DNA of 64,000 nucleotides from Bacteroidales bacterium (GTDB lineage: Bacteria > Bacteroidota > Bacteroidia > Bacteroidales > UBA932), in contig JAGBVU010000024.1 of the NCBI GenBank assembly GCA_017630155.1, forward strand, positions 62,001 through 126,000, in the 5' to 3' direction. This document shows positions 1 to 64,000 of the stretch, piece after piece. Numbering within the stretch: position 1 is the first letter of the stretch; every line of letters begins with the position of its first letter. Below the pieces are notes generated by a model, which was given only the letters and a program-made list of their open reading frames with translations, did no database searches and was not told where the DNA came from. Made by a program: the position numbers and the translations under genes.

Positions 1-2
1 AT

Positions 3-998
3 ATATCCATAGGAGAAAAGTGGAATATAGCTGCCGGTCTAAGACTTACAGGTTATGGTATGCACAATAAATTCCAGCTTGTCCCGGAACCCCGTATCCG
101 TGGAGCCTTTTTCATAACCCCATTACTGACTGCCAAAGCATCATACTCCAGAATGAGTCAGGCCATTCATCAGCTTTCATCATCTAACATAGCATCTCCC
201 TCAGATCTATGGGTCCCATCTACAGCGAGTTTGCCGGTTATGGTATCAAATAATTTAACATTGGGGTTGTGGTTTGAGAATGAGTATGATAAAGTGTACA
301 TTTCATCATCCATTGAGGGATATTATAAAACTATGAAAAACACTCTCGACTATCTGGACGGCATCTCATTGATAAATCAGTCCAATTGGGAGGAAAGTGT
401 CGCTGTAGGACGAGGCCGTAGTTATGGAATAGAACTTATGGGAAAAGTTAAATATAAGACACTTGACGCATCCATTTCATATACTCTGAGTGAATCGGTC
501 CAGCAATATGACAAAATTAACAAAGGGGAATGGTTTTTTGCCAACAACGACTGCAGACACAATCTTTTTGTCGGTATTTCATACTCACCGTTCAGAAATT
601 TCGTAATCTCTTCCTCATTTTACTACAAAACAGGGCGAAGAATCACCATTTCCGATTTGGTAATCAAGACCCCATACCAATTGCACCAAGAAATGAAACC
701 CTACTACACAAGTCCAAATGGAATAGATGTCATATGGGTATTATACAACACTTACAATTATATGGAGAAAAATGGATATAAGATGGAAGATTACCATAGG
801 CTGGACCTCTCATTTGACTACTCCATTCCACATAGAAAATTCGGTAAAAGCAATATAAACCTCTCATTCTACAATCTATATAACCACCTTAACCCGTACA
901 AGATTACAATAGCAGAGGGGGGACCTAACGGCTTTACTGTAAAAAAGCTCTGCATCTTCCCGTTCATGCCATCGATCAGCTACTCCTTTGAGTTCTGA
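3..998 (+). CDS. TonB-dependent receptor, C-terminal part (5' end outside window)
   Basis: This reading frame is open from the first bases of the window, so the start of the gene lies upstream; 331 codons are visible. The segment has the texture of the last strands of a TonB-dependent outer-membrane barrel: alternating polar/aromatic stretches, a PEPRIRGAF strand, a LPVMVSNNLTLGL strand, and a final phenylalanine (SYSFEF), as is usual for proteins inserted by the Bam machine. A S-P-S-D-L-W-V-P-S-T segment near residue 57 resembles Bacteroidetes receptors. The plug domain and TonB box are not visible, so the substrate cannot be told. A symmetric terminator follows directly. The family call is an inference from composition and short motifs. 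Confidence 0.75.
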   Translation: MSIGEKWNIAAGLRLTGYGMHNKFQLVPEPRIRGAFFITPLLTAKASYSRMSQAIHQLSSSNIASPSDLWVPSTASLPVMVSNNLTLGLWFENEYDKVYISSSIEGYYKTMKNTLDYLDGISLINQSNWEESVAVGRGRSYGIELMGKVKYKTLDASISYTLSESVQQYDKINKGEWFFANNDCRHNLFVGISYSPFRNFVISSSFYYKTGRRITISDLVIKTPYQLHQEMKPYYTSPNGIDVIWVLYNTYNYMEKNGYKMEDYHRLDLSFDYSIPHRKFGKSNINLSFYNLYNHLNPYKITIAEGGPNGFTVKKLCIFPFMPSISYSFEF

Positions 999-1032
999 TT
1001 TCTCGCTTGAGCAGGGCTTGGATCAAATAGAT

Positions 1033-1067
1033 AAATGACCTGTCCAATATGCAAGGGCAGGTCATTT
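1033..1067. terminator. Bidirectional hairpin between the receptor gene and the rpn-like gene
   Basis: A perfect 10-bp stem (AAATGACCTG / CAGGTCATTT) with a 15-base loop lies in the 88-base gap between two convergent genes. The A/T ends of the stem give a short U-rich tail in either direction, so it can serve both transcripts. Confidence 0.7.
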
Positions 1068-1086
1068 GTCTTACAGGATTAGGAGA

Positions 1087-2094
1087 TTACAATTCTTTTA
1101 TCTGCTCAACAGTGAGGCCGGAACTCTCTGCTATTATAACATCAGAAACTCCCAGATCCTTTAACTTTTGTGCCATTACTAACCGTTCTTCAATACGTCC
1201 CTCTTCGCGACCTTTTTTACGACCCTCTTCTCGACCTTCCTCGCGGCCTTCTTCAAGACCTTCCTCGAATCCCTCAGCGCGTCCTTTTTTACGACCCTCT
1301 TCGCGACCTTCTTCGCGACCCTCTTCATAGCCCATCTTAAGCCCCTCTTCGCGGGCTGTGGCCAGGATGTTGTTATAATCACGTTCTGAAATCATCTCTT
1401 GTTCGTATTTTATCCGTTTGTCTTCGCTGAATTGGGCGATTTCAGAAGCTTCAAAGAGTCTCCGGAATACCTCCTTCTGGAACTCTTTCGGGAGCTTGTC
1501 CAGTCGGGACATATACTTGAGGGCATAACACCACTTGTCGATTATATTCTTGCACTCACTCAGCTCCTTATCAAACCGTTTCAGCTCCACAAATGTACAA
1601 AAAATAGTCTCTTCCGGAGTGTCTCCTATCATTTTTTCTCTGAAAGTATACTCAGATACAAATCTCTCATCCCAGAAAGGATGTTCTCTGTTAAGACACT
1701 CTCCTGCAAGAATGGCTACAAGATATACCGGAGGGATATCGTAGTCAGCATCCCCTTTGGTGAGGTCCATGCCATAGACACGGGAAGTGTAGAGGACACA
1801 TCTTTTGAAGAAATTCTTCTGATTGTACTTCTGCATCTCGACGATAAAGTGTGAGCCATCGATGCCTGTACATCGAAGATCGAGACGAACAGATCTGCCA
1901 TTGGGCGTAAAACCTGGAATCTCAGTAGTGGAGTAAGTAAGATCCTTAACTTGTCTCCCGTCAGGAAGTACTGCATTAAGAAAATCGATCAGCACTTGTT
2001 TGTTCTTTTGGTCACCGAAGACGGCTTTAAAGCCTGAGTCGGTCAGCAGGTCCACATACCTTTGGGCCTTGATTGGGTTAGTTTTTTCTTTCAT
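1087..2094 (-). CDS. Rpn family PD-(D/E)XK nuclease / transposase-like protein
   Basis: 335 aa. The N-terminal ~250 residues match the Rpn (recombination-promoting nuclease, PDDEXK) family: a start with D-x-G-F-K-x-V-F-G, then the nuclease core with Asp72 (R-L-D-L-R), Glu86 and Gln88 (I-V-E-M-Q). Family members cut DNA and promote RecA-independent recombination; they were long annotated as transposases, but no inverted repeats or target duplication are seen here. Residues ~248-302 are a run of EEGR/KKGR/EEGL tetrads, probably a charged helix, followed by a 36-residue tail ending in a helix-turn-helix-like stretch (GVSDVIIAESSGLTVEQI). The start follows an A/T-rich leader. The gene stands alone. 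Confidence 0.8.
   Translation of the reverse strand: MKEKTNPIKAQRYVDLLTDSGFKAVFGDQKNKQVLIDFLNAVLPDGRQVKDLTYSTTEIPGFTPNGRSVRLDLRCTGIDGSHFIVEMQKYNQKNFFKRCVLYTSRVYGMDLTKGDADYDIPPVYLVAILAGECLNREHPFWDERFVSEYTFREKMIGDTPEETIFCTFVELKRFDKELSECKNIIDKWCYALKYMSRLDKLPKEFQKEVFRRLFEASEIAQFSEDKRIKYEQEMISERDYNNILATAREEGLKMGYEEGREEGREEGRKKGRAEGFEEGLEEGREEGREEGRKKGREEGRIEERLVMAQKLKDLGVSDVIIAESSGLTVEQIKEL
1189..1353 (-). repeat. In-gene 12-bp tandem repeats encoding EEGR-type tetrads
   Basis: About a dozen imperfect 12-bp units (plus strand CTCTTCGCGACC, CTTCTCGACCTT and variants) encode EEGR, KKGR, AEGF and EEGL tetrads in the rpn-like gene. The repeat is in frame throughout. Slippage by whole units would change the length of the linker without breaking the frame. 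Confidence 0.85.
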
Positions 2095-2212
2095 AACAAA
2101 TAATGTTTAAAAATTAACCCACAAAAGAATAACAAAAAAAATTAAGAGCGCGACGAAAAAAACAATTTTTTATGAAATTTTTCTCCCAAAATCACACAGA
2201 CCCTCCAAGGCA

Positions 2213-2254
2213 CAAAAAAATCGGTGAGACCTCCAGTTCAGGATATCTCACCGA
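2213..2254 (-). terminator. Rho-independent terminator of groES-groL
   Basis: On the minus strand a perfect 9-bp stem (TCGGTGAGA / TCTCACCGA) is followed at once by a run of seven T (the AAAAAAA before 2221 on the plus strand). It lies about 135 bases after the groL stop, beyond the palindromic element at 2269-2390. Confidence 0.85.
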
Positions 2255-2268
2255 CTTTACTATATGCA

Positions 2269-2387
2269 TAAAATTTCATAAAAAGAGGAATTTCAAGGCA
2301 CGCGATGTGCGAAAAACCGGAGCATACTTTCTGTATGTGAGGATTTTGAGCACGAGCGTAACGCAGAAATTACCTTTTTATGGAATT

Positions 2388-2390
<3 letters not shown>
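2269..2390. repeat. Long imperfect palindrome directly behind groL
   Basis: Outer arms TAAAATTTCATAAAAAG (2269-2285) and CTTTTTATGGAATTTTA (2374-2390) pair with one mismatch, and the next bases (GGAATTTC / GAAATTACC) extend the stem imperfectly. Inside is a small hairpin, CATAC-TTTCT-GTATG (about 2323-2337), flanked by a GCACGCG...GTGC stretch and a GAGCACGAGCG stretch. The right arm includes the groL stop codon. It has no T-tract, so it is not a terminator. It looks like a dispersed intergenic repeat of the genome, but only one copy is in this window. Confidence 0.6.
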
Positions 2391-4037
<1,647 letters not shown>

Positions 4038-4044
4038 TTAATAA

Positions 4045-4314
4045 TTACATGATAGCGAGTACGTCAGATTGACGCATCATAAGATAACTTTTACCATCCA
4101 CGGTGATCTCTGTGCCTGAATATTTGCCATAAAGGACCTCGTCACCCACTTTAAGCTCCATAGGTTCGTCTTTTTTGCCATTGCCTACTGCCACAACTTT
4201 ACCCTGCTGAGGTTTCTCTTTGGCTGTGTCTGGAATAAAAATACCACTTGCTGTTTTGGTTTCAGCCTCTTTAGGCTCGATCAAAACTCTGTCTGCTAAA
4301 GGTTTGATAGTCAT
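4045..4314 (-). CDS. groS: Co-chaperonin GroES (Hsp10)
   Basis: 89 aa, slightly shorter than the E. coli protein. It caps the GroEL ring as a heptamer. The N-terminal [14 protein letters not shown], the mobile loop region ([20 protein letters not shown]) and the [13 protein letters not shown] segment are typical. First gene of groES-groL. The leader between 4315 and about 4375 is AT-rich and lacks a Shine-Dalgarno sequence; promoter candidates on the minus strand are described at 4376-4399. Confidence 0.97.
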
Positions 4315-4375
4315 AATTGTAAATTTTTAATGTTTATATTTTTTATAATTTGTTTCAAAACCACTCCCCCACTAT

Positions 4376-4399
4376 GGCAAATTAAGTGCCATAAAGGTA
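4376..4399 (-). promoter_or_regulatory. Candidate groES promoter with overlapping sigma-54-like and -7-like boxes
   Basis: Read on the minus strand, TGGCAC, five bases, then TTGCC match the sigma-54 -24/-12 pattern except for the last base. The same stretch holds TTAATTTG, one mismatch from the housekeeping TAnnTTTG, and TACCTTTA just upstream, also one mismatch. It lies 62-85 bases before the groES start. Which form is used cannot be decided from sequence alone. Confidence 0.35.
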
Positions 4400-4430
4400 T
4401 TGTGTCATTTTGGCACATTTTTTATTTTTG
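4400..4430 (+). promoter_or_regulatory. Promoter of the nhaD-like gene
   Basis: TATTTTTG at 4423-4430 is a perfect Bacteroidetes -7 element, with TTG at 4400-4402 and a 20-base spacer. It decides the start of the antiporter gene at 4456, since the longer open frame from 4330 would begin before the promoter. Confidence 0.7.
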
Positions 4431-4455
4431 CAATACAAAATTAATAAATAAGCTT

Positions 4456-5832
4456 ATGTTTTTATTCTATGCAATGCCGATAATCTTCGTTTTGGGGATC
4501 ATAATGATCGCTCTGGAAGATGTTGTTCATATAAATAAGGCAGCCACTGCTGTCGGAATGTCTATCCTCCTGTGGCTCATCTGCCTTCTCGATGCTGCCG
4601 GCCTTTTCGCCTTGCACACCCCCGAATATATGGAGAATTTCATAGCAGGTTTCCCCAAGTTTGCAGCCCTCTCCCCGGCAGGACAGGCATACAGATATGT
4701 GGAGGTGGCCCTTGTAGAGGCCCTCGGTGATGTTTCCACCACCCTCTTTTTTGTCCTTGCATCAATGGCCATAGTAGAAGTTCTCGACTCGCACGGAGCG
4801 TTCAGTGTGATTACCAAATCGATTAAATCGAAGGGCAAAAGGAGACTTGCCTGGACATTCGGCACTCTGACATTCGTCCTATCTGCCCTGCTTGGCAATC
4901 TGGCTACTGTCATCGTGATGGTCGCTGTCCTGAGGAAACTGATAGCAGACAAATCTGACAGGATGATATATGCGTGTCTTACCATCCTTACTGCAAATGC
5001 AGGTGGTTCGTGGTCTCCGATAGGAGATGTCACCACACTGTTGCTCTGGACCGGAGGAAACCTTACTGTGACCCACCAGGTGTCGCACCTTATCCTCTCA
5101 AGCGCCCTCTACGCTACCATCGCCTGCACCATTGTATCGCTGATGTTCCCAAAGGGGTCAAATATCCAGGATGTGGTACTAGAGAAATCACACCTTCCGG
5201 AATATATAACCCACAAATACCAGACTACCCTCCTGCTGATAGGGTTGAGCTCTCTGGCCATGGTCCCTGTATTCCAGAGCCTCTTCAATCTTCCACCCTT
5301 CATGGGTGTCCTCCTCGGCCTGGTGATACTCTGGGTCATCACAGATATCAAGGCACACAAATCCCACGATTCGGCATCAAGAAAACTTCTGGTTTCCAAT
5401 CTGTTCAGCAAGCTTGACATATCCACAGTCCTTTTCTTCCTCGGCATTCTTATGTCTGTCCACACACTTAAGACTGTGGGCTTCCTTTCTGAGCTTTCCA
5501 TGGGACTCAACAAACTTATTGCAGACCCCAATATCATCAGTCTCCTTCTGGGTGTTTGCTCTTCGTTCCTGGACAATGTGGCACTCGTGGCAGCATCTAT
5601 GGGTATGTACCCTATAGCTGAGGCAGGCCCGTTTATGACAGACGGGACATTCTGGACATTCCTTGCCTACTGCGCAGTGACTGGCGGCAGCCTCCTTATC
5701 ATTGGCTCTGCTTCCGGTGTGACCGTTATGGGTATGGAGAAGATATCTTTTGTTTATTACCTGAAGAAATTCTCCTGGATAGCACTTTTGAGCTATGCTG
5801 CTGGTGCAGTTGTATACCTTTTGCTTTTTTAG
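4456..5832 (+). CDS. nhaD: NhaD-type Na+/H+ antiporter
   Basis: 458 aa with about a dozen hydrophobic segments across its whole length, matching the NhaD branch of the ion transporter superfamily. It exchanges Na+ for H+ across the inner membrane. Recognisable stretches are G-N-L-A-T-V-I-V-M, the polar membrane motif N-A-G-G-S-W-S-P-I-G-D-V-T-T, and FLDNVALVAAS near the C-terminus; the last two hold the Asn/Asp residues expected of the ion path. The frame extends upstream to 4330, but that part lies before the promoter at 4400-4430 and reads as non-coding, so the ATG at 4456 was chosen. The stop is 6 bases before tadA, suggesting co-transcription. Confidence 0.88.
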   Translation: MFLFYAMPIIFVLGIIMIALEDVVHINKAATAVGMSILLWLICLLDAAGLFALHTPEYMENFIAGFPKFAALSPAGQAYRYVEVALVEALGDVSTTLFFVLASMAIVEVLDSHGAFSVITKSIKSKGKRRLAWTFGTLTFVLSALLGNLATVIVMVAVLRKLIADKSDRMIYACLTILTANAGGSWSPIGDVTTLLLWTGGNLTVTHQVSHLILSSALYATIACTIVSLMFPKGSNIQDVVLEKSHLPEYITHKYQTTLLLIGLSSLAMVPVFQSLFNLPPFMGVLLGLVILWVITDIKAHKSHDSASRKLLVSNLFSKLDISTVLFFLGILMSVHTLKTVGFLSELSMGLNKLIADPNIISLLLGVCSSFLDNVALVAASMGMYPIAEAGPFMTDGTFWTFLAYCAVTGGSLLIIGSASGVTVMGMEKISFVYYLKKFSWIALLSYAAGAVVYLLLF

Positions 5833-5838
5833 AACAAT

Positions 5839-6276
5839 ATGATTCAAACTGACGAGAAGTATATGCGCGAAGCCCTGAAAGAAGGGGTTAAGGCAGGTGA
5901 AAAGGGGGAGATTCCCATCGGAGCTGTAGTGGTGTGCAAAGGGTCAATAATCGCCCGCGCACACAACCTCAACGAGCTGCTCAAGGATCCCACTGCCCAC
6001 GCTGAGATGCAGGCCATCACTATGGCCACTGAGCACCTCGGGGGGAAATATCTCACCTCCTGCACCATCTATGTGACTGTGGAGCCCTGCCCAATGTGTG
6101 CCGCTGCACTCGCCTGGGCACAGGTAGCCAAGGTGGTCTATGGTGCCGCTGACCCCAAAAGGGGATATTCCCTATTCTCCCCCTCACTGCTGCATCCACG
6201 CACAGAGGTGGTATCAGGGGTACTGGCAGATGAGTGCGGACAACTCGTCTCGGATTTCTTCAAAAAGATAAGGTGA
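5839..6276 (+). CDS. tadA: tRNA-specific adenosine deaminase / cytidine-deaminase-fold nucleoside deaminase
   Basis: 145 aa. It carries the deaminase zinc site: His54-Ala-Glu56 (HAE) and Cys84-Pro-Met-Cys87 (PCPMC), with Glu56 as proton shuttle. TadA converts A34 to inosine in tRNA-Arg(ACG). Length and motif order fit TadA; a guanine or related nucleobase deaminase of the same fold is possible, because the residues that separate the subfamilies cannot be judged by eye. It sits between nhaD and the YqaA-like gene, and its stop shares one base with the next start (TGATG), so translation is probably coupled. Confidence 0.8.
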   Translation: MIQTDEKYMREALKEGVKAGEKGEIPIGAVVVCKGSIIARAHNLNELLKDPTAHAEMQAITMATEHLGGKYLTSCTIYVTVEPCPMCAAALAWAQVAKVVYGAADPKRGYSLFSPSLLHPRTEVVSGVLADECGQLVSDFFKKIR

Positions 6277-6734
6277 TGGAATTTCTGCAGGAGTGGGGCT
6301 ATACAGGCCTCTTTATCGGCTCTTTTATGGCATCGACAGTGGTCCCTTTTTCTGCCGATTTCCTTATAATAGGGCTCCTGTTGGCCGGTGGCAACCCTTT
6401 TCTGTGCTTCATCAGTGCCACAGCGGGCAACTGGCTCGGTGGAATTACCTCCTTCGGGATCGGATGGCTCGGCAAATGGGAGTGGATTGAACGCTTTTTC
6501 AAGGTGAAAAGGGAGACTCTAGCCAGACAGAAAGAGAGGATTGACAAATATGGGGCACTCCTCGCCTTTATGAGTTGGCTCCCCTTCGTCGGTGACATTT
6601 TCGCAATAGGCCTGGGCTTCTATAAACTCCCCCCTATCAAGTGTTCCATCTATATGTTGATAGGCAAGGGGGCAAGATTTCTCCTATGGATTGGGCTATT
6701 CCTCCTGCTCGGGGACAAATTGCCCTGGCTCTGA
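6276..6734 (+). CDS. YqaA/DedA-like (VTT domain) inner-membrane protein
   Basis: 152 aa with four hydrophobic segments. The motif order G-x-x-x-x-x-F, G-N-W-L-G-G (about residue 50), a short amphipathic stretch with E-R-F-F, and F-M-S-W-L-P-F-V-G-D (about 100) is that of the SNARE-associated/VTT family, YqaA subgroup. Related DedA proteins take part in lipid flipping and membrane homeostasis; the role of the YqaA subgroup is not established. The start at 6276 was taken over an earlier in-frame ATG at 6234, because the earlier one lies deep inside tadA and adds a segment unlike the family. Confidence 0.75.
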   Translation: MEFLQEWGYTGLFIGSFMASTVVPFSADFLIIGLLLAGGNPFLCFISATAGNWLGGITSFGIGWLGKWEWIERFFKVKRETLARQKERIDKYGALLAFMSWLPFVGDIFAIGLGFYKLPPIKCSIYMLIGKGARFLLWIGLFLLLGDKLPWL

Positions 6735-6743
6735 AATATTTTG

Positions 6744-6774
6744 TTTGCAATTATAAAAGATTTCTTTACCTTTG
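6744..6774 (+). promoter_or_regulatory. Promoter of tRNA-Gln
   Basis: TTTG (6744-6747), a 19-base spacer, and TACCTTTG (6767-6774): a full-consensus Bacteroidetes promoter. The tRNA begins 12 bases after the -7 box. The same TTTG-N19-TACCTTTG layout precedes tRNA-Ser. Confidence 0.9.
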
Positions 6775-6785
6775 CACCCGCAAAC

Positions 6786-6856
6786 TGACTTATGGTGTAA
6801 TGGTAGCACTACAGATTTTGGTTCTGTCTGTCTAGGTTCGAATCCTGGTAAGTCAA
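6786..6856 (+). tRNA. tRNA-Gln (anticodon TTG)
   Basis: The acceptor stem TGACTTA/TAAGTCA pairs perfectly. The anticodon stem ACAGA/TCTGT encloses the loop TTTTGGT with anticodon TTG, and the T-arm reads CTAGGTTCGAATCCTGG. Discriminator base A at 6856; CCA is not encoded. A lipoprotein reading frame starts 4 bases further on. Confidence 0.97.
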
Positions 6857-6860
6857 CAAT

Positions 6861-7823
6861 ATGAAAAAGATTTTTGCCAAAATTGCAGCTATATCAGTAG
6901 CTGCATTTTTTGTTTTAAGTGGGTGCGGTGACCACCCTGGTCAGAAAGGGGCAAAGCCACACAATTTCCCAAAAGTGCAGCCTCCGGCAATGCTTGGGCA
7001 GGATGGGGTACTGAAATACATTGCCCATAATTACTGGAGACCTTTCATTGACTCCTCTGAGACCTTCTCCCAGGACACATCACTGATTGGCGGTGTCCCG
7101 AAGGAGCAGTTTGCAGGGGCCTGCCACGAATATGCCAGAATACTTTTCTCCATACCCTTGGCAGATGGCATCAAGGCACAGACAAATTTCATCAACCGGC
7201 TTGTGGAACTTGAAAGGAAAAATCCCGAAAACACAATTTTTGACTCTGCTGTGGAATTTGCTGAGGAGGTGTTCTACGGAGTCAACTCTGACTTCAGAAA
7301 CGAGGAGCTTTATCTCCCATTTGCAGCCATATTGGCAAAATTTGAAGGGGTTGACTCCATCAGCAGGAAAAGATACGCAGAAGAGGCCATAAATTGCTCA
7401 AAAAACAGGATTGGGACCGTTGCGACAGATTTTCACTACACCACCAAGGATGGGAGACGCTCCACTCTCCACAAAACTGCAGGGGAATATATCCTCCTGT
7501 TCTTCTCCAACCCGGGATGCACAGCGTGCAAAGAGATTATCGGCACACTCGGACAATCACTTGCCGTCCAGAAACTCTTTTCCGAAGGGAGGCTGACAGT
7601 GATAAACATCTATATCGACGAAAATCTCGCCCAGTGGTACAAATATATGCCCATCTATCCCGAAAATTGGATCAACTGTCACAATGAGGATCTGAAAATA
7701 AGGGGGGAAAACCTGTACGATGTGAGGGCCATCCCATCGCTATATCTGCTGGACAGGGAGAAGAGGGTTATCCTCAAAGATGCCCCTGTAAACATCCTGA
7801 TGGAGCAGCTTCACCGTTTGTAG
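6861..7823 (+). CDS. DUF5106-type lipoprotein with C-terminal thioredoxin-like domain
   Basis: 320 aa. A signal peptide ends in a lipobox (VLSGC, Cys22), so the mature protein should be lipid-anchored in the envelope. Residues ~45-180 are a helical region resembling DUF5106; residues ~185-320 look like a thioredoxin fold with Cys220-T-A-Cys223 (N-P-G-C-T-A-C-K) and a cis-proline segment A-I-P-S-L-Y-L-L-D. This suggests a periplasmic thiol-disulfide role; the substrate is unknown. The start is fixed by the signal peptide and falls only 4 bases after tRNA-Gln, with no separate promoter in between. Confidence 0.8.
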   Translation: MKKIFAKIAAISVAAFFVLSGCGDHPGQKGAKPHNFPKVQPPAMLGQDGVLKYIAHNYWRPFIDSSETFSQDTSLIGGVPKEQFAGACHEYARILFSIPLADGIKAQTNFINRLVELERKNPENTIFDSAVEFAEEVFYGVNSDFRNEELYLPFAAILAKFEGVDSISRKRYAEEAINCSKNRIGTVATDFHYTTKDGRRSTLHKTAGEYILLFFSNPGCTACKEIIGTLGQSLAVQKLFSEGRLTVINIYIDENLAQWYKYMPIYPENWINCHNEDLKIRGENLYDVRAIPSLYLLDREKRVILKDAPVNILMEQLHRL

Positions 7824-7835
7824 CGTTTGTTTTAG

Positions 7836-7843
7836 TATATTTG
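7836..7843 (+). promoter_or_regulatory. -7 element upstream of the HExxH/propeller gene
   Basis: TATATTTG matches TAnnTTTG exactly and lies 17 bases before the ATG at 7861. A TTTG at the usual -33 distance is not clear. Confidence 0.6.
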
Positions 7844-7860
7844 CGTCAAAAGTAAGAGTG

Positions 7861-10785
7861 ATGAAAAAAGGCAGACACTTTCTTCTCTTCATATTCCTTG
7901 TCACCTGCATCTCCAGAGTTCCCCTCTGGGGACAATACTTCACTATCGGTGATGACCCGGGCAAGGCAAAATGGAGACAAATAAAGACCGAAAACTACAT
8001 ATTCATATATCCGGAGGAGATTGACTCCCTCGCACGAAGGTATGCCACCCACTTTGAGACAAATAGGGCCAGAGTTATGGAGCCGTTGGATATAAATCCC
8101 AAAAGGATACCTGTGGTTTTCCACCCGTACTATACCCGCAGCAACGGCGTAGTGACCTGGGCCCCCAAAAGGGTCGATATTTTCACCACACCTCCAGCAT
8201 ACGAAAACACCTCCGAACCGTGGGATGTCAACGTCTCTATCCACGAAAGCAGACATATAGGTCAGGTATCCCACTTCGAAAAAGGTGTGTGGAAAGTGCT
8301 ATACCCACTGATTGGAGAGCAATCCACCGGAATAGGTGTAGGTCTATACCCCTCAAAAGCCTTTCTTGAGGGTGATGCTGTGATAGCCGAGACAGAATTG
8401 ACAAATGCAGGAAGGGGGCGCAATGCAGATTTCCTCCAATATATGAGGGCCGCCTACCTCAACAGCGACTTCCGTGACTGGGACAAATGGAACTTCGGCT
8501 CCTACAAATACTACACCCCGGACCACTATGTAATAGGCTACATAATAAACACCGCAGTACGTCAGATTTCGGAGAATTATTTCTACCCGAGCGACCTTCT
8601 GAGGTATGAAGTGAAACACTTCTATAACCCCAGTGTCCTTTTCAGGGCATTCAACTCTGTGGCAGGGAAGAGCAGACAGCACTTCCTGGAGGAGGGGCAG
8701 AAAATTCTTACCGAAATATGGACCAAGGAGCTGGAGAGCATCGGAGAGCCCACTACAGGGGAGAGAGTGACCGCCAAAGAGGAAAAGCTATATACCGACT
8801 ACAGATACCCCATATATGTGGATGATACCGCATCCATCTATTACGGCCACATAATAGCGGTAAAAGAGGGTTTTGAACAGAACAGAAGCCTTATTTCTGT
8901 AGACAAGGCCGGAAATGAGAGGATCCTCAAACCATTCAGCGGATACACATCCCCACTGGCACTTGGCAAAGATGGAAAAATCTACTGGAGTGAGTCTATC
9001 TTCAATGGTGCATCACAACTCCAGGACTACTCTGTAATCGCCTCTTTTGACCTCAAAACAGGGAAAATAAAGATAAAAAGATACAACACCAGGTATTACA
9101 ACCCCGCCCCATCCCCCACAGGAGATATGATTGCTGTCGCCGAATACCCTGTGGAGGGATCTTCAAACCTCATTGTCCTCTCATCAGACAAACAGGAAGT
9201 ATTGCGTAAGATAGAGGCCCCCAACAAAGGACAGATTAAGGAGATAGCTTTTATTGGAGACACTATTTACTGCTCTATTATACTTGACAAGGGACTCGGA
9301 ATCTACAGCTATGACAGGGTAAAATGGAGTGAAGTGATACCCCAGCAGAACCAGACACTTGTAGGGCTCAAATCTGACGGCAAAAAGCTCTATTTTACCA
9401 GCGATCTCTCAGGTATAAACAACCTCTACTCATTTGACACCACCGGGACCCTGCACAAACTGACAAACGCCCTTTATGGAGCCTCAGACGGATACATCAA
9501 GGGGGACACACTCATCTATGCAGAATTTGACCACAAAGGATACCATTTAGCCCGAAACCACACCGATTCACTGAAATGGGAAGAGGCAGATTTCTCCAGA
9601 CCATACAAATACCCTTTGGCTGAAATGCTCTCAAGTCAGGCCAAGGGGCAGACAAAACTTGACTCCATAAAGATTGTGGATATGAGCAACGAGGAGTTGT
9701 ACCCCTCAAAAAGGTACAGCAAACTCGGTCACCTCTTCAGAATCCACTCCTGGGGCCCTGTCTATTACAATGTGGACAATATTATGAGTATGAGCTACGA
9801 GAGCTTCTACGATCTCGCCTCACTTGGAGCCACCGTTTACTCCCAGAACACACTTGGGACCGCTATCACGATGCTCGGATACTCATATCACAAAGGATTC
9901 CACTCAGGCCACGCCAAATTTACCTATACCGGGTGGGCCCCCACCATTGAGATAGCTGCCAACTACAACGACAGGAATGTCCGCTCCCTTACACTTGCCA
10001 GAAATGACGCAGGGGAGGTATATGTGGATCAGAAGGAGCACCTTCACACCCCATTCCTCCACACCTACGGACTTGTATATTTCCCATGGAACCTCTCTCG
10101 CAAAGGGTGGAACAAGGGGCTTATTCCACAACTCCAATGGACATTTACCAATGACAGATACTACTCTTACGAGAAATCGGAATATCTCTATAAGCACCAG
10201 CTCAACTACGGAATCAAATACTATCAGACACTTCCAGTAACCAAATCAGGCTATTTCCCAAAATGGGGTTTCGGCATCAGCCTTATGGGTGGATGTGCAC
10301 CATGGACAGGGGAGAACTTCGGAAGTATGCTCTATGCAAATGGCTACTTCTACTTCCCCGGAATAACTCCCCAGCAAGGTATGAAGATTACACTCTCTGC
10401 CCAGAAACAAAATGTGGATGGAAAGATCTATTACCTATCTTCATACGCCTCATTACCGAGAGGATACAGGGATTTGACCCCTACAGAGGCATTTGCTAAA
10501 GCAACACTTGACTACGCAATACCTATCTATTTGGGAGATTATAACTTATGGTCCGTTTTATATTTTAAAAGGATGACAATTATCCCTTTTGTTGACTATG
10601 CTATAGATATGGTGCCTGATATGAAGCAAAGCTTGTATTGGTCAGCCGGAACAGACTTATTGTTTGATATTTATCCTTTAAGATTCAACGTTCCTGTCTC
10701 TATAGGTGTGAGATATGCATACACAGGACCTCAAAGCGGCAACAGAAACTACTTCCAATTCCTGTTCAACTTAGAGCTTCCTTAA
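7861..10785 (+). CDS. Secreted HExxH-motif protein with propeller and outer-membrane barrel-like regions
   Basis: 974 aa with an N-terminal signal peptide (residues ~1-25). Residues ~35-290 hold H128-E-S-R-H132, a zinc-metallopeptidase motif, followed by E170-G-D-A-V-I-A-E, a plausible third ligand as in gluzincins. Residues ~300-600 show repeated short strands of the TolB/PD40 propeller kind (for example S-P-T-G-D-M-I-A-V-A-E and G-K-K-L-Y-F-T-S-D-L-S-G). Residues ~650-974 are aromatic, strand-rich and end like an outer-membrane barrel. This suggests an outer-membrane-anchored peptidase or a barrel with a large periplasmic part. A GTG three bases earlier is possible; the ATG is preferred. 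The end overlaps uvrC by 20 bases, tail to tail. Confidence 0.75.
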   Translation: MKKGRHFLLFIFLVTCISRVPLWGQYFTIGDDPGKAKWRQIKTENYIFIYPEEIDSLARRYATHFETNRARVMEPLDINPKRIPVVFHPYYTRSNGVVTWAPKRVDIFTTPPAYENTSEPWDVNVSIHESRHIGQVSHFEKGVWKVLYPLIGEQSTGIGVGLYPSKAFLEGDAVIAETELTNAGRGRNADFLQYMRAAYLNSDFRDWDKWNFGSYKYYTPDHYVIGYIINTAVRQISENYFYPSDLLRYEVKHFYNPSVLFRAFNSVAGKSRQHFLEEGQKILTEIWTKELESIGEPTTGERVTAKEEKLYTDYRYPIYVDDTASIYYGHIIAVKEGFEQNRSLISVDKAGNERILKPFSGYTSPLALGKDGKIYWSESIFNGASQLQDYSVIASFDLKTGKIKIKRYNTRYYNPAPSPTGDMIAVAEYPVEGSSNLIVLSSDKQEVLRKIEAPNKGQIKEIAFIGDTIYCSIILDKGLGIYSYDRVKWSEVIPQQNQTLVGLKSDGKKLYFTSDLSGINNLYSFDTTGTLHKLTNALYGASDGYIKGDTLIYAEFDHKGYHLARNHTDSLKWEEADFSRPYKYPLAEMLSSQAKGQTKLDSIKIVDMSNEELYPSKRYSKLGHLFRIHSWGPVYYNVDNIMSMSYESFYDLASLGATVYSQNTLGTAITMLGYSYHKGFHSGHAKFTYTGWAPTIEIAANYNDRNVRSLTLARNDAGEVYVDQKEHLHTPFLHTYGLVYFPWNLSRKGWNKGLIPQLQWTFTNDRYYSYEKSEYLYKHQLNYGIKYYQTLPVTKSGYFPKWGFGISLMGGCAPWTGENFGSMLYANGYFYFPGITPQQGMKITLSAQKQNVDGKIYYLSSYASLPRGYRDLTPTEAFAKATLDYAIPIYLGDYNLWSVLYFKRMTIIPFVDYAIDMVPDMKQSLYWSAGTDLLFDIYPLRFNVPVSIGVRYAYTGPQSGNRNYFQFLFNLELP

Positions 10786-12559
10786 TCTTTCTGGCTAGAT
10801 TTGGACCTACAACAGAGGCTATGTCGGCCTCTGTTGCCATTTTTATCCGGGCCACACTCTTGAATTTGGCGATAAGCTTCTCAATGCTCTTCGGTCCTAC
10901 CCCTGGGATGGTGTCAAGAGAGGATGATATCTGCCCTTTTGACCGTCTGTCCCTATGATGGGTTATTCCAAAACGGTGTGCCTCATCTCTCAACTGCATA
11001 ATGAGCTTTAGTGATGTAGAATTTTTGTCAAGGAACATCGGGTATGGGTCACCAGGTATTATCAACTCCTCCATTCTCTCTGCTATACCTATGAGTTTCA
11101 CCTTATCAAGCAGACCTAATTCAAGTAATGCTTCATAGGCAAATCTCACCTGTCCACGGCCACCGTCTATGACTATTAACTGCGGAAGTTCTCCCCCTTC
11201 AGCCAGAACACGGGTATATCTCCTGTTTACCACCTCTTTCATCGAGGCGTAATCGTTTGCCCCCACCACTGTCTTGATATTAAAGTGGCGATAATCCTTT
11301 TTGGAGGGGGCACCATCCTTGAACACCACACATGCGGAGACAGGATTGGTACCCTGGATATTGGAGTTATCAAAACACTCGATGTGTCTGGGGAGCTCAT
11401 CCATCCCCAAATCCCTTTTGAGGTTTTCCAGGATCCTCTCTGTGTGCTCTTTGGGGTTGACAAACTCCTCTTGTTTGAGCCTGTCAAACCTTAGTTCTGC
11501 AGCATTTTTTCTCGACAGCTCCAAAACGGCCAGTTTATCCCCTTTGAGGGGTACATGAACATTCTTACCTTCAAATTCCTGATCAGGCATAAATGGGACA
11601 AGTATCTCTTTTACATTATCTTGTTCAGTGTCATTTCGAGAATAGATTTCAGCAATAAAAGATGATAGTACAGTAGATTGTTCCTCCTCAATCCTCATCT
11701 TTATCTGCAGATTGATCGAGCGGATTATGCAGCCGTTACGCACTTTCATATAGTTGCCGAAGGCATCCTGACCTTCGAAGATAAGGGAGAATACATCCAT
11801 ATCCATTATCCCTGAATGGACCACTGCAGATTTGCTGTAGTGCTTCTCCAGAAGTCCCTTCTTCTCCTTATACTCGTTGGCCAGTTCAAACTCAAGTTTG
11901 GATGCAGCATCTTTCATCCTCTTGTCATACTCCCTAATCAGATAGGAGCTGTTCCCTTTGAGAATCTCCACGATAGAGTCTATCTGCCCCTGGTAATCCG
12001 CTGCCGATATATTACCGATACAGGGGGCAAGACACTTTTTAACGTGATAGTTCAGACACACTTTATATTTCCCTTTCGCTATATTCTCTGCTGAGAGGTT
12101 GAGGTTGCAGTTTCTCAATGGGTAGAGGGCATTAATCAGCTCCATAAGTCGATGGGCATGCATCACCGAACTGTAAGGACCGAAGTAGAGAGATCCGTCC
12201 TTCTTGAAACGGCGTGTAAGGAATACTCTGGGACAGGGCTCCTTCTTGACACAGATCCACGGATATGTCTTTCCATCTTTAAGGAGGATATTGTATTTGG
12301 GCTGGTACTCCTTTATGAGATTGTTCTCCAAAAGGAGGGCGTCTTCTTCAGAATTGACCACAGTATGCTCCACATCCCTTATTTTTGACACCATTACTGC
12401 TGTTTTCCTGGTGAGCTTCTCTGGAGACTGGAAATACTGCGCTACCCTCTTTTTCAGGTTCTTGGCCTTGCCGACATAGATCACCACACCATCCTCGTCC
12501 AGATATCTGTAGACACCGGGACCTTCAGGCAGCAGCTTAATCTTGTCAGTAATAATCAT
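10766..12559 (-). CDS. uvrC: UvrABC system protein C (excinuclease subunit)
   Basis: 597 aa. It makes the two incisions in nucleotide excision repair. Domains in order: GIY-YIG nuclease at the N-terminus (GPGVYRYLDEDGVVIYVGKAKNLKKRV), a UVR helical motif region (~200-235), the RNase H-like UvrC domain with E-C-F-D-N-S-N-I-Q and V-I-D-G-G-R-G-Q, and two C-terminal helix-hairpin-helix motifs (S-L-D-T-I-P-G-V-G-P-K-S). The open frame reaches 12613, but its first 18 residues are hydrophobic and unlike UvrC, so MIITDKIKLLPEGPG at 12559 was taken as the start. Divergent from the acyltransferase gene. Confidence 0.95.
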   Translation of the reverse strand: MIITDKIKLLPEGPGVYRYLDEDGVVIYVGKAKNLKKRVAQYFQSPEKLTRKTAVMVSKIRDVEHTVVNSEEDALLLENNLIKEYQPKYNILLKDGKTYPWICVKKEPCPRVFLTRRFKKDGSLYFGPYSSVMHAHRLMELINALYPLRNCNLNLSAENIAKGKYKVCLNYHVKKCLAPCIGNISAADYQGQIDSIVEILKGNSSYLIREYDKRMKDAASKLEFELANEYKEKKGLLEKHYSKSAVVHSGIMDMDVFSLIFEGQDAFGNYMKVRNGCIIRSINLQIKMRIEEEQSTVLSSFIAEIYSRNDTEQDNVKEILVPFMPDQEFEGKNVHVPLKGDKLAVLELSRKNAAELRFDRLKQEEFVNPKEHTERILENLKRDLGMDELPRHIECFDNSNIQGTNPVSACVVFKDGAPSKKDYRHFNIKTVVGANDYASMKEVVNRRYTRVLAEGGELPQLIVIDGGRGQVRFAYEALLELGLLDKVKLIGIAERMEELIIPGDPYPMFLDKNSTSLKLIMQLRDEAHRFGITHHRDRRSKGQISSSLDTIPGVGPKSIEKLIAKFKSVARIKMATEADIASVVGPNLARKIKEALS

Positions 12560-12574
12560 ATAAAGGAAAAATAT

Positions 12575-12582
12575 TATATTTG
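12575..12582 (+). promoter_or_regulatory. -7 element of the aminolipid acyltransferase gene
   Basis: TATATTTG is a perfect -7 element, 21 bases before the GTG start at 12604. No TTTG is visible at the usual -33 distance. Confidence 0.6.
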
Positions 12583-12603
12583 CACTAACTAAAACACTTA
12601 AAC

Positions 12604-14391
12604 GTGGAAACAAAAATAATCAATATCTCTGACATTAAGAGTGCTATTGGGATGAAAGGTATTCTCGGTGATATTATCGGGAAATCTGCAATGTCCATTC
12701 TGGGTCTTCATGACCTTAATCACATCTATTCTCAGGCTGCCGATCTTTACGGCAAAGAGTTCACTGCCAAAATTTTGGAGGTACTAGAGATAAAATGCGA
12801 CATTATAGCTTCCCAGCTCGAGGTGATTCCTAAGGAGGGTCCCTTCATCATAGTATCAAACCACCCTTTCGGAGCCCTTGACGGGATTATCCTATATAAC
12901 ACTGTCGCTGCCATAAGGCCAGATTTCAAGATTCTGACAAATTTTCTCCTCTCCAGAATCAAAAACCTGTCAGAGTATTTTCTACCGGTGAATCCATTCT
13001 CAGATATGAAGAATCTCAAAAGCAGCTTCACTGGGGTGAGGGCTGCAAAAGAGCACCTGCTCAATGGTGGAGGTCTCGGACTGTTCCCTGCAGGTGAGGT
13101 CTCTACATACCACGGAAAGGGGTACACAGAGGATATCGAGTGGACACAGTCGATGTCAAAGCTCATATACAAAAGCGAGGCACCTGTCATCCCTGTATAT
13201 TTTGACGGAGAGAACAGCACCATTTTCCACGCCCTCGGCAAGATACACCCATTGTTCAGAACGGCACAACTCCCCAGACAGATGTGCAAAAGGGCAGGCC
13301 AGACCATCTCTATGAGGATAGGGAAGCCAATATCTGCCACTGAGATCCAGGAACACAATATCAACAGCCTGAGAAAATATCTCCGCAACAGGTCATACGC
13401 CCTCCAGGCCCAGATTGAGGCCCCCGTGGTGGATGAGCAGCTCCGCAATGTAGAGGATGAGGCCCCTATTGCACCAACTAAAGGGCAAGAGGCACTCAAA
13501 GCTGAGATAGGCAAACTTCTGGAGAAGGGTGGAAAGCTCTTTGATGCAGCCAATTTCTCCTGCTTCCTTGCCGATTATGAAGACATTCCTGCCCTTATCC
13601 ACGAGATTGGGATTAAGAGGGAGGAGGCCTTCCGTGCTGTAGGTGAGGGTACCGGTAAAGATGTCGATCTCGACCATTTTGACACATACTACAAGCACCT
13701 TATTTTGTGGGACAACGACCGTCAGGCCTTTGCCGGAGCTTACAGGCTCGGCATCGGTGATGAGATAGTGAAAAAATATGGAAAGAAAGGGTTCTACTCA
13801 GAGTCCCTTTTCAAATATTCCAAAAATTTTGAAGAGACACTCTCCAATAGCATTGAACTTGGACGCTCTTTCGTGGCACTGGAATATAAAAAGGATGCAC
13901 TCCCACTTATGCTCCTGATCAGAGGTCTGATGTACAGCATCCTAAGGTACGACCAGTGCAAGTACCTGTTTGGCCCTGTAAGTATAAGTTCATCATATCC
14001 ACTCTTCTACAGAAGTCTGATGACATATTATATTATGGAGATGCACTCCAGAGACTTCCTTAAAGAGAATGTGAAAGGGAGGACACCTTTCAAACCGGAC
14101 TTCCTGAGGGTGGCCCCTAGGGACCTCATTGAGAGCAAGATCAAATCCATTGAGACTTTTGACCGCTTCTTGCTAAGGCTGAGTGACAACCAATACAGGC
14201 TCCCCACACTTGTAAAACAATACCTTAAGCTCGGAGCCAAGATAGCTTGCTTCAATGTGGACAAGGATTTCAATTACTGTATTGACGGACTTGTTTTCCT
14301 CAAGATTGCAGATGTTCCCAAGGATGAGATCCTTAAACTGGCCAGAGGTGCAGAGGATCCTGAGATGATCCTCAACAGGTTCAATTACTGA
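12604..14391 (+). CDS. Two-domain acyltransferase (PlsC-like plus OlsB/hemolysin-like), OlsF type
   Basis: 595 aa with a GTG start. Residues ~60-290 are a PlsC-like acyltransferase: N86-H-P-F-G-A-L-D93 is the catalytic block and F-P-A-G-E-V-S (about 162) the substrate block. Residues ~310-560 resemble the OlsB/GlsB 'hemolysin' GNAT domain (GAYRLGIGDEIV, then ELGRSFVALEYK, then LFGPVSISSSYP). This pairing is known from OlsF, which makes ornithine lipids by N-acylation then O-acylation; Bacteroides makes glycine lipids with separate GlsA and GlsB. The likely product is a phosphorus-free aminolipid in the membrane; the amino acid used cannot be told. It is a single-gene unit. Confidence 0.8.
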   Translation: METKIINISDIKSAIGMKGILGDIIGKSAMSILGLHDLNHIYSQAADLYGKEFTAKILEVLEIKCDIIASQLEVIPKEGPFIIVSNHPFGALDGIILYNTVAAIRPDFKILTNFLLSRIKNLSEYFLPVNPFSDMKNLKSSFTGVRAAKEHLLNGGGLGLFPAGEVSTYHGKGYTEDIEWTQSMSKLIYKSEAPVIPVYFDGENSTIFHALGKIHPLFRTAQLPRQMCKRAGQTISMRIGKPISATEIQEHNINSLRKYLRNRSYALQAQIEAPVVDEQLRNVEDEAPIAPTKGQEALKAEIGKLLEKGGKLFDAANFSCFLADYEDIPALIHEIGIKREEAFRAVGEGTGKDVDLDHFDTYYKHLILWDNDRQAFAGAYRLGIGDEIVKKYGKKGFYSESLFKYSKNFEETLSNSIELGRSFVALEYKKDALPLMLLIRGLMYSILRYDQCKYLFGPVSISSSYPLFYRSLMTYYIMEMHSRDFLKENVKGRTPFKPDFLRVAPRDLIESKIKSIETFDRFLLRLSDNQYRLPTLVKQYLKLGAKIACFNVDKDFNYCIDGLVFLKIADVPKDEILKLARGAEDPEMILNRFNY

Positions 14392-14394
14392 TTT

Positions 14395-14670
14395 TTAGGG
14401 AACCGGATCATATCCGCTGCCACCCCATGGGTGGCATCTGAGTATCCGCCACACCGTGAGGTACAGCCCTTTGAAAGGGCCGTGCTTCCTGAACGCCTCT
14501 ATGGCATAAGCCGAGCAAGTGGGGGTAAATCTGCAAGATGCCGGCTTGAGCGGCGAAATGCAAATCTGATAGAATCTTATCAATACGACAAATGGGAAGA
14601 TAGCGATCTTCTTAAGAGTCTGCGCCCACTTTGGAGATGGCTGCTGTGAGGGTTTCTGTGATTTTTCCAT
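14395..14670 (-). CDS. yidD: Membrane protein insertion efficiency factor YidD
   Basis: 91 aa. The family signature is complete: F-Y-Q-x-x-I-S-P-L, then C-R-F-x-P-T-C-S-x-Y-A, then G[22 protein letters not shown]. The protein is membrane-peripheral and helps YidC/Sec insertion. The start at 14670 (MEKSQKPS) lies inside rnpA in another frame, a 59-base overlap; a longer frame to 14736 exists but adds unrelated residues. Last gene of hemD-rnpA-yidD. Confidence 0.9.
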
Positions 14671-14926
14671 AATCCAGAATATGCGATGATACATATACAA
14701 GGAGGATATCCTTCCCCTTGATATTGGGAAGTTCACGGCAATTGAGTCTGAATGCCTCCCTTATCCTCCTCCTTATGAGATTTCTCTTTACTGCCCTTTT
14801 GAAAATTTTCTTGGGGACAGAGATAATGAGCACCTCATCTCCCACCTGAGTATCCCTGAAGATAACCTTGAATGGGTAGCTGAATATCGATTTCCCTTGG
14901 GAGTATATCAGCTCTGATGTTTTCAT
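14612..14926 (-). CDS. rnpA: Ribonuclease P protein component
   Basis: 104 aa, short but within the family range. The RNA-binding signature [18 protein letters not shown] is at residues ~43-60. The protein binds the RNase P RNA to process tRNA 5' ends. It starts immediately after the hemD stop and its 3' end overlaps the yidD start by 59 bases. The gene order rnpA-yidD is conserved widely, but here it lies behind hemD and not beside rpmH. Confidence 0.93.
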
Positions 14927-15670
14927 CTATTTGTTCTTCTCCAGATATATAAGGAGAGCCTGTGCTACTGATGGGGCCTCAGGAGTCGGTGCAGTTATCT
15001 CCACCTCTATCCCGGCATCCTTAAGAGCCTTTGCTGTCGCAGGGCCAAATGCGAGAAATTTAATGTTCTCCTGCTTGAACTCAGGGAAATTATCCTGAAG
15101 CGATTTTACATCCAGAGGGCTATAGCATACCAACATCTGATATTTATGCAGATCCCACTCCTTCATATCGCTGTACATTGTCTTACAGAAGACTGCACTC
15201 TGGAATTTGAGTTTTGCTTTGGTGAAAGCCTTCAGCACATCTGGTTTTGTCGAATCTGTAGCAGCAATGAGGAATGTCTCATTCTTATGCTTGGTCCCTA
15301 TAGCCTCAATAATCGAGTCTACTGTACCTTTACCGAAGAAAATCTTCCTCTTTCTATATACGATATGCTTCTGTAGATATAGAGCAATGGCCTCTGTGGT
15401 ACAGAAATATTTCATAGTCTCAGGAATAGCCACCCTGGTCTCCTCACAAATCGAGAAGAAGGCGTCTATAGTAGACTTTGAAGAGAAAACTATCGCTGTA
15501 TGTTCAAGGATCTCTATCCTTTGGGCTCTGAATTCTCTGGCTGTAACTGGCTGAACATAAAAGAATTGATTGAAATCAATGTTCACGCCATACTTAGAGA
15601 TAATATCTGTATAAGGGGAGCTTGCAGTCGGTGCCTGCTGAGATATTAAAATGTTACTTACTTTCATCAA
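14927..15670 (-). CDS. hemD: Uroporphyrinogen-III synthase
   Basis: 247 aa. HemD closes hydroxymethylbilane to uroporphyrinogen III in heme and corrinoid biosynthesis. The sequence is divergent, as the family is, but shows the two-lobe layout with I-V-F-S-S-K-S-T-I-D-A-F-F (about 62) in one lobe and Y-S-P-L-D-V-K-S-L and F-L-A-F-G-P-A-T-A-K-A-L near the C-terminus. It is the first gene of hemD-rnpA-yidD, with a -7 element (TACATTTG, minus strand) at 15695-15702. ATG at 15667 is an equally good start. Confidence 0.85.
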   Translation of the reverse strand: MMKVSNILISQQAPTASSPYTDIISKYGVNIDFNQFFYVQPVTAREFRAQRIEILEHTAIVFSSKSTIDAFFSICEETRVAIPETMKYFCTTEAIALYLQKHIVYRKRKIFFGKGTVDSIIEAIGTKHKNETFLIAATDSTKPDVLKAFTKAKLKFQSAVFCKTMYSDMKEWDLHKYQMLVCYSPLDVKSLQDNFPEFKQENIKFLAFGPATAKALKDAGIEVEITAPTPEAPSVAQALLIYLEKNK

Positions 15671-15694
15671 CCTCTATCTAAATTTTTGGGGCTG

Positions 15695-15702
15695 CAAATG
15701 TA
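15695..15702 (-). promoter_or_regulatory. -7 element of hemD-rnpA-yidD
   Basis: On the minus strand this reads TACATTTG, a perfect TAnnTTTG, 24 bases before the hemD start. Confidence 0.6.
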
Positions 15703-15733
15703 CAACAAAAAAGGGTATTTGATGCAAAAAATT

Positions 15734-16078
15734 TTAATTACCCCTTTTTGCGTTATATCCATCATTCAAAAGGAGATTAAGTACCTTATCCCTTAAATCT
15801 CCCTGGATGACAATCTCCCCATCCTTGACGCTTCCCCCCACACCACATTTTGTCTTCAGCTTCTTTCCGAGAGTCTCCAGATCGGCAGTAGTACCCCTGA
15901 ATCCCTTGACAAGTGTAACCTGCTTACCACCCCTGTTGCGACGGTCTATAGCCACAATGAGTTTCTGGGAAGCGGGTGGGAGTGTTGCCTCCTCCTCTTC
16001 TATTGGGGTCTGGTACTGAAAATCGGGGTTAGTGGAGAAAACTACACCCAGTCTGCTTTTCCAATCTTGTTCTGCCAT
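15734..16078 (-). CDS. SUI1/eIF1-like translation factor (YciH family)
   Basis: 114 aa. An acidic, proline-containing N-terminus (~1-38) is followed by the SUI1 fold: I-D-R-R-N-R-G-G-K-Q-V-T-L-V-K-G-F (about 44-60), then L-K-T-K-C-G-V-G-G-S-V-K-D-G-E-I-V-I-Q-G-D. The family resembles eIF1; bacterial YciH has been linked to translation initiation fidelity and stress, but its role is not firmly established. A -7 element (minus-strand TACCTTTG) lies at 16098-16105. Single gene, divergent from the DUF2723 gene. Confidence 0.9.
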   Translation of the reverse strand: MAEQDWKSRLGVVFSTNPDFQYQTPIEEEEATLPPASQKLIVAIDRRNRGGKQVTLVKGFRGTTADLETLGKKLKTKCGVGGSVKDGEIVIQGDLRDKVLNLLLNDGYNAKRGN

Positions 16079-16097
16079 AATTGAGGTTTAATTTTTG

Positions 16098-16133
16098 CAA
16101 AGGTAGATATAAATAATCAAATTCGTATATTTG
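16098..16133. promoter_or_regulatory. Divergent -7 elements: SUI1 gene (minus) and DUF2723 gene (plus)
   Basis: Minus-strand TACCTTTG at 16105-16098 precedes the SUI1-type gene by 19 bases. Plus-strand TATATTTG at 16126-16133 precedes the DUF2723 ATG at 16161 by 27 bases. Both match TAnnTTTG exactly, so the two promoters share about 80 bases of intergenic DNA. Confidence 0.65.
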
Positions 16134-16160
16134 CCTTTTATATCCAAAAGATCTGTAAAA

Positions 16161-19100
16161 ATGGAGAAAAAACGATTTAATCTTATCAGCAGAATGGTGG
16201 GTCTGGTTGTTTTCATAGTGGCAACCATCACTTATGTGGCGACAATCGAGCCGACCACCAGTTTCTGGGATTGCGGTGAATTTATAGCATCATCATACAA
16301 ACTCGAGGTGGGTCACCCCCCTGGAAACCCTGTATTCCAATTGGTGGCACGACTCTTCACAATGTTTGCATCCCCTGAAAATGCAGCACTTGCAGTCAAC
16401 CTTATGAATGCATTGTGCTCATCATTGACCATATTGTTCCTCTACCTTACCATTATGCATTTGGGAAGGCGTCTGCTTGAGAAAAACAGCAGGGAATACC
16501 TTTCTCTCCCCAATGCTATTGCCCTTTGGGGCTCAGCTGCTGTAGGTGCATTGGCATATTGCTGGTCAGACACATTCTGGTTCTCTGCGGTGGAGGGCGA
16601 GGTATACGCAATGTCATCCCTGCTCACCGCTGTCGTTTTCTGGGCTATGCTCAAGTGGGAGGATGAGGCTGATGAGCCATATGCAAACAGATGGATTGTC
16701 TTCATAGCATACCTTTTGGGTATCTCTATCGGAGTACACCTTCTTAACCTTCTGGCTATACCCGCCATTGCGTTCATATATTATTATAAAAAGTCCAACA
16801 AATTCACCTGGGGAAGAGCAGTGGGTGTTCTTGCCCTTTCGGCAGCTATCCTGGCTGTCATTCTATGGGGCATCATCCCTTATCTCCCAAAAATCGCAGC
16901 ACAGGTGGACCTCCTTTTCGTAAATGGGATGGGACTTCCTTACAACAGCGGTGCAATAGTATTTATACTACTGCTCCTTGCCGGGTGTTTCTGGCTCATC
17001 TACTACTCGTATAAAAAAGGTAAAATCCTTTTGAACACTGTGATACTGAGCATCACAATGATAGTTATCGGTTACTCATCATTTGCAGTGGTAATTATCC
17101 GTTCTTCTGCGAACACCCCTACCAATGAGTACCAGCCTGACAATCCGTTTACACTTGTAAGATATCTCGGTCGTGAACAGTACGGAAGCAACCCTCTCGT
17201 GTATGGTGAGACTTTCGCATCTGTACCTACTTCATATTCGGTACCCAAATATTACACCCCACTTGACGGGAAATATTACAAGACAGATGGCCCTATGGAT
17301 GTAAAATATCCATCTGACTCCAAGATGTTCTTCCCCCGTATGTGGAGCAAATCTCCTGACCACATAGAGTTCTACAAACACTATACTGGGGACGGAAAGG
17401 TACCACAGGGTGGCTCCAATAAAATGCCTACCTTTACAGAGAACCTGGCATTCTTCATCGATTACCAGATAAACTGGATGTATTTCAGGTACTTTTTCTG
17501 GAACTTTGTTGGTCGCCAGAATGATCTTCACAGCCCTGCTCCTGGTGATCCCCTGAAAGGTAACTGGGAATCTGGAATAGGCTTTATCGACGAGGCCCGC
17601 CTGGGCGACCAGTCGGTAGGTCCGGACTACATAGTGGATAGCAAATCCAAGAACCACTACTACTTCCTCCCATTGATATTGGGAATCATAGGTCTGTTCT
17701 TCCAGCTCAAGAGGGACCAACAGAACTGGTGGGTAACAATGCTCCTGTTCCTGTTGACAGGTATCGGTATCGTTGTCTACCTCAACCAGCCACCACTTCA
17801 GGTAAGGGAGAGGGACTACGCCTATGCTGGCTCATTCTATATGTTCTGCGTATGGATTGGTCTAGCTGTAATGGCTATCCACCAATGGCTTGAAGGTGTG
17901 GTAAAAGGGGAAAAACTCCCCAAATGGATCATCCCTGCAGCTGTATCAGCCCTGTCACTTGCTGTCCCTGTCCAGATGGCTTGCCAGAACTGGGATGACC
18001 ACGACAGAAGCGGAAGATATACAGCCCAGAATCTTGCTTACAACTACCTTATGTCGCTTGACCAGAACGGAATAATCGTAACCCACGGAGACAACGACAC
18101 ATTCCCTCTATGGTATATCCAGGAGGTGGAGGGTGTAAGGCTTGATACCCGCATCGTAAACACTTCACTCCTCGGTACTGACTGGTATATCGACCAGATG
18201 AGGAGGAGAATCTACGACTCTGCACCTATAGAATTCTCACTTGACAGAGTGGAATATCTCTATGGCAAGAATGAATTCCCAGATGTAGTGGACAGAGTAA
18301 ACAGACCTATAACTCTCAAAGAGGCCATCACACTTTTCAAAGATCCCCGCGTTAAGATCAACAGATATGGCACCCCAGAGTCTTTCATCGCACAGCATAA
18401 ACTGAGACTCCCTGTCAATATCGAAAATGTCAAAAAGTATGGCATTGTTGCTGAGGAGGATTACGACAAGATAGTGGACACCCTGTACCTTGATATCCCC
18501 GCACACAAAAAGTCAATATCCAAGACCGAGCTTATGATTCTGGATATGCTTTCAAACTACAATTGGGACAGACCCATATATTTTGTATCACAAGGTGGAG
18601 ATTTGGAAGTAGGGATCAAAAATTACCTCCAGTTTGAAGGATTTGCCTACAAGCTTGTCCCTATCAAGAGCACCACAAGAACCGCTGAAATCGGCCAAAT
18701 CGACGCATTGAAGATGTTTGACAAGGTGATGAAGGTTTACGAATGGGATAACCTTGCCGACACCACTATAAATGTGGACTATCAGAACCTCGCCACCTTC
18801 AATGGTGTGATGAATATCAGGGCTATATTCGTACAGACAGCCATTGGACTATTCGAAGATGGATACAAAGAGAAGGCCGTACAGGTGCTTGACCGTATGC
18901 AGGAGGTGATGGTGCCACAGAACTTCCCTCTCAACACCTCAATCCTTTACTCAATCAATGAATATATGGTACTTCAGGCCATTGAGATTTACATAAAATG
19001 CGGTGCCAGGGACAAAGGTATCCAGCTCGCCCAGGACTTCGCAAAAGAGACCCTTGAGGCAGTGGAACTCTTTGCCAAGCCATACGGCCACGGAATAATC

Positions 19101-19238
19101 TCACAGACAGACCTTGAAAACAACTACTCTCTGTACGGATATATGCTTGAGATCCTCTCCGATTGCGGAGCCAACGAAGAGGCCAAAGATTTGGAGATAA
19201 GTTTCAATGAGATAGTGACATCAATGTTGGGCAAATAA
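16161..19238 (+). CDS. DUF2723 polytopic membrane protein (GT-C fold, O-mannosyltransferase-like)
   Basis: 1025 aa. The N-terminal part has about ten membrane segments with the family opening P-T-T-S-F-W-D-C-G-E-F-I-A and the H-P-P-G-N-P loop, features that resemble GT-C glycosyltransferases. A soluble part of about 450 residues follows (I-V-T-H-G-D-N-D-T-F-P-L-W-Y near residue 648). DUF2723 proteins are large, common in Bacteroidetes and suspected to act in protein O-glycosylation or lipid-linked sugar transfer; this is inference from fold. The frame extends 30 bases upstream through the -7 element, so MEKKRF at 16161 is the start. Confidence 0.85.
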   Translation: MEKKRFNLISRMVGLVVFIVATITYVATIEPTTSFWDCGEFIASSYKLEVGHPPGNPVFQLVARLFTMFASPENAALAVNLMNALCSSLTILFLYLTIMHLGRRLLEKNSREYLSLPNAIALWGSAAVGALAYCWSDTFWFSAVEGEVYAMSSLLTAVVFWAMLKWEDEADEPYANRWIVFIAYLLGISIGVHLLNLLAIPAIAFIYYYKKSNKFTWGRAVGVLALSAAILAVILWGIIPYLPKIAAQVDLLFVNGMGLPYNSGAIVFILLLLAGCFWLIYYSYKKGKILLNTVILSITMIVIGYSSFAVVIIRSSANTPTNEYQPDNPFTLVRYLGREQYGSNPLVYGETFASVPTSYSVPKYYTPLDGKYYKTDGPMDVKYPSDSKMFFPRMWSKSPDHIEFYKHYTGDGKVPQGGSNKMPTFTENLAFFIDYQINWMYFRYFFWNFVGRQNDLHSPAPGDPLKGNWESGIGFIDEARLGDQSVGPDYIVDSKSKNHYYFLPLILGIIGLFFQLKRDQQNWWVTMLLFLLTGIGIVVYLNQPPLQVRERDYAYAGSFYMFCVWIGLAVMAIHQWLEGVVKGEKLPKWIIPAAVSALSLAVPVQMACQNWDDHDRSGRYTAQNLAYNYLMSLDQNGIIVTHGDNDTFPLWYIQEVEGVRLDTRIVNTSLLGTDWYIDQMRRRIYDSAPIEFSLDRVEYLYGKNEFPDVVDRVNRPITLKEAITLFKDPRVKINRYGTPESFIAQHKLRLPVNIENVKKYGIVAEEDYDKIVDTLYLDIPAHKKSISKTELMILDMLSNYNWDRPIYFVSQGGDLEVGIKNYLQFEGFAYKLVPIKSTTRTAEIGQIDALKMFDKVMKVYEWDNLADTTINVDYQNLATFNGVMNIRAIFVQTAIGLFEDGYKEKAVQVLDRMQEVMVPQNFPLNTSILYSINEYMVLQAIEIYIKCGARDKGIQLAQDFAKETLEAVELFAKPYGHGIISQTDLENNYSLYGYMLEILSDCGANEEAKDLEISFNEIVTSMLGK

Positions 19239-19265
19239 TCAGATCCTGATATCCGATAAAAACAG

Positions 19266-19304
19266 TAACCCCCTCCATTTCCATTTGGTGGGGGTTATTA
19301 TTTT
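19266..19304 (+). terminator. Terminator of the DUF2723 gene
   Basis: An 8-bp stem TAACCCCC / GGGGGTTA with a partly paired loop (TCCA...TGG) is followed by a T-rich tail. It lies 28 bases after the stop. Confidence 0.8.
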
Positions 19305-19450
19305 CTCTACCATCTAATCCCTCTGCAAAGGGGATAACTTCCCCACTGACATGGCAATATTACAGGGGTTATGACCTCTTTTGCGGATCACATGAGACAC
19401 ATGTCAAAGAGAAGTCATAGTGTCCCATATCGTCGCAAAATAACAATAAA

Positions 19451-19478
19451 AAAGGCCGCCACTTAGAGTGACAGCCTT
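19451..19478 (-). terminator. Terminator of secDF
   Basis: On the minus strand an 11-bp stem (AAGGCTGTCAC / GTGGCGGCCTT, with G-U pairs) is followed by a T-run. It begins 26 bases after the secDF stop. The bases 19305-19440 between this and the preceding terminator show nothing beyond a weak imperfect inverted repeat. Confidence 0.8.
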
Positions 19479-19503
19479 CTTTACTTATTGTGTCTACGTC
19501 AGA

Positions 19504-22500
19504 CTATTTCTTAATCTCTTTTTTAGCTTTTCTAAGTGTCAAGTCATACATTAGAGGGGTACCGATGAACACTGAAGAGTATGTACCGAATACGATACCT
19601 ACGATAAGTGCCATAGCAAAACCTCTGATCACTTCACCACCGAACAATGCAATAGCGATAAGGGTAACCAATGTAGAAAGTGAGGTGTTCACAGTTCTTG
19701 AAAGGGTGCTGTTAAGAGCCTCATTTACGTTCTGACCAAGGTCACGTTTAGGATAAAGCATGTTGTTCTCACGGATACGGTCGAAGATAACCACGTTATC
19801 GTTGATAGAGTAACCGATGATGGTAAGGATAGCTGCGATAAATGTCTGGTCCACGTCAAGGGTGAAAGGAAGTACACCGGTGAACAATGAGAAGAAACCG
19901 ATAGCGATGATAGCGTCGTGAGCCAAAGCTACTACACCACCAAGACCGTAAGTCCAGTTTCTGAATCGAGCTGCGATATACACGAAGATAGCGAACAGCG
20001 CGATGATAACTGCGATAACAGCGTTTCTCTTGATGTCGTTTGCAATAGTAGGACCAACTTTATCTGAGCTGATGATACCGTTAGGGTTCTCCACTGTAGA
20101 TGTGAAATCTTCAAATGAAAGAGGGGTAGCAAAGTAACCCTTCAATGCATTGTAAAGTTTGGTATCTACCAATACATCTGTCTCTGATGAGTTATCCTCA
20201 ATCATGTATTTGGTAGTAATCTTCATCTGGCTCTCACCACCGAACTGTTTAACCTCAACAGACTCACCAAATTCAGCAGTTGTAGCAGATCTTACATCCT
20301 CAGCAGAAACAGGAGCATCAAATCTTACAACATATGTTCTACCACCTGTAAAGTCCACACCATAAGAGAAACCTTTGATAAAGATGGAACCAAGGCAAAC
20401 AACTACACATACGATAGAGAAAATGTAAGACCATTTGCGCATGCCCAAGAAATCAAATTTGGTATTCTTAAGGAAGTTGCGGGTAGCTTTATTGTCAAAT
20501 GAGATATTCTGGTTCTTGTTGAGTCTTGCTTCAAAGATGATACGGGTGATGTAGATAGATGTCAACAATGAAGTGATAATACCTATTACAAGAGTAGTGG
20601 CAAAACCTTGAACTGGACCAGAGCCGAATGCCATAAGGACAAGACCGGTGATAATGGTTGTCAAGTTACCGTCGATAATTGCAGAATATGCGTTGCTGTA
20701 ACCGTCTGCGATAGCAAGGCGGAGAGCTTTACCTGCACGGAGCTCCTCTTTAACACGCTCGTAGATAATAACGTTTGCGTCAACAGCCATACCCATTGTC
20801 AATACGATACCGGCCATACCAGGAAGGGTAAGAACTGCACCAAATGAAGCCAATGTACCAAGAAGGAAAATAACGTTGCAGATCAATGCCAAGTTTGCAA
20901 CAAGACCTGCACCGCTGTAGAATACTGCGATGTAAACAAGTACAAGAACAAACGCTACAAGGATAGAAAGGATACCTGCTTTAATAGACTCGCTACCAAG
21001 AGATGGACCTACAACTTGCTCCTGTACGATTGATGCAGGAGCAGGAAGTTTACCTGATTTCAATACGTTTGCCAAGTCTTCTGCCTCTTCAATGGTGAAG
21101 TTACCTGTGATGGCAGAACGGCCGCCAGTGATCTCCTGATTTACTCTTGGATAAGAATAAATAGTACCATCAAGAGCGATAGCAATGCATTTGCCTACAT
21201 TATCAGCAGTAAGACGAGCCCAAACTCTTGCACCCTCTGCATTCATTGCCATGTCAACCTCAGGTGTGCCACCTGTGTTTGCATAAGACATTCTTGCATC
21301 AGCTACTGCACCACCATCAAGAGGTGCTTTGCCGTCACGGGTATTGGCTTTGATTGCGATAAGCTCGAAATATGAATCATTTGCATACTGTGCAGATGGT
21401 TTAACTGTCCACATGAGTTTCAAATCTCTTGGGAACAAAGACTTGATCTGAGGAAGGTTAAGCCATGTATTGATAGCTGCAGTGTCTTTGTAGTGAGCAA
21501 CACCCACCATAGGACCAGGCATTACCTGACCATTGTAGATAGATGGCTGAAGTGCATAGAACAAAGGATTTGTCTTTGCATAGTTTGCTTCATCAACTGA
21601 AAGGCTGTCCTCCTGAGTTGCCTGAGCAAGAAGATCGTCAGAATCGGCAGCAGCATTTTCAACCTCTGCAACATCCTCTGAAAGGTACTCTCTCAACATG
21701 CTGTTTGCCTCCTGCATATACTGGAAGATCTCTGAAGCTTCGTAGGTAGTCCAGAACTCAAGTGATGCAGTTCCCTGGAGCAGTTTTCTTACACGTTCAG
21801 GCTCTTTTACACCTGGAAGCTCCACAAGGATACGGCCACTGTTGCCAAGTTTCTGGATGTTAGGAGAAGCAACTCCGAAACGGTCGATACGGTTTCTCAA
21901 TACGTTGAAAGAGTTTGCGATTGCGCTCTCAGCCTCTTCACGGATAACACTGATTACCTCTTCATTGGTGCTCTCAGGTTTGATTTTCTCACGCATCTCA
22001 TATGTAGCGAAGATGGTAGAAAGTCTCTCACCAGGGGCAACAACATCCCAAGCCTCAGCGAAAAGGGTGATGAAATCTGAACGTGAGTCTCTCTGGTTTT
22101 TCTTAGCCAATGCCAAAGCCTCTGTGAACTGTGCAGATGAATTGTTGTCAGACAAAGCTACAACAAGATCGCTCAACTCCACTTGAAGCATAACGTTCAT
22201 ACCGCCTTTCAAGTCAAGACCAAGATTGATCTCTTTCTCTTTTACCTCTTTGAAAGTGAAGCCCAAGTAAACTTTCTCAGCAGAGATACTGTCGATGTAA
22301 TATCTGCTTTTCTCTTTTCTCAAAGAGTCCAAGTAGAAAGCTTTGTTAAGCTCTGAAACTTTTGAAAATGAAGGCGTTTGCTGAACTGCAATCACTGCAT
22401 CCTCTGCATACTTCTCCGCCTTGTTCTCCTGAAGGTAGGTTACTGCTGTAAACGAAAGCTGATACAAGCAGGCCAACCCAATTAGAATTGCCACTAGTTT

Positions 22501-22521
22501 GATGGCGCCTTTACTTTGCAT
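19504..22521 (-). CDS. secDF: Fused protein translocase subunits SecD and SecF
   Basis: 1005 aa. The protein uses the proton gradient to pull exported chains from SecYEG. The SecD half has the family motif L-G-L-D-L-K-G-G-M at about residues 99-107, a large periplasmic P1 region (~110-530) with a low-complexity acidic insert, and six membrane segments with G-M-A-V-D-A-N-V-I-I-Y-E-R. The SecF half begins near residue 690 (F-D-F-L-G-M-R-K-W) and has G-V-D-F-T-G-G-R and S-I-N-D-N-V-V-I-F-D-R. Fusion of the two is usual in Bacteroidetes. Single gene, with a -7 element at 22564-22571. Confidence 0.97.
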   Translation of the reverse strand: MQSKGAIKLVAILIGLACLYQLSFTAVTYLQENKAEKYAEDAVIAVQQTPSFSKVSELNKAFYLDSLRKEKSRYYIDSISAEKVYLGFTFKEVKEKEINLGLDLKGGMNVMLQVELSDLVVALSDNNSSAQFTEALALAKKNQRDSRSDFITLFAEAWDVVAPGERLSTIFATYEMREKIKPESTNEEVISVIREEAESAIANSFNVLRNRIDRFGVASPNIQKLGNSGRILVELPGVKEPERVRKLLQGTASLEFWTTYEASEIFQYMQEANSMLREYLSEDVAEVENAAADSDDLLAQATQEDSLSVDEANYAKTNPLFYALQPSIYNGQVMPGPMVGVAHYKDTAAINTWLNLPQIKSLFPRDLKLMWTVKPSAQYANDSYFELIAIKANTRDGKAPLDGGAVADARMSYANTGGTPEVDMAMNAEGARVWARLTADNVGKCIAIALDGTIYSYPRVNQEITGGRSAITGNFTIEEAEDLANVLKSGKLPAPASIVQEQVVGPSLGSESIKAGILSILVAFVLVLVYIAVFYSGAGLVANLALICNVIFLLGTLASFGAVLTLPGMAGIVLTMGMAVDANVIIYERVKEELRAGKALRLAIADGYSNAYSAIIDGNLTTIITGLVLMAFGSGPVQGFATTLVIGIITSLLTSIYITRIIFEARLNKNQNISFDNKATRNFLKNTKFDFLGMRKWSYIFSIVCVVVCLGSIFIKGFSYGVDFTGGRTYVVRFDAPVSAEDVRSATTAEFGESVEVKQFGGESQMKITTKYMIEDNSSETDVLVDTKLYNALKGYFATPLSFEDFTSTVENPNGIISSDKVGPTIANDIKRNAVIAVIIALFAIFVYIAARFRNWTYGLGGVVALAHDAIIAIGFFSLFTGVLPFTLDVDQTFIAAILTIIGYSINDNVVIFDRIRENNMLYPKRDLGQNVNEALNSTLSRTVNTSLSTLVTLIAIALFGGEVIRGFAMALIVGIVFGTYSSVFIGTPLMYDLTLRKAKKEIKK

Positions 22522-22563
22522 ATCTGTTTATGTTAAAATTATTTAGTTTTCAAAATAAGGGTA

Positions 22564-22609
22564 CAAAAGTACTATTTTTTTCCAATATATAAAGTATTTA
22601 GTAACTTTG
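22564..22609. promoter_or_regulatory. Divergent -7 elements: secDF (minus) and PD40/SPOR gene (plus)
   Basis: Minus-strand TACTTTTG at 22571-22564 serves secDF (42 bases before its start). Plus-strand TAACTTTG at 22602-22609 serves the gene at 22642 (32 bases). Both match TAnnTTTG exactly. Confidence 0.65.
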
Positions 22610-22641
22610 TTGGGTATTTTTATGATTTTGACGGCAAGGCG

Positions 22642-24507
22642 ATGAGAACTAAGATTTCAAAAATTATAATTTTTCTTACACTTTTATCTGTATCTGAGGG
22701 GGCCCTCTCCCAAGAGAAAAAAGGGATAGATGAGGCTGCAGCCCTCCATCGTGAATACAAATTTGAAGAGGCGATAAAAATTTATAACAATATACTCGCA
22801 GAGACATCCGATTCTGCTCAGAGGCTAAAACTTGAGGAGTGCATCATACAATGTGAAAACGGCATCAGCCTTCTGCAATATGCTGTTACTCCTAATGTTA
22901 TCGTAAAGAAGCAATTCCCCACAGACAAGTTCTACCTCCATATTTCGGGGACAGAGGACAAGGCATGGCTGCCTGCCCCCAATCCTATGATTCCATCCGG
23001 GGCACACCAATATTACAACGCAGTATATTTCCCTGTAGGATCAAAAACTGTATATTACTCAGCACCTGATAATTCCGGTTCCTGGAACATATACCAGATC
23101 ACCCAGATATCAGATACCCTTTGGGCAGAGCCCAAGATTTTGGGAGAAAACATCACATCTTCCGGAGATGAGTTGTTCCCTATGCTGAGCGCAGATGGCA
23201 AGGATCTCTATTTCGCCTCCAACGGGCACTATGGAATGGGTGGTTTTGACCTCTACGTAAGCCATTGGGATGAGGATTCTCAGGATTGGGGGATCCCTGA
23301 AAATCTTGGCTTCCCCTACTCTTCCACCGCAGATGACATTTTCTTCATCAACACCCCCGACGGGCAATTCTCTGTGCTCGCCTCCACCAGGGGCTCTGCA
23401 AATAGCAGCGAGATGACCATCTATGCTCTGGAATATACACCTACCCCTATAAAGAGGGAGATGACTGATATTGCTGAAATACAGAAAATTGCAAAGCTAA
23501 ACAGTTCTATTCTGACCCTTGAAAAGAGGGAGGAGGTCAAAGAGGTAAAAAACGAGGAAGAGGGGATGAGCGAATATGCACAGCTAGTGGCAAATATGAG
23601 GAGTCTGAGGAGAGAGATGGAGGAGAACATCTCACAGCAGGATGAAAACAGACTTCTGTATGAGAGGGTAACCAATGAGGATGACAGGGAGTACATCAAA
23701 AAGGTGATAACAGACCTTGAGACAAAGGCAATTGATATCCGCGACAGGTTCAAGAAGGCCACAGCACTAGTGCAGGCGGCTGAGATGGAGTTCCTGTCAA
23801 AAGGGATCATCCCCCAGTTGGGGCTTCAGGAGGAGGAGACTCCAAAAGAGAAACCTGCAGAAAAGGGTCTTGCATACGAGTTTGCCAACCACACCTATCG
23901 TGAGGCTGTGGAGATGAACATCGAGGTACCAATACCAGAATTTGACTACTCATTCAAAATATTGGATGAAGCTCAGTTTGCAGAGGACAACACCCTACCG
24001 GACAGACTGGTATACCAGATCCAACTGATGGTAGTATCCAACAAAGCATCCAAGAAAGCGCTGAAAGGGCTCAGTCCTATATTCGAGTTGAAACAGCCTT
24101 CCGGCAAATACCTCTACACAGTTGGTTTGTGGGGCACACACGCAGAGGCCCTCAAATATTTGAATCAGGTGAGGAAGAGGGGCTTCCCCAAAGCATACAT
24201 CGTAGCATTCAATAAGGGCAAGTCTATCTCTGTAAAGAATGCGAGAATTATGGAGAGGGACAAGGGTGCACAACAAGGAGATCTCTCCTATCAGGTTCTC
24301 CTCGAGGGGTACCCTGAAGGGATCCCATCAGGAATTCTGACCGCCATCAGAGGGGCCTGCGACAAGGATCTGGCCAAATCTATAGTAAATGGACAGACCA
24401 TCTACATGGTAGGACCTTTCTCAAAGAAAGAGGAGGCGGACAATCTGAAAAACCTGCTGTTCAACCTTGGCGCAGAGGGTATATCAGTTGAATCAATAAA
24501 AAAATAA
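22642..24507 (+). CDS. Secreted PD40-repeat protein with coiled coil and C-terminal SPOR-like repeats
   Basis: 621 aa with an N-terminal signal peptide ending near A-L-S-Q (residue ~24). Residues ~25-70 look TPR-like. Residues ~110-265 carry PD40/WD40-type propeller units (D-E-L-F-P-M-L-S-A-D-G-K-D-L-Y-F-A-S-N-G, then G-G-F-D-L-Y-V-S). Residues ~275-385 are charged coiled coil. The C-terminal ~190 residues contain two SPOR-like units (Y-Q-I-Q-L-M-V-V, then Y-Q-V-L-L-E-G-Y). SPOR domains bind glycan strands lacking stem peptides, so an envelope or division-site role is likely. Propeller-SPOR combinations occur in Bacteroidetes envelope proteins including type IX secretion partners; no such partners are in this window. 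Confidence 0.7.
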   Translation: MRTKISKIIIFLTLLSVSEGALSQEKKGIDEAAALHREYKFEEAIKIYNNILAETSDSAQRLKLEECIIQCENGISLLQYAVTPNVIVKKQFPTDKFYLHISGTEDKAWLPAPNPMIPSGAHQYYNAVYFPVGSKTVYYSAPDNSGSWNIYQITQISDTLWAEPKILGENITSSGDELFPMLSADGKDLYFASNGHYGMGGFDLYVSHWDEDSQDWGIPENLGFPYSSTADDIFFINTPDGQFSVLASTRGSANSSEMTIYALEYTPTPIKREMTDIAEIQKIAKLNSSILTLEKREEVKEVKNEEEGMSEYAQLVANMRSLRREMEENISQQDENRLLYERVTNEDDREYIKKVITDLETKAIDIRDRFKKATALVQAAEMEFLSKGIIPQLGLQEEETPKEKPAEKGLAYEFANHTYREAVEMNIEVPIPEFDYSFKILDEAQFAEDNTLPDRLVYQIQLMVVSNKASKKALKGLSPIFELKQPSGKYLYTVGLWGTHAEALKYLNQVRKRGFPKAYIVAFNKGKSISVKNARIMERDKGAQQGDLSYQVLLEGYPEGIPSGILTAIRGACDKDLAKSIVNGQTIYMVGPFSKKEEADNLKNLLFNLGAEGISVESIKK

Positions 24508-24516
24508 ACAACAGAT

Positions 24517-24984
24517 ATGGGACTGATAATATTTTTACTTCTATTGGGTGACATTCTGGTACTTGCGGAACTCCTTTTTATCCCTGGCACCATCTTCACA
24601 GGCCTTCTGGGACTTGGATCCATTGTCGGGTCCTGCTACCTCGCTTATAACAACATTAGCCCTACAGTCAGCATAATAATTTTTGTGGTCAACATTGTGG
24701 TGCTTGTCATCGCCACCATACTTCTACTCAGGGCCAAAACCTGGCGCAAACTCTCTCTGGAGACAAACATTGAGAGCCACATCGATGAGAAACCTGAAGA
24801 GAAAGGGCTTCAAGCAGGACAGGAGGGGATCTCCACCACACGACTTGCCCCTATGGGTAAAGTGGATTTTGACGGCATCTCTATGGAGGTGACATCTGAA
24901 GATGGAATCATTGACCCAAAAACTGCCGTGGTCATCACCAAAATCCAGGATAACAAAATCTACGTTACGAAAGCAAACAACTAA
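24517..24984 (+). CDS. NfeD-like membrane protein
   Basis: 155 aa: three hydrophobic segments (~1-75) and a soluble OB-fold-like C-terminal domain (~100-155, G-K-V-D-F-D-G then [14 protein letters not shown]). This is the short NfeD form that pairs with flotillin-like proteins; the gene lies 14 bases before floA and 9 bases after the PD40/SPOR gene. It probably assists FloA in membrane microdomains. The assignment rests on architecture and neighbourhood. Confidence 0.88.
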
Positions 24985-24998
24985 ATAAATCTATAAAT

Positions 24999-25952
24999 AT
25001 GGAATTGACCGGTATAATAATCTGGGCAGCGATATCATTGGTCGCTCTCATCATATTGCTATGGTTTTTCCCTGTAGCACTATGGTTCCAGGCGCTCATT
25101 TCGGGTGTTAGAATTTCATTGCTTCAGCTTATCCTTATGCGCTGGAGAAAAGTCCCTCCGGGAACCATCGTTATGGCGATGATTACAGGTACCAAAGCTG
25201 GTATCAAACTCGATGCAAATGCCCTCGAAGCTCACTACCTTGCCAAGGGTAATGTCCCCAATGTGGTTAACGCACTTATCTCTGCAGACAAGGCAAATAT
25301 CGCCCTTGATTTCAAGATGGCAGCAGCCATTGACCTGGCTGGACGTGATGTATTTGAAGCTGTGCAAATGTCTGTAAACCCTAAAGTGATTAACACCCCA
25401 CCTGTGACAGCTGTAGCTAAGGATGGTATCCAGCTAATCGCGAAAGCCCGCGTCACAGTAAGGGCAAATATCAAACAGCTTGTCGGTGGTGCAGGTGAAG
25501 ATACTGTTCTCGCCCGCGTAGGTGAAGGTATTGTATCAAGTATCGGTTCTGCCGAATCCCACAAACAGGTTCTTGAAAACCCCGACTCCATCTCTAAAGT
25601 GGTACTTCAGAAAGGTCTTGATGCTGGTACAGCATTTGAGATCCTCTCTATCGACATCGCCGACATCGATATCGGAAAGAACATCGGCGCAGTGCTTCAG
25701 ATCGACCAGGCAAATGCCGACAAGAACATCGCACAAGCACGTGCTGAGGAGAAAAGGGCAATGGCTGTCGCACTTGAACAGGAGATGAAAGCCAAAGCAC
25801 AAGAGGCCCGTGCAAAGGTTATCGAGGCTGAAAAGGAGATTCCCCTTGCCATGGCAGACGCCTTCCGCAGTGGCAACCTCGGCATCATGGACTACTACAA
25901 AATCAAAAACATCCAGGCCGACACCGACATGCGGGAAAATATTGCGAAATAA
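24999..25952 (+). CDS. floA: Flotillin-like protein FloA
   Basis: 317 aa. A short N-terminal membrane stretch (~5-50) is followed by the SPFH/flotillin domain: [12 protein letters not shown], then [21 protein letters not shown], then an alanine/glutamate-rich coiled coil (~230-285). Length and sequence match the YqfA/FloA family, which scaffolds membrane microdomains and tunes fluidity. Last gene of the PD40/SPOR-nfeD-floA unit; a terminator follows at 25993. Confidence 0.95.
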
Positions 25953-25992
25953 TAAGCAATCATCCCGGCCTAACCGGGGGACTACCATACAC

Positions 25993-26017
25993 AAAAGGCA
26001 CCTTATGGGTGCCTTTT
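25993..26017 (+). terminator. Terminator behind floA
   Basis: A perfect 10-bp stem, AAAAGGCACC / GGTGCCTTTT, with a 5-base loop; the 3' arm supplies the T-tract. It is 40 bases after the floA stop. Confidence 0.85.
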
Positions 26018-26034
26018 ATAATATATCATTTACA

Positions 26035-26170
26035 TTCGGGGGCAAAACTGGCTCCTCTGCCCCGAAATGGCTACAATTAACTCGTTTCGGGGGCAAATAT
26101 GCCCTTTCTGCCTCCGAATAACACACATTGATAACAATTGGGGAAAAAATCATCCATTCTACCCCCGAAA
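26035..26170. repeat. Cluster of TTCGGGGGCA-type palindromic units
   Basis: Unit 1 (26035-26067) is a hairpin of TTCGGGGGCA and TGCCCCGAAA. Unit 2 (26085-26118) pairs TTTCGGGGGCA with TGCCTCCGAA. A third, inverted arm, ACCCCCGAAA, is at 26161-26170, with a GGGG block near 26140. Spacing and orientation are irregular, so this is neither a CRISPR nor a simple tandem array. It resembles REP-type elements. Confidence 0.65.
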
Positions 26171-26185
26171 TTGCTTAATATGTAT

Positions 26186-26225
26186 AAAAAAAGAGGCTCA
26201 ATCATATCGATTAAGCCTCTTTTTT
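26186..26225 (-). terminator. Terminator of tRNA-Pro
   Basis: GAGGCT / AGCCTC with AATC / GATT inside form an interrupted stem flanked by A6-7 and T7, so the minus-strand transcript ends in a T-run three bases after the tRNA. Confidence 0.85.
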
Positions 26226-26227
26226 CG

Positions 26228-26301
26228 TCGGGATACTCCGACTCGAACGGAGGACCCCCTGCTCCCAAAGCAGGTGCGCTAGCCAACTGCGCCACATCCC
26301 G
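26228..26301 (-). tRNA. tRNA-Pro (anticodon TGG)
   Basis: On the minus strand the acceptor stem is CGGGATG/TATCCCG (one G-T pair). The anticodon arm CCTGC-TTTGGGA-GCAGG gives anticodon TGG, and the T-arm is TCCGTTCGAGTCGGA. Discriminator A; CCA not encoded. 74 bases. Confidence 0.97.
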
Positions 26302-26311
26302 AAAGCGGATG

Positions 26312-26341
26312 CAAAGGTAGACATTAATTTTTTATTTCAAA
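26312..26341 (-). promoter_or_regulatory. Promoter of tRNA-Pro
   Basis: Minus-strand TTTG (26341-26338), an 18-base spacer, and TACCTTTG (26319-26312), 11 bases before the tRNA. Confidence 0.85.
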
Positions 26342-26347
26342 ATATTT

Positions 26348-26378
26348 TTTGCTAAAATCGAATAATTATTTACCTTTG
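26348..26378 (+). promoter_or_regulatory. Promoter of tRNA-Ser
   Basis: TTTG (26348-26351), a 19-base spacer and TACCTTTG (26371-26378). Layout identical to the tRNA-Gln promoter. The tRNA starts 21 bases after the -7 box. Confidence 0.9.
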
Positions 26379-26398
26379 CAGTCCAAAACCAACGGATT

Positions 26399-26485
26399 GG
26401 TGAGATGGGTGAGTGGCTTAAACCACCAGTTTGCTAAACTGACGTACGGGTAACCGTACCGGGGGTTCGAATCCCCCTCTCACCG
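26399..26485 (+). tRNA. tRNA-Ser (anticodon GCT)
   Basis: The acceptor stem GGTGAGA/TCTCACC is perfect. The anticodon loop TTGCTAA gives GCT. The long variable arm (GTACGGGTAACCGTAC) is the class II mark of serine tRNAs. T-arm GGGGGTTCGAATCCCCC; discriminator G; CCA not encoded. 87 bases. Confidence 0.97.
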
Positions 26486-26603
26486 CAGAAATAGGCCGGA
26501 TGATGCAAATCATCCGGTTTTTTGTTCCTGAACGGCGCTGAAAGCTTGCTTTCAAGCGACGGGAAGGGACAAAAAGTGTGCGTAGCACACGGCCTATTTC
26601 TGC
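26485..26603. other. Cloverleaf-like structured block closed by a 13-bp perfect inverted repeat
   Basis: GCAGAAATAGGCC (26485-26497, its first base being the tRNA-Ser discriminator) pairs perfectly with GGCCTATTTCTGC (26591-26603). Between them are three hairpins: the terminator at 26496-26517, a longer imperfect one (about 26519-26575, with CGCTGAAAGC / GCTTTCAAGCG at its tip and TTTGTTCC / GGGACAAA at its base), and GTGTGC-GTA-GCACAC (26576-26590). No function is known to me. Confidence 0.55.
26496..26523 (+). terminator. Terminator of tRNA-Ser
   Basis: A perfect 9-bp stem, CCGGATGAT / ATCATCCGG, with a 4-base loop is followed by T6, 11 bases after the tRNA. Confidence 0.9.
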
Positions 26604-26667
26604 AAGGGCCCCGCGGCGAGCGTCAGGGGAATGCCAGAGGCACAATCCCGAAGGGAATGCCGGAGGC
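26601..26667. repeat. 67-bp GC-rich direct repeat, copy 1
   Basis: Begins TGCAAGGGCCCCGCGG and contains two internal units GGGAATGCCRGAGGC (R = A then G). It is the same as 26726-26792 except for about four bases near the middle. Much richer in G+C than its surroundings. Confidence 0.85.
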
Positions 26668-26725
26668 ATTGAGCTGCGACATCAATCTCAGAAGTGCAAA
26701 AAAGAGCCAGATCAAACATCCGCTT

Positions 26726-26792
26726 TGCAAGGGCCCCGCGGCGAGCGTCAGGGGAATGCCAGAGGCCAAATCCCAAAGGGAATGCCGGAGGC
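26726..26792. repeat. 67-bp GC-rich direct repeat, copy 2
   Basis: Second copy of the 26601-26667 unit, 125 bases on, and ending 8 bases before the stop codon of the channel gene. With the internal duplication there are four copies of GGGAATGCCRGAGGC in under 200 bases. Confidence 0.85.
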
Positions 26793-26799
26793 CCAATCC

Positions 26800-27984
26800 C
26801 TATCGGGAATTCTGAAGATCCACTCCTGTGGGGCTTTGGAAAACTCTCAGCCCGAATATGTGAAGTTTTGCCAGGACATGATCAAAGACCTCTGCCTGCA
26901 GGTGTTCATATCTCAGCCATGCAGTATCGGCAGAGAAAAAGTACAATTCTATGGGCATCCCCTGGCCTGTAGGCTGAAGTTGTCTTACAGTCATTATCAT
27001 ATCAGAGTTCACTTTCGGATGGTGACGAAGGTAATATTCCACATAGTGTCTGAATATGTACAGATTTACCTCCTCTCCCTCCGTTGGCTCAAATCCCTCC
27101 ATCCAAGGCTCTTTTCTATAAGCTTCCATCTCCTCCTGAGTACAAAATCTGACAGTGTTCATATCTATATTGAGAGATCTCTTGACGCGGCGCCCACCGA
27201 TATCAAACATCCCTCTCCAGTTCTGAAAAGAGTCATTGACCAGAGCATAAGGGGGAACTGTTGTAATCGTCTTGTCCCAATTTCTCACCTTCACTGTGGT
27301 CAAGGTCACTTCTATAACATCTCCGTCTGCACCATATTTAGGCATTGTGATCCAGTCTCCCGGACGGAGCATATCATTTGATATCAACTGTATTCCCGCC
27401 ACAAAGCCTTTAATGGTGTCCTGAAACACCAACATCAGTATAGCTGTACTGGCTCCCAGACCTGTAAGGATAACCAATGGGCTCTTCCCTATCAGAGTGC
27501 TGATTATTATGATGACACCTATACAGATAACTACCAGTTTGAGCATCTGATAGAGCCCTTTCATAGAGTGGTCCTTAAGTTTTTCGTGCTCGCTGGCCAT
27601 CGCATGGAGAGACGATATTATTGAGCATATCAGCATAATACAAATTATGGTGATATATACCACACACAACTTAAGGGCAAAAGCCAGAATGGCATCATCC
27701 GGAAGGGCAAATGGTATCAGCGAATATATTGATATCGGTGGTATGAGCCTGCACAGATTGTTCAAAACATCATCACCAAGGAGATAGTCATCCCATTTGA
27801 ACTCTGTCTTGGTTGTAATTTTTCTTATCACTGGGATTATCGCCCTCCTGCAGACCTTGTCCACTATGAAGGATATTATAAATATAGCCAAAATCACAGA
27901 TGCTCTCCATATCATCATTGAGAGATTCTCTGACAACCCCATATCAAGCATCCATTCCAACACTTGTTCATTTACATTCTCCAT
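26800..27984 (-). CDS. Mechanosensitive channel of the MscS superfamily (YbdG-like)
   Basis: 394 aa. Five membrane segments occupy residues ~20-200; the last is the pore helix region (L-G-A-S-T-A-I-L-M-L-V-F-Q-D-T-I-K-G-F-V-A-G), followed by the MscS beta domain (R-P-G-D-W-I-T-M, then T-T-V-P-P-Y-A-L-V-N-D-S-F-Q-N-W). The insert of ~50 residues after N-W-R-G-M and the C-terminal F-D-H-V-L-A match the YbdG group, which gives a small-conductance channel opened by hypo-osmotic stress. Single gene; no clear terminator behind it, only the GC-rich repeats. Confidence 0.9.
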   Translation of the reverse strand: MENVNEQVLEWMLDMGLSENLSMMIWRASVILAIFIISFIVDKVCRRAIIPVIRKITTKTEFKWDDYLLGDDVLNNLCRLIPPISIYSLIPFALPDDAILAFALKLCVVYITIICIMLICSIISSLHAMASEHEKLKDHSMKGLYQMLKLVVICIGVIIIISTLIGKSPLVILTGLGASTAILMLVFQDTIKGFVAGIQLISNDMLRPGDWITMPKYGADGDVIEVTLTTVKVRNWDKTITTVPPYALVNDSFQNWRGMFDIGGRRVKRSLNIDMNTVRFCTQEEMEAYRKEPWMEGFEPTEGEEVNLYIFRHYVEYYLRHHPKVNSDMIMTVRQLQPTGQGMPIELYFFSADTAWLRYEHLQAEVFDHVLAKLHIFGLRVFQSPTGVDLQNSR

Positions 27985-28027
27985 ATAACTACCTTTTTTT
28001 ACAAAGAGTAAAGTTAATAAAATCTGA

Positions 28028-28063
28028 TAAAAAAAGGGGCAACAAGAATACCTGTCACCCCTT
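28028..28063 (-). terminator. Terminator of glyS
   Basis: Minus strand: AAGGGGTGACA / TGTTGCCCCTT (11 bp with G-U pairs), then a T-run. 24 bases after the glyS stop. Confidence 0.8.
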
Positions 28064-28086
28064 CGTATAGATATATATACTATTAA

Positions 28087-29631
28087 TTATTTTTCCAACT
28101 GCATGAACAAATCCTTGAAGCTAACCTTCTCTTCAATAATAGATCTTACTTTGTCAATTGGAATACGCTCCTGAGTCATGGTATCTCTGTAACGGATAGT
28201 GACCATATTGTCCTCAAGGGTCTGGTGGTCAATAGTGATACAGAATGGTGTACCGATGGCATCCTGACGGCGATATCTCTTGCCGATACTGTCTTTCTCG
28301 TCGTACTGGCAGTTGAAATCGTATTTGAGGTCATGCATGATTTTGTGGGCCACCTCTGGAAGACCGTCTTTCTTAACAAGAGGAAGGACTGCCAGCTTCA
28401 CAGGTGCAAGCACCGGTGGAATTCTCAATACCACGCGGGTCTCTCCGTTCTCAAGCTTCTCTTCGCAGTAAGCTGCAGAGAGTACCGACAAGAACATACG
28501 GTCAAGACCGATAGAGGTCTCGATTACGTAAGGTACGTAGCTCTCATTGGTCTCAGGATCGAAGTACTGCATCTTGCGGCCAGAGAATTTCTGATGCTGG
28601 CCTAAGTCGAAGTCTGTACGTGAGTGGATGCCCTCAAGCTCTTTGAATCCGAATGGGAACTCAAATTCGATATCGGTGGCTGCATTGGCGTAGTGAGCCA
28701 ACTTCTCATGGTCGTGGTAACGGTATTTCTTGTCACCCATTCCAAGAGCCTTATGCCAAGCAAGACGGGTCTCTTTCCATTTTGCAAACCATTTGAGCTC
28801 CTCTCCTGGACGAACGAAGAACTGCATCTCCATCTGCTCAAACTCCCTCATACGGAAGATAAACTGACGGGCTACAATCTCATTGCGGAACGCTTTACCG
28901 ATCTGAGCAATACCGAAAGGAACTTTCATTCTGCCTGTCTTCTGGACATTGAGGAAGTTCACGAAAATACCCTGAGCGGTCTCTGGACGGAGGTAGATAG
29001 TACCAGACTCATCAGAAACGCTACCAAGCTGGGTGCTGAACATAAGGTTGAACTGACGCACATCTGTCCAGTTTTTGGTACCTGAGATAGGGCAAGCAAT
29101 CTCGCACTCCACGATAAGGTCCTTAAGTGCTACGAGGTCATTTGCGTTAAGCGCATCTGCCATCTTCTGGCGCACTGCATCAGCTTTAGCCTTGCTACGA
29201 AGGACATTTGGATTGGTGGCACGGAACTGCTCCTCATCAAATGCATCACCGAATTTCTTTCTACCTTTCTCCACCTCTTTATTGATCTTCTCCTCAATCT
29301 TCGCAATATAGTCCTCCAAAAGGACATCTGCACGGTATCTTTTCTTAGAATCCTTATTGTCTATAAGAGGATCGTTGAATGCTCCCACGTGGCCGGATGC
29401 TTCCCAGATTTTAGGGTGCATAAAGATGGCCGAATCAATACCCACGATATTCTCGTGCACTTTCACCATCGAATCCCACCAATATTTTTTGATATTGTTT
29501 TTCAATTCCGAGCCAAGCTGACCATAGTCGTAAACAGCGCTCAAACCGTCGTAAACTTCACTTGAAGGGAAGATAAAGCCATACTCCTTCGAGTGGGCAA
29601 TAAGATTTCTAAAGAGTTCTTCTTGTGTCAT
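28087..29631 (-). CDS. glyS: Glycyl-tRNA synthetase, dimeric (eukaryote-like) type
   Basis: 514 aa, a single-chain class II synthetase that charges tRNA-Gly. Motif 2 (F-R-N-E-I-V-A-R-Q-F-I-F-R-M-R-E-F-E-Q-M-E) and motif 3 (E-T-S-I-G-L-D-R) are clear, and the N-terminal Y-G-F-I-F-P-S-S-E-V-Y-D and the C-terminal anticodon-binding domain (A-P-V-K-L-A-V-L-P-L, ~410-514) complete it. This is the alpha2 form and not the alpha2beta2 glyQ-glyS pair. A -7 element lies at 29660-29667 (minus strand), 29 bases before the start. Confidence 0.97.
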   Translation of the reverse strand: MTQEELFRNLIAHSKEYGFIFPSSEVYDGLSAVYDYGQLGSELKNNIKKYWWDSMVKVHENIVGIDSAIFMHPKIWEASGHVGAFNDPLIDNKDSKKRYRADVLLEDYIAKIEEKINKEVEKGRKKFGDAFDEEQFRATNPNVLRSKAKADAVRQKMADALNANDLVALKDLIVECEIACPISGTKNWTDVRQFNLMFSTQLGSVSDESGTIYLRPETAQGIFVNFLNVQKTGRMKVPFGIAQIGKAFRNEIVARQFIFRMREFEQMEMQFFVRPGEELKWFAKWKETRLAWHKALGMGDKKYRYHDHEKLAHYANAATDIEFEFPFGFKELEGIHSRTDFDLGQHQKFSGRKMQYFDPETNESYVPYVIETSIGLDRMFLSVLSAAYCEEKLENGETRVVLRIPPVLAPVKLAVLPLVKKDGLPEVAHKIMHDLKYDFNCQYDEKDSIGKRYRRQDAIGTPFCITIDHQTLEDNMVTIRYRDTMTQERIPIDKVRSIIEEKVSFKDLFMQLEK

Positions 29632-29659
29632 CTTTTGTGATGTTTTTATATTAAGGGTG

Positions 29660-29686
29660 CAAAAATACTAATATTTATTATTTTTG
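29660..29686. promoter_or_regulatory. Divergent -7 elements: glyS (minus) and dsbD (plus)
   Basis: Minus-strand TATTTTTG (29667-29660) and plus-strand TATTTTTG (29679-29686), identical octamers back to back, 11 bases apart. Confidence 0.7.
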
Positions 29687-29726
29687 CCGCCAAATAGAAA
29701 ACTATTTGGATAATATTAAACAATAT

Positions 29727-31568
29727 ATGAGAACATTCCTTACTTCTTTGATCGCAGGATTGGCCCTTTTGTTCAACACATCTGCGACCTACGCACAAGA
29801 CGCAACTTTCGTAAAAACATCCTACAATGTCCTCTCTGACGGCAATGTGGAGCTTGTTTTTGACGTTCAAATCTCAGATGGGTGGTATATGTACAGCGCT
29901 ACCCCTGTGAAAGGCGGCCCTATGACTGCCAATTTCGACCTCTCTGCCGATACTCCTGCACAGCCGCAGGGTGCAATGGTGGATGGAACAGAGGCCCACA
30001 CCAAATTCGACTCTGCATTTGGCCTTGACGTATACTATTTCGAGGGCAATGGCCAATTCAAACAGATTATCACCCCTTCTGCCGAGGGTAATTTCACTGT
30101 TCAGGGGACATTGGTTTACCAGACCTGCAATGGTGAAGAGTGCCTTATCAATGAGAACGACATCACTGTCAATGTAAAAATGGCAGGCGCTGAGGTGATA
30201 GAGGCCCCTAAGGCTAAAAAATCAAAGGATGAATCTCTTCTTTGGTTCCTTCTTATCGCATTCGCTGCAGGTCTTGGCGGTGTAATCACCCCTTGCGTAT
30301 TCCCTATGATCCCTATGACAGTGGGCTTCCTCATCGGCGGCACACCATCGAAGAGAAACGGCATTATGAAAGGGTTGGTTTTCGGCCTTTCTGTGGTACT
30401 TATCTACACCCTGCTCGGCCTCATCGTATCACTTTTCGGCAGTACAGCTGCTACAGATGCACTTGGAACACACTGGATTCCAAACTTGCTTTTCGCAGCT
30501 CTGTTTATAGTATTCTCTATTTCGTTCCTCGGTGCCTTTGAGATAACTCTTCCAAGCGGCCTTGCAAACAAAGCTGACCGTCAGGCAGACAAAGGTGGCT
30601 ACATCGGAGCATTCTTTGTGGCTGTTGCAATGGTAATAGTATCATTCTCATGCACTGGCCCATTCGTGGGATCAATCCTTGCTGCTGCAGTGGTAGGTGG
30701 TGTAACACTAAAACCTATCCTCGGCATGGCAGTATTCGGAGCAGCATTCTCACTTCCATTTGTGGTTTGCTCATTCTTCCCTGGAATGATGAAGAAACTC
30801 CCAAAATCGGGAGGTTGGCTCAATGTTGTCAAAGTGGTATTCGCTTTCGTACTTATGGCATTTGCAGTGAAATTCCTCTACAATGTAGACGCATACTTCG
30901 GATGGGGCATCATCACCAGACTTGGATTCCTAGCTATATGGATTACCCTTGTGGTACTTCTTGGTCTGTACTTCCTCGGAGTTATCCGTACTGACCATGA
31001 CTCACCTGTCGATGGTATCGGCTGGGGCAGAATGCTTGTGGCTATCGCCTGCTTCTCATTCGCTTTCTACCTTATCCCTGGCTTGTTCGGAGCACCACTA
31101 AAGAGTGTTTCAGGTATGATTCCACCTATGGATGGTTCTACTACAGTAGTTTCTGCTCCAGCGGGCAACGGTGAGACAACTGCACCTTCGGGCTACTCAG
31201 CACTAAAATCATACAACACTCTTGATGAGGCTATGAAAGCATCAGAAGAGAGTGGGAAACCCCTCTTCATCACATTCAAGTCCCATACATGCAGCGTTTG
31301 CAAAGTGATGGAGGCAACTGTACTTAACGACCCTACCATCCTGAGCAGACTAAGCTCAGATTTCGTTGTCGCAAACCTTTATGTGGATGACAAAACTCCA
31401 GATGCCGAATACAAGACTCTCGGCAGGAAATTCAGACAATACGAAATGGAAAAATTCGGTTCTGCATCGCAACCCCTATACGCAGTAATAGACCACACAG
31501 GTAAAATCCTTTCGGGCCCTGTGGGCAACAGCTCTGTGGAAGAATTCGGTGCTTTTCTGAACTTTTAG
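29727..31568 (+). CDS. dsbD: Thiol:disulfide interchange protein DsbD
   Basis: 613 aa. Signal peptide (~1-24, ending T-Y-A-Q), an N-terminal periplasmic beta domain (~25-150) with a C-N-G-E-E-C cysteine pair, eight membrane segments (~170-440) with the redox cysteines in I-T-P-C-V-F-P-M and S-F-S-C-T-G-P-F-V, and a C-terminal thioredoxin domain with C-S-V-C (F-K-S-H-T-C-S-V-C-K). The protein passes electrons from cytoplasmic thioredoxin to the periplasm. The in-frame TTG at 29706 would add seven residues before the signal peptide; ATG at 29727 is preferred. It overlaps folK tail to tail by 4 bases. Confidence 0.95.
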   Translation: MRTFLTSLIAGLALLFNTSATYAQDATFVKTSYNVLSDGNVELVFDVQISDGWYMYSATPVKGGPMTANFDLSADTPAQPQGAMVDGTEAHTKFDSAFGLDVYYFEGNGQFKQIITPSAEGNFTVQGTLVYQTCNGEECLINENDITVNVKMAGAEVIEAPKAKKSKDESLLWFLLIAFAAGLGGVITPCVFPMIPMTVGFLIGGTPSKRNGIMKGLVFGLSVVLIYTLLGLIVSLFGSTAATDALGTHWIPNLLFAALFIVFSISFLGAFEITLPSGLANKADRQADKGGYIGAFFVAVAMVIVSFSCTGPFVGSILAAAVVGGVTLKPILGMAVFGAAFSLPFVVCSFFPGMMKKLPKSGGWLNVVKVVFAFVLMAFAVKFLYNVDAYFGWGIITRLGFLAIWITLVVLLGLYFLGVIRTDHDSPVDGIGWGRMLVAIACFSFAFYLIPGLFGAPLKSVSGMIPPMDGSTTVVSAPAGNGETTAPSGYSALKSYNTLDEAMKASEESGKPLFITFKSHTCSVCKVMEATVLNDPTILSRLSSDFVVANLYVDDKTPDAEYKTLGRKFRQYEMEKFGSASQPLYAVIDHTGKILSGPVGNSSVEEFGAFLNF

Positions 31569-32008
31569 TAAGAAGTAAATATCTCCCTTAGCGGAATCAG
31601 TGCAAAATCCCTCTCCTGAAGCCTCGGGTGAGGGATTTGTAATTCAGGGAGGTCTATAGTCTGATTTCCATACAGAAGGATATCGATATCTATAATTCTC
31701 GATTTGTAGATTCTGTTGCCGGCATCATCATACTGCGGCTCCTCAATGGGTCTCCCCATCTTGGCCTCCACATGCTTGCACACCTTCAGGAGGTCCACTG
31801 CAGATACTGATGTTTTGAATGAAATGGCCTGATTAAGGAAAGTCTCATCGGCAACAAAACCGACAGCCTCCGATTCATGAATGGAAGACTCCTTCACTTC
31901 TGAGCCGAGAAAAGGGGCCAGTTCATTTATAAGGAGGGCAATGGCAGTCTGCAGATTGCGCTCCTTATTGCCCATATTGGTACCAAGAAGAAGATATACC
32001 CTTTCCAT
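31565..32008 (-). CDS. folK: 6-hydroxymethyl-7,8-dihydropterin pyrophosphokinase
   Basis: 147 aa. HPPK transfers pyrophosphate from ATP to the pterin in folate synthesis. The marks are L-L-L-G-T-N-M-G-N-K-E-R-N-L (5-18), a F-L-N-Q-A segment, and the metal-binding R-I-I-D-I-D-I-L-L-Y-G followed by I-P-H-P-R-L-Q-E-R-D-F. It is the last gene of sufS-sufE-sufT-folK; its ATG shares one base with the sufT stop. FolK is not known to act with Suf proteins, so this is probably only shared transcription. Confidence 0.93.
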   Translation of the reverse strand: MERVYLLLGTNMGNKERNLQTAIALLINELAPFLGSEVKESSIHESEAVGFVADETFLNQAISFKTSVSAVDLLKVCKHVEAKMGRPIEEPQYDDAGNRIYKSRIIDIDILLYGNQTIDLPELQIPHPRLQERDFALIPLREIFTSY

Positions 32009-32319
32009 TATAGAAAACCCAATTCAAGAAGAGCCTCTTCAGACATCCTGCTCTTGTCCCAAGCAGGCTCAAAAACCAACTCTATAGAGACATTTGTAAC
32101 ACCCGGAGTATCGGCCACAGCCTCGTGGACATCCTCCACCAACTGATCAGCCATAGGGCAATTAGGGGCAGTCAAGGTCATTTTAATCTTCACCTCACCC
32201 TCATCATTCACATCTAGCTCATACACAAGCCCCAAATCATAGATATTTACCGGAATCTCAGGGTCATAAACCTGCTTTAGGGCCCTGACTATATCTTTCT
32301 CCAATTTCTTTCTGTCCAT
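32008..32319 (-). CDS. sufT: MIP18/DUF59 family Fe-S assembly protein (SufT-like)
   Basis: 103 aa. The DUF59 core is complete: D-P-E-I-P-V-N-I-Y-D-L-G-L-V-Y (18-32) and L-T-A-P-N-C-P-M-A with the conserved cysteine (~54). DUF59 proteins help maturation of iron-sulfur proteins; in many bacteria the gene lies in suf operons, as here, 3 bases after sufE. Confidence 0.9.
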   Translation of the reverse strand: MDRKKLEKDIVRALKQVYDPEIPVNIYDLGLVYELDVNDEGEVKIKMTLTAPNCPMADQLVEDVHEAVADTPGVTNVSIELVFEPAWDKSRMSEEALLELGFL

Positions 32320-32322
32320 AAC

Positions 32323-32748
32323 TTATTTCGCACTATATGCCACTGCATAGTTCTGAATCTGCTTTATCATTGATACAAGACCATTTGCTCTGGTGGGAGA
32401 AAGGTTCTCCTTGAGTCCAATCTTCTCCACAAAGCTGAAATCTGAAGAGAGGATTTCATCAGGTCTTCTTCCGTTATAAACCCTTACAAGAAGAGATATG
32501 ATCCCTTTTGTGATGATGGCATCACTGTCAGCAGCAAAAAAGATCCTCCCGTCACGGAACTCCGAACTCAGCCACACCCTCGACTGGCAACCTTTGATAA
32601 GGTTTGCCTCTATCTTCTGGCTCTCATCAATAACTGGGACACTTTTGCCGAGCTCTATAATATACTCATACTTGTCCATCCAGTCTTCAAATGCTGAAAA
32701 CTCATCGACAATCTCATTCTCCACGTCAATAATAGGTCTGTTCTCCAT
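32323..32748 (-). CDS. sufE: Sulfur acceptor protein SufE
   Basis: 141 aa. SufE takes persulfide sulfur from SufS. The acceptor cysteine is Cys54 in L-I-K-G-C-Q-S-R-V-W, in the family context, and the later F-A-A-D-S-D-A-I-I-T-K-G-I segment matches too. It lies 6 bases after sufS. The sufB-C-D scaffold genes are not in this window. Confidence 0.95.
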   Translation of the reverse strand: MENRPIIDVENEIVDEFSAFEDWMDKYEYIIELGKSVPVIDESQKIEANLIKGCQSRVWLSSEFRDGRIFFAADSDAIITKGIISLLVRVYNGRRPDEILSSDFSFVEKIGLKENLSPTRANGLVSMIKQIQNYAVAYSAK

Positions 32749-32754
32749 ATCAAT

Positions 32755-33972
32755 TTATCTTAACATATTTACAGCTCTGTGAAGGGCTGTCATAAAAAAT
32801 TTGCACTCCTCCAATGTATTGTAAGGGGCCAGTGAAGCTCTAAGCATGCCGCTCTGTCCGAACCTCTCCATAAGAGGCTCTGCACACATCATACCAGAAC
32901 GGACAGCAACCCCCATCTTGTCGAGAAGCAAAGCCATATCCTCGTGGTGAGCCCCCTCTATAGAGAAAGAGAAAACAGGAATCTTATTCTCTCCTACCCC
33001 ATATAGCCTCAAACCATCTATAGCTTGCAAGTTATTATTTAAATAATCTATCTTTTCTCTCTCTTCCTCAATATACTTATCACTCATCAACTCCTGTGCG
33101 AATTGAAGTGCTGGTGCTAAAGTAGCACCCCCTATAAAGTTAGGAGTTCCAGCTTCAAATTTTAATGGAAGTGGAGCATATGTGGTCTTGGCAAAGGTAA
33201 CAGTACCCACCATATCGCCTCCGCCCATCCAAGGTGGCATCTTTTCCAAGAGCGCCTCCTTGCCATAAAGGACACCTATACCTGTTGCAGCATAGATCTT
33301 ATGTCCGGAGAACACATAGAAATCACAATCCAGCTTCTGCACATCGACCCTCTGGTGGACAATACCCTGTGCACCATCGATAAGGACGACAGCCCCAGCT
33401 GCGTGTGCCTTGGATATAAGCTCTTCTATGGGATTTACAAGACCAAGAACATTGGAGATATGGGTGGCAGAGACTATCTTGACCCTCTCATCCAATAGTC
33501 CATCAAGCATATCCATTCTCCATTGGCCTTTTTCATCTACAGGGAGGACTCTGAGTTCTGCCCCTTTACGCTCACAAAGGAGCTGCCAAGGGACAATATT
33601 CGAATGGTGCTCGCACTCTGAAACCAGCACCACGTCCCCTTTAGAGAGGAATCTCTCACCATATGTATTAGCCACAAGATTGATAGATGCAGTGGTTCCC
33701 GATGTCATAATCACCTCTTCCCTCCTGGCAGCATTGATGTATTGCCTTACTGCCTCTCTTCCACCTTCATACAAATCTGTAGCCTCTGCACTCAATTTGT
33801 GGACAGCACGATGTATATTGGCATTGATACCACCATTCATCCTCTGGATCAGATCAAGGACTGCACGAGGCTTCTGCGCAGTAGCAGCATTATCAAAATA
33901 GACCAGCTGCTTGCCGTACACCTTCTGCTCCAAAGCGGGGAATTGACCCCTTATTCCTGAAAAATCTCCCAT
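32755..33972 (-). CDS. sufS: Cysteine desulfurase SufS
   Basis: 405 aa. This PLP enzyme turns cysteine into alanine plus enzyme-bound persulfide. Lys225 (F-S-G-H-K-I-Y) is the cofactor lysine and Cys363 (V-R-S-G-M-M-C-A-E-P) the sulfur-carrying cysteine; the loop type identifies group II (SufS). The open frame reaches 34032, but the -7 element at 33990-33997 lies inside that extension, so MGDFSGIRG at 33972 is the start, leaving a very short leader. First gene of sufS-sufE-sufT-folK. Confidence 0.95.
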   Translation of the reverse strand: MGDFSGIRGQFPALEQKVYGKQLVYFDNAATAQKPRAVLDLIQRMNGGINANIHRAVHKLSAEATDLYEGGREAVRQYINAARREEVIMTSGTTASINLVANTYGERFLSKGDVVLVSECEHHSNIVPWQLLCERKGAELRVLPVDEKGQWRMDMLDGLLDERVKIVSATHISNVLGLVNPIEELISKAHAAGAVVLIDGAQGIVHQRVDVQKLDCDFYVFSGHKIYAATGIGVLYGKEALLEKMPPWMGGGDMVGTVTFAKTTYAPLPLKFEAGTPNFIGGATLAPALQFAQELMSDKYIEEEREKIDYLNNNLQAIDGLRLYGVGENKIPVFSFSIEGAHHEDMALLLDKMGVAVRSGMMCAEPLMERFGQSGMLRASLAPYNTLEECKFFMTALHRAVNMLR

Positions 33973-33989
33973 TGTTTTAAAATCTATGG

Positions 33990-34018
33990 CAAAGATATGC
34001 AATTTATAATTAAATTTG
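33990..34018. promoter_or_regulatory. Divergent -7 elements: sufS operon (minus) and ruvA (plus)
   Basis: Minus-strand TATCTTTG (33997-33990) is 17 bases before the sufS ATG. Plus-strand TAAATTTG (34011-34018) is 33 bases before ruvA. Both match exactly. Confidence 0.7.
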
Positions 34019-34051
34019 CTCTGATACTTCAATGCAAATCACACTCAAAGT

Positions 34052-34642
34052 ATGTACGATTATATTTCAGGAAATATAGTGGAGCTTACCCCAGCAGAAA
34101 TGGTGGTGGACAACCATGGCATAGGGTACAGAATCCTCATCTCGCTACAGACATACTCTGCTCTGCAGGGCGCTTCAGATGGTAAAATATACATTTATCA
34201 CCATAAGCACGAAGATGATGAACTCTTCTACGGCTTTGCTGACAAACAGGAGAGGACCATTTTCACCCACCTGGTATCAGTTTCCGGTATCGGTCCCAAT
34301 ACTGCCAGGATGATGCTCTCCGCCCTCACCACCGATGAGGTACGTATGGCAATTATTACCGGAGATGTCAACAAAATCAAGAGTGTGAAAGGGATTGGGC
34401 TGAAAACAGCACAGAGGGCAATCATTGAGCTGAAGGACAAAGTGGGCAAGGATAGCACAACTGCCACCATAGACCTGGGAGTAGGCTTTGAGCAGAGCAG
34501 CCACAGAGAAGAGGCATATGGCGCCCTCATTACCCTGGGCTTCACAAAAGCAGCAGTAGAGAAGGTTCTGGACGCGATTTTGAAAAAAGAACCTGGTTGC
34601 TCTTCTGAAGAAATTATAAAGAAAGCCCTCAAGCTGCTGTAA
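34052..34642 (+). CDS. ruvA: Holliday junction DNA helicase subunit RuvA
   Basis: 196 aa. The tetramer binds four-way junctions and guides RuvB. The N-terminal OB fold (M-Y-D-Y-I-S-G, then G-I-G-Y-R-I), the helix-hairpin-helix pair (V-S-G-I-G-P-N-T-A, then V-K-G-I-G-L-K-T-A) and the C-terminal RuvB-binding domain (~150-196) are all present. ruvB is 20 kb away in this window, so the two are not an operon. Confidence 0.96.
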   Translation: MYDYISGNIVELTPAEMVVDNHGIGYRILISLQTYSALQGASDGKIYIYHHKHEDDELFYGFADKQERTIFTHLVSVSGIGPNTARMMLSALTTDEVRMAIITGDVNKIKSVKGIGLKTAQRAIIELKDKVGKDSTTATIDLGVGFEQSSHREEAYGALITLGFTKAAVEKVLDAILKKEPGCSSEEIIKKALKLL

Positions 34643-34657
34643 TTAAAAAATTTATAT

Positions 34658-34665
34658 TACATTTG
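34658..34665 (+). promoter_or_regulatory. -7 element of gcvH
   Basis: TACATTTG, a perfect match, 31 bases before the gcvH ATG. No glycine riboswitch fold is seen in this short leader. Confidence 0.65.
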
Positions 34666-34696
34666 TCAAAATTATTCACACTTAATAAATTAAAAA

Positions 34697-35071
34697 ATGA
34701 ACACTCCTAATAATCTAAAGTACTCTAAAGAGCACGAATGGGTAAGAGTAGAAGGTGATGTAGCAGTAATCGGTATTACAGACTTCGCTCAGGACCAACT
34801 TGGTGATATCGTATTCGTTGACATTCAGACTGAAGGTGAAACCCTTGCTAAAGATGAGATTTTCGGTGCTATCGAAGCTGTTAAAACTGTTGCAGATGCA
34901 TTTATGCCTGTTAGCGGTGAGGTGGTAGAGGTTAACCCTGATCTTGAAGGTGCTCCTGAATCAGTAAACAAAGATCCATATGGTGCTGGCTGGATGATCA
35001 AAGTAAAAATGTCAAACCCTGAAGAGGTTAACGATCTTCTTTCAGCTGAAGAGTACAACGCTATCTGCTAA
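34697..35071 (+). CDS. gcvH: Glycine cleavage system H protein
   Basis: 124 aa. It carries the lipoyl arm between the P, T and L proteins. The lipoylated residue is Lys63 in [10 protein letters not shown], and the opening H-E-W-V-R-V-E-G is typical. Codon use is strongly biased (CTT, GGT, GCT, GAA), like mdh, suggesting high expression. It stands alone; P and T proteins are not in this window. Confidence 0.96.
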
Positions 35072-35100
35072 TTACAAACAGATATCATATATAATTCGAA

Positions 35101-35131
35101 GAGGTGACTTTCTGCAAGTCACCTCTTTTTC
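35101..35131 (+). terminator. Terminator of gcvH
   Basis: A perfect 10-bp stem, GAGGTGACTT / AAGTCACCTC, followed by T5. Confidence 0.9.
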
Positions 35132-35147
35132 TTTATATATCCAGAAA

Positions 35148-35732
35148 CTATTTCATTTTGGGTGGTACAGGGTATTTTGAGAAGAGCAACCCTGTCGCCT
35201 GATCCAAGTTTGAGAGATCCTTCACATCTACACCACCATCCTCAGCAAGGGAACTCACTTCTGCACAAAAGATATGCATCTTCTTTCGGGTATCCACCAT
35301 ATCCACCATCAGGACACCCTCTTTTGATATGCCTGAAATTATCTGTGCATCAGAGTAATAGCTGTCAAGATATGCGGCTCTGGGACTAAAATATCTGTAT
35401 CCTAAACCGCTCCCTGGAGGGACGAGATCCTTAGTCTTAATCACTTGCTTTACAGACATTGCCACATAAACAATCATATCTGGATTTGTGGATACAGACA
35501 CATATCCCCTTTGATACAACTGTTTGGAAATAGAGTTGTAAATATTGTTAACATCATCCATACTCAAGTATGAAGGTATAGCAGAGCCATCTGCAGGTTC
35601 TATCATAAAAGTTTTATATGAAGCCAGATCGGCATTGTTCAGCACTTTACTTTGTTCAAGTGTCAAGGTCCCGCACGAGGTTAATGTCAAAACTGCCACA
35701 GAGACCATTATAAAAATCCTTTTCATTTCCAT
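35148..35732 (-). CDS. DUF4136-like lipoprotein
   Basis: 194 aa. The lipobox L-T-S-C-G gives an acylated cysteine at ~20. The rest resembles DUF4136: an opening K-V-L-N-N-A-D-L-A-S-Y-K-T-F, then a stretch M-I-V-Y-V-A-M-S-V-K-Q-V, then G-V-L-M-V-D-M-V-D. Such proteins sit in the envelope; their function is unknown. The ATG at 35726 (MKRIF) is an alternative start. It converges on gcvH and diverges from the threonine aldolase. Confidence 0.7.
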   Translation of the reverse strand: MEMKRIFIMVSVAVLTLTSCGTLTLEQSKVLNNADLASYKTFMIEPADGSAIPSYLSMDDVNNIYNSISKQLYQRGYVSVSTNPDMIVYVAMSVKQVIKTKDLVPPGSGLGYRYFSPRAAYLDSYYSDAQIISGISKEGVLMVDMVDTRKKMHIFCAEVSSLAEDGGVDVKDLSNLDQATGLLFSKYPVPPKMK

Positions 35733-35812
35733 TTGCTTTAAAACTCCCCTTCATTGAGGAGTACGATTGGTACTACAGAGAACAAAAGGTATTCCAAAAG
35801 CAAAACTTTTAT

Positions 35813-35820
35813 TAAATTTG
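35813..35820 (+). promoter_or_regulatory. -7 element of the threonine aldolase gene
   Basis: TAAATTTG, a perfect match, 15 bases before the ATG at 35836. Confidence 0.65.
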
Positions 35821-35835
35821 TAAAAACTTAGTACC

Positions 35836-36858
35836 ATGAAACACAGTTTTGGAAGCGACAATCATTCAGGCGTCCACCCTCAAATTCTTGACGCCATTAT
35901 CAGGACAAACTCTGAATTTGCAGTAGCATACGGAGACGACGAGTACTCACAACAAGTTCTCAGTCAGATAGAAAATATGCTTGGAGGTGAATGCAAGGCT
36001 ATGTTTGCAGTAAACGGCACTGGGGCAAACATATTGTCCCTTGCAAATCTTGCTCACAGTTCAGATGCCATTCTATGTCCCGCCACTGCACATATCAACT
36101 GCGATGAATGTGGTGCTCCTGAAAAAATAATAGGTTGTAAAGTAATCCCTGTGGAGCACACAAACGGTAAGGTATCTGTGGAGAGTGTGAAAAAGCACCT
36201 TCACGGGTTTGGAGAGCAACACCACTCACAACCCAATGTCCTCTCCATTTCACAGCCCACAGAACTTGGAACGCTATATACTGTAGAGGAGATAAAGGCA
36301 CTTGCGGATCTGATGCACACCCACAACGGATACCTCCATATAGATGGATCACGCGTATCAAATGCTGCGGCTGCCCTTGATATCCCGATCAAAGAATTCA
36401 CTGCAGATGCTGGTGCAGATGCACTCTCTTTTGGCGGCACCAAAAACGGACTTCTTATGGGAGAGGTGGTGGTTTTGTTCAAGAGGGTCTCCGCCCATAG
36501 GGCCCTTTTCCTTAGAAAACAGATGACCCAGCTCTATTCAAAGGCAAGATTTATGGCCGCACAGTTTGACGAATATCTCAAGGATGACCTATATCTCAAA
36601 CTTGCCTCACACTCCAATGAGATGGCCAAATATCTGGAAACCAGATTAAAAGAGATTACTCAGATAGAAATATCACGACCTGTGGAGACAAATGCAGTAT
36701 TTGCATACATAAGCCGTGAACTTTACGACAAACTCTCAGAGAAACACATGTTCTACATATGGGACGAAGAGACAATGGAGGTAAGATGGATGTGTTCTTT
36801 TGAAACAGGTAAAGAGAATATAGACGAATTTATAGAAGACATTAAAAACAATTTATAA
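35836..36858 (+). CDS. ltaE: Low-specificity threonine aldolase (beta-eliminating-lyase family)
   Basis: 340 aa. A fold-type I PLP enzyme that cleaves threonine or allo-threonine to glycine and acetaldehyde. The cofactor lysine is Lys203 in S-F-G-G-T-K-N-G-L, preceded by H-I-D-G-S-R (Asp170). The N-terminal F-G-S-D-N-H-S-G-V-H-P is family-typical. The stop is 3 bases before the acyl-CoA ligase gene, so the pair is probably one transcript. Confidence 0.92.
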   Translation: MKHSFGSDNHSGVHPQILDAIIRTNSEFAVAYGDDEYSQQVLSQIENMLGGECKAMFAVNGTGANILSLANLAHSSDAILCPATAHINCDECGAPEKIIGCKVIPVEHTNGKVSVESVKKHLHGFGEQHHSQPNVLSISQPTELGTLYTVEEIKALADLMHTHNGYLHIDGSRVSNAAAALDIPIKEFTADAGADALSFGGTKNGLLMGEVVVLFKRVSAHRALFLRKQMTQLYSKARFMAAQFDEYLKDDLYLKLASHSNEMAKYLETRLKEITQIEISRPVETNAVFAYISRELYDKLSEKHMFYIWDEETMEVRWMCSFETGKENIDEFIEDIKNNL

Positions 36859-36861
36859 AAA

Positions 36862-38637
36862 ATGGAAATAAACGTTACCAGGACATTTGATCTACTGGAT
36901 AGACTTGAAGCCAACCATCCGGACAAAGAGGACATCCTAAGCAGAAGTTTGGGTGGCAATTGGACAAAAGTCAGTGTTAAAGAGTATATAAAACTCTCAT
37001 ACTCTGTAGCTTATGCACTATTGTCATTAGGTTATCAAAAGGGAGACAAAGCGATCTCAATCTGCAACAACAGGCCTGAATGGAATTTTGTTGACATGGG
37101 TCTGAATCTGTCAGGAATGGTACACATCCCTGTCTATCCTACACTTAGCGAAGATGAATATCTCCACATATTCAACCACAGCGATGCGAAAATAATATTC
37201 CTTGGCAATCCTAACCTCTATAAGAAGATATCACCTATAGTAGCAAAAATGGACTGTCCTGCGAAGGTATATTTAATGGACGACTCCACTGAAATAGACT
37301 GTCTTTCAGACCTTTACAAGGTTGGGGAAGAAAACAGGGATAAATTTTCACCTGTAGTGGAGAAGATTAAGAGTGAGATCGGCAAAGATGATCTTGCAAC
37401 TATAATCTATACATCAGGCACCACAGGGACACCAAAAGGGGTCATGCTGTCACACTGGAACCTTATGTTCAATGCCATGGCACATGCCAAAAAACAACCT
37501 GTAACATCCTCACAAAAAATGGTAAGCTTTCTCCCACTATGCCACATCTATGAGAGAAGCATGAACTACGAATACCAATACATCGGTATCAGCATTTACT
37601 ACGCAGAGTCAATAAGCACAATTCAACGAGATTTGGCCGGATGTCATGCAGATGGATTCTGTTCTGTACCAAGGGTCCTTGAGATGATGTATTTCAAATT
37701 TGAGGCTGCAGGTAAAAATTTGACAGGGATAAAAAAGAAAATATATGAGAAAGCATGGAATTTTGCCAACACTTTCGATTATTACAACCTAAACAAATTC
37801 TACCTCTTCAAAAGAGACATATATGATAAACTTGTCTTCAGCAAATGGAGAGAGGCACTTGGTGGTCACGAAATGACAATAGTATCTGGAGGTTCGTCGA
37901 TACAGGGTAAGATAGTAAGGCTATTCAATGCAGCGCGAATCGGCATTTATGAGGGTTATGGAATGACAGAGACATCACCTGTAATAGCCGTTAACAACCC
38001 TATAGAGAGGATTAATGTGATAGGAACTGTAGGCACACCCCTCGAAGGGACAGAACTTAAGATTGCAGAAGATGGAGAGATCCTCACAAAAGGTCCTCAC
38101 GTCATGCTTGGATACTATAAAGATCCTATTCAGACAAAAGAGATAATTGATGAAGATGGATATCTTCATACCGGTGACATAGGTAAAATGGTGGATGGAA
38201 AATACCTTCAAATTACCGACAGAAAGAAAGAGATCTTCAAGCTGTCACTAGGTAAATATGTAGCTCCTCAGGTTATAGAGAATAGACTTAAGGAATCATC
38301 ATATATTGAAAACTGCATAGTGATTGGCGAAAATGAAAAGTTTGCTTCTGCCATAATCATTCCTGACATGTCCCGTATTCACTTCTGGGCAGCCAAACAC
38401 AAAATTACATACTCTGACAACCAGGAGCTTGTAAAGAATCCTAAAGTCATAGCAAAAATTCACAAGGAGGTTGAAAAGGTAAATGATACATTGGCTCCAC
38501 ATGAGAAAATAAAAAGGGAAAGGGTAATTCTTGCAGAGTGGTCACCCATAAATGGACTTCTCTCCCCCACCCTTAAACTTAAAAGGGTTAAAATACAAGC
38601 AAAACATGCTGATATCATAAAGGAGATTTACAAATAA
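36862..38637 (+). CDS. Long-chain acyl-CoA synthetase (AMP-forming, FadD15/ACSL type)
   Basis: 591 aa. It activates fatty acids to acyl-CoA through acyl-AMP. The AMP-binding motif is I-I-Y-T-S-G-T-T-G-T-P-K-G-V (~184-197), followed by G-Y-G-M-T-E-T-S-P, H-T-G-D-I-G, and I-T-D-R-K-K-E-I-F-K-L-S-L-G-K-Y-V-A, the motifs of the long-chain branch. Second gene of the ltaE pair. Its transcript ends at the parS-containing terminator at 38640. Confidence 0.93.
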   Translation: MEINVTRTFDLLDRLEANHPDKEDILSRSLGGNWTKVSVKEYIKLSYSVAYALLSLGYQKGDKAISICNNRPEWNFVDMGLNLSGMVHIPVYPTLSEDEYLHIFNHSDAKIIFLGNPNLYKKISPIVAKMDCPAKVYLMDDSTEIDCLSDLYKVGEENRDKFSPVVEKIKSEIGKDDLATIIYTSGTTGTPKGVMLSHWNLMFNAMAHAKKQPVTSSQKMVSFLPLCHIYERSMNYEYQYIGISIYYAESISTIQRDLAGCHADGFCSVPRVLEMMYFKFEAAGKNLTGIKKKIYEKAWNFANTFDYYNLNKFYLFKRDIYDKLVFSKWREALGGHEMTIVSGGSSIQGKIVRLFNAARIGIYEGYGMTETSPVIAVNNPIERINVIGTVGTPLEGTELKIAEDGEILTKGPHVMLGYYKDPIQTKEIIDEDGYLHTGDIGKMVDGKYLQITDRKKEIFKLSLGKYVAPQVIENRLKESSYIENCIVIGENEKFASAIIIPDMSRIHFWAAKHKITYSDNQELVKNPKVIAKIHKEVEKVNDTLAPHEKIKRERVILAEWSPINGLLSPTLKLKRVKIQAKHADIIKEIYK

Positions 38638-38639
38638 AC

Positions 38640-38672
38640 AAAAAAGATGTTCCACGTGGAACATCTTTTTTT
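38640..38672. terminator. Bidirectional terminator between the acyl-CoA ligase gene and mnmG, built on a parS palindrome
   Basis: A6, then a perfect inverted repeat GATGTTCCAC/GTGGAACATC, then T7. It can end both converging transcripts. The central 16 bases (38648-38663) are a parS-type site. The mnmG stop lies within this element's edge. Confidence 0.85.
38648..38663. promoter_or_regulatory. parS: parS-type site 1 (ParB-binding centromere)
   Basis: TGTTCCACGTGGAACA is a perfect 16-bp palindrome that fits the bacterial parS consensus TGTTNCACGTGNAACA; this very form is known from Pseudomonas chromosomes. Chromosomal parS sites cluster near oriC. Here it also forms the terminator stem. parA and parB are not in this window. 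Confidence 0.8.
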
Positions 38673-40635
38673 ATCTACCAAAGAAGACCAGAAGTACTGA
38701 GATATCTGCAGGAGAAACTCCTGGTATTCTCGATGCTTGAGAGATAGTCCTTGGTTTGTGCTTCATCAGTTTTTGCCTTGACTCGTAGGAGAGAGATGTG
38801 ACCTTCGAATAATCAAAATCTTCGGGAATAGATAAAGATTCCAATTTGGTCATCTTATCAGCAAGTCTTGATTCTCTCTCGATATAACCACTATACTTGA
38901 CAAGTATTTCTACTGACTCCAAAATCTCCTGAGCCAAATCCTCTTTAAATGTAAAAGGTACTGGAAGGTATGGAAGAGTAGTAAGGATATTCAAGCAGTT
39001 TGAATTATTGTCTAATGAAGAGATATCAATAGAGAAGTCATATGTTCCACGTGGAACATAATCTATCATATCCTTTATCCTTGTATCAGGACGTGTGAGA
39101 ATGGAAGAAAGAGTCTTGGAAGAATCTGTCTTTGCTGATCCTATAGATTCAAGATATGGATTGATTGTATCTGGTTTTACCTTTGTTGTATCGAATTTTG
39201 ATTTCAAAGAACCAACACTATCGTACTTCTTACACATTAGACTATATCTATACTCATCTGCTAGTCCTATGCTATGAGATATGGAGGTCAATCTCAAATC
39301 TGCATTATCCTGTCTAAGTAAGATTCTATACTCAGCTCTGGACGTAAACATTCTGTAGGGTTCATCCACACCTTTGGTTACTAGATCATCAATAAGGACA
39401 CCAATATAAGATTGATCCCTCTTAAGGATAAGAGGCTCCTTTCCTGAAAGATCAAGAGAAGCATTGATACCCGCCATCAGACCTTGGGCCGCAGCCTCTT
39501 CGTATCCTGTAGTTCCGTTAACCTGCCCTGCAAGATAAAGACCATCCACACATTTTGACTCGAGAGATGCTTTCAATTGGGTAGGATCAAAATAATCATA
39601 TTCTACTGCATATGCAGGTCTATAAATTCTGACATTCTCAAGCCCTTTTATACTATGTAATGCTTCCAACTGAGTATCAAGTGGAAGTGATGAAGAAAAT
39701 CCCTGAAGGTAATACTCATTGGTATGCCACCCTTCTGGTTCAAGGAATAATTGATGTTCATCCTTTCCAGGGAAGGTCCTAAGTTTATCTTCAATACTTG
39801 GGCAGTATCTTGGCCCTATCCCACTAATCTTACCTGAAAAAAGAGGCGAGAGATGAAAACCTGACTCAAGTATTGAATGGACATCCCTGTTTGTATGTAC
39901 TATGTAGCAATTGCGCTGTTTAACCCCACCTTGAACAGGGGAGTTGTAATTGAGGTAAGAGAACTTGTCTGGTGAAGGATCTCCCTCCTGAGGGATGAGC
40001 TTTGAGAAATCGATAGAAGATGCATCAATCCTTGGTGGGGTACCTGTCTTCATCCTCTGAGTAACAATACCTCTTTCAGCAAGTATTTCTGAGATATGAT
40101 AAGATGAGGGCTCCCCTATTCTTCCACTCTCTGCATCTTCCTGACCGACAAAAATTTTACCATTGAGGAATGTTCCAGCAGTAATGATAACCGCTTTTGC
40201 TTGAAAGAAAGCGCCCAACTGTGTTCTGACACCTGATACACGCGAACCTGAGAAGGTTATATCAGTGGCTGTATCTGCCCAAATATCTAAGTTACAGGTA
40301 GTTTCGAGGATATAACGCCAGTTCCAGGAAAAGTGTATTCTATCACACTGAGCTCTTGGACTCCACATAGCCGGTCCTTTTGATCTGTTGAGCATCCTGA
40401 ATTGGATCGTACTGGCATCTGTCACTATGCCTGTGTAACCACCCAAAGCATCTATCTCTCTCACTATCTGACCCTTAGCAATACCACCGATGGCTGGATT
40501 ACAAGACATTTGGGCGATCTTGTTCATATCCATGGTAATAAGAAGAGTCTTTCTACCCATATTGGCAGCTGCAGCTGCAGCTTCACATCCTGCATGACCT
40601 GCCCCAATAACAACAATATCGTAACTAAGATTCAT
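38671..40635 (-). CDS. mnmG: tRNA U34 carboxymethylaminomethyl-modifying enzyme MnmG (GidA)
   Basis: 654 aa. With MnmE it modifies the wobble uridine of several tRNAs. FAD-binding [10 protein letters not shown] (12-21), [11 protein letters not shown] (45-55), the second motif [31 protein letters not shown], and the C-terminal [14 protein letters not shown] complete the family pattern. It starts 11 bases inside the end of ybeY, so the two are translationally linked. The gene contains the second parS-type site (39043-39058), coding Y-V-P-R-G-T-Y. gidA/mnmG is often origin-proximal. Confidence 0.97.
39043..39058. promoter_or_regulatory. parS: parS-type site 2, inside mnmG
   Basis: The same 16-mer TGTTCCACGTGGAACA, 395 bp from site 1, and extended by one T/A pair on each side to an 18-bp identity-free palindrome (39041-39060 is self-complementary). 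It lies within the mnmG coding sequence, where it encodes V-P-R-G-T. Confidence 0.8.
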
Positions 40636-41071
40636 ATCCTCTCAATAATTCTAAAGCAATATTTTCCTGATTCTGCATCTCAGCTCTATCCTCATCACTA
40701 TGATCATCATAACCTATAAGGTGAAGGATACCATGAATTATAACCCTATGAAGCTCCTCTTCAAATGATGCACCGTATTCTACAGCATTTGCCCTCACTG
40801 TATCTACACTGATAACTATGTCGGCTGACACCACATCATCAGACTCCTGTTCTGGATCATAATCAGAAGTGTCGAATGTTATAATATCTGTATAGTAGTC
40901 GTGTCCTAAAAATTCTTTATTGACTTTAAGGACCTCTTCATCATTGGTAAGGAGATAATTGATGTCTCCAACCTTAAGTGAATGAATATTTAGAATTTTC
41001 TTTATCCAATCCTTCAAAACCTTTTGGCGGGTTAACTTAAAGTCTGTATCTTTGCTTGAGAATTTTATCAT
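40625..41071 (-). CDS. ybeY: Endoribonuclease YbeY (16S rRNA maturation)
   Basis: 148 aa. The metal-binding motif [12 protein letters not shown] is complete (HxxxHxxxxxH). YbeY takes part in 3'-end processing of 16S rRNA and in late ribosome quality control. The frame opens at 41092, but the -7 element at 41090-41097 overlaps that start, so MIKFSSKD at 41071 was chosen. First gene of ybeY-mnmG. Confidence 0.93.
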
Positions 41072-41077
41072 ACTATG

Positions 41078-41097
41078 TATATTTGTGTGCAAATGTA
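41078..41097. promoter_or_regulatory. Interleaved -7 elements: ybeY-mnmG (minus) and mdh (plus)
   Basis: Minus-strand TACATTTG (41097-41090) and plus-strand TATATTTG (41078-41085) are 4 bases apart and point across each other, so the two transcripts would start by overlapping for a few bases. RNA polymerase can probably sit on only one at a time. Confidence 0.65.
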
Positions 41098-41146
41098 TGA
41101 AAAACTAAAGAGTCATTAACAATTTTAACAATTTAATATTACAATT

Positions 41147-42088
41147 ATGTCTAAAGTAAGTGTTATTGGTGCTGGTAACGTAGGCGCAACTTGCGCTAAT
41201 GCTGTAGCACAGATGAGATTTGCATCTGAAATCGTTCTTCTTGATGTAAGAGAAGGTTTTGCTGAGGGTAAAGCAATGGATATGATGCAGTCATCAAAAG
41301 TTCTTAATTACAATTCTGTTATCAAAGGTGTAACCAACGATTATGAGGCTACTGCCAATTCAGATGTTGTGGTAATCACTTCAGGTATTCCACGTAAACC
41401 TGGTATGACCCGCGAAGAGCTTATCGGCACTAACGCTGGTATCGTTAAGAGTGTTATCAGCAATGTACTTGCTCACTCTCCTAAAGCAGTTATCGTAGTG
41501 GTTTCTAACCCTATGGATACTATGACTTATCTTGCTGTAAAAACCAGCGGTGTTCCTGCAAACAGAATCATCGGTATGGGTGGTCAGCTTGACAGCAGCC
41601 GTTTCAACTACTACTTGAGCCAGGCACTCAACTGCCCTATGTCAGATGTTGAGGGTATGGTAATTGGTGGTCACGGTGACACAACAATGGTTCCACTTGT
41701 AAGCAAAGCTTTCTACAGAGGTGGTAATGTAACTGAGAAACTATCAGCAGAAGAGGCTGAAAAAGTAGTAGCTGACACTATGGTAGGTGGTGCAACCCTT
41801 ACAAAACTTATGGGTACATCAGCATGGTATGCACCTGGTGCAAATGCAGCAGCTCTTGCAAGAGCAGTTGTACTTGACGAGAAAAGAGTATACCCTTGCT
41901 GCGTAAGCCTTGATGGTCAATGGGGCGAAAGCGACATTTGTATCGGTGTTCCTGCAGTTATCGGCAAAAACGGTGTTGAAGAGATTATCGAGTTCGAACT
42001 TCCTGAGAATGAGATGGCTAAATTCAAAGCAAGTGCTCAGGCTGTAAGAAAAACTAACGGTGTGTTGAATGAAATTAATGTTCTTTAA
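41147..42088 (+). CDS. mdh: Malate dehydrogenase (NAD-dependent)
   Basis: 313 aa. The NAD fold opens with G-A-G-N-V-G-A-T-C-A (8-17). The substrate loop I-P-R-K-P-G-M-T-R-E and the S-N-P-M-D-T-M-T-Y-L segment place it with the LDH-like malate dehydrogenases; catalytic His is in G-G-H-G-D-T-T-M-V-P. With frdAB, 3 kb to the right, it would form part of the reductive branch from oxaloacetate to succinate (fumarase is not in the window). Strongly biased codons (GGT, CTT, GCT) suggest high expression. Confidence 0.95.
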   Translation: MSKVSVIGAGNVGATCANAVAQMRFASEIVLLDVREGFAEGKAMDMMQSSKVLNYNSVIKGVTNDYEATANSDVVVITSGIPRKPGMTREELIGTNAGIVKSVISNVLAHSPKAVIVVVSNPMDTMTYLAVKTSGVPANRIIGMGGQLDSSRFNYYLSQALNCPMSDVEGMVIGGHGDTTMVPLVSKAFYRGGNVTEKLSAEEAEKVVADTMVGGATLTKLMGTSAWYAPGANAAALARAVVLDEKRVYPCCVSLDGQWGESDICIGVPAVIGKNGVEEIIEFELPENEMAKFKASAQAVRKTNGVLNEINVL

Positions 42089-42132
42089 ACATTTTTTCAA
42101 CAATTGTTTGTAGGTTTTAAAGAATAATTTTC

Positions 42133-42140
42133 TAACTTTG
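42133..42140 (+). promoter_or_regulatory. -7 element of the tonB-like gene
   Basis: TAACTTTG, a perfect match, with TTTG at 42107-42110 (22-base spacer, longer than usual) and 36 bases before the ATG. Confidence 0.6.
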
Positions 42141-42176
42141 AAGCCTAAATGTCTAAACATCGTTAAATAAAATAAT

Positions 42177-42869
42177 ATGGAAATCAAAAAATCTCCAAAA
42201 GCCGATCTAGAAAAGAAGAAAGGTCTATTCCTTGAAATAGGTCTTATCGCTACTTTGCTAGTTGTTCTTTTAGCTTTTGAATGGCAAACAGAGGACAAAG
42301 AGGAAATGTCATTTGCTACCGAGACTGCAGTTGAGATTGAGGTAGAGAATGTTCCTATCACTACTGAGGCTCCTCCTCCTCCACCAGAGCAACCTAAAGT
42401 TCCTGTACTATCTGACCAAATCGACATCGTAGATGACGACATCGAAGTGAATGATGACCTATTCATCTCACTTGAGGATAGCGAGGATATGGGTGTAGAA
42501 ATTATGGACTATGTTGCAGAAGTTTACGAAGAAGAGATCGAAGAGGCTCCTATTCCTTTTGCACTTGTAGAAGAGAAACCATCATTCATGGGTGGTGACG
42601 CTAACAACTTCCAGAAATGGGTATCTCAACACCTTGAGTATCCTGAGATCGCTAAAGAAAATGGCGTATCTGGTCGTGTAACTCTTCAGTTTACAGTTAT
42701 GCCTGACGGTTCTGTAGCTAACGTAAGAGTACTTAGAGGCGTTGACCCTTCTCTTGACAAAGAGGCTGTCAGAGTAGTTTCTTCATCACCAAAATGGACT
42801 CCTGGTAAACAAAGGGATAGAGCTGTAAAAGTTATCTACAACTTCCCTGTAATTTTCCAACTTCGATAA
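42177..42869 (+). CDS. tonB: TonB family energy-transducing protein
   Basis: 230 aa. One membrane segment (~17-37), an acidic and proline-rich periplasmic linker (P-P-P-P-P-E-Q-P-K-V-P at ~63-73), and a C-terminal TonB domain (~135-230: G-R-V-T-L-Q-F-T-V-M-P-D-G-S-V, then D-P-S-L-D-K-E-A-V-R-V-V, then W-T-P-G-K-Q). It would couple the inner-membrane proton gradient to receptors such as the one at the start of the window. exbB/exbD are not beside it; Bacteroidetes genomes carry several TonB copies. Highly expressed codon pattern. Confidence 0.9.
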   Translation: MEIKKSPKADLEKKKGLFLEIGLIATLLVVLLAFEWQTEDKEEMSFATETAVEIEVENVPITTEAPPPPPEQPKVPVLSDQIDIVDDDIEVNDDLFISLEDSEDMGVEIMDYVAEVYEEEIEEAPIPFALVEEKPSFMGGDANNFQKWVSQHLEYPEIAKENGVSGRVTLQFTVMPDGSVANVRVLRGVDPSLDKEAVRVVSSSPKWTPGKQRDRAVKVIYNFPVIFQLR

Positions 42870-42890
42870 TTACACTATTATCTACATAAG

Positions 42891-42924
42891 AAATAGGTGG
42901 CTTTATGAAGTCACCTATTTTTTT
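42891..42924 (+). terminator. Terminator of tonB, overlapping the hflX promoter
   Basis: The arms AATAGGTGGCTT / AAGTCACCTATT pair (12 bp, one mismatch) and are followed by T-rich DNA. The T-tract runs directly into the hflX -7 element at 42926. Confidence 0.85.
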
Positions 42925-42925
42925 G

Positions 42926-42933
42926 TATCTTTG
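42926..42933 (+). promoter_or_regulatory. -7 element of hflX
   Basis: TATCTTTG, a perfect match, ending only 7 bases before the ATG at 42941, so the mRNA may be leaderless. Confidence 0.7.
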
Positions 42934-42940
42934 CCACCCT

Positions 42941-44137
42941 ATGGAAGAACAAGTACTAGAATTAGAGAGAGCTATAGTTGTCTCTGTCATCACTCAGGAT
43001 ATAGATGACAGCACAGTAAAAGAGTATCTGGACGAACTCGAATTCCTCGCCCTTACTGCAGGTATTGAGAGTGTTAAAAGGTTTACTCAAAGGCTGTCTA
43101 CACCAAACTCCAGAAGCTACGTAGGATCAGGAAAACTAGAGGAGATAAGAACATATCTCGAAGAAAATGAGATAAATACAGTCATATTTGATGATGAACT
43201 ATCTCCATCACAGCTAAGAAACGTGGAGAGAGAATTTGCTGGAAGGAAAATATACGACAGAACAAGCCTTATACTTGACATCTTTGCCCAAAGGGCTAAG
43301 ACAGCATACGCAAAAACACAGGTAGAGTTAGCCCAATACCAATATCTTCTTCCACGTCTTACAAGAATGTGGACACACCTTGAAAGACAAAGGGGAGGTA
43401 AAGGTGGTCTAAATATGAGGGGTCCAGGTGAGTCACAGCTTGAGACAGACAGACGTATTATCCTGGAGAAAATCAGCAGACTTAAAGATCAGCTCAAGAA
43501 GATCGACAGGCAGATGTTCTCACAAAGGGGAAACAGGGGATCGCTGGTTAGGATTGCACTTGTAGGTTATACAAATGCTGGTAAAAGTACCATTATGAAC
43601 CTACTTTCAAAAAGTGATGTATTTGCTGAAAATAAACTGTTTGCTACACTTGACACTACAGTTAGAAAGGTAGTGATTGAGAACGTTCCGTTCCTCCTTT
43701 CAGATACGGTAGGATTTATAAGAAAACTCCCTACCCAACTTATAGAATCATTCAAAAGTACACTTGATGAGGTGCGTGAGGCAGATATTCTTATGCATGT
43801 GGTAGATATATCACATCCTAATTTTGAAGACCATATAAAGGTCGTAAACGAGACTCTTAAAGATATCAATGCACACGATAAGCCTGTATATCTTGTTTTC
43901 AATAAGATAGATGCCTACAAGCATGTGGAGCAGAATGAATTCTCATTTGAGGAGAAAAAAGCAGAAAATTACTCACTTGAGGAACTTCAGAAAACATGGA
44001 TAGCCAAGGAGCACACCCCTTGTATTTTTATCTCAGCCAAAGAGAAGATCAAAATAGATAAACTCCGCAACGATCTTTACAAGATGGCTGCAGAGATTCA
44101 CGCAGGGAGATTCCCTTTCAACAACTTTCTTTGGTAA
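42941..44137 (+). CDS. hflX: Ribosome-associated GTPase HflX
   Basis: 398 aa. HflX splits stalled ribosomes. The N-terminal HflX domain has G-S-G-K-L-E-E-I and D-D-E-L-S-P-S-Q-L-R-N-V-E, then the R-G-G-K-G-G-L-N-M-R-G-P-G-E-S-Q-L linker, then the G domain: G-Y-T-N-A-G-K-S-T (P-loop), D-T-V-G-F-I-R-K-L-P (G3) and N-K-I-D (G4). The frame extends to 42905, but the promoter falls inside that part, so MEEQVLELE is the start. The end overlaps the hydrolase gene by 20 bases, tail to tail. Confidence 0.95.
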   Translation: MEEQVLELERAIVVSVITQDIDDSTVKEYLDELEFLALTAGIESVKRFTQRLSTPNSRSYVGSGKLEEIRTYLEENEINTVIFDDELSPSQLRNVEREFAGRKIYDRTSLILDIFAQRAKTAYAKTQVELAQYQYLLPRLTRMWTHLERQRGGKGGLNMRGPGESQLETDRRIILEKISRLKDQLKKIDRQMFSQRGNRGSLVRIALVGYTNAGKSTIMNLLSKSDVFAENKLFATLDTTVRKVVIENVPFLLSDTVGFIRKLPTQLIESFKSTLDEVREADILMHVVDISHPNFEDHIKVVNETLKDINAHDKPVYLVFNKIDAYKHVEQNEFSFEEKKAENYSLEELQKTWIAKEHTPCIFISAKEKIKIDKLRNDLYKMAAEIHAGRFPFNNFLW

Positions 44138-44933
44138 CGAAATTAATTATCCTGTCTGCCACAAATTGTGGTTCTTCAAGATAGGAGTCATGCCCAGAAT
44201 CGGGGACAATATGGCACTCTGCCTTAGGTAGGGATGCCATTAGTTTATTTACCTGATCGAGAGGAAAAAACTGGTCAGAATCGCCAAAAAAGGCAATTAC
44301 AGGAATATCAAGAGATGATACATAATCAGTATTATCTACTCTTGAGGCCATTCCCCTTACAGAGGCTGCAAGTCCTTCGGGATCATGTGTATCTGCAATC
44401 TCAATAATCTCCTGGATTTTGTCATCCATACGTCTCAGGTTTTCCTTTTTGAACATGTTAGGAATAGCTATGGATGCAAGGGCTAGATGCCTCCCTGAGA
44501 GGATAAAGTTTATCTCCTTATCCCTGCTTGATGCCACTTCATCAGAGTCTGCATAGGTATTGGTATTTATCATTATAATACCTTTTATAAGATCTGGAAA
44601 TCTCTTCTGCAGTTCAAAACTGATATATCCTCCAAGAGAGTGCCCTGCAACATAACATTGTGAGACGCCACATTTATCGATGGCACCTTTTATTATTTCT
44701 GCGCAAAACTCCATGGAGTTGGAGTGGGGGTGTGATCCTGTCAGGCCGTGGCCTGGAAGATCGATGGAGATGAATCTGATATTCTTAGGGAAGAGAGAGA
44801 TAAAATCTTCCCAAACATATAATGTCTCCAGATAACCATGAAGAAGGAGGATAGTAATATCCCCCTTCTCGGTATCTGAAATATGTACAGGAATTCCGTT
44901 TGATGTAGCGAAAAATTCCATACTTAGTGTCAA
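44118..44933 (-). CDS. Alpha/beta-hydrolase
   Basis: 271 aa. The fold is clear: L-L-L-H-G-Y-L-E-T (oxyanion strand, ~29), nucleophile elbow G-H-S-L-G-G (Ser ~98), acid in F-F-G-D-S-D-Q-F-F-P and His in V-P-D-S-G-H-D-S-Y-L-E-E-P. The catalytic triad is therefore intact; the substrate is unknown. The start may be the ATG at 44921 instead. It begins 1 base after frdB and probably shares its transcript. Confidence 0.85.
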   Translation of the reverse strand: MTLSMEFFATSNGIPVHISDTEKGDITILLLHGYLETLYVWEDFISLFPKNIRFISIDLPGHGLTGSHPHSNSMEFCAEIIKGAIDKCGVSQCYVAGHSLGGYISFELQKRFPDLIKGIIMINTNTYADSDEVASSRDKEINFILSGRHLALASIAIPNMFKKENLRRMDDKIQEIIEIADTHDPEGLAASVRGMASRVDNTDYVSSLDIPVIAFFGDSDQFFPLDQVNKLMASLPKAECHIVPDSGHDSYLEEPQFVADRIINFVTKESC

Positions 44934-44934
44934 A

Positions 44935-45714
44935 TTAGTCTTTTAGCTTAGCGCAAAGGAACTCTCTGTTAAGTCTTGCAATGTGACCTACTGTAACGCC
45001 TTTAGGGCATTCCATCTGACAAGCCTGGGTGTTGGTACAAGCACCGAAACCAAGTTCGTCCATTTTAGCCACCATCGCTTTAGCCCTTCTTGCACCCTCA
45101 ATTTTACCCTGAGGAAGAAGTGCCAAAGAACTTACACGTGCTGATACGAAAAGCATTGCAGAACCGTTCTTACAAGTAGCTACGCAAGCACCGCAACCTA
45201 CACAAGAGGCAGCATCCATACTTTCGTCAGCATCTTTCTTAGGAACAGGAATAGCATTTGCGTCCTGAGCACTACCAGCATTTACAGAGATGAAACCACC
45301 AGCCTGAAGAATCTGGTCAAAAGCGCTTCTGTTCACTACAAGGTCTTTGATGATAGGGAAACCGGCACTTCTCCAAGGTTCAATAGTGATAGTCTCGCCA
45401 TCTTTGAATTTACGCATATGAAGCTGGCAGGTAGTAATCTCCTCGTCAGGTCCGTGTGCGCGACCATTGATATATAGTGAACACATACCGCAGATACCCT
45501 CTCTACAGTCGTGGTCAAATGCAACAGGGCCAGATCCGTGGCAACCTTTATTTACGGCCACAGGGACATTACCCTCTCTGATAAGTTGGTCATTGAGAAT
45601 ATCCATCATCTCGAGGAAAGATGTATCAGGAGAGATGTTCTCAATCTTATAGGTCTCAAAGTGACCTTTTGATTTTGCGTCTTTCTGACGCCAAACTTTT
45701 AAAGTGAAATTCAT
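44935..45714 (-). CDS. frdB: Fumarate reductase / succinate dehydrogenase iron-sulfur subunit
   Basis: 259 aa. The 2Fe-2S site is C-R-E-G-I-C-G-M-C with a later T-T-C (~70-100); the C-terminal half has [11 protein letters not shown] and [12 protein letters not shown] for the 4Fe-4S and 3Fe-4S centres. It carries electrons between the flavin subunit and the membrane quinol. The gene is 12 bases after frdA. No membrane cytochrome b gene (frdC) adjoins. Confidence 0.94.
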
Positions 45715-45726
45715 ATTAAATCCCCC

Positions 45727-47670
45727 TTAGTCTTTATAGTTACGAGTAGATGGTTTAACAAATTCGAAGTTCAAATGCTCTTTGTGAAGAACTGGCTCAG
45801 CATCTGCCTTGTATTCCCAAGCACTTACATAAGAGAAGTTTACGTCATCACGTTTGGTTTCACCCTCTTCTGTCTGCATCTCAACTCTGAAGTGACCACC
45901 ACAAGACTCCTCTCTGTTGAGAGCGTCACGTGCCATCAAGTCACCGATTTCGAAGTAGTCAGCAAGACGGATAGCCTTCTCAAGCTCCTGGTTGAACTCA
46001 GCGTTCTCACCTGGAACATATACATTTTTCAAGAACTCCTCTTTAAGGGCTTTGATCTCTACGATAGCTTTTTCAAGACCAGCTTTTTCACGAGCCATAC
46101 CAACATATTCCCACATCAAAAGACCAAGTTTCTTGTGGTAGTAGTCCACAGGCTGGGTACCTTTTAGGTTAAGGAAGTAGTTGATTTTCTCTTTGACAGC
46201 TTTTTCTGCCTCTTCGAATGCAGGGTGAGATGTATCAGTTTTTGGAACCTGTATTTTGTGTGATAAGTAATCTCCGATAGTATAAGGAAGAATGAAGTAA
46301 CCATCCGCAAGACCTTGCATCAAAGCAGAAGCACCAAGTCTGTTACCACCATGGTCGCTGAAGTTAGCCTCACCGATAGCGTATAGACCAGGGATTGTTG
46401 TCTGAAGGTTATAGTCAACCCAGATACCACCCATTGTGTAGTGGATAGCAGGGTAGATCATCATAGGCTCTTCGTAAGGGTTCACAGCTGTAATCTTCTC
46501 ATACATCTGGAACAAGTTACCGTAACGTGCGGTAATAACATCCTTACCAAGTCTCTTGATAGCTGTTGAGAAATCAAGGAACACTGCAAGACCGGTACCA
46601 TTTACGCCATAACCAGCGTCGCATCTCTCTTTTGCAGCTCTTGAAGCCACGTCACGAGGTACAAGGTTACCGAAAGCAGGGTAACGGCGCTCTAGATAGT
46701 AATCTCTATCCTCTTCAGGAATCTGAGAAGCTTTCTTAGCACCTGAACGTAGTGCCATCACGTCATCCATTTTCTTAGGAACCCAGATACGTCCGTCATT
46801 TCTTAGTGACTCAGACATAAGGGTAAGTTTTGACTGCTGATCACCGTGAACAGGGATACAGGTAGGGTGGATCTGTGCAAAACAAGGGTTAGCAAAGTAT
46901 GCACCTTTCTTGTAACATTGCCAAGCTGCAGAACCGTTTGAGTTCATAGCGTTGGTTGAAAGGAAGAACACGTTACCATAACCGCCAGTAGCGATAACTA
47001 CAGCGTGTGCACCATGTCTCTCAATCTCACCTGTCTCAAGATTACGGGCGATAATACCTTTAGCTTCGCCATCAATCATTACCAAGTCAAGCATCTCGTG
47101 ACGTGGATATGATTTTACAGAACCTTTAGCAATCTGACGGTTCAAAGATGCATAAGCACCAAGAAGAAGCTGCTGGCCAGTTTGTCCGCGTGCATAGAAA
47201 GTACGACTTACCTGAGCACCACCGAATGATCTGTTGTCAAGTAGTCCACCATAATCACGTGCGAAAGGTACACCTTGAGCGACACATTGGTCGATGATAA
47301 GGTTACTTACCTCAGCAAGTCTGTAGACATTGGCCTCTCTACTACGGTAGTCACCACCTTTGATTGTGTCATAGAAAAGGCGGTAGATAGAGTCATTGTC
47401 ATTTTGATAGTTCTTAGCAGCGTTGATACCACCTTGAGCTGCAATAGAGTGTGCACGACGAGGTGAATCGCTGATACAGAAGATTTTTACATTGTATCCC
47501 AACTCGCCAAGAGAAGCGGCTGCGGAAGCACCACCAAGTCCGGTACCGACAACGATGATTTCAAGCTTGCGCTTGTTAGCAGGGCTTACTACTTTGATAG
47601 CTGCCTTATGCTTAGTCCATTTCTCGGCTAGAGGACCTTCGGGAACTTTAGAAATTAACTTATCGTCCAT
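45727..47670 (-). CDS. frdA: Fumarate reductase / succinate dehydrogenase flavoprotein subunit
   Basis: 647 aa. FAD fold [11 protein letters not shown] (42-52); His74 in [11 protein letters not shown] is the expected covalent FAD site; the active-site region H-P-T-C-I-P and E-S-L-R-N-D-G-R is present. The sequence type is that of the soluble part of Bacteroidetes fumarate reductases. First gene of frdA-frdB(-hydrolase). A minus-strand TAAAATTG (47705-47698), one mismatch from TAnnTTTG, is a possible promoter. Confidence 0.95.
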
Positions 47671-47724
47671 AATATATCATTGAAATAAAAAACTTTGCAA
47701 TTTTAGTCATTTTCTAAAGAAAAA

Positions 47725-48531
47725 TCAAACTTTAGACCATGCTTTTATGTCACCTTTTACTTTTGCCGGGTGTTTTATCAGATTATGCACCAAAAAATAC
47801 AATTTCACCGCCACATATTGCCACCTGGTGAAGTATTTGTCGTAAAATTTTCTGAAGGAGCGCTGCACTTTAATCTCCCTCTCGAGGGGATTCCATACTT
47901 TCTGGCTGCACCCACCGCCAAGATGGTAGACCGGCACTGTAAGGAGAGATATCTCAAGATCATGTTTCCAGAACTGATAGAACAGATCAAGATCCTCCCC
48001 GTACATAAAATAATCCTCACTCCACCTTCCGACTTTGATAAAATTGCCCCTTGAGAGGATAACAGAAGCCCCTTTGCACCAGAATCTGGCCCTTTTGCGG
48101 TTAAGATTCCACCAGAAAATATCCCTCAGCACCGGAAGGACCATCCTGTCATTTTCTGCAGAGCCGTCCCTATTGACAAGTGGGGTTACATATACCTTCC
48201 CTGGATTCTCAAGTACTCTGAGGTAATCACTGTTTGCCCCAGGTTTGAGCTCTGTATCTGGGTTAAGGAAGTGGAGCACATCACCTGTTGAGAGGTTCGC
48301 ACCGATATTGCACGCTGCAGCAAAACCAAGATTCTCCCCAAGAGAATGGAATACAAACCTACCACTATCCTTAAAAGCAGCACATTGCTCCATAGAACCA
48401 TCAGTAGAGGCGTTATCCACCACCACCACTTCATAATCAACAGTGAGCTCCTTTTGGATACTGGTCAGGCAATTGGAGAGGAGTTCTCCCGAATTGTAGT
48501 TTACGATGATTATTGATATTTCTCTGGGCAT
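47725..48531 (-). CDS. Family 2 glycosyltransferase (rhamnosyltransferase-like)
   Basis: 268 aa. The GT-A fold opens I-S-I-I-I-V-N-Y-N-S-G, with V-V-V-D-N-A-S-T-D-G-S (~34-44), N-L-G-F-A-A-A-C-N and the metal-binding L-N-P-D-T (DxD variant, ~90). A D-Y-F-M-Y-G-E-D-L-D-L segment gives the catalytic acid. It transfers a sugar in surface-glycan assembly; acceptor unknown. Last gene of GT4-flippase-GT2, and 4 bases after the flippase gene. Confidence 0.9.
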   Translation of the reverse strand: MPREISIIIVNYNSGELLSNCLTSIQKELTVDYEVVVVDNASTDGSMEQCAAFKDSGRFVFHSLGENLGFAAACNIGANLSTGDVLHFLNPDTELKPGANSDYLRVLENPGKVYVTPLVNRDGSAENDRMVLPVLRDIFWWNLNRKRARFWCKGASVILSRGNFIKVGRWSEDYFMYGEDLDLFYQFWKHDLEISLLTVPVYHLGGGCSQKVWNPLEREIKVQRSFRKFYDKYFTRWQYVAVKLYFLVHNLIKHPAKVKGDIKAWSKV

Positions 48532-48535
48532 AATG

Positions 48536-49987
48536 CTAACTCTTCCTGATATGCAACATTTTCAGCAATTCCCCCTTAAGCTCAGAGTACTCCTGGGCTT
48601 TATAAAGGAATTCATAAGATAGGAGAACAATGACACCCCCGGCACAGATCTGGAGGAGAAGAAGGGGCAGTGGAGCTATATCAATCAACCCTATAAGATG
48701 GACTGCGACTGACATTATAGCAGACACTGAGACAAAGGGTAAAATATCTGCAACCTGCTCGAGAACAGGGTATTGTATCTCCCTTGAAACATACCCTGCG
48801 TGGATAAGATAGGAGACTACCGTTACCCCCACTACACCCCAAAGAAGGGCTTCAATATCGAAAATGATACCCAATGTAACAGGTATAACTGCCAATGCAG
48901 TTTTTATTATTTCGAGACGGAGAGTTACCTCCGATTTACCATTTGCATTGAAGACATTGACACTCCCCAGAATCAATGGGAGGAACATTCCGGAAATACC
49001 AAGAATCCTCAAATAACCGGATGCAGGGAGCCATTTTGCCCCTATAAGAACCTCAATCATTGCGTCAGCACAACCCACAAGACCAAGAACCAGTGTACTG
49101 GTGAGTAGGGTAGTGAGCCTGGCCACCTTCCTATAAACCCTGCGTTGCCTCTGTTTGTCACCCTGTATGCTGCTCATCACGGGATAACCCACCCTCTGGA
49201 CCACCTGTCCTATATTGGAAGTTACCATGGTCTTGAACTTCTCAGCACGGGTAAAATAGCCTACGGCAATGGGATTATACATTTTACCTATAACCAGAGA
49301 GTATATCTCATTCCATATGACACTGATGAGCGAACAGGCCAACAGTCTGCTCCCAAAACTGAACATCTCCTTGAAGCTCCTGAAGGAGAAGAGGAGTGAA
49401 GGTTTCCAGTTGGAAAAAACCCACAACAGAAGCGATACCACCACTTGTTTTGACAACTGCTGGACTACAAGGCTCCACACACCACAACCCTTGAGTGCCA
49501 TCCATATACTTGCAACAGCACTGACAAGTGATGCTGCAAGCGAGATGATTGCCTGAGTCCTGAAATCTATCTTTCTTATGAAATTGACCTTCTGAACCTG
49601 GGTAAATGATATTATCACCACTGAGAGGGAGAGTACCCTCAATAAGGGGATAAGGGTTCTGTTGTTCAAGAAAGCTGCTATGGCAGGGGCTGAAAAGAAG
49701 AGTATCAGATAGATGACCAGACCCAATACCAGATTTGTATAGAAAACCGTACTCAAATCTGCATCTGTAGCCTCCTTCTTCCTGATAAGGGCTCCACTGA
49801 AACCACTGTCCATCAATGAACTGCCGAGAGAGATGAATATGGCTATCATACCCACAAGACCAAACTCCTCGGGTGAAAGGATTCGCGCGAGAATAATACT
49901 GACAGCAGCAGTTACGCCGGTACCGACGAAATTATCTACAAAACCCCAACCTAAACCCTTGGCTGTCTTCTCTTTAAGAGTACTCAT
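48536..49987 (-). CDS. Polysaccharide flippase (WzxC-like, MOP superfamily)
   Basis: 483 aa with about 12-14 membrane segments. It opens L-K-E-K-T-A-K-G-L-G-W-G-F-V-D-N-F and shows E-E-F-G-L-V-G-M-I-A, typical of the WzxC/lipopolysaccharide flippase group, which moves lipid-linked repeat units across the inner membrane. It overlaps the preceding glycosyltransferase gene by 4 bases (ATGA), so the three genes are translationally linked. Confidence 0.92.
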   Translation of the reverse strand: MSTLKEKTAKGLGWGFVDNFVGTGVTAAVSIILARILSPEEFGLVGMIAIFISLGSSLMDSGFSGALIRKKEATDADLSTVFYTNLVLGLVIYLILFFSAPAIAAFLNNRTLIPLLRVLSLSVVIISFTQVQKVNFIRKIDFRTQAIISLAASLVSAVASIWMALKGCGVWSLVVQQLSKQVVVSLLLWVFSNWKPSLLFSFRSFKEMFSFGSRLLACSLISVIWNEIYSLVIGKMYNPIAVGYFTRAEKFKTMVTSNIGQVVQRVGYPVMSSIQGDKQRQRRVYRKVARLTTLLTSTLVLGLVGCADAMIEVLIGAKWLPASGYLRILGISGMFLPLILGSVNVFNANGKSEVTLRLEIIKTALAVIPVTLGIIFDIEALLWGVVGVTVVSYLIHAGYVSREIQYPVLEQVADILPFVSVSAIMSVAVHLIGLIDIAPLPLLLLQICAGGVIVLLSYEFLYKAQEYSELKGELLKMLHIRKS

Positions 49988-51075
49988 AATACAGACTTGT
50001 ACATAGATATCATCGTATCTACATTGTCACTCCACTGATACAGACCGGCTACCCTTTCCCTTCCTGCAACACCCATAGTCACAATCTTGGAAGGATCGTC
50101 GATGAATGTCTGGATAGCTCTTGCTGCCGCGTGGTAATCGCATCTTGGGACAATAATACCTGTGACCCCATTTTCTACCACCTCAGTAAATCCATCTGCA
50201 TCAGATGTCACCACTGGGCAGTTGCACGCCATTGCCTCTATGGCAGATACTCCAAAACTCTCTGAGAGGGACATATAGCAGGCAATTGAAAACCTGTCAA
50301 AGATACGGGGCAATATGTCGTTTCGGATATATCCGGCGAATATAACCTTGTCTGATATACCCAACTGATCTGCAAGATGCTTGAGTTTCCTCTCATCAGG
50401 ACCTTTCCCTACAAGTTCAAGACAACAGTTGAGTTTTGGGTTGTTGTCACAAACCTCCTTAAACGCTCTTATAAGGTATTCTGTCCCATATTTGTATGAA
50501 AGTGTCTTTACACTACCTATGACAAACTTATCTCTGGGTGGTGGAACGCTCCTGTGGAAAAGCTCAGTATCGACACCAAACGGGGTGATATCAATCTTCT
50601 TTCTTGTATACTTTGCAGCCTCCTTAGCCATCACATGACTGGTAGAGAGAATCTTGTCAGCCTTGCGGAGCGTATATTTCACTATGAATTTGTTTACCTT
50701 GAGCTGCCTTGGGAAAATATAGATATCACTACCCCACAAAGAGACGATAAGTGGGTGGAATCCAGACATTGCAGCAATAAGGGAGTAACTTGTAACATAG
50801 TGTGCATGAAGGATATCGGGCTTTACATCCCTAAGAACCTTTTTCAGATGTCTTACAGCCTGGAAATGCCTTTTCACTGCACCCACAATACCACTTCCAT
50901 CCCTTTTGTAACTGAAAAGGTCGAAGAAATGACATTTGATCCCCCTCGATGAGTAGAAATCATCAAGGAAAGGCTTGATACTGTAAAGGACCACCTCCAC
51001 CCCTTTTTCACTTAAAGAGGAGACCCACCTTTGAGTGTGGACACTCTGCGCATCTGAAATTATAAGTACCTTCAT
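49984..51075 (-). CDS. Family 4 glycosyltransferase
   Basis: 363 aa with the two-domain GT-B fold: N-terminal half with D-I-L-H-A-H-Y-V-T-S-Y (~90) and C-terminal half with G-K-G-P-D-E-R-K-L, then E-S-F-G-V-S-A-I-E-A-M-A-C-N-C-P-V-V, the E-x7-E nucleotide-sugar motif of GT4. First gene of a short glycan locus. A minus-strand TAAAATTG similar to that of frdA lies just upstream (about 51094-51101). No polymerase (Wzy) or initiating transferase is next to it. Confidence 0.9.
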   Translation of the reverse strand: MKVLIISDAQSVHTQRWVSSLSEKGVEVVLYSIKPFLDDFYSSRGIKCHFFDLFSYKRDGSGIVGAVKRHFQAVRHLKKVLRDVKPDILHAHYVTSYSLIAAMSGFHPLIVSLWGSDIYIFPRQLKVNKFIVKYTLRKADKILSTSHVMAKEAAKYTRKKIDITPFGVDTELFHRSVPPPRDKFVIGSVKTLSYKYGTEYLIRAFKEVCDNNPKLNCCLELVGKGPDERKLKHLADQLGISDKVIFAGYIRNDILPRIFDRFSIACYMSLSESFGVSAIEAMACNCPVVTSDADGFTEVVENGVTGIIVPRCDYHAAARAIQTFIDDPSKIVTMGVAGRERVAGLYQWSDNVDTMISMYKSVL

Positions 51076-51161
51076 AATAGTTAAGAGTCTGCAATTTTAA
51101 CCATTTTTTATCACTTAAACAATGATTTTATTATCTTTACAAAAATTTAAAACCAAAAAAA

Positions 51162-51656
51162 ATGAATAAAATGAGAAGGATTTTAACACTGGTTCTGTCA
51201 ATTTTTATAACTGCATCGCTGTCTGGTCAAGAGGTTGACAACAAAAAGAAAATAGATAAAATGCTGGAACTTGGTTATTTCAAAATAGACATTACCGAGA
51301 TCAAGCCAATGGGTCGCCCAAGCAAAACCACAAGATTTGAATATGACATCACTGTCAAGGATCATATGCTTACAACTGAACTTCCATATTTTGGAAAATA
51401 TGACACAACCCCTATGCCCGGTCAGCAAATAAGGGTAGAGATGGATAACCAGAAGGTCGATTTGCAAGTCAAATACAATGAAAAGAAGAAGAGACACGAT
51501 GTAAGATTCAAAGCAAAGGATGACAATGACCATCAAACTGTAGATTTCTATATACAGATCTACGAAAATGGATCCAGCACAGTACGACTGAGCTTTGTAA
51601 ACAGAGACCCTATCACCTTTGAAGGGGATTTCCAATTTATAGAACAACAGCAATAA
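51162..51656 (+). CDS. DUF4251 family secreted protein
   Basis: 164 aa with a signal peptide ending near L-S-G-Q (residue ~22). The body fits DUF4251 (a Bacteroidetes beta-rich domain): D-I-T-E-I-K-P-M-G-R-P-S-K, L-P-Y-F-G, and a closing S-F-V-N-R-D-P-I-T-F-E-G. Function unknown. It lies 2 bases before the hexosaminidase and may be one transcript with it. TATCTTTA at about 51132, one mismatch from the -7 consensus, is a possible promoter. Confidence 0.75.
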   Translation: MNKMRRILTLVLSIFITASLSGQEVDNKKKIDKMLELGYFKIDITEIKPMGRPSKTTRFEYDITVKDHMLTTELPYFGKYDTTPMPGQQIRVEMDNQKVDLQVKYNEKKKRHDVRFKAKDDNDHQTVDFYIQIYENGSSTVRLSFVNRDPITFEGDFQFIEQQQ

Positions 51657-51658
51657 TT

Positions 51659-53869
51659 ATGAAAATAAGATTAGCGTTAATTTTAGCCCTTATATTGGGA
51701 AATGCTTTTTCAGGTATGTGTGAAACGGGTTTGAATATTGTCCCTGTCCCTAATAAAATTATAGAAGGGGAGGGGACTTTTATGGTGGAGAGGGGACTCT
51801 CTATTGTTACTTCTGACATAAAGGATTTCTCTGCCATCTATCTTCAGGATAAACTCAATAGCGCATTGGATTTCCCTGTATCAGTCACCAGCGGGTACAA
51901 TAATGGTGGAAAACATATCGTTTTTGTAGAGGATAAGAGTATCCCGTCAGAGGGTTACAGACTTTGTGTTACAGAAGAGAATATCACGATAGCATCTTCT
52001 GACAATGGTGGTAAATATTATGGAGTACAGACACTGCTGCAGCTTTTCCCTGCTGAAATTTACTCAGGTGTCAGACTTAGAATCAAAGAGTACCCTATCG
52101 GAGCTGTAACCATAGAAGATGCTCCACGATTCTCTTACAGAGGATTTATGCTGGACGTATCGAGGACATTCTTCGATCTTGACTATCTGAGAAGCTATAT
52201 TGACTGGATGTCAAACCACAAGCTCAACAGGCTTCACCTCCACCTTACAGATGACAATGGCTGGAGAATAGAGATCAAGAAATATCCTGAACTTACAAAC
52301 AAAGGTGCATGGAGAGGAAAAGATGAACTTATCCCACCCACATACCTATCTGGAAATGAACGTTACGGTGGATACTACACCCAGAAGGAGATGAAAGAGC
52401 TTATCAATTATGCCCAACAGAGGAACATTATGATCATCCCGGAATTTGACCTTCCAGGCCACTGCCTCTCATCTACCAAAGTCTTTGGCAATGTCACCTG
52501 CGGTACCAGTACAGATACCCCTTCAGCTTGTGGTGAGTTTGACAATGTATGGTGCGTAGGTAAAGAATCAAACTATAAAATTCTTGAAAATATACTTAAG
52601 GAACTTGCTTCCATCTTCCCATCACCATATCTCAACATAGGTGGCGATGAGGTAATTTTTGACTATTGGAGACAATGCCCCGACTGTCAGGCTGTGATGA
52701 AGAGAGAGGGGTTGAAGGATGTGGAAGAGCTCCATGGGTACTTCGTAAGGAGAATGGAGAAAATCATCAACAAACTTGGTAAAGTTATGATGGGTTGGGA
52801 CGACATACAGGATTTTGGAGGTCTGAACCCCACATCTACCGTAGTAGCCTGGAGAAGTCAGTCAAAAGGGGTTGAATCCATTAAAAAAGGTCAACCCACT
52901 GTTATGCAGGCAGCACAATATCTCTATGTGGATATGCAATATACCCCTGCAGAGAGGGGGCACAGCTGGGCTGCTATCATACCTCTTGACAGAATATACA
53001 GTTACGACCCTCTACAGGATATGGAACTCACACCTGAAGAGGAGAAGCTTGTTTTGGGTGTTCAGGCTGGTCTATGGACAGAGCTGATGCAATTCCCCCC
53101 AAGATTTTCTGAATATCAGGTATTCCCACGTCTGTGTGCTTTGGCTGAAATAGGATGGAGTGCCAAAGGGGACAAGAATTATGAAGATTTCCATTCAAGA
53201 CTTGTAAACAAGCACTATGACAGACTCCACTCTATGGGGATAGCTTTCAGGGTAGAACCACCTGTGGTAAAATATGAAGATTCAGAACTGAAAGTGACAC
53301 TTCCTTACCCTTCTGCCGTGGTAAGATACACTACTGATGGAACAGAGCCTACTGCCACATCAAAAGTGTATAGTGGAACCATTATTACCAATACCCCTGA
53401 AGATTTCAGATTCAGCACATTCTTCGACAGAGATTTGCACAGTATAGCTGTAGCTGCAGAAAATGTGGAACTGCACCACTATATTACCCCAAAAGTGAGG
53501 GTTGAGACAGATATACAAATGTGGGAAAAGAGCAATATAGAAGATTTGACCACATACAATTTCAACAAGCGTGTAAGGACAAAAGAGAGACTCAAGGCAG
53601 GGCAGACCCTTACATATATCTTTGAAGAACCTGTGAAATGTAAAACCATCCATATCCCTACCGGATATACCAATATACCTTTTTATGGTGTAAGCAATGG
53701 TTATGTTGAGTACTCTTACGATGGTGTAAACTTCATCAAGGGTGAAGAGTTCTACAGATACCACGCATATATAAAAGATATAAAAGCACCTGTAAAAGCT
53801 GTAAGGATTGTAATTACAGATCCGAATGACGGTTACTCCTGCAACTTCCAGAACTTGAAAATAGAGTAA
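51659..53869 (+). CDS. Secreted GH20 beta-N-acetylhexosaminidase
   Basis: 736 aa with a signal peptide (~1-22). An N-terminal GH20b domain (~25-150), then the GH20 barrel starting F-S-Y-R-G-F-M-L-D-V-S-R and including L-H-L-T-D-D-N-G-W-R (~190) and the catalytic Asp-Glu pair in L-N-I-G-G-D-E-V-I (~328-330). The C-terminal part has a chitobiase-type domain (V-R-Y-T-T-D-G-T-E-P-T) and a discoidin-like domain at the end. It removes terminal GlcNAc/GalNAc from glycans in the periplasm or at the surface. No SusC/D pair is beside it. Confidence 0.95.
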   Translation: MKIRLALILALILGNAFSGMCETGLNIVPVPNKIIEGEGTFMVERGLSIVTSDIKDFSAIYLQDKLNSALDFPVSVTSGYNNGGKHIVFVEDKSIPSEGYRLCVTEENITIASSDNGGKYYGVQTLLQLFPAEIYSGVRLRIKEYPIGAVTIEDAPRFSYRGFMLDVSRTFFDLDYLRSYIDWMSNHKLNRLHLHLTDDNGWRIEIKKYPELTNKGAWRGKDELIPPTYLSGNERYGGYYTQKEMKELINYAQQRNIMIIPEFDLPGHCLSSTKVFGNVTCGTSTDTPSACGEFDNVWCVGKESNYKILENILKELASIFPSPYLNIGGDEVIFDYWRQCPDCQAVMKREGLKDVEELHGYFVRRMEKIINKLGKVMMGWDDIQDFGGLNPTSTVVAWRSQSKGVESIKKGQPTVMQAAQYLYVDMQYTPAERGHSWAAIIPLDRIYSYDPLQDMELTPEEEKLVLGVQAGLWTELMQFPPRFSEYQVFPRLCALAEIGWSAKGDKNYEDFHSRLVNKHYDRLHSMGIAFRVEPPVVKYEDSELKVTLPYPSAVVRYTTDGTEPTATSKVYSGTIITNTPEDFRFSTFFDRDLHSIAVAAENVELHHYITPKVRVETDIQMWEKSNIEDLTTYNFNKRVRTKERLKAGQTLTYIFEEPVKCKTIHIPTGYTNIPFYGVSNGYVEYSYDGVNFIKGEEFYRYHAYIKDIKAPVKAVRIVITDPNDGYSCNFQNLKIE

Positions 53870-53870
53870 A

Positions 53871-53898
53871 AAAAAAGACCCGCGAGGGTCTTTTTTTA
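53871..53898. terminator. Bidirectional terminator between GH20 and the Ntn-hydrolase gene
   Basis: A7 GACCC-GCGA-GGGTC T7: perfect and symmetric. The T-tract supplies the stop codon of the leftward gene (TTA at 53896-53898). Confidence 0.9.
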
Positions 53899-55086
53899 TT
53901 TCATACTCTTAAAAGCTTTTTCCACTTTACCGAAGTAATCTGTGTATAGATTGCTGAGTTTTTTAGGACTCATATCTTTATTGAAGTTTTCGAAAATATA
54001 GTTCTCTACCTCTTTTAGCTGTTGAGAATAACCGGTTCCTTCTTGATTATAGAGGTAGTTGAAGCGGAAATATTTATTACCATTTCCTCTCTTGACAGGG
54101 AATACATTCTTCTTAAGTTCAAGAACCATATCACACATAAGTGCATTCTCAGAATTTTCGCTCTTTACCATAAATGAAGGGATATTTTCACCATTAGCCA
54201 CTACCATAGGTACAGCTACACCAAGTGGAGGATAACCGAGAATTGCCCACATTACTGTCTTGGAAGCATCCTCACCAGGTTTCACACCCTGGAATACCAT
54301 TGAAGCAGAAGATGAACGTCTGGGAACGAAGTCTTGGTCTATAAACCAACCGGAAGCCAACTCCTGATCTTTTCTAAGGTCCACTTCAAGAAGTGAGTGG
54401 TAGAAAGATCTTGATATATTCTCAAAAATCCACTGTACATCCACTTTACCACCCTCTTTAATAACATAGTTTTCTACGTTATAGGTAGTGTTGCAGTTAC
54501 GGATATAACCCATACCTTCATCCTCTCTACCTGTATATGAGAAATTGGTAACGATAAAATAGCCGTTAGGGGCTACATTTGGATCATTGACATCAAGTTT
54601 GTTCCATTTGTGATTGTTTACCTCATAATAGGCAGCACCACCTTCAGAATCGATAACTCCGAAGTTACCCTCAACACCCATAGGTCTGGTAAGTGTATCG
54701 AGAAAATATTCAAAATCCTTAAGGTTTTTACATACACCCAAAGCTTTGAACATCAACTCACCCTCTCTATCCATCATTGATGAAGGTACATCATCATCTT
54801 TTAGGTTATAAGATGCTGTATTGATAATAGAGAAACCCACATTATTGCTTCCTGACCATGCTACACCACCCTCACTTGGACTGTCAACCAAAGCCAAAAA
54901 ACCATATTTAGGACCCTGGAAGTACTCAATCCTATTGTTGAGTTCACCAGTATCCCTATGTTTGAGAAGTAGAGGTCTCCCATCTTTAGTCACCTTACCT
55001 GTAAAAATTGCGGAGGTGCAGGAAATCGCCTCATTGAATGGTACCAATAGTAAAATTGAAACCAGAATAGTAAGAATTTTTTTCAT
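53896..55086 (-). CDS. Secreted Ntn-hydrolase of the choloylglycine/AAT (linear amide C-N hydrolase) type
   Basis: 396 aa. A signal peptide (~1-22) ends exactly before Cys23 (E-A-I-S-C-T-S-A-I-F), so cleavage there would expose an N-terminal cysteine nucleophile, the rule for Ntn-hydrolases. L-L-L-K-H-R-D-T-G-E and G-F-S-I-I-N-T-A-S-Y (Asn) agree with the family. Substrates in this group include penicillin amides, bile salts and acylated amino acids; none can be singled out. Alternatively it could be a lipoprotein, but the motif before the Cys is not a lipobox. Lies 5 bases after ruvB, so it may ride on its transcript. Confidence 0.8.
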   Translation of the reverse strand: MKKILTILVSILLLVPFNEAISCTSAIFTGKVTKDGRPLLLKHRDTGELNNRIEYFQGPKYGFLALVDSPSEGGVAWSGSNNVGFSIINTASYNLKDDDVPSSMMDREGELMFKALGVCKNLKDFEYFLDTLTRPMGVEGNFGVIDSEGGAAYYEVNNHKWNKLDVNDPNVAPNGYFIVTNFSYTGREDEGMGYIRNCNTTYNVENYVIKEGGKVDVQWIFENISRSFYHSLLEVDLRKDQELASGWFIDQDFVPRRSSSASMVFQGVKPGEDASKTVMWAILGYPPLGVAVPMVVANGENIPSFMVKSENSENALMCDMVLELKKNVFPVKRGNGNKYFRFNYLYNQEGTGYSQQLKEVENYIFENFNKDMSPKKLSNLYTDYFGKVEKAFKSMK

Positions 55087-55091
55087 ATCAG

Positions 55092-56123
55092 TTAAAATAA
55101 AGTATTGTTTTCAGTGTATTTGTTCAGTCCCAAATGTTTGTATGCAAGTTCAGTAACCTCCCTTCCACGTGGAGTTCTCTGAATAAATCCCTCTTTGATA
55201 AGGAAAGGTTCATAAACCTCCTCTACAGTACCGGGATCTTCACCTATCGCTGTAGCAATAGTGGTAATACCGACTGGGCCACCTTTGAATTTCTGGATTA
55301 TAGCTGTCAAAATCTTGTTATCAATCAACTCAAGTCCCCTTTTATCTATATTGAGAGCTTCAAGTGCATATTTTGTAATAGGTAGATCGATAACTCCACT
55401 CCCTTTGACCTGGGCAAAATCCCTGACCCTACGGAGCAATGAGTTTGCTATTCTCGGGGTACCACGGCTTCTGCAAGCTATCTCTTTTGCTGCATCGGTA
55501 TCGATATCTATATCAAGTATGGTGGCACTCCTTTTAATTATATTGACAAGTGTTTCCGAATCATAATACTCCAAATGGGATTGTATACCGAATCTTGCCC
55601 TTAAAGGTGATGTAAGGAGGCCACTTCTGGTGGTAGCACCAACCAGTGTGAAAGGGTTTAGTGATATCTGGACAGAACGGGCACCAGGACCTTTATCTAT
55701 CATTATATCTATAGTGTAATCCTCCATAGCGGAATAAAGATACTCCTCCACCACTGGAGATAATCTGTGTATCTCATCTATAAACAGGACATCTCCAGGT
55801 TCCAGCCCTGTAAGAAGACCTGCCAGATCACCAGGCTTATCCAAAACGGGACCTGATGTTATTTTCATATTGACCCCCATCTCATTTGCTACAATGTGTG
55901 CAAGGGTGGTTTTGCCAAGACCTGGAGGGCCATGAAGCAGAACATGATCAAGGGCCTCACCCCTGAGCTTGGCAGCCTGAACAAAAACTTTCAGATTTTC
56001 GAGGATTTTCTCCTGACCCGAAAACTCACCAAACCCCTGAGGGCGTATCTTCCCCTCAAAATCTCCGTCTCTGGAACTGCTTGCAGAGTGAATGTCAAAC
56101 CTATCTTTAAACTCTTCCGCCAT
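55092..56123 (-). CDS. ruvB: Holliday junction branch-migration ATPase RuvB
   Basis: 343 aa. Walker [12 protein letters not shown] (~65), Walker B with D-E-I-H-R-L, sensor [18 protein letters not shown] and the C-terminal winged helix with G-R-E-V-T-E-L-A (T-P-R-G-R) are intact. The minus-strand -7 element TATATTTG (56150-56143) is 20 bases before the start. First gene of a pair with the Ntn-hydrolase gene; divergent from mfd across the AT-rich gap. Confidence 0.97.
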
Positions 56124-56142
56124 TTTTTAACAAATTACATTA

Positions 56143-56150
56143 CAAATATA
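56143..56150 (-). promoter_or_regulatory. -7 element of ruvB
   Basis: Minus-strand TATATTTG, a perfect match, 20 bases before the ruvB start. Confidence 0.6.
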
Positions 56151-56505
56151 TTATTTAATTAAATATTTATTGTTCTTTATTATTAGTTGTTAATTTGGTT
56201 GATAACTTTTTTATTAACATATATTGACAATATTTAAACATTTTAGGTAATATGTTATATTTTTATAAAATATTGATTCATAGAAGTATAATCACATTTA
56301 ATAGATATAATTGTTAATAAGTGATATAAATAGCCAACAGTTTTAACATGTTGAAAACAGCTATAAAAAATCATATAGAAATAATAATATCAAATGTATT
56401 GTTTTTGGAAAAGTTGAACATATAACCAAAGAAACAAATAATAGAAATTTATTTTATATAACTTTTTAACACTGTTATTAAGGAGTTATTAACAGTGAAA
56501 AATCA

Positions 56506-56513
56506 TATCTTTG
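56506..56513 (+). promoter_or_regulatory. -7 element of mfd
   Basis: TATCTTTG, a perfect match, 16 bases before the ATG at 56530 and 7 before an in-frame TTG. No TTTG is seen at the normal -33 distance. Confidence 0.65.
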
Positions 56514-56529
56514 CACTCTGTTGAAGAAT

Positions 56530-59500
56530 ATGAATAAAAAAGGTATCCTTGATAAGCATAAAATAAAAGAACTTGCTGATGGTATCCTCGATTCCAGCAT
56601 CAGGAACATATCTGTAAAGGGGGTATATTCATCTGCGAAATCATTTGCCATATCTTCCTCTGTAACAAAGGGTATACATTTTGTAATCCTTAACAGAAGG
56701 GAGGATGCGGCAGGCTGTATAAATGACCTGTACAACCTTATTGGCGAAGATAATGTTTTCTTTTTTCCACCTTCTAAAGACTTTTCAACAAAAGTTCAAC
56801 GCACGGCGGCTGTAGGGGCTGTATCTGATTATAAAAACGGCAAATCTCCATTCCCTTTTATTGTACTTGTGGCATACAGAGACTCTTTTGATGAGGGGAT
56901 ATTGGATGACAATCTGTTGAAGAAAAGCATTATATCGATAAAGAGGGGAGATAGTATTTCCCATGAATTTCTTAAAGAACTCCTTTTTGATTCGGGTTTC
57001 AACAAAGCAGATTTTGTGTCGCAGCCAGGTGAGTTTGCCATCAGAGGCAGTATTATAGATGTATTTTCTTACGGAGACAACCAGCCATACAGGATAGATT
57101 TCTTCGGGGATGATATAGAGAGCATAAAAATGTTCAATGCAAATACTCAGAGATCCGAGAAAGAGGTACAGGTATTGGATATATATCCCAATATCACCTC
57201 ATCACTTGAGAGCGAAACATCTGTACCTGTTCTCGAGTTTTTGCCGGAGGATAGCGTTATCTGGCTTTCTGATGTGGAGAAGAGTGATATCTATAACAGT
57301 ACTCACAAACATATTTATCTCTCAACTCTTGGAAATGAACATATCACTTATGATAAGGAGATAATATTCAGAACAGCACCCCAACCTACTTTCAACAAGC
57401 ATTTTGAGGTGCTTGCAGATGATATAAGGTCCAAAAGGGAAGAGGGTTTTTCGGTATATATACTCAGTGAGAGCATATCCCAGATCGAGCGTCTAAAGAG
57501 TATATTTTCCACACACAATCTGGTTTTGAATTATGAGACATACACTATACACGAAGGATTTATCGATTACGATACTAAAATATGTCTCTATACAGACCAC
57601 CAGATTTTTGACAGGTACAGACGTCTTAAACTAAAAAGATCTGTAGAGAAGAGTGAGAGACTTACCATCAATGACTTGAATGCTTTTCATGAAGGGGATT
57701 ATATTGTACATATAGATCATGGTGTGGGTAGGTTTGGCGGACTCGTCAAGAATAATATCAATGGCAGGATCCAGGAGGCAGTGAAGCTTATTTTCAAGGA
57801 TAATGATGTCCTTTTTGTATCCATACACAGTCTCCATAGAATATCAAAATACAAATCAGCAGATTCTACACCTCCCAAAATATATAAATTGGGTACAGGG
57901 GCATGGCAGAAGCTAAAAACTACTACCAAATCCAAAGTAAAGGATATAGCAGCAGACTTGATCCGTCTTTATGCTCAGAGAAAGGTGGCAGAGGGTTTTG
58001 CTTTTTCTCCGGATTCATATTTACAGAAAGAGCTCGAATCGTCTTTTATATATGAGGAGACTCCTGACCAATTGAAGGCCCTGAAAGCTATAAAGGAGGA
58101 TATGGAGAAGGGGTACCCGATGGACCGTCTTATCTGCGGAGATGTGGGGTTTGGTAAAACAGAGGTGGCAGTAAGGGCTGCTTTCAAGGCTGTTGCAGAC
58201 AGCAAACAGGTGGCTGTTCTGGTCCCCACTACGATTCTGGCCCTGCAGCATTACAATACTTTCCTTGACAGATTGAAGAATTTCCCCTGCAATATCGATT
58301 ATGTGAGCAGGTTGAGGAGTGCTAAAGAGGTGAGGGATATTGCAGAGAGGTTAAAGAGTGGAAAAATAGATATACTTATAGGTACCCACAGATTATTGAA
58401 TAAGGAGTTCCTCTTCAAAGATCTGGGTCTGCTTATAATTGATGAGGAGCATAAGTTCGGTGTGGCTGCCAAGGAGAGGTTAAGGCATTTGAAACTCTCG
58501 GTGGACACTTTGACATTGTCTGCAACACCTATTCCAAGGACCCTACAGTTCTCTCTTCTGGGAGCAAGGGATCTCTCCATCATAAATACCCCTCCACCCA
58601 ACAGAATACCTGTCCAGACAGAGATAATAGATTTTGAGGAGGATGTAATAAGGGATATCCTCACTTCTGAGCTTGAAAGGGGCGGACAGATATTTTTCAT
58701 ACATAACAAGATAGAGGATATTGATGGCATAGAGGATATAGTAAGGAGGATTTGTCCGGGTATCAAGACCTGTGTGGCTCACGGCAGGATGGAGCCGACC
58801 GAGATTGAGAAGAAGATCCTCAACTTTATGGCTGGAGATTATGATATCCTTATATCTACAACTATTGTGGAGAATGGTATCGATATCCCCAATGCCAATA
58901 CCATAATAATAAACAAAGCACAGAATTTTGGTTTGAGTGACCTGCACCAGTTGAGGGGAAGGGTGGGGCGTTCAAACAGGAAAGCATTCTGCTACCTTAT
59001 TGTCCCCCCTCTTATTTCAGTTACAGATGATGCCAGAAGGAGGCTGAAAGCGATAGAGGCATTCTCTGATCTGGGAAGCGGATTTAATATTGCAATGCAG
59101 GATCTTGATATCCGTGGAATGGGAAATATGCTCGGTGCAGAACAGAGTGGTTTCATTGCAGATATGGGTTTTGAGACTTACCAGAGAATTCTGGCTGAGG
59201 CTTTCGAGGAGATCAAACAGGATTATTCAAAAGAGAATCCTGATGAGACACCTCAGGAGGATCTGGAGAACCAATGTTATGTAAATGATTGTGCAGTAGA
59301 GACAGACCTCCAGCTTCTGATTCCGGATACCTATATAAATATACAGGCAGAAAAGATAAGGCTCTACAGGGAGTTGGACAATATATCGGACGAGGAGGAG
59401 CTGGGAAGATTTATATCAAGTCTCGAGGACAGATTCGGTCCCATTCCGGATGAGGTAAGGGAGTTGTGTTTTGTGGTGAGGTTAAGGTGGCTGGCCAAGG

Positions 59501-59730
59501 CCAAAGGATTTGAGAAGATAGTTCTGAAAAATGAGAAGCTGCTCGCCTATTTTGTAGGAAACCAGATGTCCCCATACTACAGGACCAGAAAATTTGCGGA
59601 TATTATCAATTATATCCAGCAGAAGCCAGGTGACCGGTACGCATTCAAGGAGCAGAACGGCAAATTGTATCTTACAGTCAACAGGGTAAGAACTATCGAA
59701 GGTGCATATAAAGTAATGTCAAGTCTATAG
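56530..59730 (+). CDS. mfd: Transcription-repair coupling factor Mfd
   Basis: 1066 aa. Mfd removes stalled RNA polymerase and recruits UvrA. Domains in order: UvrB-like N-terminal region with D-F-V-S-Q-P-G-E-F-A-I-R-G-S-I-I-D-V-F, the CarD-like polymerase-binding domain (G-D-Y-I-V-H-I-D-H-G-V-G-R-F), the RecG-like motor with G-D-V-G-F-G-K-T-E-V-A (Walker A), I-I-D-E-E-H-K-F-G-V (Walker B) and S-A-T-P-I-P-R-T-L, and the C-terminal TRCF domain (~930-1066). It opens a rightward gene series. The in-frame TTG at 56521 adds three residues; ATG preferred. Confidence 0.97.
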   Translation: MNKKGILDKHKIKELADGILDSSIRNISVKGVYSSAKSFAISSSVTKGIHFVILNRREDAAGCINDLYNLIGEDNVFFFPPSKDFSTKVQRTAAVGAVSDYKNGKSPFPFIVLVAYRDSFDEGILDDNLLKKSIISIKRGDSISHEFLKELLFDSGFNKADFVSQPGEFAIRGSIIDVFSYGDNQPYRIDFFGDDIESIKMFNANTQRSEKEVQVLDIYPNITSSLESETSVPVLEFLPEDSVIWLSDVEKSDIYNSTHKHIYLSTLGNEHITYDKEIIFRTAPQPTFNKHFEVLADDIRSKREEGFSVYILSESISQIERLKSIFSTHNLVLNYETYTIHEGFIDYDTKICLYTDHQIFDRYRRLKLKRSVEKSERLTINDLNAFHEGDYIVHIDHGVGRFGGLVKNNINGRIQEAVKLIFKDNDVLFVSIHSLHRISKYKSADSTPPKIYKLGTGAWQKLKTTTKSKVKDIAADLIRLYAQRKVAEGFAFSPDSYLQKELESSFIYEETPDQLKALKAIKEDMEKGYPMDRLICGDVGFGKTEVAVRAAFKAVADSKQVAVLVPTTILALQHYNTFLDRLKNFPCNIDYVSRLRSAKEVRDIAERLKSGKIDILIGTHRLLNKEFLFKDLGLLIIDEEHKFGVAAKERLRHLKLSVDTLTLSATPIPRTLQFSLLGARDLSIINTPPPNRIPVQTEIIDFEEDVIRDILTSELERGGQIFFIHNKIEDIDGIEDIVRRICPGIKTCVAHGRMEPTEIEKKILNFMAGDYDILISTTIVENGIDIPNANTIIINKAQNFGLSDLHQLRGRVGRSNRKAFCYLIVPPLISVTDDARRRLKAIEAFSDLGSGFNIAMQDLDIRGMGNMLGAEQSGFIADMGFETYQRILAEAFEEIKQDYSKENPDETPQEDLENQCYVNDCAVETDLQLLIPDTYINIQAEKIRLYRELDNISDEEELGRFISSLEDRFGPIPDEVRELCFVVRLRWLAKAKGFEKIVLKNEKLLAYFVGNQMSPYYRTRKFADIINYIQQKPGDRYAFKEQNGKLYLTVNRVRTIEGAYKVMSSL

Positions 59731-59732
59731 AT

Positions 59733-60455
59733 ATGATAAATTTATTGATAGATGCAGGAAACACTTCTGTGAAGATGGCAATATCCCGTGGGGATGAGAT
59801 CACAGATGAAAAAAGATGTGATGCAGATTTGTTGATAGGGGAGATTGACAGTTATTTCCATAAGTATCAAAATATATGTGTAGTTGCTGTCTCTGATGTC
59901 AGAGGGTTGCCCGAGACAGTTTATACCCATCTTGACAAGATCTGTAAAAAGGTGATTAGGGTTAAAGGTGACATTAGTCTCCCTATCAACAACAGATATG
60001 GTACCCCAAAGACACTTGGGCCCGACAGGATATGTGCTGCGGCAGGTGCACACGCACTTTTTCCAGGCAAAGATTGTGTGATAGTGGATTTCGGAACAGC
60101 CATCACATTTGATTTCCTCACCAAGGAGGGTGATTTTCTTGGAGGCAATATTTCACTTGGACTTAATACCAGATTCAGAGCCCTTAACCATTTTACAGGG
60201 AAGCTTCCGCTCCTTCAGAGGGTTGAAGATGTGGAGCAGATTGGGAACTGTACCACAGGTGCTATGGAATCGGGTGTTATTTTAGGCACAATCTTTGAAA
60301 TAGAGGGATATATCAGGACTTATCCCGGGTATAATTTCATATTTACGGGTGGAGATGCAATTTTTTTTGCCAAAAAACTTAAAAGTCCGATATTTGTGGT
60401 TTGTAATTTAGTGTTAATGGGGCTTTCCCACATTGCAAAAGCAAATGCAATCTAA
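59733..60455 (+). CDS. coaX: Type III pantothenate kinase
   Basis: 240 aa. CoaX phosphorylates pantothenate in coenzyme A synthesis. The ASKHA-fold motifs are D-A-G-N-T-S-V-K-M-A (6-15), G-P-D-R-I-C-A-A-A-G-A and V-I-V-D-F-G-T-A-I-T-F-D (~110-121), then L-G-G-N-I-S-L-G. It starts 2 bases after the mfd stop and overlaps the next gene by 11 bases, so mfd, coaX and the outer-membrane protein gene are probably one transcript. Confidence 0.95.
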   Translation: MINLLIDAGNTSVKMAISRGDEITDEKRCDADLLIGEIDSYFHKYQNICVVAVSDVRGLPETVYTHLDKICKKVIRVKGDISLPINNRYGTPKTLGPDRICAAAGAHALFPGKDCVIVDFGTAITFDFLTKEGDFLGGNISLGLNTRFRALNHFTGKLPLLQRVEDVEQIGNCTTGAMESGVILGTIFEIEGYIRTYPGYNFIFTGGDAIFFAKKLKSPIFVVCNLVLMGLSHIAKANAI

Positions 60456-61740
60456 AAAAACAATAAAATTTTTACTGGTTATTTCAGTAGTTTTCAGTGC
60501 TTTGACAGTCAGTGCTCAAAATACTGATGCTCTTGGTACATACTCACCTTATTCTATGTTGGGTATCGGTGATGTTGTCAAGCAAGGCAACGCATACAAC
60601 TACGGAATGGCCGGTCTCGGTGTAGGTGTAAGGGACAACAGATTCATAAACTATACGAATCCTGCGGCCATTACAGCCAGGGATACTTTAGCATTTATGC
60701 TTGATTTTGGAATTACTCAGAAGAACTACTACATCTCTGACTATCAGACCAAATCAGCATACAATGTGTTCAATATGAACAACTTCGCATTTACTGCTCC
60801 TATCTATAGGAAATCAGCATTCATAATTGGAGTTTCCCCTTTCAGCAATACGGGCTATAAGTTTGAGAGTGTTGAGGAAGATGATCTTATAGTGTCACAA
60901 TTGGGTGATGTAAGGTATAGGAAGTATGGTACAGGAAGCATCAACCAATTGTTTATGGGTGCTTCTATGGTAATGTTCAAATACATCTCGATAGGTGCGG
61001 AGGCGATATATTATTTCGGTACCATAGACAGGCACAGTGATGTGGTCTTCAGTGAGGAGTCGTCCTATAACTCCATCTACACAGGGTGGGAGTATAATGT
61101 AGGTAGTTTTTCAGGGAAGTTCGGTATACAATACAACCAGCCATTGAAAAACAACTCATCACTAACCATTGGTGCCACCTACAGACTGGGCAATGAATTG
61201 AAAGGTGATTATATAAGATATGCATATACCCAGGTGGGGGATACCAAAGATACAGTGATGTATAACAATATCGAGCATGCCAAACTCAAAATTTCCCCAG
61301 AACTGGCAGCAGGTATATCGTACAGGCATAGGGACAAATGGATGATAGGCTTTGATTATGTGAGACAGGACTGGACCAAGAGTGATTTCAACACTTCAGA
61401 TGCCCGTTTTGAGCCAAAGGTAAGTGAATCTTTCAGAGCCGGATTTGAGATAGTTCCCAACAGATACGATATTAGGTACTACCATAAGAGGATGACCTAC
61501 AGAGGTGGTGTATATTACGACAAATCATACATCAGCTTCAATGGCAAGCAGGTGGAATCTATGGGTATAACATTCGGAACAACATTGCCCATTTACAGAT
61601 GGTACAATGCTGTTTCAGTGGCGGTGGATATGGGTCAGAGAGGTTCACAACAGAACCAGTTGGTAAGAGAGAGATATATAAATTTCATGGTGAACATTAA
61701 TCTTCACGATGTTTGGTTTGTCAAATATCTATATGATTAA
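60445..61740 (+). CDS. Outer-membrane beta-barrel protein (FadL/PorV-like fold, family unnamed)
   Basis: 431 aa with a signal peptide (~1-23, ending V-S-A-Q). The mature part opens Y-S-P-Y-S-M-L-G-I-G-D (typical of Bacteroidetes barrels), has Y-T-N-P-A-A-I-T-A-R (a hatch-like segment similar in spirit to FadL/PorV), and alternates aromatic strands to the end. This gene lies between coaX and a TPR gene in several Bacteroidales, as I recall. The frame reaches back to a TTG at 60433; the ATG at 60445 gives a proper signal peptide. Substrate unknown. Confidence 0.75.
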   Translation: MQSKKTIKFLLVISVVFSALTVSAQNTDALGTYSPYSMLGIGDVVKQGNAYNYGMAGLGVGVRDNRFINYTNPAAITARDTLAFMLDFGITQKNYYISDYQTKSAYNVFNMNNFAFTAPIYRKSAFIIGVSPFSNTGYKFESVEEDDLIVSQLGDVRYRKYGTGSINQLFMGASMVMFKYISIGAEAIYYFGTIDRHSDVVFSEESSYNSIYTGWEYNVGSFSGKFGIQYNQPLKNNSSLTIGATYRLGNELKGDYIRYAYTQVGDTKDTVMYNNIEHAKLKISPELAAGISYRHRDKWMIGFDYVRQDWTKSDFNTSDARFEPKVSESFRAGFEIVPNRYDIRYYHKRMTYRGGVYYDKSYISFNGKQVESMGITFGTTLPIYRWYNAVSVAVDMGQRGSQQNQLVRERYINFMVNINLHDVWFVKYLYD

Positions 61741-61790
61741 TGAAGTAGTGTAAAAAATAGTATATTATTAATTTCAATATAAAAGCTTTT

Positions 61791-63116
61791 ATGAAAAAAC
61801 TAACAATCCTTTTTGCATTGGCACTAGGTTTCCTTGCAACAGTGAATGTTTCTGCGCAAGGCAAATATGGAGCAGATAGTGCTGCGTGTATCAAGTATCT
61901 TTCATTCTATCAGGATTATATCAAACAGGGTAATCTTGAAGCAGCTGATCCTGCATGGCAGCAGGCAATCCAACTATGTCCTCCAACTGCAAGCCAGAAT
62001 ATGTTGCTTGACGGTATGAAGATTCTTAGAAAGAAAATCAACAAATTCAAAAGCAACCCTATCAGAAAAGAGGTTCTTGTTGACTCTTTGATGATGCTTC
62101 ACGAGATGAGAATTTCAACTTATCCTAAGTATGTTGTTACTGCAAAGATCAACAAAGCTATGGATATGATTACTTATGCTGCCAAAGGTGAGGAGCAGGA
62201 GGTATTCAATGTTCTTGGTGATGCAATGGAAACAGCTAAGGGTAAAACTGCTGTAGTTATCCCTGTAAGATATATGAACTATGCAAATGACCTTTACAAA
62301 GCTGGTACAATGAGCGCTGAAGAGGTTATGGCTGCTTACAACAAAGCATATTCAACTGCAGAACTTATCGAAAAAGCAAAACCATCACAGGCTATTACCG
62401 ATGCTAAGAAGGATATTGAGAACCTTCTTATGATCAGTGGTGTTGCAAGCTGTGAGAACCTTGTTGAGATGTTTACCCCACGTTTCGAGGCAAACCCTAC
62501 CGACAGATATATGCTTGGTAACCTTATCTCTATGTTCTCAGCTTCAAACTGTCTTGATGAGGATCTATTTATGCTTGCTGTAGAGGAGATGCACAAAATG
62601 GAGTCTTCACACAACTCTGCATATCTTCTTTACAAACTCTACTCTCAGAGAAACCTTGCTGATAAAGCTATCGCATATATGGAAGAGGCTATCGCACTTT
62701 GCGGTGACACTTTGGTAAATCAGGCTGCTGACTATTGCCTTGAGCTTGGTACTTACTGCTTCAAATCAGCAGGTGAGGATGCAAAAGCTGTTGAGGCTGC
62801 TAAGAAAGCTGCAGAGCTTAATCCAGAAAACGCAGGTAGAGCTTACCTTCTTGCAGGTACAATCTGGGGTTCACAGAAATGTCATGGTAACGATATCGAG
62901 ACCAGAGCACCATACTGGGTGGCTGTTGACTACTTGACAAAAGCTAAAAATGCAGATGAGAACCTTGCAGCAGAGGCAACTAACCTTATCAACCAGTATC
63001 GCAAATACTTCCCATTGAAATCTGAGGCATTTATGTTTGACCTTCTTGACGGTGCTACTTACACTGTATCTTGCAACGGTCTACGTGAAGCAACCAAGGT
63101 TAGAACTCAAGACTAA
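61791..63116 (+). CDS. Secreted TPR-repeat protein
   Basis: 441 aa with a signal peptide (~1-23, N-V-S-A-Q). The rest is mostly helical with TPR-like units, clearest near the C-terminus (A-V-E-A-A-K-K-A-A-E-L-N-P-E-N). Codons are strongly biased (CTT, GGT, GCT, AAA), as in mdh and gcvH, which points to a very abundant protein, unlike its neighbours. Position between the barrel and lptC suggests a role in outer-membrane assembly or as a scaffold; that is inference. Confidence 0.75.
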   Translation: MKKLTILFALALGFLATVNVSAQGKYGADSAACIKYLSFYQDYIKQGNLEAADPAWQQAIQLCPPTASQNMLLDGMKILRKKINKFKSNPIRKEVLVDSLMMLHEMRISTYPKYVVTAKINKAMDMITYAAKGEEQEVFNVLGDAMETAKGKTAVVIPVRYMNYANDLYKAGTMSAEEVMAAYNKAYSTAELIEKAKPSQAITDAKKDIENLLMISGVASCENLVEMFTPRFEANPTDRYMLGNLISMFSASNCLDEDLFMLAVEEMHKMESSHNSAYLLYKLYSQRNLADKAIAYMEEAIALCGDTLVNQAADYCLELGTYCFKSAGEDAKAVEAAKKAAELNPENAGRAYLLAGTIWGSQKCHGNDIETRAPYWVAVDYLTKAKNADENLAAEATNLINQYRKYFPLKSEAFMFDLLDGATYTVSCNGLREATKVRTQD

Positions 63117-63119
63117 TTT

Positions 63120-63758
63120 ATGATCGGTTTATACCGGCATACAAATAGAATCAGAATGGTAGCAACTGTTTTTATAGTTGCTACCATTGCTGTTTCGTGT
63201 AGAAACAAGATTTCTCAAACTGAGGACATTGACATAGAGAAGACCCCATCACAGGTGGTGGAGAATATTGTCATGGTCCAGTCCCGGAACTCTTTAGCAG
63301 AATTCAGGATGCAGGCCCCCCTTCTGGAGAGGTATGACAGCGACTCCGAGGAATCTTATGACCTTTTTCCCAAAGGGTTGAATGTCTATGGTTACAATGA
63401 GGAGGGGTTGCTCGAGACATCAATTGTCTCCAATGAGGCGAAGCACATCACCAAAAAAGGTGAAGAGAAGTGGTCGGCTTATGGAAATGTGGTGATCAAA
63501 AACTTCATCAAAGGAGAACAGATGGAGACCGATACCATCTACTGGGATCAGAAGGAGAAGAAGATATATACCCACTGTTATGTGAAGCTTTTCTCTCCCC
63601 AGGGCTTTATGCAAGGGATAGGGATGGAGTCTGATGAGATGGCCAGAAATGCTGTGTTGTTGAATCCATTTGACGGATATGCAATAATTAACAACGACAC
63701 CACCAAAGTTTCTTATGTAGATTCTGCAAACTTTATAGGGCCATTGGTGCGTAGGTAA
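63120..63758 (+). CDS. lptC: LPS export component LptC-like protein
   Basis: 212 aa with one N-terminal hydrophobic segment ending in I-A-V-S-C-R (possible lipobox or anchor). The remainder fits the LptC fold: L-A-E-F-R-M-Q-A-P-L-L-E-R-Y, then F-P-K-G-L-N-V-Y-G-Y, then V-S-N-E-A-K-H, then G-N-V-V-I-K-N and L-F-S-P-Q-G-F. LptC joins LptB2FG to the periplasmic bridge that carries LPS. It begins 3 bases after the TPR gene. Confidence 0.85.
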   Translation: MIGLYRHTNRIRMVATVFIVATIAVSCRNKISQTEDIDIEKTPSQVVENIVMVQSRNSLAEFRMQAPLLERYDSDSEESYDLFPKGLNVYGYNEEGLLETSIVSNEAKHITKKGEEKWSAYGNVVIKNFIKGEQMETDTIYWDQKEKKIYTHCYVKLFSPQGFMQGIGMESDEMARNAVLLNPFDGYAIINNDTTKVSYVDSANFIGPLVRR

Positions 63759-63823
63759 AAATAAATTATTATCTTCGCAACTTATTTGAGAAATTGTGTA
63801 AAATTTAATATAAATAACTTAAA

Positions 63824-64000
63824 ATGGCAGTTTTAGAGAAGATACGTGTCAAACTTGGAGTGCTGATTACAGTACTTATCGCAGTGGCACTACTATCATT
63901 TATTATCGATCCAAGCACTTTGGATATGACTCTACGTTCGTTCTCATCAAAGTATGATGTTGGTCAGATCGACGGCAAATCTATCAAATATGAGGATTTC
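63824..64000 (+). CDS. SurA/PpiD-like peptidyl-prolyl isomerase, N-terminal part (runs past the window)
   Basis: 59 codons are visible and the frame is still open at the end of the window. The N-terminus is a short cytoplasmic part (M-A-V-L-E-K-I-R), one membrane anchor (V-L-I-T-V-L-I-A-V-A-L-L-S-F-I-I), then the SurA-N-type start V-G-Q-I-D-G-K-S-I-K-Y-E-D-F. This layout is that of anchored foldases such as PpiD. Position behind lptC fits envelope assembly. A TATCTTCG at about 63771-63778, one mismatch from the -7 consensus, may give a local promoter. Confidence 0.8.
   Translation, partial: MAVLEKIRVKLGVLITVLIAVALLSFIIDPSTLDMTLRSFSSKYDVGQIDGKSIKYEDF

Follow-up and report, generated by a model that had tools for sequence, protein, structure and literature searches.

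A probable chromosomal replication origin between ruvB and mfd in a Bacteroidales genome

We analysed a 64-kb stretch of the genome of an uncultured gut Bacteroidales bacterium (the window; positions 62001-126000 of the 247.6-kb contig C19 in G000, a 2.0-Mb genome in 34 contigs), in which a preliminary description had proposed the gap between ruvB and mfd as a candidate chromosomal origin. The proposal is supported by a GC-skew minimum, an enrichment of DnaA boxes, a conserved linkage to parS and mnmG and the skew of three relatives. We consider it highly probable (roughly 0.93) that the gap is a DnaA-dependent oriC with BUS-type melting on its ruvB side, outward forks and ParABS segregation. 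It is a normal kind of origin, clearly visible and conserved across relatives, and as such a solid and unsurprising one. The closest named relatives of the genome, L044 and L045, are Bacteroidales MAGs recovered from the colon of water buffalo and sheep.

An AT-rich gap with a cluster of DnaA boxes

The description of the gap as 0.4 kb of AT-rich, gene-free DNA between divergent genes was confirmed: it lies between the starts of ruvB (minus strand) and mfd (plus strand), is 82% AT and is the most AT-rich 400 bp in the window. An Rfam search of positions 55000-57500 gave zero matches. The gap and its flanks contain the following features.

55092-56123, minus strand: ruvB (NCBIfam equivalog), its start bordering the gap
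56124-56529, no strand: oriC candidate, the intergenic gap between divergent ruvB and mfd, based on AT content, skew minimum, boxes and conserved box enrichment
56135-56184, no strand: probable DNA unwinding element (DUE), with the lowest duplex stability of any 50 bp in the 64-kb window (nearest-neighbour energy), abutting the box pair
56143-56150, minus strand: ruvB promoter -7 element TATATTTG (Bacteroidetes TAnnTTTG); the 9-mer ACAAATATA is in 41 of 45 gaps
56177-56185, minus strand: candidate DnaA-trios TAA TAA TAA, 11 nt past the box at 56197-56205; also in same-genus L044
56188-56196, minus strand: weak downstream DnaA box AAATTAACA, abutting the next box; a tandem abutting pair in most relatives
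56197-56205, minus strand: DnaA box TTATCAACC, upstream member of the pair, 1 mismatch; near-constant distance to the ruvB promoter element
56211-56219, plus strand: DnaA box TTATTAACA, exact; TTATCAACA or TTATCCACA at the same place in same-genus genomes
56312-56320, minus strand: DnaA box TTATTAACA, exact
56349-56357, minus strand: DnaA box TTTTCAACA, 1 mismatch; 9-mer enriched in the gaps of relatives
56463-56471, plus strand: DnaA box TTTTTAACA, 1 mismatch; TTATCAACA there in both same-genus genomes
56473-56481, minus strand: weak DnaA box TTAATAACA, 1 mismatch; may be a chance occurrence
56486-56494, plus strand: DnaA box TTATTAACA, exact; invariant with its flanks (GAGTTATTAACA) in the three same-genus genomes
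56506-56513, plus strand: mfd promoter -7 element TATCTTTG (TAnnTTTG consensus); TATCTTTGC is in 13 of 45 gaps
56530 (ATG) or in-frame 56521 (TTG), plus strand: start of mfd (NCBIfam equivalog)

Exact copies of TTATTAACA occur three times in the window (0.77 expected), and all three are inside the gap (56211+, 56312- and 56486+). For the gap itself, dinucleotide-preserving shuffles gave an expectation of 0.09 copies, and three were reached in 0 of 5000. The 2.0-Mb genome has 17 copies, with no cluster of three besides the one in the gap, and 52 copies of TTATYAACA, those of the window all falling in the gap. With one mismatch allowed, the window has 51 sites and the gap eight of these (three exact and five with one mismatch in 400 bp), the densest cluster in the window; elsewhere the maximum is two per 400 bp. 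The three exact copies reported previously stand, while the reported total of five box-like nonamers was too low. The composition-matched shuffles and the conservation described below answer the accompanying caution that AT-rich DNA can yield nonamers of this type by chance. An intergenic cluster of DnaA boxes beyond chance is among the features by which an oriC is recognised. Within the genus, the boxes vary mostly at degenerate positions, with TTATTAACA, TTATCAACA and TTATCCACA found at one site.

Conservation of the box array in relatives

Divergent ruvB and mfd were found in 51 of 80 named loci, which together with the window gave 45 non-redundant gaps. The most enriched 9-mer in these gaps is TTATCAACA, seen 59 times versus 0.5 expected, and TTTTCAACA (38 versus 0.95) and TTATTAACA (48 versus 1.9) are also near the top. 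This gives the group's own DnaA box, TTAT(C/T)AACA, derived here template-free. In many of the 20-kb loci the gap holds all TTATYAACA sites. Boxes are retained in most gaps of a GC-rich rumen group (L092-L123). The gaps of this group also have a recurring AACCCTGTT (17-18 gaps), partly in 12-bp spaced rows of boxes (TTATAAACAGGGTTATCAACA) at the mfd end. In several termite-gut 'Prevotellaceae' MAGs (L065-L078) the ruvB loci are mostly without a divergent mfd and without DnaA boxes, and the origin of these genomes must lie elsewhere or have changed.

A putative unwinding module flanked by outward promoters

Computed stability identifies the segment at 56135-56184 as the probable DUE, and an easily melted, AT-rich DUE beside the boxes is a further feature expected of oriC. 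The published BUS rule consists of a box, a spacer of 10-13 nt and at least three NAN trios (PMC8287927); membership was scored here with a box of at most two mismatches, a spacer of up to 16 nt and at least three NAN trios. The module in the window, TTATCAACC-AAATTAACA-AC-TAATAATAA, conforms to the published rule. Like the B. subtilis BUS (PMC8287927), it has tandem boxes, an 11-nt spacer from the better box to at least three NAN trios, and AT-rich DNA beyond. Unlike the B. subtilis BUS, its boxes abut without a gap and are TTATCAACA-like instead of TTATCCACA, its trios are TAA/TAT instead of 5'-TAG, and the site is away from dnaA.

Of the 39 scored gaps, nearly all have the box module on the minus strand, at some 45-51 nt from the ruvB promoter element; its order on the ruvB side is a box, a directly abutting weaker box (in most gaps), 2-3 nt and an A-rich stretch. 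When one box mismatch was allowed in these 39 gaps, NAN trios were present in the gaps of relatives at 38% for spacer 11 and 41% for spacer 12, versus 16% expected, values that are only suggestive of trio conservation beyond base composition in the sequences compared. A trio scan anchored on exact box patterns detected no A-periodicity and missed the window's own module.

Elements fitting the Bacteroidetes -7 promoter consensus TAnnTTTG (PMC7366714) are found at both ends of the gap. These are also what would be expected if the nonamers were operators, serving DnaA or a different regulator in the control of transcription from the divergent ruvB and mfd promoters, and had no origin activity. 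DnaA doubles as a transcription factor, in keeping with such a role. We regard this explanation as very improbable: GC skew reverses at the gap on C19 and scores best there in all three of the single-contig relatives, other families carry the box array next to nadA, and the spacing to the DUE is fixed.

Linkage to parS and mnmG

Two parS-type sites had been noted 17 kb from the gap. Both are exact, and they are the only exact parS sites in the genome.

38648-38663, no strand: parS TGTTCCACGTGGAACA, exact 16-mer, just past the mnmG stop
39043-39058, no strand: parS TGTTCCACGTGGAACA, exact 16-mer, within mnmG
38671-40635, minus strand: mnmG, ~16 kb from the gap

We found parS in or beside mnmG in all 10 of the other genomes examined. 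The distance between parS and ruvB is 5-17.5 kb in six genomes including G000; in the five relatives, where the two are on the same contig, it is 5-15 kb. Chromosomal ParB genes are present, and together with parS near the probable origin they make up the arrangement expected for ParABS. Elsewhere in the genome (C3:40661-41173, L201) is a gene for a second ParB-like protein that passes the family cut-off, with a weaker one nearby, and this locus is perhaps a mobile element.

The order at the E. coli origin is gidA/mnmG-oriC-mioC. The gap resembles it in having mnmG in the origin neighbourhood and an AT-rich DUE beside DnaA boxes, but here mnmG is ~16 kb away with parS in or beside it, and the direct neighbours are ruvB and mfd, or nadA. 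Given that mnmG adjoins oriC in some bacteria and that parS sits at mnmG, the true origin could lie nearby (for example at mnmG-parS), leaving the gap as a secondary DnaA reservoir. We consider this even less probable than the operator explanation, as the skew minimum is in the gap, away from mnmG, in both G000 and G012, and the gap holds all TTATYAACA sites of the window.

GC skew

Computed along 226 kb of C19 (247.6 kb in total), cumulative GC skew forms a single deep V, falling for ~118 kb to a minimum at C19:118143 (window 56143) and rising for ~90 kb, with the caveat that gene orientation contributes to GC skew. This bears out the apparent change of strand composition at the gap. The preliminary description had held that a skew minimum elsewhere would count against an origin; the C19 minimum is inside the gap, and no comparable one was seen in five other large contigs sampled by stretches. 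These comprised 20 stretches of C7, C25, C28, C33 and C34, with the dnaA-bearing C34 also covered over its initial 40 kb; the sampled stretches are nearly all of one sign, and near zero in two places. On its own chromosome, as covered by sampled stretches, the site has the skew minimum expected of oriC.

Since the genome consists of 34 unordered contigs, whole-chromosome skew was scored on single-contig relatives (G013, G006 and G060), taking 20 stretches from each and comparing right-half minus left-half skew for origins placed at 5-kb steps. The start of ruvB ties the best-scoring origin position tried in each (permutation p 0.0002 in G013, 0.00005 in G006 and 0.00025 in G060), the last test being the roughest of the three because a contig covering 2.18 Mb of a 2.8-Mb genome was handled as if circular. 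A 60-kb stretch of G012 reaches its skew minimum inside the ruvB-mfd gap, and in G017, where the ruvB neighbourhood is rearranged, the local 60-kb minimum is ~15 kb from ruvB. A third alternative, that the nonamers TTATTAACA are given by AT-rich DNA (AT content here is 82%, and the flanking genes diverge) and that the skew switch comes from divergent gene orientation, a recent inversion or misassembly, is as improbable as an origin at mnmG-parS: the absence of three TTATTAACA from all 5000 shuffles refutes it for the box cluster, the skew arms extend ~118 and ~90 kb, and three independent assemblies agree on this position as an optimum.

No skew switch was found in two sampled contigs of the GC-rich rumen group. 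The skew around ruvB had seemed reversed in this group, an impression that was dropped, as the two contigs have 52-61% GC and hardly any skew. On C19, positions 210001-226000 (L041) are low in GC (36-42%) and have mostly negative skew against the replichore trend; this is perhaps a mobile island or an inverted piece.

Distance from dnaA and comparison with predicted origins

That dnaA is not adjacent to the gap, as previously described, agrees with its location on a different contig in G000 (C34:22014-23396, over cut-off) and 1.04 Mb and 0.60 Mb from the ruvB start in G013 and G006, respectively, the two relatives in which it was located. Placing the origin at dnaA in G013 and G006 gave a skew score of about zero. 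The G000 DnaA aligns over its full length, including domain IV, with a solved DnaA (8btg). Adjacency to dnaA, a common but non-defining trait of oriC, is absent for the gap. This is ordinary for the phylum, since oriC is reported to be commonly far from dnaA in Bacteroidetes (PMC4755523), as the preliminary description had also stated, and for the same reason Bacteroidetes origins are hard to annotate.

The gap is similar to predicted Bacteroidetes oriCs (such as that of Prevotella intermedia chromosome 1, PMC4755523; DoriC) in being an intergenic box cluster of ~0.4-0.5 kb at a GC-skew transition, far from dnaA. While the P. intermedia oriC was found with E. coli boxes in Ori-Finder (PMC4755523), the present case uses the group's own box TTAT(C/T)AACA, obtained template-free, and has named flanks (ruvB and mfd) and comparative support. 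The open literature yielded nothing useful on ruvB or mfd beside a Bacteroidetes origin, on the box sequence or on Bacteroidetes DnaA-trios. A fixed origin provides a start point for coverage-based growth-rate estimates and for contig ordering of these genomes, the group-specific DnaA box can serve in origin finding, and the gap could be used as a defined 0.4-kb substrate for testing unwinding in another phylum.

Proposed mechanism

The box cluster, skew switch, conservation, computed DUE position and parS linkage lead us to propose that bidirectional replication would start from the gap as its only origin. DnaA, the product of a distant gene, would bind the array of TTAT(T/C)AACA boxes, and an ATP-DnaA filament starting from the abutting boxes at 56188-56205 (minus strand) would extend onto the A-rich trios at 56177-56185 and melt the adjoining DUE at 56135-56184, as in the B. 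subtilis BUS. DnaB helicases would then load, sending one fork left via ruvB toward mnmG-parS and the other right via mfd. ParB bound at parS 17 kb off would move the new origins apart. The promoters at the two gap ends would point outward, and negative supercoils left between them may aid melting.

Related gaps beside nadA in other families

In three genomes of other families (G037, G055 and G058), the DNA upstream of nadA contains an AT-rich gap in which box-like sites occur, at a distance of 10-21 kb from mnmG-parS. An abutting pair, TTATCAACA-ATATCAACA, is clear in G037, followed by GGC-TAT-TAT, and is weaker in G055; the local skew minimum is at the nadA gap in G055 and 4 kb off in G037. 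The order in G058 is ruvB-nadA-gap. In G049, inspection around mnmG-parS and ruvB revealed no origin. A search for nadA (quinolinate synthase) in 10 genomes of the family did not find it in eight (G000, G001, G002, G006, G007, G017, G018 and G035), and G012 and G013 retain it elsewhere. We infer that the origin stayed in place and that ruvB was brought to it when the intervening nadA was lost or moved. A broader possibility, to which we give slightly less than even odds, is that two abutting TTATCAACA-type boxes, a short spacer, A-trios and a DUE form an origin module of the Bacteroidales that has stayed intact 5-21 kb from mnmG-parS while exchanging its direct neighbours (nadA in the three other families, ruvB here, perhaps via loss or relocation of nadA from a G058-like order), and that DnaA has become adapted to an A in position 6 of the box. 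In the window, ruvA (34052-34642) is ~20 kb from ruvB (55092-56123); the two do not form an operon, and both are in the origin region.
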